NCBI GenBank assembly: GCA_021806135.1
Contig: JAJZYB010000013.1
Coordinates: 1-32,097, forward strand
DNA: 32,097 nt
Direction of reading: 5' to 3'
Origin: Thermoplasmata archaeon
GTDB taxonomy: Archaea > Thermoplasmatota > Thermoplasmata > Lutacidiplasmatales > UBA184
Shown here in pieces: positions 1 to 32,097 of this stretch. The position numbers and the translations under genes were made by a program. How positions within the stretch are numbered: the stretch's first letter is position 1; each line of letters opens with the position of its first letter. Under the pieces are notes generated by a model, which made no database searches, had not been told where the DNA came from, and worked only from the letters and a program-made list of their open reading frames with translations.

Positions 1-22
1 CGTTCTTGGGAACAATATTCTC

Positions 23-41
23 CTTTGACGTGAAAGGGTAA
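23..41. repeat. Left terminal inverted repeat of the IS630-like element
   Basis: Reads CTTTGA then five variable bases then AAGGGTAA. It matches, as reverse complement, the right repeat at 1405-1423 at 14 of 19 positions. It lies 15 bases from the stop codon of the passenger winged-helix gene, so that gene sits inside the element. Confidence 0.6.
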
Positions 42-56
42 CGCTCTTCGAGGGGA

Positions 57-302
57 CTACTCCAGATCCGGTATTTCCTCTCTCGGGAGCAGAACGTTGA
101 GCGTCCGAGGCTGACCGGGCGTGCGGGACAGGCACCCCCTCTTCTCGAGGCGCAAGATCATCTGATGAGCCGAGGGTCCTTGGATCCCCAGGAACCTGGC
201 GATCTCGTTCTCGGCGGGAGGGATGCGGTGGACCTTCGTGTAGTAGTACACGTAGGCGAGGAGTTGCCCCTGCTTGTGGGTCAGCCGTGAGAGTGACGTC
301 AT
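57..302 (-). CDS. LexA-type winged-helix DNA-binding protein, IS passenger
   Basis: An 81-residue protein starting at ATG 302. Residues about 8-70 resemble the N-terminal DNA-binding domain of LexA: a Q-LLAYVYYY helix, then a P-x-ENEIARFLGI helix-turn-helix and a recognition helix around residues 43-56, followed by a short wing. There is no LexA protease/dimerisation domain, so it is a stand-alone DNA binder. It lies 12 bases downstream of the transposase on the same strand and inside the inverted repeats, so it is probably co-transcribed and mobile with the element. A role in regulating transposition is inference; a leftover host regulator captured by the IS is the alternative. Confidence 0.7.
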   Translation of the reverse strand: MTSLSRLTHKQGQLLAYVYYYTKVHRIPPAENEIARFLGIQGPSAHQMILRLEKRGCLSRTPGQPRTLNVLLPREEIPDLE

Positions 303-314
303 GGTCTCGTCGCT

Positions 315-1379
315 TCACCCCGGCAGCGGAATGTCCGCGTGCTGGATGCCCCCCGCTACGAAGTCGGGATGGGCCTGGAGCCAGCGCAGCTCCCGCTCGA
401 CCCCCTCACGGATCTCTTCCTCGGTCTTCGGACAGAAGTTCGGGAGACGCTGGTAATTGAGCGCGGACCACACCAGCTCGTCCGGGTTGAGCTCCGGTGC
501 GTAGGCCGGGAACCGTCGCGTCTTGAGCCTCTTCCGCGCTTCCCACGGGAAGGCCTTCACGTCCTTCCGACGGTGGATGGTCCCGTTGTCCCAGAGGAGG
601 ATGATCTTCCCGTGCACCTCCTTCAGAAGGTGCCGAAGGAAGTCCATGACCCCACCTCCATCGAAGTTCTCGTTCATCTTGCTGACCTCGAAGTAGAGCT
701 GTCCCGTCACCCCCACGGCCGAGATTAGGGAGAGCTTCATCCGTTTCCCCTGGCGGACCTGGATCTCGGGACGTCTCCCCTCGATCCACCAGGTCCGACG
801 CACGTTGGGCTCCGACTGGACGAAGCTCTCGTCCAGGAACAGGGTGGTGGCCCCGGTCCGTCGGGCCTCCCTCTGGATCTTCGGCCACTGGACTTTCTTC
901 CAGTGGCGAATGTACGCCTCGTCCCGTTCCAACGCACGGGGAATCGGGACTTGGGCGGACATGCCCAGGTCGCGCAGGACGTGCCACACCCCGGACTGGG
1001 TGTACTCCTCCCCGAACTCCTTCTCGATGACCTCGGCCACGCGCTTCAGGGTCCAGAGATCTGTGGCGTAGCCGTGGGCCAGGGCCCCCTCGAGAAGGAT
1101 CTCGCGGAGGCGCTTGTGCTGCTTCTCGTTGAGCTTCCGGGGACCACCGGGATGAGGGGCCTCCCTCCAGGAGTGGGGACCCTGGGTCCGCTGTCGATTC
1201 TCCCACGCCCAGACGGTCTTGTACGCCACGTCCAGCCGACGGGCGATCTCTGCCTTGGAAACTCCCTTCCGCAGCCAGCGATAGGCCAGTCGCCTCCGCT
1301 CCTCTCGGACTGAGATGGGTCGCACGGTCCTTCGGCGGGATCGTGGCCGGCGTCCCTGATGACTCCTTCGGTGGGTCAC
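315..1379 (-). CDS. IS630-family DDE transposase
   Basis: A 354-residue protein with a GTG start at 1379. Residues about 22-62 form a helix-turn-helix (KAEIARRLDV, then TVWAWENR), and residues 80-135 a second winged-helix-like region. The RNase H-fold DDE_3 catalytic domain follows: D183 in TTLFLDESF, D264 in LLWDNGTIH and E301 in the PELNPDELVW motif typical of IS630. The D264-E301 spacing of 36 residues fits the family. The frame is intact from start to stop with all three acidic residues present, so the enzyme may be active. It would cut and rejoin the element ends at TA targets. The N-terminus is Arg-rich, and a later start is possible. Confidence 0.9.
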   Translation of the reverse strand: MTHRRSHQGRRPRSRRRTVRPISVREERRRLAYRWLRKGVSKAEIARRLDVAYKTVWAWENRQRTQGPHSWREAPHPGGPRKLNEKQHKRLREILLEGALAHGYATDLWTLKRVAEVIEKEFGEEYTQSGVWHVLRDLGMSAQVPIPRALERDEAYIRHWKKVQWPKIQREARRTGATTLFLDESFVQSEPNVRRTWWIEGRRPEIQVRQGKRMKLSLISAVGVTGQLYFEVSKMNENFDGGGVMDFLRHLLKEVHGKIILLWDNGTIHRRKDVKAFPWEARKRLKTRRFPAYAPELNPDELVWSALNYQRLPNFCPKTEEEIREGVERELRWLQAHPDFVAGGIQHADIPLPG

Positions 1380-1404
1380 ACCTGCCGTAGGGCACAGCTA
1401 GATA

Positions 1405-1423
1405 TTACCCTTATCATTCAAAG
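1405..1423. repeat. Right terminal inverted repeat of the IS630-like element
   Basis: Reverse complement of the left repeat at 23-41, with both outer (CTTTGA) and inner (AAGGGTAA) blocks identical and the five bases between them different. It lies upstream of the transposase start and may overlap its promoter. Confidence 0.6.
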
Positions 1424-1470
1424 AGCAGTAAAACGATGCTGGTGGGACTTCAGCGGTTACCGGACACGCT

Positions 1471-1911
1471 CTAAGTCCCCCCGCGCCGTGTTGCCTCCGC
1501 CAAGGCCCGGACCTCCCGGGTCGAGAGGAGCTTCAAGCCCGCCACGCGCCGGAAGTCCTTGTCGTAGGTCCAGACCGAGGCGGAGAGCGCCTCCGCGAGC
1601 GCGAGGTACGACTCGTCACCCTCCGCATGAGCGGCCTTCGCTCTCGTGCGGGCGTGGGGAAGGAAGGCCGCGTAGGCCGTCACCGGCACGACCTCGAGAT
1701 GGGCGAGGATGTCCGCGAAGAGGGCGGCCACGATCTCGCGAGGCTTGGCCGTACGTTCGGCCACCCTCGCCATGTGAGGGTCGAGCTCCGCGACCACCAC
1801 GTCCGGTGCGTAGTACTCGAGGTCGTGGTGGCCCAGAAGGAGCCCCCCAGTAGGCCCGTCCGAGATGAGGCTCGCAAGGACGACGCTCGCGTCCACGACG
1901 ACGCGGTTCAA
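1471..1911 (-). CDS. vapC: PIN-domain ribonuclease toxin (VapC-like)
   Basis: A 146-residue PIN-domain protein. Conserved acidic positions of the metal-dependent nuclease site are visible: D7 in VVVDASV, E42 in VAELDPHM, D99 in GDESYLALA and D117 in TYDKDF. The start is a TTG at 1911 whose TTGA overlaps the stop of the upstream antitoxin-like gene, a coupling typical of vapBC pairs. The same frame stays open upstream to 2352 but that part has no resemblance to protein and overlaps the antitoxin, so it was not included. By family knowledge VapC toxins cleave tRNA or rRNA and are held inactive by VapB; the RNA target here is unknown. Confidence 0.85.
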   Translation of the reverse strand: MNRVVVDASVVLASLISDGPTGGLLLGHHDLEYYAPDVVVAELDPHMARVAERTAKPREIVAALFADILAHLEVVPVTAYAAFLPHARTRAKAAHAEGDESYLALAEALSASVWTYDKDFRRVAGLKLLSTREVRALAEATRRGGT

Positions 1912-2126
1912 GGGAGCCGCCGCGCGGCAGCCTTGTTGATGACGCGTCCGAGCTCGACGGCATCCTTCTCGGTGAACTTCGAACCGGCCAGGAGCCGGTC
2001 GTAGACCTTCAGGTGGTCCACCTCCCGGGCGATGGCGCGGCGAACCACCTCGGCCCACTTGATCTCGGGGTGCTTGCGCATCTCGCGGTGGAGGTCCTCG
2101 GGGATGGCGAGGGTCATGTTCGTCAT
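1908..2126 (-). CDS. vapB: VapB-like antitoxin
   Basis: A 72-residue protein. Residues 4-35 (MTLAIPEDLHREM, then a helix with WAEVVRRAIARE) fit a ribbon-helix-helix DNA-binding fold, and the charged C-terminal half would wrap the toxin. ATG 2126 is preferred over ATG 2141 because an ACTTATTC box lies about 28 nt upstream of 2126, fitting a leaderless transcript. Its stop overlaps the toxin start by four bases (TTGA), so the two are translationally coupled. Family members repress their own operon together with VapC; no operator was identified here beyond the promoter. Confidence 0.8.
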   Translation of the reverse strand: MTNMTLAIPEDLHREMRKHPEIKWAEVVRRAIAREVDHLKVYDRLLAGSKFTEKDAVELGRVINKAAARRLP

Positions 2127-2150
2127 CGTCGCAAGGAACATGAAATGCGT

Positions 2151-2158
2151 GAATAAGT
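2151..2158 (-). promoter_or_regulatory. TATA-like box for the vapBC pair
   Basis: Reads ACTTATTC on the minus strand, in a strongly GC-rich surrounding. Its centre is about 28 nt upstream of ATG 2126, which would put the transcription start at or beside the start codon. Confidence 0.5.
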
Positions 2159-2642
2159 AGGGTACGTATCCCGCGGCGGACCCGGCGGCCCCTCACGCCT
2201 CGGGCCGAGCGCGGGGGGCAGACGGGCCGGTCGAGGGAGGCCCGCCGAGCCCAGCGAGGGGGACCGAAGGGCGGGCCGGAATCTCCCCGGGCCAGGTCGT
2301 GGAGCACCTTCCAGGCGTGCCCGCCTGGAGGAGCGGCTCGCAGGGCCTTCATGCAGTTCGCCGCCGTAAGTGCCGCCGCGGGGTCCCCTGCGCAACGGTT
2401 ACCTCTCTTACGGAGCTACCTTCCCTTCTCACGTGAGCACGACTCACGCGCGAGATCCAGATCGACCGGATTCTTCCGGGGGCCGAGTCCTCTCTCCGGC
2501 GACCTCTCCTTCGGGTGATCGGACGCGATGGGCCGCTCTCGACCCCCACCGCGAGCGCTTCTTCTAGCGCGCGACAACAGAGGCGCTTCTCCTCCCCGTC
2601 TCTTCTGCTTGAGCGGGCAACCCCTCATTCCCGGGGGGACTG
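2159..2642. other. Gene-free GC-rich stretch with strong hairpins
   Basis: No open frame here looks like a real protein. It contains three inverted repeats: GGCCCGCC at 2239-2246 pairing with GGCGGGCC at 2270-2277; a 10-bp stem (one G-U) at 2308-2317/2322-2331 closed by a TGCC tetraloop; and CGTGAG at 2432-2437 pairing with CTCACG at 2443-2448. It lies downstream of the signal peptidase gene and upstream of vapB, both minus strand. It could hold an RNA gene, a terminator region or an eroded gene; no SRP or RNase P RNA signature was recognised. Confidence 0.5.
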
Positions 2643-3644
2643 TCAGCGTCCATCCGGGCCTTCCGGGTCCGGGGTCTGCCCGGGATCACCAGGATCTTCA
2701 GCACCGGGGGGTTCCCGCACGCCTTCCCTGCGGCGTCGATAGAGCCAGGGCCCCACGGTCACTACCGCTGCCACCGCCAGGATCACCAGCCCCATGTACA
2801 CCCAGGACATGGAAGGGACGCGGTTCCCGTAGCCCTCCGCCAACAATTTGATCGCTCCGAACCAGGGGATCATTCCCCGCGCAACCCCCCATACCCACGT
2901 GGATTGCACCAGGCAGGAGATGATGCACCCGCCCGATTGGTCGTACGTGGCCCCATTGTTGTCCCCCAAGGTGATGAACCCGGACCAGCGAGAATTCTCC
3001 TGGACCAGGTTCCCCAGGTCTATGGTCACGGTTTCGGACTCCCAACCTACCCCCAGGAGCTCGATGGTCCCTGTGATCGGAGCATTGGGGTTGTTCGGGT
3101 TCAGGCAACTTGGCGCAAGGGGACCCTGCTCCAGCAGATACTGCCCCCCGGTCCCACAGGCCAGGTTCGCTAAGCTCGGGGCCGAGTAGGTTCCCTGGGA
3201 AGGGAGGTAGTTCAGCCAGAGGAGCGCCCGGTGCACGACCGGGGTCGCCTCCATATTCCCGTTGGGGTAGTAGAGAATGACATTACCGTACTCCCCGTAC
3301 GAGGTGTACCCGTTCTCCTCCCCCTGGACATAGGTGGTGATCCCGGAAGGCACCGGCACCTTCTGCACCAGGACGATGTCCCCTGCGTTGATGAGCCCGG
3401 GGATGTCCTGGGTCCCATGCTGCATGCTCCCGGACTCCACCACGACGAGGGGTGGCCAGTTCTGCGTGTAACCGTATGCCCCCAGCAATAGCGCCGCGAT
3501 GATGAGCAAGGCCAAGACCGGCTCGAACCACCCGCTTCGGTACCATTTCTCCCGTCTTCCCCGACCCCTCGCCGGGTGAGAAGCCCCCTCGGTCTCCTCC
3601 TCCGGCGACCCTTCTCCCGTGGTTTCCCTTTCCTCCGGATCCAA
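2643..3644 (-). CDS. Archaeal signal peptidase I (S26B, Sec11-like), extended
   Basis: A 333-residue membrane protease that would remove signal peptides from Sec-exported proteins. After a charged, cytoplasmic N-terminus there is a membrane helix at about 43-60. Next come the catalytic serine S73 in VVESGSMQ, H138 in PVVHRALLW and D228 in TLGDNN, matching the Ser/His/Asp plan of archaeal/eukaryotic Sec11. A second membrane helix lies at about 280-301. The span between H138 and D228 is long, and the outer domain carries four cysteines (C163, C180, C240, C244) that could form disulfides. The TTG start at 3644 is preferred: GGAAGG sits 8 nt ahead and it follows the upstream stop by 16 bases. The frame is open to 3746, which would overlap the neighbour. 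Confidence 0.85.
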   Translation of the reverse strand: MDPEERETTGEGSPEEETEGASHPARGRGRREKWYRSGWFEPVLALLIIAALLLGAYGYTQNWPPLVVVESGSMQHGTQDIPGLINAGDIVLVQKVPVPSGITTYVQGEENGYTSYGEYGNVILYYPNGNMEATPVVHRALLWLNYLPSQGTYSAPSLANLACGTGGQYLLEQGPLAPSCLNPNNPNAPITGTIELLGVGWESETVTIDLGNLVQENSRWSGFITLGDNNGATYDQSGGCIISCLVQSTWVWGVARGMIPWFGAIKLLAEGYGNRVPSMSWVYMGLVILAVAAVVTVGPWLYRRRREGVREPPGAEDPGDPGQTPDPEGPDGR

Positions 3645-3660
3645 GGCGCTCGCCTTCCTT

Positions 3661-4452
3661 TCAGGGGGTCGTGGACGGCGCTCGAGCCTCGTCCGCTCGC
3701 CGGTCCGAGCGCAGACGCAAGGCGATGGCCACCCAGACCAGGGCAAGCGCTACGGCAAAGACCGGGAGGAGGACCACGTCCGCCGGTACCACCACGCCTC
3801 CCACCGTCGGGAAGGTGATCCGCGACCAGAGCCCGGCCGACTCCCCGCTCCAGAATACCGCGAAGGTGAACAGGAGGCTAGTGGCCACCCATTTGAGCGG
3901 GGGGACCTTCAGACGCCGAATCCGCTCATGGAGGGTGACCCCAACGCCGAGGAGCAGGATCCCTCCGAGGATGAACCCAAGGGCGGCTTCCAGCCCGAAC
4001 CCCCCCGCGGTCAAGGCTACCAGAACGACCACGGCTTCCACCGTCTCCACCACTCCCACCGAGAACGACCCGGCGAGGAGGGCATGGTCGCTCAGCCCTG
4101 GTTCCTCCAACCCCCCCCGCTTCGTGCTCTGGATCCCCCGCTTCTTCCTGGCCTCCCGGAGGTAGGTCCGTAGCGTGGATCGTAGGAGGAAGAAGCCGAA
4201 CCCCCAAAGGAGGAGCGCCGCACCCACCAGCGTATATTGGAGGGGGAACCGGGTGATTGCCACCCCCGTCCCCAACGCTATCAGGGCCACGAGGACGACC
4301 CCTCCGGAAGCCCCCGCCGCCGCCGGCCGCATGGAGCGTGAACCCGCCCCGATGGCATACACCACCGCCACCACCTCGGTCAGTTCCAGAACGGTGATCA
4401 GGAAGGCCACCAGGAGCGCGCCCCAAGCGGCTCCGGGGAGAAGGAATCCCAT
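3661..4452 (-). CDS. Polytopic membrane protein with duplicated E-containing helices
   Basis: A 263-residue protein with about seven hydrophobic segments. Two halves look duplicated: LITVLELTEVVAVV near residues 18-31 and VVETVEAVVVLVAL near 132-145 share a glutamate-containing helix pattern. Such paired ExxE helices occur in metal/cation transporter-like families (FTR1/COG4280-like), but the exact family is not certain. A basic loop (RTYLREARKKRG) separates the halves. It starts at ATG 4452 about 27 nt below a CCATAAGG box and is followed 16 bases later by the signal peptidase gene, so they probably form an operon. Ion transport is a guess from the helix pattern only. Confidence 0.65.
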   Translation of the reverse strand: MGFLLPGAAWGALLVAFLITVLELTEVVAVVYAIGAGSRSMRPAAAGASGGVVLVALIALGTGVAITRFPLQYTLVGAALLLWGFGFFLLRSTLRTYLREARKKRGIQSTKRGGLEEPGLSDHALLAGSFSVGVVETVEAVVVLVALTAGGFGLEAALGFILGGILLLGVGVTLHERIRRLKVPPLKWVATSLLFTFAVFWSGESAGLWSRITFPTVGGVVVPADVVLLPVFAVALALVWVAIALRLRSDRRADEARAPSTTP

Positions 4453-4474
4453 GCACGTTCGGAGAACTCCCCTC

Positions 4475-4482
4475 CCTTATGG
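4475..4482 (-). promoter_or_regulatory. TATA-like box for the membrane protein/signal peptidase operon
   Basis: CCATAAGG on the minus strand, centred about 27 nt upstream of ATG 4452, which fits a leaderless archaeal transcript. Confidence 0.45.
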
Positions 4483-4586
4483 CTCTTCTCTCGAACAGGA
4501 CCCCCTCCCCTTCCCTCCGGGGGACCCACCCTTCCAACGGAAGGTTTTAGTCCGACGGAACTCACCAGAAGACGAGGGAACCTGAA

Positions 4587-5018
4587 GTGGCCTGGCCCTA
4601 CGAGGCATCCGCTGCGCCCGGGTTCGTCATCAACCTGGACACCACCTCGTTCCTCCTCACTGTCGCAGGCCTCGCCCTGCTCATCGGTCTGCTCTTCCTG
4701 CTCCGGTCGTACACCCGCTCCCGCCGCGCACTGTCGGGGTTCCTGGAGGCCACTGCGATCGACATCGCCTTCCTGGTCTTCGCCCTCGTCATGGTCCTCG
4801 TCCTGTTCTTCGAGTACCCCTCCGGGAACCGGGACGCCTGGGCCCTGGCCCAGGTGGTGCTGACCGGCTACTGGCTCACGTTCTCCATCCCGGTGGTGAC
4901 GGTGGGCTTCTCCGTCCACTCCCGGACCCGGGGGAGCGTGGCCTGGAAGCTCCCCTCCCTCCTCTTCGCGCTGGGCCTCTTCGTGGGGATCTTCGCGTAC
5001 TGGTTCTTCGCCTTGTGA
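4587..5018 (+). CDS. Small four-helix membrane protein, function unknown
   Basis: A 143-residue protein with four predicted membrane helices at roughly 22-40, 57-77, 90-108 and 122-142. A short basic loop (RSYTRSRRA) after the first helix suggests that side faces the cytoplasm. No catalytic motif or known family was recognised. It starts at GTG 4587, preceded by GAGGGA about 9 nt upstream and a TTTTAG box about 40 nt upstream. It is divergent from the membrane protein/signal peptidase operon and convergent with the Trm112 gene, ending 16 bases from it, so it is a single-gene unit. Confidence 0.7.
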   Translation: MAWPYEASAAPGFVINLDTTSFLLTVAGLALLIGLLFLLRSYTRSRRALSGFLEATAIDIAFLVFALVMVLVLFFEYPSGNRDAWALAQVVLTGYWLTFSIPVVTVGFSVHSRTRGSVAWKLPSLLFALGLFVGIFAYWFFAL

Positions 5019-5034
5019 GAAGGACCGGAAGCCC

Positions 5035-5217
5035 TCAATCCCGCTCGCCCGGGGGGAGCAGGTTGGGGATCCCCTCTTCGATGGGGAAGACCGTGGCACA
5101 CTTCGTACAGGTCAACGTCCCCTCCTCGATCTCGCCCTTCTCCCGCTTCGTGACCTTCAAGGTGAGATCGGCCTTGCACAGCGGGCAGCACAGGATCTCC
5201 AAGAGATCGTCGTGCAT
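5035..5217 (-). CDS. Trm112-family methyltransferase activator
   Basis: A 60-residue zinc-ribbon-like protein. The pattern LLEILCCPLCKADL near the start, GTLTCTKCATVFPI in the middle and EEGIPNLLPP at the end is the Trm112/YcaR signature. Two CxxC pairs (CPLC about residues 11-14 and CTKC about 37-40) could bind zinc. In archaea and eukaryotes Trm112 is the obligate partner that stabilises several tRNA, rRNA and release-factor methyltransferases. It lies 11 bases after aIF2 gamma on the same strand with a G-rich Shine-Dalgarno stretch ahead of ATG 5217, so it is most likely the third gene of the S6e operon. Confidence 0.85.
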   Translation of the reverse strand: MHDDLLEILCCPLCKADLTLKVTKREKGEIEEGTLTCTKCATVFPIEEGIPNLLPPGERD

Positions 5218-5228
5218 GCCCTTCCCCC

Positions 5229-6452
5229 CTACTGGATGATCCCGTACCCGATGAGCCGCCAGGCGGTCAGTCGTCGGGAGACCGCCACCCGGTGCCCCGC
5301 GAAGAGCGTGATGGGACGGGTCAGGTGGATCTCCACGTCGTTCCCCCGTGCGCTGGTGACCTTCCCCTGGACGATGGTGGTCCCCATCGTGAGCGTCAGG
5401 ACCTCGCTGGTATGGATATTCTCCACCTTCAACTCCTTCTGGCTTCCCACGACACGCTCGAGGAGCTTAACCTTCAGACGGAGCTTCTGCGCCACGGGAG
5501 GCAGCGTCCCGGGGTTCCCGGCGACCCGGCCACTGAGCCCGTCCGATTTGGCGAGGGAGGGGTCCAGGGTGGTCCCGACCGCAGCGAGTCCGCCGGGATG
5601 GAGCTCCTTCAAGGTCAGCCCGCCGGCCATGAGCGAGGTGATCTGGGTCTTGATCCGGTCCGCGGCCGTCCCTTCGACACCGGAGAGTCCGGGGCGGATC
5701 TCCAGCTCGTCCCCGACCTTCAAGTGCCCCTGCACCAACGAGCCCCCCAGGACCCCTCCGGCGAGCTTCGCCGGTCGGGTCCCGGGCCGGTTGATGTCGA
5801 AGGACCGGGCGACGTACATGAGCGCCGGCTTTCCCTCCTCCCGAGGTGGAGTGGGGATGTACCGTTCGATGGCCTCGATGAGAACATCGACGTTCGCATT
5901 GTGGTTGGCGGAGACGGGGATCACCGGGGCGTCGGCCACCGAGGAGCCCTTCAGGAACGCCCGGATGTCCTCGTAGTTCTGGCGGGCACCCTCCCGGTCC
6001 ACCAGGTCGATCTTGTTCTGCACCACCACCACGTTCTTCACCCCGATGATCTCCAGCGCGGTGAGATGCTCCCGGCTCTGGGGTTGTGGGCACTTCTCGT
6101 TGGCGGCGATCAAAAGGAGCGCCCCGTTCATCATGGCGGCTCCGGAGAGCATCGTGGCCATGAGCGTCTCATGGCCGGGAGCATCGACGAAGCTCACCGC
6201 CCGGAGGAACTGCGCCGGCCCCCCACACTTCCCGCAGGTGGGGGCGTTCCCATACGCCTCCGGTCCGGTGTGGTTCGGGCAACGATAGAACGCGGCGTCC
6301 GCGTAGCCGAGCTTGATGGAGATCCCCCTCTTGACCTCCTCCGAGTGTCGGTCGGTCCAGTCCCCCGTCAATGCGTGGGTCAGCGTGGTCTTCCCATGGT
6401 CCACATGGCCCACCAGGCCGATGTTGACCACCGGTTGCTCAGGGACCTTCAT
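5229..6452 (-). CDS. eif2g: Translation initiation factor aIF2, gamma subunit
   Basis: A 407-residue GTPase that delivers initiator Met-tRNA to the small ribosomal subunit as part of the aIF2 trimer. Seen in order: G1 GHVDHGKT (15-22), switch I region KRGISI (41-46), a zinc knuckle formed by C58, C73 and C76 with H61 nearby, G3 DAPGH (90-94) and G4 NKID (146-149), then beta-barrel domains II and III ending in WRLIGYGIIQ. The fourth zinc ligand appears to be H61 rather than the usual cysteine. ATG 6452 overlaps the S6e stop by four bases (ATGA), giving the conserved archaeal S6e-aIF2 gamma pair. The frame stays open upstream to 7043 but that part is a shadow of S6e. Confidence 0.97.
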   Translation of the reverse strand: MKVPEQPVVNIGLVGHVDHGKTTLTHALTGDWTDRHSEEVKRGISIKLGYADAAFYRCPNHTGPEAYGNAPTCGKCGGPAQFLRAVSFVDAPGHETLMATMLSGAAMMNGALLLIAANEKCPQPQSREHLTALEIIGVKNVVVVQNKIDLVDREGARQNYEDIRAFLKGSSVADAPVIPVSANHNANVDVLIEAIERYIPTPPREEGKPALMYVARSFDINRPGTRPAKLAGGVLGGSLVQGHLKVGDELEIRPGLSGVEGTAADRIKTQITSLMAGGLTLKELHPGGLAAVGTTLDPSLAKSDGLSGRVAGNPGTLPPVAQKLRLKVKLLERVVGSQKELKVENIHTSEVLTLTMGTTIVQGKVTSARGNDVEIHLTRPITLFAGHRVAVSRRLTAWRLIGYGIIQ

Positions 6453-6832
6453 TTCGCCGGCGGCGCCAGCAGCTCCGCCAGCGGAGTGGAACCCCGAGCT
6501 GTGACCCGGAGATTGATCTGAACGGTCTGTTCGCTGACCGTGTTCCCCCGGAACGACCGCCGGTCCCGGGTCCCTGCATGGGCAGGATGGTAGCCCAACC
6601 CCTCGGAGACCAAGATACGGACCTGCCGTGCGCCCGGGAGGTCCGCTCGCAGGGGGAAACCGCTCTTGTCGGTCCCTCCCGTGATGGTGAGGGTGTATCC
6701 ACCGAGCCCCAGAAGCTCCCCGCCCACCGTGTCGCCCAGGCGCTTTCCCAGGAATCCGGCGGCCTGGGGGTCGGCCAGGGCCTTGGCGTAGGACTTCGGC
6801 CCGTCGGAGACCACCAGCTTGAACTCGACCAT
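6449..6832 (-). CDS. rps6e: Small ribosomal subunit protein eS6 (S6e)
   Basis: A 127-residue archaeal/eukaryotic-type ribosomal protein. It begins with MVEFKLVVSDGPKSYAKAL and contains the family core KRLGDTVGGELLGL and GYTLTITGGTDKSGFPLR, then HAGTRDRRSFRGNTVSE. It lacks the long C-terminal phosphorylated tail of eukaryotic S6, as usual in archaea. It is the first gene of a three-gene translation operon with aIF2 gamma and Trm112 and starts about 43 nt downstream of a GCTTTTTAAT box. Confidence 0.95.
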   Translation of the reverse strand: MVEFKLVVSDGPKSYAKALADPQAAGFLGKRLGDTVGGELLGLGGYTLTITGGTDKSGFPLRADLPGARQVRILVSEGLGYHPAHAGTRDRRSFRGNTVSEQTVQINLRVTARGSTPLAELLAPPAK

Positions 6833-6870
6833 GGGTACCAGAGGAGGGGTTCCCGACCAGCGCCCTACCC

Positions 6871-6880
6871 ATTAAAAAGC
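6871..6880 (-). promoter_or_regulatory. TATA-like box for the S6e-aIF2 gamma-Trm112 operon
   Basis: GCTTTTTAAT on the minus strand, the most AT-rich spot between S6e and the divergent A24 peptidase gene. At about 43 nt from ATG 6832 it leaves a short leader. Confidence 0.45.
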
Positions 6881-6924
6881 CTTCCCGCCTTTTGAATGCC
6901 CTCGAGGGGGCGTAGAACCTACCC

Positions 6925-7824
6925 GTGCTCTCCACCACCGACCTCCTCGCCCTGGAATCCACCCTCCTCCTGGCCGGTATGGCCTTCGCGTCGTACCAGG
7001 ATTGGCGTGTCCGCGAGGTCTCCGACAGCCTCTGGATCATCATGGCCGTCCTCGGCGGGGTCCTGCTCGAGGTGGGGAGCCTGGGATCCCCTTGGCCCGT
7101 CTACCTCCTCAACGTCGTGGCCGTGCTCTTCGTGCTGGAGCACCTCCTGCCCTGGGAGGACCTCCTGGGGGACCGGGGGGGGCTCGTCTGGGGCGTGGAG
7201 ATTGCCATCTACGGGGGCGTTCTCCTCCTGTCCGTCTACACCTGGTTCGTCCTGTTCCCCCATACCCTGCTGCTCTACTACGACGTGGTGGGCATGGTCC
7301 TGCTCGCTCGGGTCCTCTTCGAGGTAGGGGCTCTCTACGGGGGTGCCGATGCCAAAGCGCTCATGGCCGCGAGCGCGGTGCTCCCGGTCCTGGCGAACCC
7401 TCTGCTCCTGGAGTATCCAGCACGGGTCCAGGGTTCCGTCCTCGCGCTCCTTCCCTTCCCCTTCACCATGCTCATCGACGGAGCTCTCCTGACCCTGCTC
7501 GTCCCCTTGATCATGCTCATCCGTAACCTGCGCCGGGGGGAGCGGGAGTTCCCGAAGATCCTGCACATGGAGCGCATCCCCACCCCCGAGCTGGCGGACC
7601 GGTTCGTCTGGCTCAAGGATCCTCCGTTGGAGGAGGGCCACCGGGAAGACTCCACGGAAGAGGATCAGGCCCTTCGGGCCCGCCAGGTGGAGAAGCTCAA
7701 GGCGATGGGAGTGGAGAGGGTCTGGGTGACCCCCCAGCTCCCGTTCCTCATCTCCCTCACCTTGGGAGCGGCCCTGGGCGTCTTAGTCGGGGACGTCCTG
7801 GTCTGGTTCCTGACGGCGATCTGA
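6925..7824 (+). CDS. Archaeal A24 preflagellin/prepilin peptidase
   Basis: A 299-residue polytopic aspartic protease of the FlaK/PibD type, which trims class III signal peptides of archaellins and type IV pilins at the cytoplasmic face. The two catalytic aspartates are visible: D26 in ASYQDWRVREVSD and D142 in YGGADAKAL, the archaeal form of the GxGD motif. About six to eight membrane helices are present, and a charged cytoplasmic segment (about 195-255) precedes the last helix, as in the archaeal C-terminal extension. The start is GTG 6925. No pilin or archaellin gene is in the window, so its substrates are unknown. Confidence 0.9.
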   Translation: MLSTTDLLALESTLLLAGMAFASYQDWRVREVSDSLWIIMAVLGGVLLEVGSLGSPWPVYLLNVVAVLFVLEHLLPWEDLLGDRGGLVWGVEIAIYGGVLLLSVYTWFVLFPHTLLLYYDVVGMVLLARVLFEVGALYGGADAKALMAASAVLPVLANPLLLEYPARVQGSVLALLPFPFTMLIDGALLTLLVPLIMLIRNLRRGEREFPKILHMERIPTPELADRFVWLKDPPLEEGHREDSTEEDQALRARQVEKLKAMGVERVWVTPQLPFLISLTLGAALGVLVGDVLVWFLTAI

Positions 7825-7836
7825 GGCCTTGTTCCC

Positions 7837-9201
7837 TCACTCGGGGGGACGTCGGTGGGTCCGAGGTGCGGCATACGCGTAGGTCCTCCGCGCCTGCCTA
7901 CGACCCCCACCCCCTCCCCCAAAGGAGCCCCGGGACCGCGGGCGGCTTTGTTGCGACCCTCCGCGGTCAGTGCCTCGGGGGCGTCCTCCTCCCCTCCCAG
8001 CGGAGGGAGGGGGCGGGGCGCCGGACGTCTCGTAAGGGAAACCGGGAATCCGGGCGCGGGGGATCGTCATTCCGATCAATTGCTCCACCCGTGCGAAGTC
8101 GTCTTCCTCTTCGGGGCTCACCAGGGTGAAGGCGTCCCCGCGTCGCTGGGCGCGCGCGGTGCGGCCCACCCGGTGGACGTAGGTCTCCGTCTCGTGCGGC
8201 ACGTCGTAGTTGACCACGTGGGTGATCCCTTCCACGTCCACTCCCCGGGCGGCCAGGTCGGTGGCCACGAGCACGCGGTGGGCCCCCCGGCGGAAGCCCT
8301 CCAGCGCCCGGAGCCTCTGGCTCTGGCTGCGGTCGCCGTGGATCGCCGAGGCGGAGATCCGGCGCTGGCTCAGCTGGCGCGCCAGCCGGTCCGCGCGGTG
8401 CTTCGTCCGCGTGAAGACCAGGACCGAGGTCATCGTGGCATCCTGGAGGAGGTCGCAGAGGAGATCGGTCTTCTGGTGGGCGGAGACCGGCAGGGCGAGG
8501 TGTGTGACCCCCACGGCGGCCACCGTGGCCTCGTCCACTTGGACCATCTTCGGGTCCCGAAGGAAGTCCCGGGCCAGCCGGACGACCTCCGGGGGCATGG
8601 TGGCGGAGAAGAGCATGGTCTGGCGTTCCTGGGGCAGCCGGCTGAGGATCCGCCGGACATCCGGGATGAACCCCATGTCCAGCATACGGTCCCCCTCGTC
8701 CAGGACGAGAATGCTCAGCGAGCGGAAGTCCACGTAGCCTCGCCCCATGTGGTCCAACAGGCGGCCCGGGGTCGCAATGATCACTTCGGCCCCTCCCCGG
8801 AGCGCGCGTTCCTGGTCCGGCATCCCCACGCCTCCATAGACCGCGGCTCCCCGGAGGGTGGTGTGCCGTCCCAGTTGGCGAAGGAAGCCCTCGGCCTGCA
8901 CGGCGAGTTCCCGGGTGGGGGTCAGGATCAGGGCATGGATGCGCCCCCGGGGCTTGTCCATGAGACGCTCCAGGATGGGCAGAAGGAAAGCGGCGGTCTT
9001 CCCGGTCCCCGTCTGCGCGGTTCCGATGAGGTCCCGTCCCTGCACCGCCTCCGGGATGGTCCGGTGCTGGATGGGGGTGGGGACGAGGTAGCCCATCTCC
9101 CGGATCCCCTTGCGGAGGCTCGCGTTCAGCGGAAGGTCTTCAAAGGTGGGTGGTCGGCGTACAGGGCTAGCGGGCTGGGCGGGGCTCTCGGAATCGCTCA
9201 T
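7837..9201 (-). CDS. DEAD-box family RNA helicase with DEGD motif II
   Basis: A 454-residue ATP-dependent RNA helicase. Seen in order: Q-motif region (F20, Q45), motif I AQTGTGKT (62-69), Ia PTRELA (95-100), TPGR (144-147), motif II DEGD (168-171), motif III SAT (199-201), then the second RecA domain with [11 protein letters not shown] (313-323) and HRVGRTAR (343-350). The C-terminal tail (about 400-454) is rich in Gly and Arg, an RGG-like RNA-binding tail. The alanine of the DEAD motif is glycine, a rare change that keeps the catalytic acids. ATG 9201 gives the usual length; the frame is open to 9588 but that part overlaps the divergent mutase gene. RhlE/CshA-like cold or RNA-decay roles are possible. 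Confidence 0.93.
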
Positions 9202-9324
9202 GCTGTCTCGGGGTCCCGATCCGCCTTCGCCGAAGGGGAGTCCGATCTTCTGCCCGGACGGACCCGGGTACCCCTTAAGAAGCCTCAGGGGCCGCCAGGG
9301 AGCCCTTCCCCCCCGGGGAAAACC

Positions 9325-9331
9325 CTTTACA
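9325..9331 (+). promoter_or_regulatory. TATA-like box for the methylmalonyl-CoA mutase operon
   Basis: CTTTACA centred about 27 nt upstream of GTG 9355, in an otherwise GC-rich stretch; it supports GTG 9355 as a leaderless start. Confidence 0.5.
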
Positions 9332-9354
9332 AGGCCAGCGACTGGGACGGAATC

Positions 9355-9789
9355 GTGCCGACCCGACGACCCACACCGGCCAAGGGAAAGCGACCGATCC
9401 GAGTCCTGATGGCGAAGCCGGGCCTCGACGGCCATGACCGGGGGGCGAAAGTGGTGGCCCGTGCGCTCCGGGACGCGGGCATGGAGGTCATCTACGCAGG
9501 CCTCCGCCAGACCCCCGAGGACATCGTGGAGGCCGCGGTGGAGGAGGATGTGGACCTCATTGGGCTCTCCATCCTCTCCGGCGCGCACATGGTGCTCTTT
9601 CCCCGGGTCCTCCAGCTCTTGAAGGCTCGGAAGGCCTCCGAGATCAAGGTCTTCGCCGGAGGGATCATCCCGGACGAGGACGCCCGGAAGCTCAAGCAGA
9701 TGGGGATCCGGGCCATCTTCGGCCCCGGAACGAGCCTCCAGGCCATCGTGGACGCCGCCCGTCAGCTGGCAGGGAAAAGGGCCTCATGA
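9355..9789 (+). CDS. mcmA2: Methylmalonyl-CoA mutase, B12-binding small subunit
   Basis: A 144-residue cobalamin-binding subunit. The B12 signature DxHxxG is D25-H27-G30 in [12 protein letters not shown], where H27 would ligate cobalt. SILSGAH (72-78) and AGGIIP (101-106) complete the flavodoxin-like B12 fold. With its large catalytic subunit it interconverts methylmalonyl-CoA and succinyl-CoA in propionate and odd-chain or branched-chain metabolism. The large subunit is not in the window. It is the first gene of an operon whose next gene, the MeaB chaperone, starts inside its stop codon (ATGA). Confidence 0.93.
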
Positions 9790-10796
9790 AAAAGGGGGTC
9801 CCGGGTCCCCGCTCGCGGGAGCGGCCGCCTTCTCGGCCGACCGCCCGCTTGAGCCCGGTGGCACGCCAGATCGTTTCCGGGGACCGACGCGCCTTGGGCC
9901 GGCTCATCTCCGACGTGGAGGCCGGGCGGACGGAGGCGAGGACGGTCCTGAAGGAACTGCACTCCCGGGCCGGCAAGGCCTTGGTGGTGGGCCTCAGCGG
10001 GCCGCTGGGGGTCGGGAAAAGTTCCCTGGTCAACCGCCTTCTCCAGCATCTGAAGGGCCTCGGGAGGCGGGTCGGGGTCATCGCGGTGGATCCCTCCAGC
10101 CCTTTCTCGGGGGGGGCCGTCCTCGGGGACCGGGTCCGGATCGACCGCGACCCCTCGGATCCCTCCGTCTTCTTCCGGTCCATGGCGAGCCGGGGTCACC
10201 CCGGAGGTCTCTCCCAGAGCACCCGGGAGGTGATCCGTCTCCTGGAAGCTTTCGGGATGGACACCATCCTGGTGGAGACCGTGGGGAGCGGGCAGGTGGA
10301 CGTGGAGATCCATTCCATCGCCAGCACCCGGATGGTGGTGCTCGTCCCCCATCTGGGGGACGAGGTCCAGACGCTCAAGGCGGGCCTCTTCGAGATCGCC
10401 GACATCTTCGTGGTGAACAAGAGCGACCTCCCCGGCGCGGACCGGGCCGCCCGGGACCTCTCGGAGCTCGCCCAGCTTTCGACCCCCGTCGACGGTTGGA
10501 GGCCCCAGGTGGTGCAGACCTCGACGCTCGCGCCCTCTGGTATCGTGGAGCTCTGGAACGCGGTGGAGGCGCACGAACAGGCCCTCCGTTCGGGCACCCA
10601 GCTGAGGGCCCGTCTCACCGAGCGGGCGGACCAGGAGCTCCGGTCGCTGCTCCTGGCCCGGGTGCAAGAGTCCTTGGACCAAGAGCTACGGCCCACGCCG
10701 GGGTGGGAGACGCTGGTCTCGGCGGTGGTGGACCGGACCTCCGACCCCTACACGGCCTCTGAGAAGGCCTACCGGTTGTTGCTGCGGTGTCTCTAA
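9786..10796 (+). CDS. meaB: Methylmalonyl-CoA mutase-associated GTPase MeaB (ArgK family)
   Basis: A 336-residue G3E GTPase that protects and reloads B12 in methylmalonyl-CoA mutase. It has Walker A GPLGVGKS (72-79), [16 protein letters not shown] (101-116), RGHPGG (136-141), the ETVGSGQ motif (164-170, usually ETVGVGQ) and the guanine-specificity motif NKSD (211-214). The C-terminal helices would form the dimer arm. The ATG overlaps the mutase stop by four bases, so the subunits and chaperone are made together. The older name ArgK (arginine transport kinase) is a misassignment in the family. Confidence 0.95.
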
Positions 10797-11482
10797 AGCC
10801 CACCGGGCCGATACGGACCGGGACTATGGTCACCGTGCCGTGGTACTCCGTGGTGATCTTCGCCGGGGTGGGGTTCACTTCCTACTTCATCTTCGCGTCC
10901 TTTCTCTACGGCGCCGGCTACCAGCCGGCCCCGCCCCGGGTGGCGCGCCGGATGCTGCAACTGGCCAAGGTGGGCTCCGGGGACGAGGTCTTCGACCTGG
11001 GGGCAGGGACCGGGGGGCTCCTCTTCCAGGCCGTGGAGGTCCTGGGCGCCCGGGGTACGGGTGTGGAAGTGGAACCGATCCGCTACCTGTACCTCCGGTA
11101 CCGGCGCCGGCGAAGCCCTGCCCGGGACCGGATCCACATCCTGCGGAAAGACCTCTTCACCGTGGATCTCACCAACGCCACCGTGGTGCTCGCCTTCCTG
11201 TGGCCCGGGGCGATGCGCAGGCTCAAGGAGAAACTGAAGAAGGAGCTTCGCCCGGGCACCCGGGTGGTGAGCTACTACCACCGGATCACCGGGTGGAAGA
11301 CACTGGAGGAGGATGCGCCCTTGAGGGTGTTCGTGTACGGGATCCCGCCGGTGGAGGAGCCCGAGGAACCCCCGCGCAGGTCTGGACCGATAGGACTCGC
11401 CCCGGGAGCGCTCGCGGCCGAGATCAGGACCGGTCCGGCGGAGGGGGTTGCCGCCGGCGCCGTGACGCCAGCACCGCGATGA
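10787..11482 (+). CDS. Membrane-anchored class I methyltransferase (FAM173/aKMT-like)
   Basis: A 231-residue protein with one N-terminal membrane helix (about 18-40) and a Rossmann methyltransferase core. The SAM motif DLGAGTGG lies at 70-77, with the ribose-binding acid E94 in GVEVEP. Motif LAFLWPGAM (about 136-144) and RVVSYYHRITGW (about 160-171) resemble protein-lysine methyltransferases of the FAM173/ATPSCKMT and archaeal aKMT group. GTG 10787 overlaps the end of meaB by ten bases, so it is part of the operon; ATG at residue 14 is an alternative. Protein-lysine methylation is inferred from family resemblance. Its 3' end overlaps the convergent S53 protease gene by 59 bases. Confidence 0.75.
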   Translation: MSLKPTGPIRTGTMVTVPWYSVVIFAGVGFTSYFIFASFLYGAGYQPAPPRVARRMLQLAKVGSGDEVFDLGAGTGGLLFQAVEVLGARGTGVEVEPIRYLYLRYRRRRSPARDRIHILRKDLFTVDLTNATVVLAFLWPGAMRRLKEKLKKELRPGTRVVSYYHRITGWKTLEEDAPLRVFVYGIPPVEEPEEPPRRSGPIGLAPGALAAEIRTGPAEGVAAGAVTPAPR

Positions 11483-14400
11483 GGATCGCGGCTACCCCGG
11501 CCACGACGATGGATAGGCCTAGGTAAAGACCCTCCCCGGAGAACGAGAGGGGAAACGCGAGGCCAGGGGAGTGGCTCGACGAGCTTTCCGCAGCGAGCGT
11601 GATGGTCTCGGTGACCGGCTGCCCTTGGACGGTCGCATTCCCGAAGGACGGGCTGGCGGTCATTCCTGAGGGGGGCAGCACGTGGAAGCCGTAGCTCCCA
11701 TTTGCCAGCGACACGTTCAGGGAGCCGCTGGTCCCGGTGAGGGTCGTTACGGCCGTCAGGTTGACCTGCCAGGCATCCCCCCCGGGTAGGTTGATGACCT
11801 GGAAGACCACGTCAAATCGCACCAGGGAGAAGTGGAGGGGGACGGTGACCGCGTTCCCGAGTACCGTCAGGTCCGCGGTGGTGGGGGTTCCCCTCCAACT
11901 CACGTTGCCCGAAAGGACCTGGTAGACGTAGGTGCCGTTGGGGAGGGAGAGTTCCACGCCCTCGTTGGACTCGGGCTGGGTGGGCCCGCCGTTGACACTG
12001 ATGCCCCACGACCCTGGGCCGGTGCCTGCGACGCCCTGGAAGACCACTGGGTAGACGACCCGGGTGAAGGCCACCGTCCAGTTCGATCCGGTCCCATCCA
12101 CGACGATGGTCCCACTGGCGTTCACGGGCCGCCAGGTGGGGTCTCCAGAGGTCACCGTGTAGGGATAGGAGCCGTTGGAAAGGTCCAGGAAGACCCCGGA
12201 CGCGGGGGTTGACCAGGACCCGACGCCAGCCACGGTGAGGTTCCAGGAGGCCGGTCCGGGCGCGCTGGAGGCGAGGATGGAAACGAGGTAGGTCATCCGC
12301 TGGAAGGTGGCGTTGACGGTGATGGCTGATCCCTGGACGGTGAACCCCACGGCCCTCGGGGTCGGTCGGAAGAGGGGATCCGTACTGGCCAGCTGGACCA
12401 GGTAGCTCCCGTTCGTCAAGAGGAAGGTGCTCTGGGTTCCCTGGACCCTGGTCGGAGTCTGCCCGCTGATGTTCGCCCACCACGCCACGGAGCTCGGGAG
12501 CCCGGAGGCGACCACGTCCACCCCGTAGGTGGCGGCCACGAAGGTCACGTTCACGGTGAGGGGACTGCCGGCCACGACCAGCGAGCCGAAGGCTGGGGTG
12601 GGCTTCCACTGGGTGTCGGGGGTACCCACCGCGTAGCCGTACGTGGCGTTGGGAAGGTTGGCCACCAGGGAAGCCCCGGTGGTGCTCACTTGGACCCCGT
12701 TGGACAAGGTGATGTTCCAGGAGGTCGGCGTGCCGGCGATGCGCACGAAGGTGACCGGGAAGCTCGGCGGGGAGAAGGTGATCGGAACGCCGGTGGCAGC
12801 CCCGGCGACCAGCTCGGTGCCGGAGTGCGGGGACGGGAGCCAGCCCTTCGAGGGGGCGACCGTGAAGGGATAGCTACCGTTCAAGACCGTGAAGTGAATG
12901 GTCGAGCCGGTGGCGCTGAGCGTCTGCGTCCCGAGGGTCACCTCCCACGACTGGCCAGAGGGGAGTCCCGACTCGGTGAAGGTCACCGGGCTCAAATAGG
13001 GCCGGAAGGACACCGAGGCCGTCAACGGGGTTCCGTTCACGTCGAGCGAGCCGGTCCCCGGTGTCGGAGCATAATAGCTGCCTCCGCTGGAGATGGTGTA
13101 GGAATACGTGCCATTGTAGAGGGAGAACGAGAGGGAAGTGCTCGTGGTGTTGAACGAACCGACCCCGGAAACGTTCACGTACCATCGGGCCCCCGCGGGG
13201 AGCCCCGATTCTTGGAACGTGACGAGGTAGTGGGCCGGAGAGAGGTAGCTCAGAACGCCCTGGTCGGCGCCCCCGTTCTGGTATCCTACCGTCCAGTCGT
13301 TCCCGGTCGCCGGTTGCCAGGTGAGGTTGGAGGCGACCTCTCCCGTCTCATCCACGCTCTCCTGGAAGGCTTTGGAATTCGCTTGGACGAAGCCTGTTTG
13401 CCCGAACGGTCGGACCCTGGGGACCAGTGATCCCTGGGTGGGGAGAAGGAAGTTCCCGATCCCGAGAGACGGGCCGCCCACCAGTCCGAACTGAGGAGAG
13501 AGGCCGCCGGGGGACGGATTGTTGGGGTATGGTCCGTTCGAGTAGTTGAGCCCTTCCCAGCTGTAATTGTACCATAGGTCACCGATTATGTAGGCGGCCC
13601 CAGGAACCGGCAGGGAGACGGTGTGGGCATTGACGGAGAAGTCCACCGTCGGGGTGGGGGTGAGGGTCAGGTTCGAACTCACGACGAACGTGTGAGGCAG
13701 GCGTACGAAGATGGGGCTCGGATAGTTGTACTCATAGACGGTGTCCGACGGGTACAGCCCGTAGAACGGGAACACCACCCAGCCGCTGTAGGTCATGTCC
13801 CAGCCTCCTGTCACGTTGGTGATGTAGATGACGTTCTGGATCCAATAGACCGGGGCCCCGAGGCTGTTGGCAAGGAAGAAGTTCTGCTGGATCGACGCAT
13901 TGAATTGTGTGTTGGTTCCTCCCCCAGCGAGCGTTGAGGTGACGTTGAGACCCGCGAGGCTGAGGACATCTTGGACGCCGGAGAGCCTTCCTGGGACCCC
14001 GGAAGAATTCGTGGTGAGGAAGTACATGGTGTAGTTGTAGGCGTCGAGGGATCCCCAACCGGTCACCAGGCTGTAGCCGTAGTGGGTGGTGTAGAGGAAG
14101 TTCCTCCCTTCTGTGACCGGGGAGAGCGGCAGGGTCGGAAGGGAGGAGTTGTACGGGCCTATGGTATCGTAGCCGGTGGTGGCGCCGCTCGCGAGCGCGG
14201 CGAACTCCTGGTTGGCCAGGGGGTACAGCGCCGGGTCCAGGAATCCCAGGTTCCCCTGGCCCGAGGCGTTGAGGACATGGTCGATCTCTGCCACCATCCC
14301 GGCGGTCAGGGGAGAGGCGATGCTGGTTCCCCAGACAGAGTAGAAGGGCCCTCCGTTCGACGCGTTCGTGGCCCGATATTGTGCTCCATCGACGGAAATG

Positions 14401-16031
14401 GTCACCAGCGTATTGTTGGCGATGGCCGACAGGTCAGGCACCCCGCGTCCGGCACCGGAGATCCATTGGTTCGCCGAACTGGCGGTCTGCCAGGATGGTT
14501 CGGGGAAGAGGGAGCTGATCCCCCCCGTGGAACCCGCCGGCCCCCCATCCGCCGTGTCGGAACTGGAGATGTTCCACGCCACCTGGCTCGCTAACGTCAG
14601 GCCATTCGTGAGCGTGACCGTGGTCCCCCCTACCGCCACGTCCCCAAAGGAGTTGTAGGCCATGCTGGAGGGGATCTCAACGGTGCTTCCCAGGTATTTC
14701 GAACTCGCCGGGTTGTCCCCACTGTCCCCGGAGGAGGCGAGGACCGTGATCCCTCGTGCCTGGGCCTGCTCCAGGGAGGAATACCAAGAGGGGCTAGTGC
14801 TGTTGAAGCTGGAGACCTCCTTCCCTCCCCATGAGTTGGAGATGACCGAGACGTTGTTCAGCCCCGGATCTGCGGAAGGTGGGCTGAGGACGGTGGCGAA
14901 CGCCTGATCGAGGTTCGTAAATGAGGGGGACGGACCATAGACGTTGTAGATGGTCGCCCCCGGCGCAGTCGAGCCAACCATCTCCAGGTCGAGGGTGTTC
15001 TCGAAGTTCGCTCCTGTGGTGTCGAAACTGGCGCTGTTGCCCGGGGCGATCGCCCCCGCGATCGGCACTCCCACGAGATGGGCGTGGGGGACCCCCGCCG
15101 GGAGGGTTTCGTTGTAGAAGCTGTAGACGTCGGCGGGGACGAACGGGCCCACGGGGTTTAGGGAGCTGTTGACCCCCGCCCAGAGTATGGTGGCCACCAC
15201 CGCTGACGTGGGGTACCCATGCTGTTGGAAGAGGCTCTGCTCGTCGTACGCCACCTGGAAGTCTGGAGCGTACTCGTACTGGACCCCGTTCACGGTGGGA
15301 GGCAAGAGGTAGCCGGAAGCGGACGAGGAGGCAGGCCGGGCCGCGGCTCCTGCCGGCGACACGAGCGAGAGGTGCGAGTCCACGTGGGCGGTGAGGAGGG
15401 GATCCGTGTCCAGCCCCGACACCGAGGCCACCGCCATCGCCAACGATGAGGGGAGGGAAGGCGCCCCGGTGGGGGCCACGAAGGGCATCGTGCCCCGTCG
15501 ATACTCGGAGAAGTTCGTGTGGAACATGGCCGATAGGGCCGAGAGGGACGCGTTGAAGGCGAGGGTGGCCCGGTCGGAGAAGGGCTGCACGGCGGTCCCG
15601 CCCTGTCCTTCCACGTACCGGATCAGCCCCGAGTACGTCGACGGGGAGGGGGAGAACTCAGCGTCGAACTGCGCCGCGGTCAGATAGTGGTGATAGTCGG
15701 GGGAGCCCGGATCGGAGAGCTGGGAGAGCAACCAGTGCAGGGTCCGCTGGTGAGTGTATTGGAGAGTGACCAGGATGTGCAACACCTGGCCCGGGGCAGG
15801 GGTCGAGGAGACCAGGGCCGGTGGAGGGGAGGCGGTTGGATGAGCCCAGTGGACCGGTTCGAGAGCGCCCGAGAGGGCGGAAGCCCCCGCGGGGGGGAGG
15901 CCTCCGTTCCCGTGGGGAGCCACGGGCGCCGGGGCCGAGGCGAGACCACCGGCCGTCCCGGATAGGAGCAGCGCGCCCAATGCCAGCAGGACGAGGACCC
16001 ATCGCGCCCGGCGGCTATCGGACGACTCCAA
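11424..16031 (-). CDS. Giant secreted S53 protease fused to a thermopsin-like region and repeats
   Basis: A 1535-residue surface protein. A signal peptide-like helix lies at 11-33, followed by a pro-kumamolisin activation domain (about 70-215) and an S53 (sedolisin/kumamolisin) catalytic domain at about 245-670. The catalytic residues are E344 and D348 in NFENTLDLE, oxyanion D436 in SSGDSGD and S570 in WGTSIASP. A region at about 700-930 (ASIQQNFFL, YWIQNVIYI) resembles thermopsin-type proteins. Seven repeats of about 80 residues follow (about 934-1475), several starting with a VTFxESGLP-like strand and containing an NGSY/NGTY turn. A membrane anchor lies at about 1500-1522 with a basic tail. 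S53 enzymes are acid-active, which suggests an acidic habitat. The start is TTG 16031 behind a GGGGGAC stretch. Many N-x-S/T sites are present. Confidence 0.88.
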   Translation of the reverse strand: MESSDSRRARWVLVLLALGALLLSGTAGGLASAPAPVAPHGNGGLPPAGASALSGALEPVHWAHPTASPPPALVSSTPAPGQVLHILVTLQYTHQRTLHWLLSQLSDPGSPDYHHYLTAAQFDAEFSPSPSTYSGLIRYVEGQGGTAVQPFSDRATLAFNASLSALSAMFHTNFSEYRRGTMPFVAPTGAPSLPSSLAMAVASVSGLDTDPLLTAHVDSHLSLVSPAGAAARPASSSASGYLLPPTVNGVQYEYAPDFQVAYDEQSLFQQHGYPTSAVVATILWAGVNSSLNPVGPFVPADVYSFYNETLPAGVPHAHLVGVPIAGAIAPGNSASFDTTGANFENTLDLEMVGSTAPGATIYNVYGPSPSFTNLDQAFATVLSPPSADPGLNNVSVISNSWGGKEVSSFNSTSPSWYSSLEQAQARGITVLASSGDSGDNPASSKYLGSTVEIPSSMAYNSFGDVAVGGTTVTLTNGLTLASQVAWNISSSDTADGGPAGSTGGISSLFPEPSWQTASSANQWISGAGRGVPDLSAIANNTLVTISVDGAQYRATNASNGGPFYSVWGTSIASPLTAGMVAEIDHVLNASGQGNLGFLDPALYPLANQEFAALASGATTGYDTIGPYNSSLPTLPLSPVTEGRNFLYTTHYGYSLVTGWGSLDAYNYTMYFLTTNSSGVPGRLSGVQDVLSLAGLNVTSTLAGGGTNTQFNASIQQNFFLANSLGAPVYWIQNVIYITNVTGGWDMTYSGWVVFPFYGLYPSDTVYEYNYPSPIFVRLPHTFVVSSNLTLTPTPTVDFSVNAHTVSLPVPGAAYIIGDLWYNYSWEGLNYSNGPYPNNPSPGGLSPQFGLVGGPSLGIGNFLLPTQGSLVPRVRPFGQTGFVQANSKAFQESVDETGEVASNLTWQPATGNDWTVGYQNGGADQGVLSYLSPAHYLVTFQESGLPAGARWYVNVSGVGSFNTTSTSLSFSLYNGTYSYTISSGGSYYAPTPGTGSLDVNGTPLTASVSFRPYLSPVTFTESGLPSGQSWEVTLGTQTLSATGSTIHFTVLNGSYPFTVAPSKGWLPSPHSGTELVAGAATGVPITFSPPSFPVTFVRIAGTPTSWNITLSNGVQVSTTGASLVANLPNATYGYAVGTPDTQWKPTPAFGSLVVAGSPLTVNVTFVAATYGVDVVASGLPSSVAWWANISGQTPTRVQGTQSTFLLTNGSYLVQLASTDPLFRPTPRAVGFTVQGSAITVNATFQRMTYLVSILASSAPGPASWNLTVAGVGSWSTPASGVFLDLSNGSYPYTVTSGDPTWRPVNASGTIVVDGTGSNWTVAFTRVVYPVVFQGVAGTGPGSWGISVNGGPTQPESNEGVELSLPNGTYVYQVLSGNVSWRGTPTTADLTVLGNAVTVPLHFSLVRFDVVFQVINLPGGDAWQVNLTAVTTLTGTSGSLNVSLANGSYGFHVLPPSGMTASPSFGNATVQGQPVTETITLAAESSSSHSPGLAFPLSFSGEGLYLGLSIVVAGVAAILIAVLASRRRRQPPPPDRS

Positions 16032-16089
16032 TCCCGTCCCCCTTCGCGGCCCGGCCCCCCGGCCGCGTCAACACCATCCAGTCCATGCG

Positions 16090-16097
16090 CATAAATG
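16090..16097 (-). promoter_or_regulatory. Possible TATA-like box for the S53 protease gene
   Basis: CATTTATG on the minus strand, about 62 nt upstream of the TTG start, the only AT-rich spot in the short upstream region. It implies a leader of about 35 nt. Confidence 0.35.
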
Positions 16098-16188
16098 TGC
16101 GCCTCTTCCGGGGTTCAGCTCTCCGGGCCCCGGGCGATGACACGCTGAGGGGAGGGCTTCCGGGTCACAGGGCCGACGGGGGGCCTGC

Positions 16189-17019
16189 TCAGGGCGTGCT
16201 GGACGGCGGGGCCTCGGTCTTCGGCGCGGCCTCTGCTGCGCCGCTCGGTGTGGCCGGGGAGGCGCCAGCGGCCGGTGCCTTCGGCGCCGGGGTCTTGTGC
16301 TCCTCCAGGAAGGTGATCTTCTGCACCTTGAGCAGACTCCGCAGGTCCTCGATCACCCGGGACTTGGCCACGAGCCAGTTGAAGTCGAAGAGCACTCGGT
16401 CCGGGAGGCGGACGGTGACCTCAGCCCCCTCCACCTGCACCGGGAACTCCTCCCCCTTGCCGTACTCCATGTCCAGCACCGTGGTGGCCACCCGGGCGGG
16501 GTCCTTGATCTTCTCCAGGACCTTGAACTTGAACTGGACCTTCCGACCGGCTTGGGGCCGGTTGAAGTCGACCTTCACCCGTCCCGCGGTGATGAGGCTG
16601 ACCCGCCCGGACCGGCCCTGGATGGTGAGCACCGTACCGAGGTCGAGATGGGCATCCTCCCGGCGCATCTCCGGGAGCCGGGAGATCTTCTGGATGGAGA
16701 AGCTCTCCACCAGATCCGGGTCCCGCTCTCCGAAGGCATCGGACGGGGCAAACTCCTTCTCCGCCTCGGTCCCGACCGTGGCCCCCTCCAACGCTGCCTC
16801 GATCTTGCCCAGGGAGCCCGGGAAGAGCTCCCTCCCCACCACGTGGGGCCGGGGGCGGAAGAGGGCAGTCTCCGGGGTTTCGGCCTTGGCCTCCTTGGCG
16901 GCGGACTCCCGGGTGGTGTCCAACAGTTCGCGCTTCCCGCCAAACTCGCTCCACAGCTCGTAGTCCACGAGAACGAGGTCGCCCTTCTGGACCGGGCCGG
17001 AGGAGGCCTTATCCGTCAT
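16189..17019 (-). CDS. Long archaeal FKBP-type peptidyl-prolyl isomerase
   Basis: A 276-residue protein. Residues about 10-35 (VQKGDLVLVDYELW, GKRELLDTT) and 60-165 (VVGRELFPGSLGKIEAALEG, APSDAFGERD) match an FKBP domain interrupted by the chaperone-like IF insert, as in archaeal SlyD-like FKBPs. A further domain at about 170-245 and an Ala/Pro-rich tail complete the long archaeal form. No signal peptide is seen, so it acts in the cytoplasm on folding proteins. ATG 17019 is preferred over GTG 17031 because an ATACTTAA box is about 28 nt upstream of it. Confidence 0.88.
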   Translation of the reverse strand: MTDKASSGPVQKGDLVLVDYELWSEFGGKRELLDTTRESAAKEAKAETPETALFRPRPHVVGRELFPGSLGKIEAALEGATVGTEAEKEFAPSDAFGERDPDLVESFSIQKISRLPEMRREDAHLDLGTVLTIQGRSGRVSLITAGRVKVDFNRPQAGRKVQFKFKVLEKIKDPARVATTVLDMEYGKGEEFPVQVEGAEVTVRLPDRVLFDFNWLVAKSRVIEDLRSLLKVQKITFLEEHKTPAPKAPAAGASPATPSGAAEAAPKTEAPPSSTP

Positions 17020-17043
17020 CGGGGCCGCCACCCGGGAGGCCTC

Positions 17044-17051
17044 TTAAGTAT
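17044..17051 (-). promoter_or_regulatory. TATA-like box for the FKBP gene
   Basis: ATACTTAA on the minus strand, overlapping the stop codon of the glycosyltransferase and centred about 28 nt upstream of ATG 17019. It suggests the FKBP gene has its own leaderless promoter despite lying directly behind the glycosyltransferase. Confidence 0.5.
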
Positions 17052-18117
17052 TGCTGGGGGGTGACCGAGGGAGGTGGCGTCGGCCGCTCCACCCGTACCG
17101 GAGGAATCCCCGGAACGCCCCGTAGGTGGTCGCCCATCGACGGAGGATCTCAAGGGGCCGGAGACGGAAGCCGGGATAATGCGCCTCCTCCGCCCGGCCT
17201 TGGATCGCCAGGGCGGACACGAGCATAAGGAAGCTCAGCCCGGAGGCGAGGAGGACCCCCTCCCCCCAGATGGGCCGGGCCGGAAGGGACACCCAAAGCA
17301 ACGCTCCCACCACGGCCAGGAAGGGAGGGAGCAGGTACGGGAGAAGCCGGCCACCGGTCGCCTCGTAGGTGCTCCCGTTGCGCCTCCAGACCACGTACCC
17401 GCCCTTCGCGTAGGTCGCCTGCTTGCGGAGCAGGCTCCAGAGCGTCAGGCCAGTGAAATCGTGTCCCACGGCCGCCCCGGGCACATAGCAGCCTCGCCAG
17501 CCGGCTCGCAGGGCCCGGAGCGCGAAGTCCTGATCCTCACTGGAGGCTCGGGGGTCCAGCGTGGTGTCCAGCCTTCCCACCTCCTCGAAGACCTTCCGAC
17601 GCCAGGCCGAATTTCCCATGGGGAGGGCGTGCGGGTGGTGTCGCGCCACGGTGTCGTAGAAGCGACGGAGGTAGCCGTCGTAATAGCTCGCACCGAACGT
17701 GGCCACCGTGCCCGGCATTCCGGGGGTGGGCCCTCCGGTGAAGCCCACGGTGGGATCCGTGAAGGGCGCGACGAGCTCCATGAGCCATCCCGCCGGGGCC
17801 TCTTCATCCGCGTCCAGAAACGCCACGACCTCCCCCCGGGCCTCCCGAAGGGCCCCGTTACGGCTCTCGGCAATGGTGCCAGGGACCCGCAGCGGACGCA
17901 CCCGGGGGTCCCGCTGCGCCCACTCCTGGGCCGATTCGAATGTCCCGTCCGTGGAACCCCCGTCCGCCACCAGGACCTCCAGGGGAGGACAGGTCTGCCC
18001 CTCCAGGCTTCGGAGCGTACGGGTCACCCGGCGATCGTTGAGGACCGTCACCACCACGGTCACCGTGGGTCCCGCCGGGGAACGCGGGACCGGGGCCCGG
18101 CCCTCTCCCTCAGCCAT
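17044..18117 (-). CDS. Family 2 glycosyltransferase, membrane-bound
   Basis: A 357-residue GT-A fold glycosyltransferase. VVVTVLND (21-28) begins the nucleotide-sugar domain, VADGGSTDGT (50-59) is the usual sugar-nucleotide loop, and DAD at 102-104 in FLDADEE is the metal-binding DxD. SEDQDFALRAL (about 190-200) is the acceptor-side ED motif. Two membrane helices near 255-300 and an amphipathic C-terminus tie it to the inner face of the membrane. ATG 18117 lies inside the end of the epimerase gene (8-base overlap), so the two are co-expressed, and an epimerised UDP-sugar donor is a reasonable inference. Products could be glycolipid or surface glycan. Confidence 0.9.
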   Translation of the reverse strand: MAEGEGRAPVPRSPAGPTVTVVVTVLNDRRVTRTLRSLEGQTCPPLEVLVADGGSTDGTFESAQEWAQRDPRVRPLRVPGTIAESRNGALREARGEVVAFLDADEEAPAGWLMELVAPFTDPTVGFTGGPTPGMPGTVATFGASYYDGYLRRFYDTVARHHPHALPMGNSAWRRKVFEEVGRLDTTLDPRASSEDQDFALRALRAGWRGCYVPGAAVGHDFTGLTLWSLLRKQATYAKGGYVVWRRNGSTYEATGGRLLPYLLPPFLAVVGALLWVSLPARPIWGEGVLLASGLSFLMLVSALAIQGRAEEAHYPGFRLRPLEILRRWATTYGAFRGFLRYGWSGRRHLPRSPPSNT

Positions 18118-19093
18118 GGCGGACCGGCGACGATCTCGGAACCGGGTCCCGGAGGGCCCGGATGGTCTCGTCCACCACCTCGGCGGACCGGTATCGGGGG
18201 GTGAAGCCCAACCGCCGCAGCCGGTCGATGGACAGATGCTGGCGAGGGACGTCGCCCGCCCACCCCCGGGGCCCTCCGGTGTACTCGATCCGTGCCCCGG
18301 TACCGGTCGCGGACACCACCCGTTGGGCGATCTCGGCCACCGAGATGGTGTCCTCGGGAGCCAGGTTGAACACGTTGACGGGTTCCTTCCCGTGCTCCGT
18401 GGCGTAGGTCATCGCCTTCACACAGTCCTCCACGTGGAGGTATCCCTTCCGTTGGGATCCATCGCCCAGCACTTCCAGGCGATGGGGGTCGCGACGGAGC
18501 TTCTCCAGGAAGTCATAGATGACGCCGTGGGTCGCCCCAGGTCCACAGACGTTGGCGAAGCGGAAGACCCAGGCCTGGAAACCGAACGTATGGACGAATG
18601 CGCTCACCAGCCCCTCCGACGCGAGCTTGCTCGCCCCATAGAGGCTCTCCGGGAGCAGAGGCCCGTAGTCCTCCGGGGTCGGGAAGACCGTGGGAAAGCC
18701 ATAGACCACGGAGCTCGACGAGAACGCGATGCGCTTCACCGACGCTCTCCGCATGGCCTCGAGCACCCGCTGGGTGGCGAGCGTCCCCTGTTCCAGGTCC
18801 AGGTGGGTGATCTCCTTCCCACGTCGGACGTCCGGGTTCGCCGAAAGATGCCAGACGAACTCTGTCTCCGTCACTCCCCGGAGAAGCGTGGGGGGGTCCA
18901 GGACATCCCCCTCGAGGATCTCCACTCTCGGGTCGCCGGAGAGGTCGTGGAGGTTTCCCCGGGTCCCGGAGGAGAAATTGTCTAGGACGCGGACCCTCCA
19001 GCCCCGATCCAGGAGCTCCCGCACCAGGAAGTGACCGATCCCTCCGGCGCCGCCGGTCACCAGGGCCCGCGGCCCGTCTCCCGCCTTCCGCAC
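18110..19093 (-). CDS. NAD-dependent sugar-nucleotide epimerase/dehydratase (GalE-like)
   Basis: A 327-residue extended short-chain dehydrogenase. The NAD-binding GGAGGIG motif is at 14-20 with D38 in VLDNFSSG binding the adenosine ribose, as in UDP-glucose/GlcNAc 4-epimerases. The catalytic Ser region FSSSSVVYG (123-131) and Y151-x3-K155 in LYGASK are present. The start is GTG 19093. It forms an overlapping pair with the glycosyltransferase, supplying its activated sugar, and shares a palindromic TATA-like promoter with the divergent small-protein operon. Exact substrate (glucose, GlcNAc or uronate) cannot be read from sequence. Confidence 0.9.
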   Translation of the reverse strand: MRKAGDGPRALVTGGAGGIGHFLVRELLDRGWRVRVLDNFSSGTRGNLHDLSGDPRVEILEGDVLDPPTLLRGVTETEFVWHLSANPDVRRGKEITHLDLEQGTLATQRVLEAMRRASVKRIAFSSSSVVYGFPTVFPTPEDYGPLLPESLYGASKLASEGLVSAFVHTFGFQAWVFRFANVCGPGATHGVIYDFLEKLRRDPHRLEVLGDGSQRKGYLHVEDCVKAMTYATEHGKEPVNVFNLAPEDTISVAEIAQRVVSATGTGARIEYTGGPRGWAGDVPRQHLSIDRLRRLGFTPRYRSAEVVDETIRALRDPVPRSSPVRHG

Positions 19094-19125
19094 GGTGGAA
19101 CCTCGTCCGCCGCCTTCCTCGAGCA

Positions 19126-19137
19126 GGATATATATCC
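19126..19137. promoter_or_regulatory. Perfectly palindromic TATA-like box between divergent genes
   Basis: GGATATATATCC is identical on both strands. It lies 38 nt from GTG 19093 (epimerase, minus) and 45 nt from ATG 19177 (small protein, plus), so one symmetric element could direct transcription both ways. Confidence 0.6.
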
Positions 19138-19176
19138 AACGGGTCCCCTCGTGGGACCGGAAGGGGAACGCGATCC

Positions 19177-19401
19177 ATGCGAACCTACGTGCGGGTGGTC
19201 TTCAGTTCCGAGGGAGCCGGGCCTCAGGATGTGGTCAAGGTGATGCGGGAATTGGGGTTCGAAGAATCCCTCGGAATGCATGACTTCGTCTACAAGTGGA
19301 AGAACCGCGCGAACCTGGACGAGGTGCTCAACATGGTGACGGAGATGCACCGCCGGATGAAGGGCCTCCAGGTGAACTACGAGGTCACCACCATCACGTG
19401 A
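19177..19401 (+). CDS. Small protein of unknown function (74 residues)
   Basis: Not recognised as a known family. The order MRTYVRVVFSS (strand), AGPQDVVKVMRELGFEE (helix), HDFVYKWKN (strand), NLDEVLNMVTEMHRRMKG (helix), NYEVTTIT (strand) suggests a compact alpha/beta fold of the ferredoxin-like or ACT kind. It is soluble and has no cysteine or metal motif. It has its own promoter and is coupled (GTGA overlap) to a winged-helix protein gene, then a GNAT acetyltransferase. A ligand- or partner-binding role with the winged-helix protein is only a guess. Confidence 0.75.
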   Translation: MRTYVRVVFSSEGAGPQDVVKVMRELGFEESLGMHDFVYKWKNRANLDEVLNMVTEMHRRMKGLQVNYEVTTIT

Positions 19402-19748
19402 ACGGCGCCCGCCCTTCGGAAGGTCCGGCCCCCCCGCTCCCGGCGGGGGAGGGGGGTCCTCCGGAGAAACGGATCCTCGTCCATCTGTGGGAGAACCGGA
19501 CCCCACGGGGCCGGTTTGAGGCGAGGAAGGCCCTCACTGAGGCCGGCATCATGCGGAGCCTTGGGCTGGGCCGCGTGGAGCTCAGGCGCCTCCTCGCCCG
19601 GCTCGAAGGGCAGGGGATGCTCAGCCACCGGACCCAGTACGTGGTGGGCTTCACCGAGATGCGGACGGTCTATCACCTGACCCGGAGAGGGGAACGGGAG
19701 GCCCGGGCACTCTGCGCCCCCCCACCGCCCGGGAGGTCCTCCCCATGA
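19398..19748 (+). CDS. Winged-helix protein
   Basis: A 116-residue protein starting at GTG 19398, which overlaps the stop of the small protein by four bases (GTGA). After a Pro/Gly-rich lead, residues about 26-95 form a winged helix: KRILVHLWEN, then GIMRSLGLGRVELRRLLARLEGQGML as helix-turn-helix plus recognition helix, and MRTVYHLTRRGEREA as wing and closing helix. This is the archaeal MarR/PadR-like layout and would bind DNA. It may control its own operon or the divergent sugar genes across the palindromic promoter. Its stop overlaps the GNAT start by four bases. Confidence 0.8.
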   Translation: MNGARPSEGPAPPLPAGEGGPPEKRILVHLWENRTPRGRFEARKALTEAGIMRSLGLGRVELRRLLARLEGQGMLSHRTQYVVGFTEMRTVYHLTRRGEREARALCAPPPPGRSSP

Positions 19749-20344
19749 ACTCTGGGAGCGCCCGCCCAGGCCCCGGTCGCCGCGGTCATCTCAGTGGCCC
19801 CCGGGTGAGGCTCCGGCCCCCCGCGCCGGAGGACCTCCCCCTGCTCTTCCGGTGGATGAACGACCCGGAGGCGGTCGCTCCCTGGGACCGCTTCGAAGTG
19901 GACAGCTACGAGGGACTCGCCCAGTCCGTTCGGGAAGCGCCCACCGATCCCCGGTCGCTCGCCCCCCGCCTCGTGGTGGTCCGACGGGAGGACGACAAAC
20001 CCCTCGGCGTGGTGGGATACTACCTGGCCCACAACGCCCTCGATACGGTGGACCTTTGGTACGCCATCTGCCTTCCCGAGGAGCGGGGGAAGGGCTACGG
20101 AGCGGAGGCGGTCAGCCTCCTCGCCGACTTCGTTTTCTCCCAGCAGAAGGTCTCCCGGGTCGGCGCGGTGGCCGACGTGGAGAACCCGCCTTCCTACCAC
20201 CTCTTAGAGAGGCTCGGCTTCTCCCTCGAGGGACGGGTCCGCCAGGCCCTCTTCCACCATGGCCAGTGGCACGACGTGGTGGTCTATGGGCTCACCCGGG
20301 CGGAGTGGGAACGGAAGGGTCCCTCCCCGGCGGGCCAAGCTTGA
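19745..20344 (+). CDS. GNAT-family N-acetyltransferase (RimJ/RimL-like)
   Basis: A 199-residue acetyltransferase. After a variable lead, VRLRPPAPEDLPLLFRWMNDPE (strand and helix of the RimL type), LGVVGYY and the acetyl-CoA pyrophosphate loop PEERGKGYGAEA (about 115-126) are seen. The C-terminal YHLLERLGFSLEGRVRQALFHHGQWHDVVVYG is characteristic of RimJ/RimL-like enzymes that acetylate protein N-termini or small amines. The ATG overlaps the stop of the winged-helix gene (ATGA). The 3' end runs 53 bases into the convergent AlaX gene. The substrate is unknown. Confidence 0.88.
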   Translation: MNSGSARPGPGRRGHLSGPRVRLRPPAPEDLPLLFRWMNDPEAVAPWDRFEVDSYEGLAQSVREAPTDPRSLAPRLVVVRREDDKPLGVVGYYLAHNALDTVDLWYAICLPEERGKGYGAEAVSLLADFVFSQQKVSRVGAVADVENPPSYHLLERLGFSLEGRVRQALFHHGQWHDVVVYGLTRAEWERKGPSPAGQA

Positions 20345-21104
20345 ACCGGAGCCGTTGCCCTCCCCCCGGGAGAGGGAGGGCAGGCTCCTCCTCCACCCGG
20401 CCCACCTCCGACGTGTCCCGGACGTGGGTCCCCCCACAGGGGGTCCGGTCGATGCCTTGGATCACCACCAGGCGGAGCTCGGAGAGCCCCTGCGGGAGAC
20501 GGGCGGCGCTGGATCGCCCAGGCTCCCGGGCGAAATCCTCCGGTGTGACGAACGCCAGCGAGACGGGAACCGGACGGGTGAAGAACTCCCGGTTGGCCTC
20601 GTCCAACGTTTCCTTCAGGCTCGGCCCTGTGGGAAGAGGTCGGACCAGGTCGAGCGACCCGCCCGTGCCCCCCAACCGGGCCCGTTCGGTCGGGATCCCA
20701 TGCCGGCGGAAGACGATCGCGGAGAGCAGGTGCTGCGCCGTGTGCGCCCGCATGTGCCGGTAGCGTCGGGTCCAATCGATCCGCCCTTCCACCGACATCC
20801 CTCGAGCGAGCTTTCCCTGCAGGCCGGGGGACACCCGGTGCACGATGGCGCCGGAGCGATGCTCCACCTCCGTGACCCGGATGCGTTCCCCTTCGGGGGT
20901 CACGAGCTCGCCCTGGTCGCAGGGCTGGCCACCTCCGGTGGGGTAGAACAGGGTGGTCGAGAGGAGGACCCCTCCAGGTGGAAGGGCAACGACCTCGGCG
21001 TGAAAGGCGGTCTCGTATCCCACGTCCAGGCTCTTGAGGTAGCCAGGGACTTCCCGGTCGGTCAAGGTCGTCCTTCCTGGTCCCGAGCCTCCGCGGCTCA
21101 TCAT
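20292..21104 (-). CDS. AlaX-type alanyl-tRNA editing hydrolase
   Basis: A 270-residue stand-alone editing enzyme that removes serine or glycine wrongly attached to tRNA-Ala. The N-terminal region (about 28-115) is an AlaRS-like beta barrel with TLFYPTGGGQPCDQG. The zinc site is formed by H121 and H125 in RAHTAQHLL and by C223 and H227 in PCGGTHV. The length fits the AlaX-M/type II group. ATG 21104 (tandem ATG ATG) is preferred; the frame is open upstream to 21485 but that part overlaps PCNA on the other strand. It is divergent from PCNA and convergent with the GNAT gene. Confidence 0.9.
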   Translation of the reverse strand: MMSRGGSGPGRTTLTDREVPGYLKSLDVGYETAFHAEVVALPPGGVLLSTTLFYPTGGGQPCDQGELVTPEGERIRVTEVEHRSGAIVHRVSPGLQGKLARGMSVEGRIDWTRRYRHMRAHTAQHLLSAIVFRRHGIPTERARLGGTGGSLDLVRPLPTGPSLKETLDEANREFFTRPVPVSLAFVTPEDFAREPGRSSAARLPQGLSELRLVVIQGIDRTPCGGTHVRDTSEVGRVEEEPALPLPGGGQRLRFKLGPPGRDPSVPTPPG

Positions 21105-21178
21105 CCCTCCGTTCCGAGGGTCGGGGGCCCGGCTTTCCTTTCCCGGGCCGTTCGTGGACCCCGTGGGTCTCACAAGGG

Positions 21179-21185
21179 TTTTAAA
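21179..21185 (+). promoter_or_regulatory. TATA-like box for the PCNA gene
   Basis: TTTTAAA, the most AT-rich run between AlaX and PCNA, about 38 nt upstream of ATG 21220. Confidence 0.5.
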
Positions 21186-21219
21186 GGGAGCGGGGGTGGG
21201 CCGACGCCAAGGTTCCCCC

Positions 21220-21957
21220 ATGTTCCGGGCACGCGTGCGCATGGAGGTCCTCCGTGAACTGGTGGGGGTGGTCTCCACCCTCGTGCCCGAGGTGAAGATC
21301 GTGATCAGCCCGGAGGGCCTCGAGGCCAAGGCGGTGGACCCCTCCCACGTGGCCATGCTGGTGGTCCGTCTGAAGAAGGAGGCCTTCGAGGAGTTCAATG
21401 GCGAGCCCACGGAGATCGGCCTCGACTTGGAGAAGGTCCGGGAGGTCCTCCAGCTCGCGCGCCCGGGGGAGGTACTCGAGATCAACTACGATGCCCCGAA
21501 GTCCCGATTGGTGGTCTCCGTGGGCAAGCTCAGCCGGTCCATGAGCGTGGTCGACCCTCAAGGGATGTCCGATCCCAAGGTCCCCTCCGTGAACCCCACC
21601 GCGAAGGTCTCGCTCCGGATCGAGGACCTGCGCCAGGGGATCCGGGGTTCGGAGTCCATCAGCGACCATGTGACGCTGAGCCTGGACCCCGAGGGCTTCG
21701 CCCTCCACTCGGAGGGGGAGAACGACCGGGTGGACCTGCGGCTCCCGAAGGATTCCCTCCTCAACTTGGAGACCTCGGAGCCGACCCGGAGCATGTACCC
21801 GCTGGACTTCTTCTCCAACATGGTGAAGTCCATCGTCACCGCCGAGACGGTGAACCTCGCCCTGGGGAACCAGTATCCGCTCAAGCTGGACTTCACCCTG
21901 GCCTCCGGGAACGGGGACGGAGAGTTCCTCCTCGCCCCCCGGGTGGAAGAGGACTGA
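21220..21957 (+). CDS. pcn: DNA polymerase sliding clamp (PCNA)
   Basis: A 245-residue clamp that forms a ring on DNA and tethers polymerase, ligase and nucleases. The two-domain plan is clear: domain 1 begins RMEVLRELVGVVSTLVPEVKIVI with GLEAKAVDPSHVAMLVVRL, the interdomain linker is around residues 105-125, and domain 2 ends in NQYPLKLDFTLASGNGDGEFLLAPRVEED, where the PLKLDF and LLAPR strands are family hallmarks. The length is normal. It is a single-gene unit with its own promoter; the thiolase gene downstream also has one. Confidence 0.96.
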   Translation: MFRARVRMEVLRELVGVVSTLVPEVKIVISPEGLEAKAVDPSHVAMLVVRLKKEAFEEFNGEPTEIGLDLEKVREVLQLARPGEVLEINYDAPKSRLVVSVGKLSRSMSVVDPQGMSDPKVPSVNPTAKVSLRIEDLRQGIRGSESISDHVTLSLDPEGFALHSEGENDRVDLRLPKDSLLNLETSEPTRSMYPLDFFSNMVKSIVTAETVNLALGNQYPLKLDFTLASGNGDGEFLLAPRVEED

Positions 21958-22002
21958 TCCTTCCCGGCCCTGCCGCGCCGGGACCCCGCGGTCCCCCTGC
22001 TC

Positions 22003-22010
22003 CTTATTTA
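22003..22010 (+). promoter_or_regulatory. TATA-like box for the thiolase gene
   Basis: CTTATTTA centred about 26 nt upstream of GTG 22032, supporting that GTG as a leaderless start. Confidence 0.55.
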
Positions 22011-22031
22011 GCCGGAGCGCTCCGAAGCGCC

Positions 22032-23228
22032 GTGAGGCCATCTCCTCCCCGGGTCGCCATCGTCGGTGCGGTCCGGACCCCCCTGGGAAAGTTCGGAGGG
22101 GCCCTGAGCCGGGTCCCTGCCACCACGCTGGGAAAACTGGTCTCTGAGGAGGCGCTCCGCCGTGCTTCGGTCCGCCCGGACCAGGTGGAGGAGGTGATCT
22201 TCGGCTGCGGCATCCAGGCCGGCCTCGGCCAGAACCCGGCCCGTCAGGTCCTCATCCGCGCCGGGATCCCCCCCGAGGTGGGCGCCGTCACGGTGAACAA
22301 GGTCTGCGGGTCCGGCATGAAGAGCATCATGCTCGCCGCCAGCGAGATCCGGGCGGGGGACTTTGCCCTCGCCCTTGCCGGCGGCATGGAGAGCATGAGC
22401 CTCTCGCCCTTCCTCCTTCCCTCCCGGGCCCGCTGGGGGCTCCGGCTGGGGGACGCGTCCCTGGTGGACGCGGTCCAGAACGATGCGCTCCTGGATGCCT
22501 ACGACCACCAGTCCATGGGAATGACGGGAGAGGCGGTGGCGAAGCGCTACAGCATCACCCGGGCGGAAGCGGATGCCTTCGCGGTGGAGAGTCACCGGCG
22601 GGCCGGGCAGGCTTCGGCCAGCGGACGGTTCGACTCGGAGATCGTTCCCGTCCCTTCCCCTCTTCCGGGAGGGGCCCCGGTGGCCCGAGACGAGGGTCCG
22701 CGGCCGGAGAGTACGCTGGAGAGCCTGGGAGCCCTGAGACCCGCCTTCGTTCCCGGAGGGGTCCTCACAGCAGGGAACTCCTCCCAGCTCTCGGATGGCG
22801 CGGCCGCGCTGGTCCTGGCCGGAGAGGAGGCGGCGCGGAACCTCGGGTTGAGACCGCTCGCCTGGATACGGTCCTACCACGTCAGCGGTGTCCCTCCCCC
22901 CCGGGTGATGGAGGCCCCCATCCCCACGGTGGAAGGACACCTGGCGAAGGAGCATCTCACGATCGGGGACGTCGACCTCTTTGAGCACAACGAGGCCTTC
23001 TCCACCGCCTCCATCGCGGTCCAACGGGCGCTCCGGGTACCGGAAGAGCGCTTCAACGTGAACGGGGGAGCGGTGGCCCTCGGACACCCCATCGGCTGTT
23101 CCGGGGCAAGGATCACCGTCACCCTGCTTCAGGAGATGCTCCGACGCAAGGCGTTCCGGGGCCTGGCCACCCTCTGCATGGGAGGGGGGAACGGAACGTC
23201 CCTCCTCTTGGAGCGGGCCGAGGATTAG
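22032..23228 (+). CDS. Acetyl-CoA C-acyltransferase (thiolase)
   Basis: A 398-residue thiolase of the bacterial catabolic/biosynthetic type. The nucleophile C92 is in NKVCGSGMKS, H352 in GGAVALGHPIGCSGARI and C382 in CMGGGNG, so the full active site is present. It condenses or cleaves acyl-CoAs (acetoacetyl-CoA formation or beta-oxidation). It lacks the partner DUF35 protein that accompanies archaeal mevalonate-pathway thiolases, so a role in fatty or branched-acid metabolism, perhaps feeding the methylmalonyl-CoA mutase encoded elsewhere in the window, is plausible but inferred. The start is GTG 22032. Confidence 0.94.
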   Translation: MRPSPPRVAIVGAVRTPLGKFGGALSRVPATTLGKLVSEEALRRASVRPDQVEEVIFGCGIQAGLGQNPARQVLIRAGIPPEVGAVTVNKVCGSGMKSIMLAASEIRAGDFALALAGGMESMSLSPFLLPSRARWGLRLGDASLVDAVQNDALLDAYDHQSMGMTGEAVAKRYSITRAEADAFAVESHRRAGQASASGRFDSEIVPVPSPLPGGAPVARDEGPRPESTLESLGALRPAFVPGGVLTAGNSSQLSDGAAALVLAGEEAARNLGLRPLAWIRSYHVSGVPPPRVMEAPIPTVEGHLAKEHLTIGDVDLFEHNEAFSTASIAVQRALRVPEERFNVNGGAVALGHPIGCSGARITVTLLQEMLRRKAFRGLATLCMGGGNGTSLLLERAED

Positions 23229-23270
23229 TCCCGTTCGACGATACCCCATGAACGGGCAGGTCGGGTACGT

Positions 23271-24524
23271 TCATCGCTTGCTCTTCTTCGGTGGGCTGGG
23301 ACCGGAGGGCCCCGGCAGGAGGGGAAGGCCAAGGAGGTCCGAAAGGGCACGCAGCTCCTTCCGGGCCTTTCCCCGCTCACCCCGACGCAGTCCGGGGCGC
23401 CGGCCGGCCCGGATCTCCTGCGAGAGGGCGACCAAACGCTGGAGGGCTCCGTCAAAGTCAAGGTCACGGGCCATCCTCGCCTGGATCTCGCGCCTTCCGT
23501 CGGTGAGCGCCTGGGCCGGCCAGTCCCCCTCGCCCTGGAACAAACGCGCGAACGTCCGCTGGGTCTCCTTCCAGGTGAGGTCGGCCCGATGCGCCTTCCG
23601 GGGATCGTACTCGAGCCGGTCCCGGTAGCCGGTGCCCCAGAGGTACCAGCGGAGGCCCCCGGGCGTGAGCTCGGTCAAGGCATCGGAGAGGAGCACCAGG
23701 TTCCCCAGGGATTTCGACATCTTCTGCTCCCCCCGGGTGACGAAAGCCCCGTGGAGGAACCGTCGGGAAAAGGCACGGCCGGTCAGGGCCCGGCAAAGGA
23801 GGGTCTCGGCGTAATGATGGGGAAAGACCAGGTCGAGGCCCCCTCCATGCAGGTCCATGGGAAGGGTGAGGTAGCGGTCGGCCATGGCGAAGCACTCGAT
23901 ATGCCAGCCGGGCATCCCCCGGCCCCAAGGGCTGGCCCAGGAGGGGGCCGGGGGCTCGCTGGGCTTCCAGAGGACGAAGTCCAACGGGTTGTCGGCCTCG
24001 GTGGTGTCGAGGCCCGCTGGGTCCGCAACGGCATGCTCCGCGAGGAGTTCCGCAGCGGGGAAATCCCGGCCGGGTGGGGCCGAGGAGGCCCGGAAGTAGA
24101 GTGCGCCCCCTTTCTGGTACGTCATTCCCTTCCGTTCGAGGGCACGGAGGATCCGGATCATGGTCGGGACGAACTCGCTGGAGCGCGGCCGGTGCTGGCT
24201 GGGACGGATCCCCAGGACCCGGAGCTGCCTCCAGAAGTCCCGCTCCTCCCGGCGAGCCAGGGTACGCCAGGGGATCCCCAGGGAGGCGGCCCGGTGGGTG
24301 ATCTTGTCCTCGAAGTCGGTGATGTTCTGGACCTGACGGACCGGGGATCCCTGGGACTCCAGCAGGCGACGGACCCCGTCGAAGAGCAGGTAGTTCCGGG
24401 CATGGCCCACGTGGGAGGGGGCGTAGACCGTGGGCCCGCAGATGTACAACTCGACGGTCCGGCCACCCCGGGGAGACCACGTTTCCAAGGCGCCGGTCAG
24501 GGTATCGAAGTAGCTCAGGTCCAT
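23271..24524 (-). CDS. cysS: Cysteinyl-tRNA synthetase, short form
   Basis: A 417-residue class I synthetase that charges tRNA-Cys. Motifs: zinc ligand C29 in ICGPTVY, the HIGH-type HVGH (38-41), C211 in WHIECFAM, H236 and E240 in FPHHYAE (zinc site complete), and KMSKS (268-272). The usual ENE after the histidines is replaced by YAE. The protein is shorter than the usual 450-480 residues because the C-terminal anticodon region is trimmed. The tail is Pro/Lys-rich. ATG 24524 is preferred to TTG 24542 because a CTTAAG box is centred 26 nt upstream. Mycothiol ligase MshC is a related alternative, but the context and motifs favour CysRS. Confidence 0.92.
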   Translation of the reverse strand: MDLSYFDTLTGALETWSPRGGRTVELYICGPTVYAPSHVGHARNYLLFDGVRRLLESQGSPVRQVQNITDFEDKITHRAASLGIPWRTLARREERDFWRQLRVLGIRPSQHRPRSSEFVPTMIRILRALERKGMTYQKGGALYFRASSAPPGRDFPAAELLAEHAVADPAGLDTTEADNPLDFVLWKPSEPPAPSWASPWGRGMPGWHIECFAMADRYLTLPMDLHGGGLDLVFPHHYAETLLCRALTGRAFSRRFLHGAFVTRGEQKMSKSLGNLVLLSDALTELTPGGLRWYLWGTGYRDRLEYDPRKAHRADLTWKETQRTFARLFQGEGDWPAQALTDGRREIQARMARDLDFDGALQRLVALSQEIRAGRRPGLRRGERGKARKELRALSDLLGLPLLPGPSGPSPPKKSKR

Positions 24525-24547
24525 CGGTTCATCCACCGGCAACGGCC

Positions 24548-24553
24548 CTTAAG
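24548..24553 (-). promoter_or_regulatory. TATA-like box for cysS
   Basis: CTTAAG centred about 26 nt upstream of ATG 24524, fitting a leaderless start. Confidence 0.5.
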
Positions 24554-24859
24554 CCCTGCACTCCCGGACTGCGGTGGGGGGTCCGGACCCTGCCCAGGTC
24601 GAACGCTCAGGGGTCCCGGACGACTGAGGAATGATGCGACCATTCCCCCAAGGATAGTGATGGTGGATGGGGAAAGTAAGCCCCTGGAGGCGATGGCCGG
24701 CCCCCGGGCGGCTCCCGGAGCAGGGTCTTGGGAAGGGGCGAGCATTCCGGGGCCCCGGTTCCCCCGATCCCGCCCGGTCCGGGAAATGCTCGGCGAACGG
24801 TTCCCCGCCCCAGCCGGGTCGTGGTCAAGACCACTCGACGACGGGCACCCGTCCCCGGC
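24554..24859. other. Gene-free stretch with a long inverted repeat
   Basis: No convincing gene. It holds a stem of about 12 bp: CGAGCATTCCGG at 24739-24750 pairs with CCGGGAAATGCTCG at 24779-24792 with a two-base bulge. A second, perfect 6-bp palindromic arm pair, GTGGTC-AA-GACCAC, lies around 24826-24839. Both lie downstream of the ABC permease stop on the minus strand, so a 3' processing or termination role is possible. Confidence 0.5.
24739..24792. repeat. Inverted repeat downstream of the ABC permease gene
   Basis: Arms CGAGCATT (24739-24746) and AATGCTCG (24785-24792) are perfectly complementary and the pairing continues inward with CCGG/CCGG after a two-base bulge, leaving a GC-rich loop of about 28 bases. 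It starts about 70 bases beyond the permease stop codon. Confidence 0.55.
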
Positions 24860-25609
24860 TCATGGGTCCCGCCAGCGCAGGACCCTTCCGATGAGCAATA
24901 TCCAAAGGAGGGAGAACCCGACCAGCACTCCCACGGGCAAGAGGAGAGAGCCGTTCGTCCCAGAGATCACCCCGTCCAGCAAGATGCTTCCCCAGGTCAG
25001 CGGCCACCCGTACGCCAGGTATCGCCAGGGGAGGGGGATGATCGTCACCGGGTAGTAGACCGGTGCGAAGAACCCGAGCATGCTTCCCGTGAAATTGGCG
25101 AGCGTGTTGGTGGCCCGGGGCGACCAGCCGTAGGCCCCGATGAGGAACCCCACCCCCAGGGTGGAGCAGAAGACCAGCAGGAGGGCCAGGAAGACGACGG
25201 CCAAGGCGACGAGGGAGAGTCCGATCCCGAAGAACAGGTCCGCCGCGAGAAGGAGGGTCCCAGCGGAGAGCAGCGTGAGCGGGAGGTTGGTCAGCGAGAT
25301 CGAGAGCAGGTAGACGAAAGGGCTCACCGGAGTGGACACCCAGAGGTCGTACATCCTACTCTGCTTGTCCTGGGCCATCTGTTCCGCCGTCGCGGTGATG
25401 TTGACCAGTGCGGTCTCGAGCAGGATCGACCCGACCAGGATCTGGCGCTGGGAGGCAAGGTTCCCCCCCGCCAGGTGCCCCAGGAAGAACAAGATGCCCA
25501 GGGGGAGGAGGAAGAAGAACATCAACAGCGGTCCCAGGTCCCTCAGGGCGTTCCGGAACTGCAGCCAGGAGACGTCGACGGTGAGGGCGACGGGACGCCA
25601 GAGCCTCAC
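24860..25609 (-). CDS. ABC-2 type transporter permease
   Basis: A 249-residue membrane protein with six hydrophobic segments, of the DrrB/ABC-2 kind. A short N-terminal amphipathic stretch (SWLQFRNALRDLGPLLMFF) leads to the first helix; the segment LGFFAPVYYPVTIIPLPWRYLAYGWPLTW near residues 185-213 is the conserved ABC-2 loop before the last helix. The start is GTG 25609, overlapping the stop of the ATPase gene, so the subunits are coupled. The frame is open far upstream but that part is a shadow of the ATPase. With the ATPase it would export a lipid, drug or peptide; the substrate is unknown. Confidence 0.88.
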   Translation of the reverse strand: MRLWRPVALTVDVSWLQFRNALRDLGPLLMFFFLLPLGILFFLGHLAGGNLASQRQILVGSILLETALVNITATAEQMAQDKQSRMYDLWVSTPVSPFVYLLSISLTNLPLTLLSAGTLLLAADLFFGIGLSLVALAVVFLALLLVFCSTLGVGFLIGAYGWSPRATNTLANFTGSMLGFFAPVYYPVTIIPLPWRYLAYGWPLTWGSILLDGVISGTNGSLLLPVGVLVGFSLLWILLIGRVLRWRDP

Positions 25610-26676
25610 ACCAGAGCCTCGGGGTCTCCCACCAGATCGAGGTACACGTCCTCCAGCGAAGGGGTGCCGAGGGTCGCGAGCGCTCCCAGGGCGGTCAGGG
25701 AGCGGGCGAGGCCCACCGCCTCGGGGGCGAATGGATCGGTCAGTTGGAGTCGCATCCAGGAGGAGCTGCGGGAGATGACCGGCCACCCCTTGACGAGGCC
25801 CATGGCCTCTCTCCGGGCAACGGTGGACAGGCCGTCGAGCCCCCGGACCTCGAGACGTCCTCCCACCGGGAAACGCCTCCTCACTTCGGAGACCGTCCCG
25901 TCGGCCAGCACCCGTCCCCCCAGGAGGATGACCACCCGGTCGGCGAGGGTCTCCGCCTCCTCGAGATAGTGCGTGGTGAGGAGGATCCCCAATCCCCGGT
26001 CCCGGAGCCTTTGGATCACTTCCCACACCGAGCGTCGGGAAGTGGGGTCGAGCCCGGTCGTGGGCTCGTCCAAGAGCATGAGCCGGGGGTGGCGTCCCGC
26101 CATGGCCGCCGCCATCATGACCCGACGCTTGTACCCGCCGGAAAGGTTCCGGATGAGGGTATCGGCCTCCCGGCGGAGGCTGAGCCCATCTAGGATCCCG
26201 GAGACCAGGAGAGAGACCTCCGTGTTCTCCACTCCTTTCAGCCGTGCGAACATCCGTACGAACTCTCTCACGGTACAGCCCCCGTACGGGGTACCTTCCT
26301 GGGGGATGACGGAAAGGGCCTCCTTGGCCTCCCGGGGAGAAGCCACCATGTCCACACCGGCGACCCGGATGCTCCCCCGGGTCGGGCAGAGCTGCCCGGC
26401 CACCTGACGGAGAAAGGTGCTCTTCCCCGCCCCGTTCGGCCCCAGCAGCGCCACGACCTCGCCGGGACCGACCGTCAAGGAGACCCGGTCGTTCGCCAGC
26501 ACGGCGGCCCCCCCGGGGCCACCGGCGGGGAAGGACCGACACAGGTCCCGGACCTCCAGCACCGGCTCTTCCGGGAAGGCCTCGGTCCGAAAGACCCCCT
26601 TGCTCCAGCCGTCCGGCAGCGCTCCGGAGGGGAAGGGGGTGGAGGCGGGGAGATCCCTGAGATCCGTTACGGACAT
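25606..26676 (-). CDS. ABC transporter ATP-binding protein (DrrA/CcmA-like)
   Basis: A 356-residue ATPase. Walker A GPNGAGKST (79-87), Q-loop Q126, signature NLSGGYKRR (177-185), Walker B LMLLDEP (199-205) and switch H236 in TTHYLEE are all present. The C-terminal 80 residues form the extra domain seen in DrrA-type exporters. An N-terminal lead of about 38 residues precedes the ABC domain. ATG 26676 has a TATA-like box about 29 nt upstream. It is the first gene of an ATPase-permease operon divergent from a FilR1-like regulator, which may control it. Confidence 0.93.
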   Translation of the reverse strand: MSVTDLRDLPASTPFPSGALPDGWSKGVFRTEAFPEEPVLEVRDLCRSFPAGGPGGAAVLANDRVSLTVGPGEVVALLGPNGAGKSTFLRQVAGQLCPTRGSIRVAGVDMVASPREAKEALSVIPQEGTPYGGCTVREFVRMFARLKGVENTEVSLLVSGILDGLSLRREADTLIRNLSGGYKRRVMMAAAMAGRHPRLMLLDEPTTGLDPTSRRSVWEVIQRLRDRGLGILLTTHYLEEAETLADRVVILLGGRVLADGTVSEVRRRFPVGGRLEVRGLDGLSTVARREAMGLVKGWPVISRSSSWMRLQLTDPFAPEAVGLARSLTALGALATLGTPSLEDVYLDLVGDPEALV

Positions 26677-26701
26677 CCGGTTATCCCGGGGCCCTCGCCC
26701 A

Positions 26702-26709
26702 TCTTAATG
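26702..26709 (-). promoter_or_regulatory. TATA-like box for the ABC exporter operon
   Basis: CATTAAGA on the minus strand, centred about 29 nt upstream of ATG 26676. It lies only about 28 bases (centre to centre) from the divergent regulator's own box, so factors binding here could affect both. Confidence 0.5.
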
Positions 26710-26729
26710 GCGCGTTGGGGCCGGTAGGA

Positions 26730-26737
26730 CTTTATTT
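26730..26737 (+). promoter_or_regulatory. TATA-like box for the FilR1-like regulator
   Basis: CTTTATTT centred about 27 nt upstream of ATG 26761, supporting that ATG over the TTG at 26737 (which would start inside the box). Confidence 0.6.
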
Positions 26738-26760
26738 TGAACCATCCTAACGTGCCTGTG

Positions 26761-27558
26761 ATGGCAGAGGACCCTGCCGCGCTCTTCTTCGAGCTGGCCC
26801 ACGCCCATCGCCTCCGGATCCTCCAGTTCCTGGCGGAAGGGCCTCAGCCGCTGAAGATCATCTCCTCGAGGCTAGGGATCCTTCCTCCCGAGGCGCTCCG
26901 CCATCTCCAACGCCTGATCCGCCAGCGGGTCGTCGAACGCATCCCCGCTGGAGGCTTCGCGCTCACCGGATACGGGCAGCTCGTGGCCGAAGGGGTGGGT
27001 TCCTTCGCGTTCCTCTCCCGCCGACGCGAGTTCTTTCTTGAGCACGATCTGGCCGGGCTCCCCCCCGCCTTCCTCCACCGACTCGCGGAGCTTTCCGGCC
27101 CGGACCCCGGGGAGGGGGTGAGCGTCACCCTACGGCACGTCGAGGAGGTCCTCACCGGGGCCGAAGAGTACGTCTGGTTCCTCACCGACCAGGCCATACT
27201 CAAGTGGGTGGATCTCACCCGGGAGCTCCGGGAACGGGCCCTTCAGGTGCGGGTGATCTTCCCCGCCTCCGAGCGTCGGTCCGTGGAGCAGCTTCCGGAC
27301 CGTCTCCGGGAGGCTCGGAACGTGGAGTTCCGCTATCTTCCCACGGTCCCTCTAGCGCTGGCCCTCAACGAGCGGATGGCGGGGGTGGCCTTCCGGCTCC
27401 CCCACGGGGACATCGATTATTCCCACGGCGTCGGAGGAGACCAGGAGCCCTTCCACCGATGGTGCCTGGACCTCTTCCGGTATTATTGGGAACGACCTCG
27501 CCCTTCCTCTTGGTCCGTTGCGTCCCCGGCGGTGTCGGGGCCAAGCCGACGGGATTGA
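26761..27558 (+). CDS. Winged-helix regulator with FilR1-like (DUF1724) domain
   Basis: A 265-residue archaeal transcription factor. Residues about 5-75 are an ArsR-type winged helix (LFFELAHAHRLRILQFLAEGPQPLKIISSRLGI, then PPEALRHLQRLIRQRVVERI and a wing ending FALTGYG). Residues about 95-250 resemble the FilR1 middle domain (methanogenesis regulatory protein type): an EEYVWFLTDQAI segment, LQVRVIFPA and VEFRYLPTVPLALALNERMAGVAF. A ligand-sensing role for this domain is known for the group only in outline. It is divergent from the ABC exporter and a natural candidate to regulate it. The last 15 residues are low in complexity. Confidence 0.85.
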   Translation: MAEDPAALFFELAHAHRLRILQFLAEGPQPLKIISSRLGILPPEALRHLQRLIRQRVVERIPAGGFALTGYGQLVAEGVGSFAFLSRRREFFLEHDLAGLPPAFLHRLAELSGPDPGEGVSVTLRHVEEVLTGAEEYVWFLTDQAILKWVDLTRELRERALQVRVIFPASERRSVEQLPDRLREARNVEFRYLPTVPLALALNERMAGVAFRLPHGDIDYSHGVGGDQEPFHRWCLDLFRYYWERPRPSSWSVASPAVSGPSRRD

Positions 27559-27673
27559 GGGATGCTCACGGGTTCGTGAGGGATGGCCAGAACCTTCCCG
27601 GGGCTCCGGGGATCGAGGCTCCGGGACCGGGCCACCCCAGGCCTTCGGGGGTCCCGGTGGAAGGGGAGATCCC

Positions 27674-28375
27674 TCAGAGCCTTCGCTCCAGCGCCGGGCC
27701 CGCGGGGAGCCCCGCCGGGGCGAGGGTGGTGGTCTGGGGAAGGCTCATCAACCCGAAGAAGAGGAGCACGATGCCGATGAACTCCCCGTAGTAGAGGGCC
27801 ACCGGGAAGGACGCGATGTAGAGCGTCCCGCCCGCGCCCAGGACCAGCGCCCCGGCGATGAGCAACAGGTTCTGCCACTTCCGGGTGCGGCGCAGGGAGA
27901 CCGCCGCCGAGGCCAGGAGCACCACCGTGGCCGGCCCGGTCACCAGGATGGAGAAGACGATGAGCGAAAGGGGAGGGTCGCCCGTGATGATCCCTCCGCT
28001 CACCATGGACCCGGGGACGATGGGGGTGAGGAAGGACGCGATCCCCACCAAGGCCGAGGCCCCCAGGATGTAGCCGGTGTAGATCCGCTGGAACCGGGGG
28101 CTCTTCATCACCCGGGCCGCCCCCAGGGAGAGCACCCCCACCAGGACCGCCGAGAGGAGGACGTAGGCCTGCAGGAGCGGCTCGTTGACCCAACCGGCGT
28201 AGACCACGGTCTCCACCACCATGGCGCCGGCGGCCAGACCGAGGCCCAGGCTCCACGCCAACTGCACCCGCGCCCCGGTCTTCCGGTACTGTCGGACCCC
28301 CCGGGCCGCCAGGAAGGCCAGGGCCAGGGTGAGCAGCCCGAGGGAGGTCCCGATCACCAGGGAAGGGAGGGTCAA
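27674..28375 (-). CDS. Seven-helix membrane protein, function unknown
   Basis: A 233-residue protein with seven regularly spaced hydrophobic segments and short basic loops (RQYRKTGAR, SLRRTRKWQN). No known family was recognised; the layout recalls small seven-helix sensors or channel-like proteins but no lysine or histidine signature was seen. The start is a TTG at 28375, with AGAGG 6 nt ahead and a CTTAAG box about 36 nt upstream, so it has a short leader rather than a leaderless start. The frame is open to 28555 but would overlap the Cbf5 gene. It lies downstream of the cbf5 gene on the same strand, with its own promoter. Confidence 0.7.
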   Translation of the reverse strand: MTLPSLVIGTSLGLLTLALAFLAARGVRQYRKTGARVQLAWSLGLGLAAGAMVVETVVYAGWVNEPLLQAYVLLSAVLVGVLSLGAARVMKSPRFQRIYTGYILGASALVGIASFLTPIVPGSMVSGGIITGDPPLSLIVFSILVTGPATVVLLASAAVSLRRTRKWQNLLLIAGALVLGAGGTLYIASFPVALYYGEFIGIVLLFFGLMSLPQTTTLAPAGLPAGPALERRL

Positions 28376-28408
28376 TCCGTGCCTCTGCGGCGGCGAACCG
28401 CTGAAGGA

Positions 28409-28414
28409 CTTAAG
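28409..28414 (-). promoter_or_regulatory. TATA-like box for the seven-helix membrane protein
   Basis: CTTAAG centred about 36 nt upstream of TTG 28375, with an AGAGG Shine-Dalgarno at 28382-28386 between them. Confidence 0.45.
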
Positions 28415-28434
28415 GCCGGCCCAGCGGCCCGGGC

Positions 28435-29412
28435 CTATCCCCCGGAACCGGGGGGGCTCCCGACCGGGAGCCCGGAAGGCCCGGGGGGACGGGCCGGGGA
28501 GCGCGCGGGGTAGCGGCCCGGCTCCATCAGCACCTGGTGGGCGTCCACCACCCATCCGCTCCGCCGGTGGGAGAGCTCCTCCGAGCTGACGAGGGACTCC
28601 CCCAACCCCACCAACTCCTCCTTCCGGGTGACCAGGATGACCGTGGCGTGGGCCGGGAAGTCATGCGTCAGCTTGAGCACGCCCTGGGCGGCCAGGTCCG
28701 CCCCATGGGCCAGGGCGTCCACGGCGCTGTCCTTCACCACCACCTGGGGGAAGCGTCCCCAGACCGTTCGGGGGCTCTGGAAGGCCCGCATGAGGTCCTC
28801 CGGATTGCCCTCGTCGGCGCGGGCCACCATGTCGGCGAGCGTGGCGAGGGAGACCGCCTCCTTCTCGGAGAACGGGCCGGTGGAGATCCGGCGGAGCTCG
28901 GTCATGTTCGCCCCGCAGCCGAGCGCCTCTCCGAGGTCCACCGCCAGCGTCCGGATGTAGGTGCCGGAGTCCGCCTGCACCTCCAGGAGGAGCTCCCGTC
29001 CGCTCCGCTCGATCAAGGTCAGCCGGTGGATCGTCCGGACGCGGCGTTCCCGGCGGACCGCGGAGCGCACCGGCGGGGTCTGGTAGATCGGGCCCTGGAA
29101 TTCCTTCAGCACCCGCTCCACGCTGGCGGGAGGGGCCGGCCCGTGCAGGGTGACCACGGTGATGTAACGCTTCGGGAAGGTGAGCAGCAGGGGGAGAAGG
29201 CGCAGCGCCTTCCCGAGCGACATCACCAGGACGCCGCTGACCCCCGGGTCCAGCGTCCCGGCATGTCCCGCCCGGTCCACCCTGAGGAGGTCCCGCACCC
29301 AGGCCGTGACCTGGTGCGAGCTCGGCCCGCGCGGCTTGTCCACCACGAGGAAGGCCCCCTCGGGCGGAAGGGGAAGGGGTCGGCGGGCCGGGACCACCTC
29401 GGAGCCGCTCAA
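28435..29412 (-). CDS. truB: tRNA/rRNA pseudouridine synthase Cbf5/TruB
   Basis: A 325-residue archaeal Cbf5, the catalytic protein of H/ACA guide RNPs that also makes Psi55 in tRNA. The catalytic D55 is in HAGTLDPGVSG, with KPRGPSSHQV upstream and the QTPPVRSAVRRERRVRTIH and DSGTYIRTLAVDLGEALG motifs after it. A PUA domain fills about 230-305 (FPQVVVKDSAVDALAHGADLA, THDFPAHATVILVTRKEELVGLG). The Pro/Gly tail is variable. The start is TTG 29412, whose TTGA overlaps the stop of cmk. It is the last gene of the secY operon. Confidence 0.93.
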   Translation of the reverse strand: MSGSEVVPARRPLPLPPEGAFLVVDKPRGPSSHQVTAWVRDLLRVDRAGHAGTLDPGVSGVLVMSLGKALRLLPLLLTFPKRYITVVTLHGPAPPASVERVLKEFQGPIYQTPPVRSAVRRERRVRTIHRLTLIERSGRELLLEVQADSGTYIRTLAVDLGEALGCGANMTELRRISTGPFSEKEAVSLATLADMVARADEGNPEDLMRAFQSPRTVWGRFPQVVVKDSAVDALAHGADLAAQGVLKLTHDFPAHATVILVTRKEELVGLGESLVSSEELSHRRSGWVVDAHQVLMEPGRYPARSPARPPGPSGLPVGSPPGSGG

Positions 29413-29951
29413 GGGTGGAGGATCTCCGGCGGGAGGGCGGAGAGGATGGCCTCCACCACGGCGCCCGGCCCCAGGGCCGCCGTGTCCAGGGTGAGCTCCG
29501 TGCCCAGCTGGTCCACATCGATGGCGTAGTAATGCAGGTAGCGGCGCCGTTCGCTCGCCTCGCGTTGCCGCATCTCGGTCAGGACCTCGCTCGCGGGGCG
29601 GTTCTCCCGCCGGCCGACGCGCTCGGCCCGGACCCCCTCGGGGGCGGTCAGTCCGATGCGCCAGACGGGCAGCGACCGGCGATGGAGCATCTCCCCGATG
29701 ATCCGGGACTCCAGGATCCGCTGCCCGTTGGCGAGCCCCACCATCCGCTCGTCGAGCTCATGGTCGATCCGCGGGTCCTTCTCCGCCAGCGCGCTGAAGG
29801 CGAGCAGGTCGAGCTTCCGGTCCCGGGCCATCTGGCGGAAGAGCTCCCCTCCCGAGACCACCTCCCGCCCCAGCTTGAGCCCCAAACGGCGGGCGGCGGT
29901 GGTCTTGCCGGAGCCCGCCGGCCCCGCGAGGGTGACCGTGGTCCCCCTCAC
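29409..29951 (-). CDS. cmk: Cytidylate kinase, archaeal type
   Basis: A 180-residue nucleoside monophosphate kinase that turns CMP into CDP. The P-loop GPAGSGKT is at 10-17, followed by LGREVVSGGELFRQMARDR, where the S-G-E-x-F motif binds CMP, and a RRENRPASEVLTEMRQREASERRRYLHYYAID lid region typical of archaeal Cmk. The start is GTG 29951, overlapping the stop of the DUF106 gene by four bases (GTGA). The frame is open upstream to 30083 but that part lies within the DUF106 gene. Coupled on both sides, it belongs to the secY operon. Confidence 0.92.
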   Translation of the reverse strand: MRGTTVTLAGPAGSGKTTAARRLGLKLGREVVSGGELFRQMARDRKLDLLAFSALAEKDPRIDHELDERMVGLANGQRILESRIIGEMLHRRSLPVWRIGLTAPEGVRAERVGRRENRPASEVLTEMRQREASERRRYLHYYAIDVDQLGTELTLDTAALGPGAVVEAILSALPPEILHP

Positions 29952-30799
29952 GCCGTTCCCTCCGCCGGCGCCGCCACCGGGGCCTCCAGGGTCTGCAGGT
30001 GACGGCTGAGGGCCACGTGCTTGAGGTAGCGCCGGAAGAGCAGGTTCAGCGGGAGGGTGTAGAGGGAGAAGACCAGGAACCACAACGGCACCGGTCCGAG
30101 CGGGGCCAGCAGGCTCACGTGGCTTCCGAACATGTTCACGTACTGGTCCGGGACCGGCAGGCTGCTGATGAACAGCCCCATCCAGGTGTAGATGGCGATG
30201 ATGAGCACCCAGGTCACCACCATTCCCTTCATCTGGGAGAAGGTCACCTTCGTCTGGCGCATCTGCAGCTCGTTCATATGGGGCTTGAGCGCCTCCACCC
30301 GGTCCTTCTTCCCGCTGCGGATCGCCTGGCTGTAGAGCGGCCGGATGGCCTGGTTGTGCTTCTGCACCCGGGCGGTCTCCACCCAGTCCGTGGTGAAGTG
30401 GTAGGCCACCGCCGTGATGGCCATCTGGAGCACGCCGGTGAGGAACATGGTCAACAGCACGTGCTTCCCGCCGAATCCCAGGACCGGGGAAAGGAGCGAT
30501 CCGATGTCCGCCGCCACGGCGTTGCGCGCCGAGGTGTCGAAGAGCATGTAGATCCCCATGAACCCCATGAAGATCAACAGGAAACGCTCCAGGCTCTTCC
30601 AGGGGCTCACCGGGGGCGGCAGGGTCCGTCCGGGGGGACGGGGGCCGCCGGGGGACGGGGCCGGGGGGGCCGCCTTGGTGGGGGCCTCCTCTTCCTCGGT
30701 CTCCTCCTCCGGTTCCTCTTCGTCCTCCTCCTCTTCCCCGGCCTCTTCCTCCTCGTCGTCCTTCGCGGAGGGAAGCGGCCGGTCGGGCCGGCTCGCCAT
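29948..30799 (-). CDS. DUF106/EMC3-like membrane insertase (Oxa1 superfamily)
   Basis: A 283-residue protein. The N-terminal 60 residues are extremely acidic (Asp/Glu/Lys runs) with a Pro/Gly stretch. There follow a membrane helix at about 70-86, a second at about 110-128, a cytoplasmic coiled coil (RVQKHNQAIRPLYSQAI, EALKPHMNELQMRQTKV) and two more helices near 187-215 and 235-255. The layout matches archaeal Ylp1/DUF106, relatives of YidC, Get1 and EMC3 that insert membrane proteins. It lies directly behind secY, fitting a shared translocation role. The acidic tail is much longer than in most relatives and could contact ribosomes or other factors. Confidence 0.88.
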   Translation of the reverse strand: MASRPDRPLPSAKDDEEEEAGEEEEDEEEPEEETEEEEAPTKAAPPAPSPGGPRPPGRTLPPPVSPWKSLERFLLIFMGFMGIYMLFDTSARNAVAADIGSLLSPVLGFGGKHVLLTMFLTGVLQMAITAVAYHFTTDWVETARVQKHNQAIRPLYSQAIRSGKKDRVEALKPHMNELQMRQTKVTFSQMKGMVVTWVLIIAIYTWMGLFISSLPVPDQYVNMFGSHVSLLAPLGPVPLWFLVFSLYTLPLNLLFRRYLKHVALSRHLQTLEAPVAAPAEGTA

Positions 30800-30804
30800 G
30801 GGGC

Positions 30805-32097
30805 CTACTCGCCTCCCAAGAACCGCCGCAAGAGCGGGTTCATCTCCATGAGCTGCTCGCGTCCCATGGCCTCGTAGAGGTTGATGATGATCCCCACCGT
30901 GAGCAAGACCCCGGTGCCGGAAGCGTTCCCCACCGTCCCGATGAGATCGGCCCCGGCGGCGAGCGCGCCGACCGTGGCCCCCGAGATCACCGTGATGATG
31001 GGGATGTAGCGCTCCAGGATGCGACGCAGGACCCTGGGATCTCTACGGAACCCGGGGATCTGCATCCCGGAGGATTCGATCTGCTTCGCCACCGCCTCCG
31101 GCCCCATGTTCGTGGTCTGGATCCAGAACTTGGCGAACATGATGGAGCCCCCCACCATGAGGCCGAAGTACAGCAGGATGTGGACGAGCAACTGCCAGGG
31201 CTGGTGGTTGTACAGGAGGCTCCCGTACTGCGCCGGGTTGATGATGGGGAGCAGCCACCCCTGGAGCCCGTTCGGTTGATTGAGATAGAAGGCGATGCCG
31301 GAGAGCGGCTGCGTGGTGGGGATGTTGAGCGTGCTCGCCTGCGCCGCGGTCGGATAGGCCCCGATCCACCACTGGTGGCCGATCCCGGGGAAGTTCATCA
31401 GGGTGGGGTTGGACCAGAGCAGGATGGAGAACATCGACACGTTCGCGAGGAGCGCGGCCATGAGGATGACCGGGATGTTGGAGGCGTAGATCAGCCGGAG
31501 CGGGTAGCGGCCCCGGGCCCCCCGCGCCTCGGCGTGGGACAGCGGCAGTTCGATCCGGGTGGACTCCGTCCATGCGACGATGAAGAAGATGACGGCGGTC
31601 CCTATCAGCGCCGTGACCGGATTCGGCTGTTGCAGCAGGATCTGCTCCAACCCGCCGCCGGCCAACTGGCTGGGGTTCAGGTTCGTGAGCAGGTAGTAGG
31701 TCTTGAAGATGGTCCCGGCGGGCGGGTTGGTCACCGAGAGCGCGGCGCTGGGGGTCTGGGGGAGCCAGTTCACCGTCCCGGTGAAGATCGCCTGGCTCAC
31801 CCCGGCGGCGATGAAGAGGGAGATCCCGCTGCCGATCCCCCACTTGCTCACCACCTCGTCCATGAGGAAGACCAGGTAGCTGCCGAAGGCCACCTGGGCG
31901 ATGATGATGGTGTCCGCGAGCAAGGTTCCGTTCCCGGGGGAGAAGGTGTTCAGCGCGCTCACGAAGGTGGTGGCGGGGAACAGGTAGCCGAAGACCTGCG
32001 GGATGGACTCCACCATGATCATCACCAGGACCAGGATCTTCTGGGCCCCCTGGTACATCCCCTTGTCCTCGTCGTTGGTGAGGTCCAGGTTGATGAT
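30805..32097 (-). CDS. secY: Protein translocase channel SecY, 5' part missing
   Basis: The C-terminal 430 residues of SecY/Sec61 alpha are visible; the frame stays open to the window edge, so the N-terminus (plug and first helices) lies outside. Seen are the cytoplasmic loop ESTRIELPLSHAEARGARGRYPLRLIYASNIPVI, typical of archaeal SecY, then the EAVAKQIESSGMQIPGFRRDPRVLRRILERYIP loop before the last helices, and a C-terminus ending MEMNPLLRRFLGG. A large outer loop between helices 7 and 8 (about 100 residues) is as in archaea. An ATG at 32058 is internal, not the start. The channel carries signal peptide-bearing proteins, including the window's own S53 protease. Confidence 0.95.
   Translation of the reverse strand: MINLDLTNDEDKGMYQGAQKILVLVMIMVESIPQVFGYLFPATTFVSALNTFSPGNGTLLADTIIIAQVAFGSYLVFLMDEVVSKWGIGSGISLFIAAGVSQAIFTGTVNWLPQTPSAALSVTNPPAGTIFKTYYLLTNLNPSQLAGGGLEQILLQQPNPVTALIGTAVIFFIVAWTESTRIELPLSHAEARGARGRYPLRLIYASNIPVILMAALLANVSMFSILLWSNPTLMNFPGIGHQWWIGAYPTAAQASTLNIPTTQPLSGIAFYLNQPNGLQGWLLPIINPAQYGSLLYNHQPWQLLVHILLYFGLMVGGSIMFAKFWIQTTNMGPEAVAKQIESSGMQIPGFRRDPRVLRRILERYIPIITVISGATVGALAAGADLIGTVGNASGTGVLLTVGIIINLYEAMGREQLMEMNPLLRRFLGGE

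Follow-up and report, generated by a model that had tools for sequence, protein, structure and literature searches.

The window, a stretch of 32,097 nucleotides, contains an open reading frame in which an S53 peptidase with its prodomain is joined to a thermopsin-like domain, seven repeats and a single membrane helix. The thermopsin-like domain behind the S53 domain (residues 670-935) is termed TL in the following. Judged by profile comparison it is a very diverged homologue of the thermopsins (family A5), lying beyond the bounds of the Pfam family as now defined. Within the Thermoplasmata this fusion is old and lineage-wide, not a peculiarity of this genome. We lean, with modest confidence, towards the interpretation that the protein acts as a tethered, acid-activated S53 endopeptidase in which TL would serve as a substrate-holding partner.

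Architecture of the fusion protein

The host assembly comprises 1.85 Mb at 68% GC, and its relatives are Thermoplasmata. From the N- to the C-terminus the encoded chain consists of a signal peptide, a pro-kumamolisin prodomain, the S53 domain, TL, the seven repeats and the membrane helix:

11424..16031, minus strand: whole open reading frame of the S53-TL-repeats-membrane helix protein, 1535 aa, TTG start
15939..16031, minus strand: signal peptide region, residues 1-31, with a hydrophobic stretch at 12-30 (sequence; hydropathy peak 11-13)
15408..15806, minus strand: pro-kumamolisin activation domain, residues 76-208 (PF09286, E 1.3e-20)
14025..15311, minus strand: S53 catalytic domain, residues about 241-669 (PF00082, E 1.2e-10; kumamolisin-As 1sio, E 8.9e-22)
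15000..15002, minus strand: codon of catalytic E344 (kumamolisin-As alignment; E in 47/52 fusions, 2 gapped)
14988..14990, minus strand: codon of catalytic D348 (kumamolisin-As alignment; D in 49/52 fusions, 2 gapped)
14724..14726, minus strand: codon of oxyanion-hole D436 (kumamolisin-As alignment; D in 48/52 fusions, 2 gapped)
14322..14324, minus strand: codon of nucleophile S570 in GTSIASP (kumamolisin-As alignment; S in 50/52 fusions)
13227..14024, minus strand: TL, a β-sandwich domain, residues 670-935, 266 aa (hhalign to 70 A5 sequences, E 3.2e-7; PF05317 matches of relatives; AF2 pLDDT 90)
11571..13226, minus strand: seven ESGLP-type repeats, residues 936-1487, about 79 aa each (repeat-model scores)
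11463..11531, minus strand: C-terminal membrane helix, residues about 1501-1523, followed by RRRR (hydropathy 2.8 at 1504; NCBIfam CoaP_CTERM at 1498-1528, weak and sub-threshold)

An earlier note made from the sequence had described an S53 protease, a thermopsin-like region, seven repeats and a membrane anchor in this one reading frame, and this description was confirmed by Pfam, structure alignment, hhalign and hydropathy. The prodomain which it had recognised is present, and its four S53 catalytic residues (E344, D348, D436 and S570) were found intact in the alignment with kumamolisin-As, the best solved-structure match of the window protein. These positions agree with the known catalytic residues of S53 peptidases. 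Together with the prodomain, the window protein possesses the serine of the GTSxxxP motif, the Glu and Asp of the triad and the oxyanion Asp that characterise the S53 family, while Pfam places the subtilase-clan domain (PF00082) at residues 321-584. Two of the fusions (loci L105 and L116) have lost S53 catalytic residues, so that the protein may serve another use in some lineages.

The number of repeats given earlier also held. The copies were located at residues 937-1484, and each scores 91-100 bits against a model derived from these seven sequences themselves, a range which expresses their internal likeness only; the literal ESGLP is present only in repeats 1 and 2. The chain has just two strong hydropathy peaks, one at the N-terminal signal and one at 1499-1525, the latter confirming the C-terminal membrane helix. 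Among its 1535 residues there are 0 cysteines, 5 lysines and 41 N-glycosylation sequons, a composition that matches the expectation for an acid-exposed surface protein. Across the fusions the median identity to the window protein is 57% for the S53 domain, 51% for TL, 35% for the first repeat and 34% for the prodomain, so that the conservation of TL comes close to that of S53 and the other two parts fall behind.

Homology of TL to thermopsin and the fate of its polar residues

With the Pfam thermopsin family (PF05317) the window protein gave no match up to E 10, and the host genome gave none either. However, 9 of 30 TL relatives matched the family on their own (best E 2.7e-5), and because they do so the missing match of the window protein was not taken as a refutation. 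The comparison with A5 models proposed in the earlier note was consequently negative for the window protein itself and positive for its relatives. A significant relationship was obtained by profile-profile comparison, both with 30 thermopsins (hhalign E 4.9e-6, 194 columns) and with 70 A5 thermopsins (E 3.2e-7, score 54.8, 206 columns, identity about 17%). The resemblance of residues ~690-930 to thermopsin, for which the earlier note had named the lack of any significant match as counter-evidence, is borne out in this way. Against the score of 54.8, none of 40 column shuffles exceeded 24.7 and reversing the alignment gave 21.1, controls which speak strongly against a chance resemblance between the two profiles. 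The motifs QxN, YW(I/V)Q(N/D)V, GGP and T(G/A)E are common to TL and A5 and occur in the same order.

It therefore seems very improbable that TL is an unrelated β-sandwich, i.e. a convergent jelly roll resembling thermopsin by accident. The failure of the window protein to match Pfam and the low identity to A5 would suit such a reading, but the hhalign score is more than twice that of any shuffled control, the alignment is co-linear over about 200 columns, 9 of the 30 relatives match PF05317 independently and the succession of QxN, YWxQ(D/N)V, GGP and TxE is preserved.

The catalytic residues and the fold of thermopsin were still open at the time of the family review by Rawlings, in which the candidates for an aspartic mechanism are D129, D144, D228, D257 and D302, and Gln109, Asn111, Gln128, Asn148 and Glu305 are named as further conserved residues (PMC3842238). 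This numbering was transferred to 70 A5 sequences by means of the motifs, and the equivalent positions were compared in 52 TL domains. Among the A5 sequences Gln109, Asn111, Gln128 and Glu305 are invariant (70/70), Glu305 being the sole invariant acidic residue. D228 (69/70), D257 (66/70) and E259 (68/70) are near-invariant, D129 is Asp in 40/70 and D302 in 44/70, and the motifs DNxWN and PAPxG are invariant or nearly so. The counterparts of the four invariant residues in the window protein are:

13881..13889, minus strand: Q715-Q716-N717, equivalents of thermopsin Gln109 and Asn111 (hhalign; kept in 46/52 and 48/52 TL domains)
13836..13838, minus strand: Q732 in YWIQNV, equivalent of thermopsin Gln128 (70/70 A5; 48/52 TL)
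13338..13340, minus strand: E898 in ETGE, equivalent of thermopsin Glu305 (70/70 A5; 49/52 TL)

All of the proposed A5 aspartates (D129, D144, D228, D257 and D302) are absent or unconserved in TL. Where thermopsins have D257 and E259 the TL domains show S/D-P-Q, and in place of D302 there is mostly Gln; for DNxWN (containing Asn148), D228 and the N-terminal PAPxG no counterpart is visible in the TL alignment, and the DAEL motif is also lost. As to whether the thermopsin-like part keeps catalytic residues, a point which the earlier note had left undecided, the answer is divided: the proposed aspartates are gone, and Gln109, Asn111, Gln128 and Glu305 are retained. The evidence does not establish two working peptidases joined in one chain: TL is without every proposed catalytic Asp and without DNxWN, DAEL and PAPxG, whereas the four polar residues that it retains would be compatible with an activity. 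In four divergent TL domains (loci L187-L190) the polar cluster is largely gone although the S53 sites are intact; taken with the loss of S53 residues in L105 and L116, this indicates that the two modules can decay independently.

A sequence search for solved homologues of TL or thermopsin found none. In AF2 models TL (pLDDT 90) and a true thermopsin (pLDDT 86) are both all-β with parallel strand order, the thermopsin model being poor at the Glu305 tail (pLDDT under 50). The top Foldseek PDB match of both is the scytalidoglutamic peptidase 2ifr (family G1), with E 4.8e-4 for TL and E 5.0e-5 for thermopsin and a poor superposition (TM 0.31-0.42). Neprosin appears lower down in both lists, and other β-sandwiches, e.g. 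alginate lyases, match too. Over these matches the TM-scores are about 0.3-0.46 and the rmsd around 9-11 A, so that the modelled match of TL and thermopsin to this fold is suggestive and not proof. A common sequence origin with the eqolisins (PF01828) found no support, hhalign of either TL or A5 giving a probability of <1%.

Distribution and origin of the fusion

The survey of Thermoplasmatota for the same domain order, which had been proposed along with the first description, was carried out with residues 664-930. TL was detected in 36 of 300 sampled Thermoplasmata genomes, representing 12 of 90 genera, and at 46 loci in named records such as those of a Cuniculiplasma sp. and I-plasma. Wherever upstream sequence was present TL lies directly behind S53 in the same reading frame, also in four divergent loci and in one further paralogue. 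Among the loci with upstream sequence none encodes TL without S53, the apparent exceptions being contig ends or a split frame (L079). TL and A5 genes were not seen to exclude one another, several genomes possessing both.

In a tree of 80 S53 domains all 52 TL-bearing sequences fall into one starred clade, together with 5 that are TL-free, and the presence of TL on this tree needs 4 changes vs 23 for shuffled labels. This pattern reads as a single gain, probably at the base of one S53 clade, followed by a few losses.

Of 30 true thermopsin domains that were examined, 28 are followed by the same repeats, and the close S53 relatives that have no TL run directly from S53 into them (e.g. L224, on the minus strand). 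Based on these sequence comparisons the repeat stalk is a module common to the A5 thermopsins and the S53 proteins of the Thermoplasmata and subject to module shuffling. Since both TL-free S53 proteins and thermopsins carry this stalk, the thermopsin-derived TL was probably acquired by recombination between two stalked proteases; it would have been gained only once among such repeat-stalked proteins and lost again in a few members.

Presumed function and comparison with known systems

The signal peptide presumably exports the chain, and the pro-kumamolisin prodomain is expected to hold S53 latent until it is removed at low pH, whereupon the Ser-Glu-Asp site would cleave extracellular proteins. 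The seven Ig-like repeats may form a glycosylated stalk that the single C-terminal helix would fix in the membrane. From the thermopsin core TL retains the β fold and one cluster of polar residues (Gln, Asn, Gln and Glu), with no proposed catalytic Asp, and it most likely lines a cleft beside the S53 site, where it would hold the substrate.

The near-invariant retention of Gln109, Asn111, Gln128 and Glu305 exceeds a purely structural need and is just as compatible with a second active site. TL may accordingly be weighed as a catalytic domain in its own right, employing Gln732 and Glu898 as a glutamic pair besides the serine-carboxyl site of S53, with A5 by extension being glutamic. Exactly the four polar residues that are invariant in the 70 A5 sequences are the ones TL has kept while the proposed Asp disappeared, Glu305 is the one acidic residue common to all 70, and 2ifr is the top match of two independent models, with neprosin lower on both lists. 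An old objection to a glutamic thermopsin is the insensitivity of glutamic peptidases to pepstatin (PMC3842238). This argument is weakened by the case of neprosin, which belongs to the glutamic peptidases and yet shows a weak inhibition by pepstatin and EPNP (PMC9343461). On the other hand, the superposition is poor, alginate lyases match as well, hhalign to the eqolisins finds nothing, TL has lost DNxWN, which is invariant in A5, along with the near-invariant D228, D257 and E259, and the thermopsin model is least reliable precisely at the tail bearing Glu305. Taking both sides into account, a dual protease seems rather unlikely. The full claim, according to which TL is an active Gln/Glu glutamic peptidase giving two acid sites of different chemistry per chain and the whole A5 family, given that its sister family can dispense with every aspartate, is glutamic and not aspartic, we consider unlikely and put below the dual protease as such.

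Alternatively, TL and the stalk might dock the protease onto the protein coat of the cell, digestion being secondary and TL a structural anchor by analogy to Saci1846, which has a related layout and helps to anchor the S-layer in Sulfolobus acidocaldarius (PMC12207459). The two fusions with dead S53 sites would agree with such a role. However, almost every fusion retains its S53 residues, so that catalysis is under selection, and we regard the docking role as improbable. The tethered S53 endopeptidase with TL as substrate-holding partner is consequently the reading we retain.

As a sister family which lacks the proposed Asp and keeps Gln109, Asn111, Gln128 and Glu305, TL provides a small residue set that helps to narrow the mechanism of thermopsin. 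Should TL be active, A5 could no longer be regarded as aspartic; should it be inactive, it would represent an example of a protease recruited as a helper domain. The architecture further illustrates the shuffling of acid-protease heads onto one common surface stalk in acidophilic archaea.

In the accessible parts of the literature naming both families, thermopsin and S53 are treated as separate extracellular peptidases. A previous account of this fusion, named in the earlier note as a ground against it, did not emerge: no description of the order S53, TL, repeats and anchor was found in the open-licence literature. The nearest listed case is NP_394205.1 of Thermoplasma acidophilum (Thermopsin-Subt), which likewise joins a thermopsin to a subtilase-like domain, but in reverse order with the thermopsin N-terminal (PMC2605481). 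It is probably not a counterpart of the present fusion, since the reading frames for thermopsin and S53 that were checked in two presumed Thermoplasma genomes are separate.

The kumamolisins (kumamolisin 1t1e and kumamolisin-As 1sio) share with the window protein the prodomain, the catalytic domain and the four catalytic residues, but they have no thermopsin-like domain, no repeats and no membrane anchor. The A5 thermopsins (PF05317) resemble TL in profile similarity, strand order and Gln109, Asn111, Gln128 and Glu305, and in those of this class the peptidase domain is likewise followed by these repeats; in contrast, TL is devoid of the Asp candidates, DNxWN, DAEL and PAPxG and is situated C-terminal to an S53 domain. 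Glutamic peptidases are acid-active enzymes with a Gln/Glu or Glu/Glu dyad on a β-sandwich (PMC9343461). Among solved structures the scytalidoglutamic peptidase (G1) and neprosin come closest in fold to TL and to a true thermopsin, although they differ in chain length, show low TM-scores and have no detectable sequence similarity. Finally, Saci1846 and M164_1049 of the Sulfolobales are S-layer-associated members of the thermopsin family that combine Ig-like domains with a C-terminal membrane helix, and they differ from the window protein in that no S53 domain is reported for them and in their part in anchoring the S-layer (PMC12207459).

Fusions with altered residues

Substitutions at the S53 catalytic positions were detected in two fusions of an S53 and a thermopsin-like (TL) domain, both from Thermoplasmata MAGs. 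In the first (L105) the catalytic E, D and S are replaced by Q, N and G, respectively, and the polar cluster of the TL domain is kept, while in the second (L116) both the catalytic E and S are changed to A. These two fusions may represent pseudo-protease surface proteins. Furthermore, a divergent pair of paralogues of approximately 1670 aa (L187 in genome G190 and L188 in genome G067) lacks the equivalents of Gln128 and Glu305 in the TL domain, the S53 domain being intact.

Neighbourhood of the protease gene

The protease gene (minus strand) shares the window with the following genes:
17044-19093, minus strand: glycosyltransferase family 2 gene and NAD-dependent sugar epimerase gene, upstream of the protease gene on the same strand
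7855-10796, plus strand: ORF with a B12-binding domain, resembling methylmalonyl-CoA mutase, and behind it MeaB; the two are convergent with the protease gene
315-1379, minus strand: DDE_3/winged-helix transposase ORF, close to the window edge

The glycosyltransferase and the epimerase are possibly involved in surface glycosylation.

S53 domains, thermopsins and repeats in other combinations

Five further loci of the window's own genome (L117-L121, on contigs C51, C36, C52, C2 and C37) encode S53 proteins without a TL domain and repeat-bearing ORFs. The TL-free S53 proteins are 814 and 927 aa long; the other loci are three large ORFs with ESGLP-type repeats (857, 1240 and 1133 aa), for which no S53 or thermopsin match was found.

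In one genome a TL-free S53 gene (L224) and a TL-bearing one (L092) are located on opposite strands about 3 kb apart, providing a natural pair for finding out what the TL domain contributes.

In proteins from two genomes (L192 and L193), several hundred residues that, judged by eye, resemble a parallel beta-helix separate a thermopsin from ESGLP-type repeats, and a membrane helix comes after the repeats.

Follow-up and report, generated by a model that had tools for sequence, protein, structure and literature searches.

A conserved S74-WH-GNAT operon of Thermoplasmata archaea, probably sharing a symmetric TATA box with a divergent epimerase gene, and the likely RNA-maturation link of its small-protein family

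Three adjacent genes, S74, WH and GNAT, form a real, conserved operon carried by archaea of soil and acid habitats. The operon is probably autoregulated behind a shared divergent promoter, and the family to which its first product belongs is likely linked to RNA maturation. Taken together, these features would describe a self-regulated operon built around a small RNA-maturation-linked protein, with control by WH near the TATA box and an epimerase gene reading away from the same box, a tentative reading to which we give slightly less than an even chance. Gene order, family-wide conservation, the position of the TATA box, the predicted folds and the pattern of dispensability are the parts demonstrated at the level of sequence.

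The window, meaning the whole 32,097-nucleotide stretch of DNA that was analysed, derives from a genome of 1.85 Mb in 65 contigs, the closest named records being Thermoplasmata MAGs; Candidatus Lutacidiplasma silvani is among the relatives, and the host itself is a Thermoplasmata archaeon near the Lutacidiplasmatales. On the plus strand, S74 (19177..19401; ATG at 19177, TGA at 19401) encodes a 74-aa ferredoxin-like (beta-alpha-beta-beta-alpha-beta) protein of an unnamed family, WH (19398..19748, with a GTG start) a 116-aa winged-helix DNA-binding protein of MarR/PadR-like fold, and GNAT (19745..20344) a 199-aa RimJ/SpeG-like N-acetyltransferase (PF13302). S74 and WH overlap by 4 bp (GTGA, 19398-19401), as do WH and GNAT (ATGA, 19745-19748). 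On the minus strand, an NAD-dependent sugar epimerase/dehydratase gene (18110..19093) is the divergent partner at the TATA box, and a family 2 glycosyltransferase gene (GT2; 17044..18117) overlaps its end and forms one unit with it. Between the two units lies GGATATATATCC (19126..19137), a palindromic archaeal TATA box predicted to be common to both, with the inverted repeat GGTCCC-CTCGT-GGGACC (19142..19158), a possible operator, just 3' of it. The 12-bp palindrome and the three-gene layout with its 4-bp overlaps had been described in an initial annotation, and their coordinates and anatomy agree with the window sequence. An alanyl-tRNA-editing (AlaX-like) reading frame is also found on the minus strand between GNAT and PCNA (20292-21485), and it occupies the same place in close relatives.

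The gene order is kept beyond chance, as judged from relatives: S74-WH-GNAT is intact in 75 of the 76 named loci and, in a smaller set of relatives, in 27 of 29, which bears out the tight coupling of the three genes proposed at the outset. The exceptions (L106 among the 76; L030 and L035 among the 29) carry an S74 orthologue without WH or GNAT. Separation of the genes in close relatives, which was to count against that proposal, is seen in one further genus of the family, among part of its members, and is absent from the closest relatives. The epimerase gene is divergent in 70 of the 76 loci, with a GT2 gene nearby in 62. Mean column identity is highest for S74 (78%), followed by GNAT (55%) and WH (38%), most WH proteins being only 30-40% identical to that of the window. 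The 4-bp overlaps are a feature shared by the window with its closest kin; short gaps of roughly 5-30 bp replace them in most relatives. As a conserved coupling device, the overlaps were rejected.

Within the operon, S74 is tied to WH, and GNAT can part from both: in the best-sampled genus of the family, which is not that of the window, S74 is never found without WH and GNAT is in places kept without either. S74 orthologues were defined there by E below 1e-30. Among its 78 genomes, WH is present in 63, GNAT in 74 and an S74 orthologue in 59, all 59 of which also have WH. WH occurs without S74 in four genomes; the 15 that lack WH all lack an S74 orthologue too, and 11 of these retain GNAT. Where upstream DNA could be read at loci devoid of S74 and WH, GNAT lies directly opposite the epimerase gene (10 of 10 loci), and the synteny of FKBP, GT2, epimerase, GNAT and PCNA genes persists in the family even without S74 and WH. 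The tree is compatible with one to three joint losses of S74 and WH, and with S74 having been lost by itself about twice. One genome has an additional, more distant WH copy away from the operon (L195; G061 C5:19897-20196).

Structure prediction of S74 alone gave a beta-alpha-beta-beta-alpha-beta model (AF2, pLDDT 89), which upholds the alpha/beta fold first suggested for the small protein. Its weak structural matches are spread over many ferredoxin-like proteins, including Cas2, DUF77, designed proteins, ACT, PII and PHS023, so the fold alone says little. S74 shares the ferredoxin-like fold of Cas2, with TM-scores of 0.65-0.77 (by query length) and E-values of about 1e-3 to 4e-3; by sequence, it has no Pfam Cas2 match at E up to 1. 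Searches with S74 found no family among Pfam and NCBIfam profiles and only chance matches among solved structures, and a Pfam match to SPT16 fell below the cut-off and was set aside. The family does have a signature of its own, T-Y...[ST]-[ED]-G...G-[FL]...G..D-[FM]...W...G...T.

A profile of the S74 family (A4), searched against phylum genomes of at least 80% completeness, detected members in 58 of 118 genomes, in many of them as a single copy, and none in the 11 genomes of f8, one family of the class. The genome of the window has five members. The four further paralogues (C43:11606-11821, C56:7566-7784, C63:4828-5037 and C63:5790-5990 in G000; L005, L006, L007) include one located 3' of a gene for a PUA-containing tRNA-guanine transglycosylase and 5' of a flippase-like gene, and another between a coaD-like gene and sugar-nucleotide genes.

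The recurring neighbours of the family are RNA-maturation genes. Among 20 S74-family loci picked for diversity, with both loci and neighbours chosen by the author, the RNase P subunit Rpr2/Rpp21 is encoded close downstream in 7 and a SpoU/TrmJ-type RNA methylase in 5. Trm1 adjoins the family gene in one locus and is more distant in a second, and tRNA-guanine transglycosylase (TGT) is likewise more distant in one. FtsJ adjoins the S74-family gene in L157. In the two genomes examined that have an S74 orthologue and neither WH nor GNAT with it, both from another family of the order, the orthologue stands just 5' of pus10, with a 4-bp overlap on the same strand in L151 and a 3-bp gap in L152. For a second S74 paralogue, a tRNA-guanine transglycosylase gene is nearby in 18 of 30 loci, upstream and on the same strand where checked. 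Six different RNA-maturation genes are represented, and they are the best functional lead for the family. These neighbours are mostly convergent rather than co-transcribed, the arrangements cluster by lineage, and other S74 paralogues have genes of no such kind around them (radical SAM, ThiD, purE). It is conceivable that unnamed ferredoxin-fold proteins of about 74 aa act in tRNA/rRNA maturation throughout the phylum, and that one branch has come under a dedicated, autoregulating WH behind a bidirectional promoter, a broader proposal that we regard as rather doubtful in its entirety. Two other neighbourhoods were noted. In the region L151:3351-4798, the S74 orthologue that overlaps pus10 is divergent from the ribosomal protein genes S13, S4 and S11. 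An uncharacterised protein of ~105 aa (L149:3818-4126, beginning VQRYPVR; likewise at the corresponding position in L146 and L148) is encoded 3' of a third S74 paralogue in several genomes, next to a site-2-protease-like membrane peptidase gene.

The other two products can be placed by fold. The AF2 model of WH (pLDDT 83.5, core above 90) is a winged helix, and Foldseek matched it to ZitR, MepR and PadR with a probability of 1.00 and E above 0.001; against Pfam it scored 21 bits for PadR, under the cut-off of 27, and had no match to MarR. GNAT falls within PF13302 (83.4 bits, cut-off 25.4) and has a conserved R-G-K-G-Y-G acetyl-CoA motif, with R114, G117 and G119 invariant. Its closest solved structures are the RimJ-like 3igr and SpeG, the best match being a ribosomal-protein-S5-alanine N-acetyltransferase (E 1.9e-15), and it lies below every NCBIfam equivalog cut-off (36.9 against 190 bits for the RimJ equivalog).

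Upstream, GGATATATATCC exceeds chance as a TATA-like element and not as a palindrome. The window contains 16 perfect 12-bp palindromes, so the symmetry as such is not unusual; in this GC-rich DNA, the element is the only TATATA and one of three all-A/T 8-mers, the others (positions 6871 and 26731) being possible further TATA boxes. A search for sigma-70 promoters and terminators found none. In archaea, the distance between TATA box and transcription start is about 26 nt. Over 69 loci the box keeps its place, with its centre a median of 29.5 nt from the epimerase start codon (24-34 nt in 56 loci) and 54 nt from the S74 start; the corresponding distances in the window are about 38 and 45 nt. By the 26-nt rule, this spacing agrees with a single box from which the epimerase transcripts would be nearly leaderless and that of S74 would have a short leader; the box stands at start-site distance from both genes as their start sites are predicted. 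The palindromic TATA-like box singled out by the initial annotation is confirmed and placed to serve both sides, and on this sequence evidence one symmetric box probably serves the epimerase unit and the S74 operon in both directions.

A second element, CGCCTAAA, occurs 3' of the TATA box in one genus, where, together with its nearest kin, the promoter consensus is GGGAAGCATATATAA-N9-CGCCTAAAC. Its distance to the TATA box is near-constant, and it would occupy approximately positions -13 to -5 relative to the S74 start site as predicted. The combination TATATAA-N8-10-CGCCTAA was found as a single site in each of 6 of 41 genomes, with no further sites in any, and all six are just 5' of S74/WH matches. 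Scored out of 8, the second element reaches 4 at most in all 10 WH-less loci and 7-8 in three of the four loci with WH and without S74; among 78 loci with both genes, it scores at least 6 in 53 and 5 or less in 25. Since CGCCTAAA mostly survives the loss of S74 and is absent without WH, the pattern points to WH as its reader and suggests that the element is an operator, on the strength of few independent losses. One to three events suffice to explain why S74 and WH are missing together, so the element and WH are not tied statistically; a tree-based test had one to three independent pairs, which put significance out of reach, and deletion of S74-WH could also have removed the element passively. 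CGCCTAAA is missing from the window's own genus and several other WH-bearing lineages.

In the window's genus, GGTCCC-N5-GGGACC is found instead, at the predicted plus-strand transcript start-site region. The repeat belongs to a 68-bp intergenic stretch that is 100% identical in another species (L037); the next 15 bp towards the epimerase gene are 60% identical and that gene itself 82%. Identity in fact extends over 135 bp (19108-19242), taking in the promoter together with S74 codons 1-21 without a synonymous change, in two species otherwise about 78-84% identical. Other sister pairs show nothing of the kind, and the tract is perhaps a product of recombination. Constraint on synonymous sites at the start of S74 (its first 22 codons) was considered and dismissed as specific to this pair, as it is absent over 31 sister pairs (synonymous differences of 30-36% in codons 2-22 and 22-35% in later blocks). 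A hairpin in the 5' leader was likewise discarded, RNA folding of the leader being no better than that of shuffles.

If these observations are assembled into a mechanism, S74-WH-GNAT would be transcribed divergently from the epimerase-glycosyltransferase unit, with one symmetric TATA box used both ways. WH would bind just 3' of the box, at CGCCTAAA in one genus and perhaps at GGTCCC-N5-GGGACC in that of the window. Bound there, it would overlap the start site, repressing or tuning the operon that encodes it and possibly the epimerase gene as well. S74, at a level set by WH, would most likely assist in RNA maturation or in translation, with RNA or a partner enzyme as what it binds, and GNAT would be a detachable downstream enzyme acetylating a protein N-terminus or a polyamine.

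This account competes with several others. The TATA box may serve the S74 operon only, with the epimerase promoter elsewhere and the palindrome a chance symmetry. Besides the commonness of such palindromes, a BRE-like GGGAAGC tract, seen in many relatives on the S74 side of the box and not evident on the other, would suit such an arrangement, and the window's epimerase start is looser than the family median; the tight TATA-epimerase distance over 69 loci, at the value expected for nearly leaderless transcripts, and the lack of a second TATATA in the window make it unlikely. Alternatively, the three genes could have unrelated jobs, with shared expression and local synteny as the sole reasons for their staying together. 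The neighbourhood that stays intact after loss of S74 and WH, the persistence of GNAT without them and the pairing of S74 with pus10 in another family of the order would all be accommodated by this explanation, which has appreciable weight and is nonetheless less probable than not, given that S74 never parts from WH in the best-sampled genus and that the order survives in 75 of 76 loci despite the wide divergence of most WH proteins.

The initial annotation suggested that the three work together, perhaps as a set of S74 sensor, WH regulator and GNAT modifier, which would amount to a single signalling set. Its conserved coupling stands, and small ferredoxin-like folds do include the ligand-binding ACT, RAM and PII domains, with ACT, PII and PHS023 among the weak matches of S74. 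Joint function is not supported: 11 genomes keep GNAT alone (at least 10 readable loci retain it without S74 and WH), four keep WH after loss of S74, and elsewhere in the phylum, S74 relatives occur with no orthologue of WH or GNAT. Nor did sensing by S74 find support, the recurring neighbours of its family being RNA-maturation genes, and we consider the signalling set improbable. Still further down is a toxin-antitoxin-like pair, in which S74 would be a Cas2/VapD-like ferredoxin-fold RNase and WH its autoregulating partner. A small gene beside a putatively autoregulating HTH protein, PDB fold matches (E 1e-3 to 1e-2) to Cas2 (4qr0, 6jhz) and VapD (9kan), and an acidic residue that every aligned family member has at position 12 would fit such a pair; designed ferredoxin folds match S74 about equally well, S74 is conserved in a single locus, with a mean column identity of 78%, rather than patchily, and its single-copy relatives stand alone, which leaves this idea very improbable indeed.

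The operon itself is of an ordinary kind, and its S74 family is without a Pfam or NCBIfam match. Should the favoured reading of a self-regulated operon be true, a family present in about half of the sampled phylum genomes would gain its first functional lead, in RNA maturation, and the conserved two-way promoter would offer a natural test of archaeal control of divergent transcription.

Known systems resemble the locus in part. In Pyrococcus furiosus, shared symmetric TATA boxes have start sites 49-50 bp apart, and one was tested in vitro (PMC6640164); bidirectional archaeal TATA promoters are also attributed to Warman et al. 2021 in the passage of PMC10268837 that cites that work. Like those promoters, the present one has a symmetric TATA box between head-to-head genes and a spacing that fits two start sites; unlike them, it lies between two coding genes in an arrangement conserved across a family, and its start sites are predicted. 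WH is similar to MarR/PadR-like regulators (ZitR, MepR and PadR folds) in its predicted winged helix, small size and conserved element at its own promoter, and differs in falling below the Pfam cut-offs. GNAT shares PF13302 and the R-G-K-G-Y-G motif with the RimJ/RimL/SpeG acetyltransferases and departs from them in its sub-threshold equivalog scores. Finally, S74 has the beta-alpha-beta-beta-alpha-beta topology of Cas2, DUF77/MTH1187, VapD and the ACT/RAM domains, and it stands apart from all of these as a protein with no sequence relation found and no Pfam or NCBIfam family of its own.
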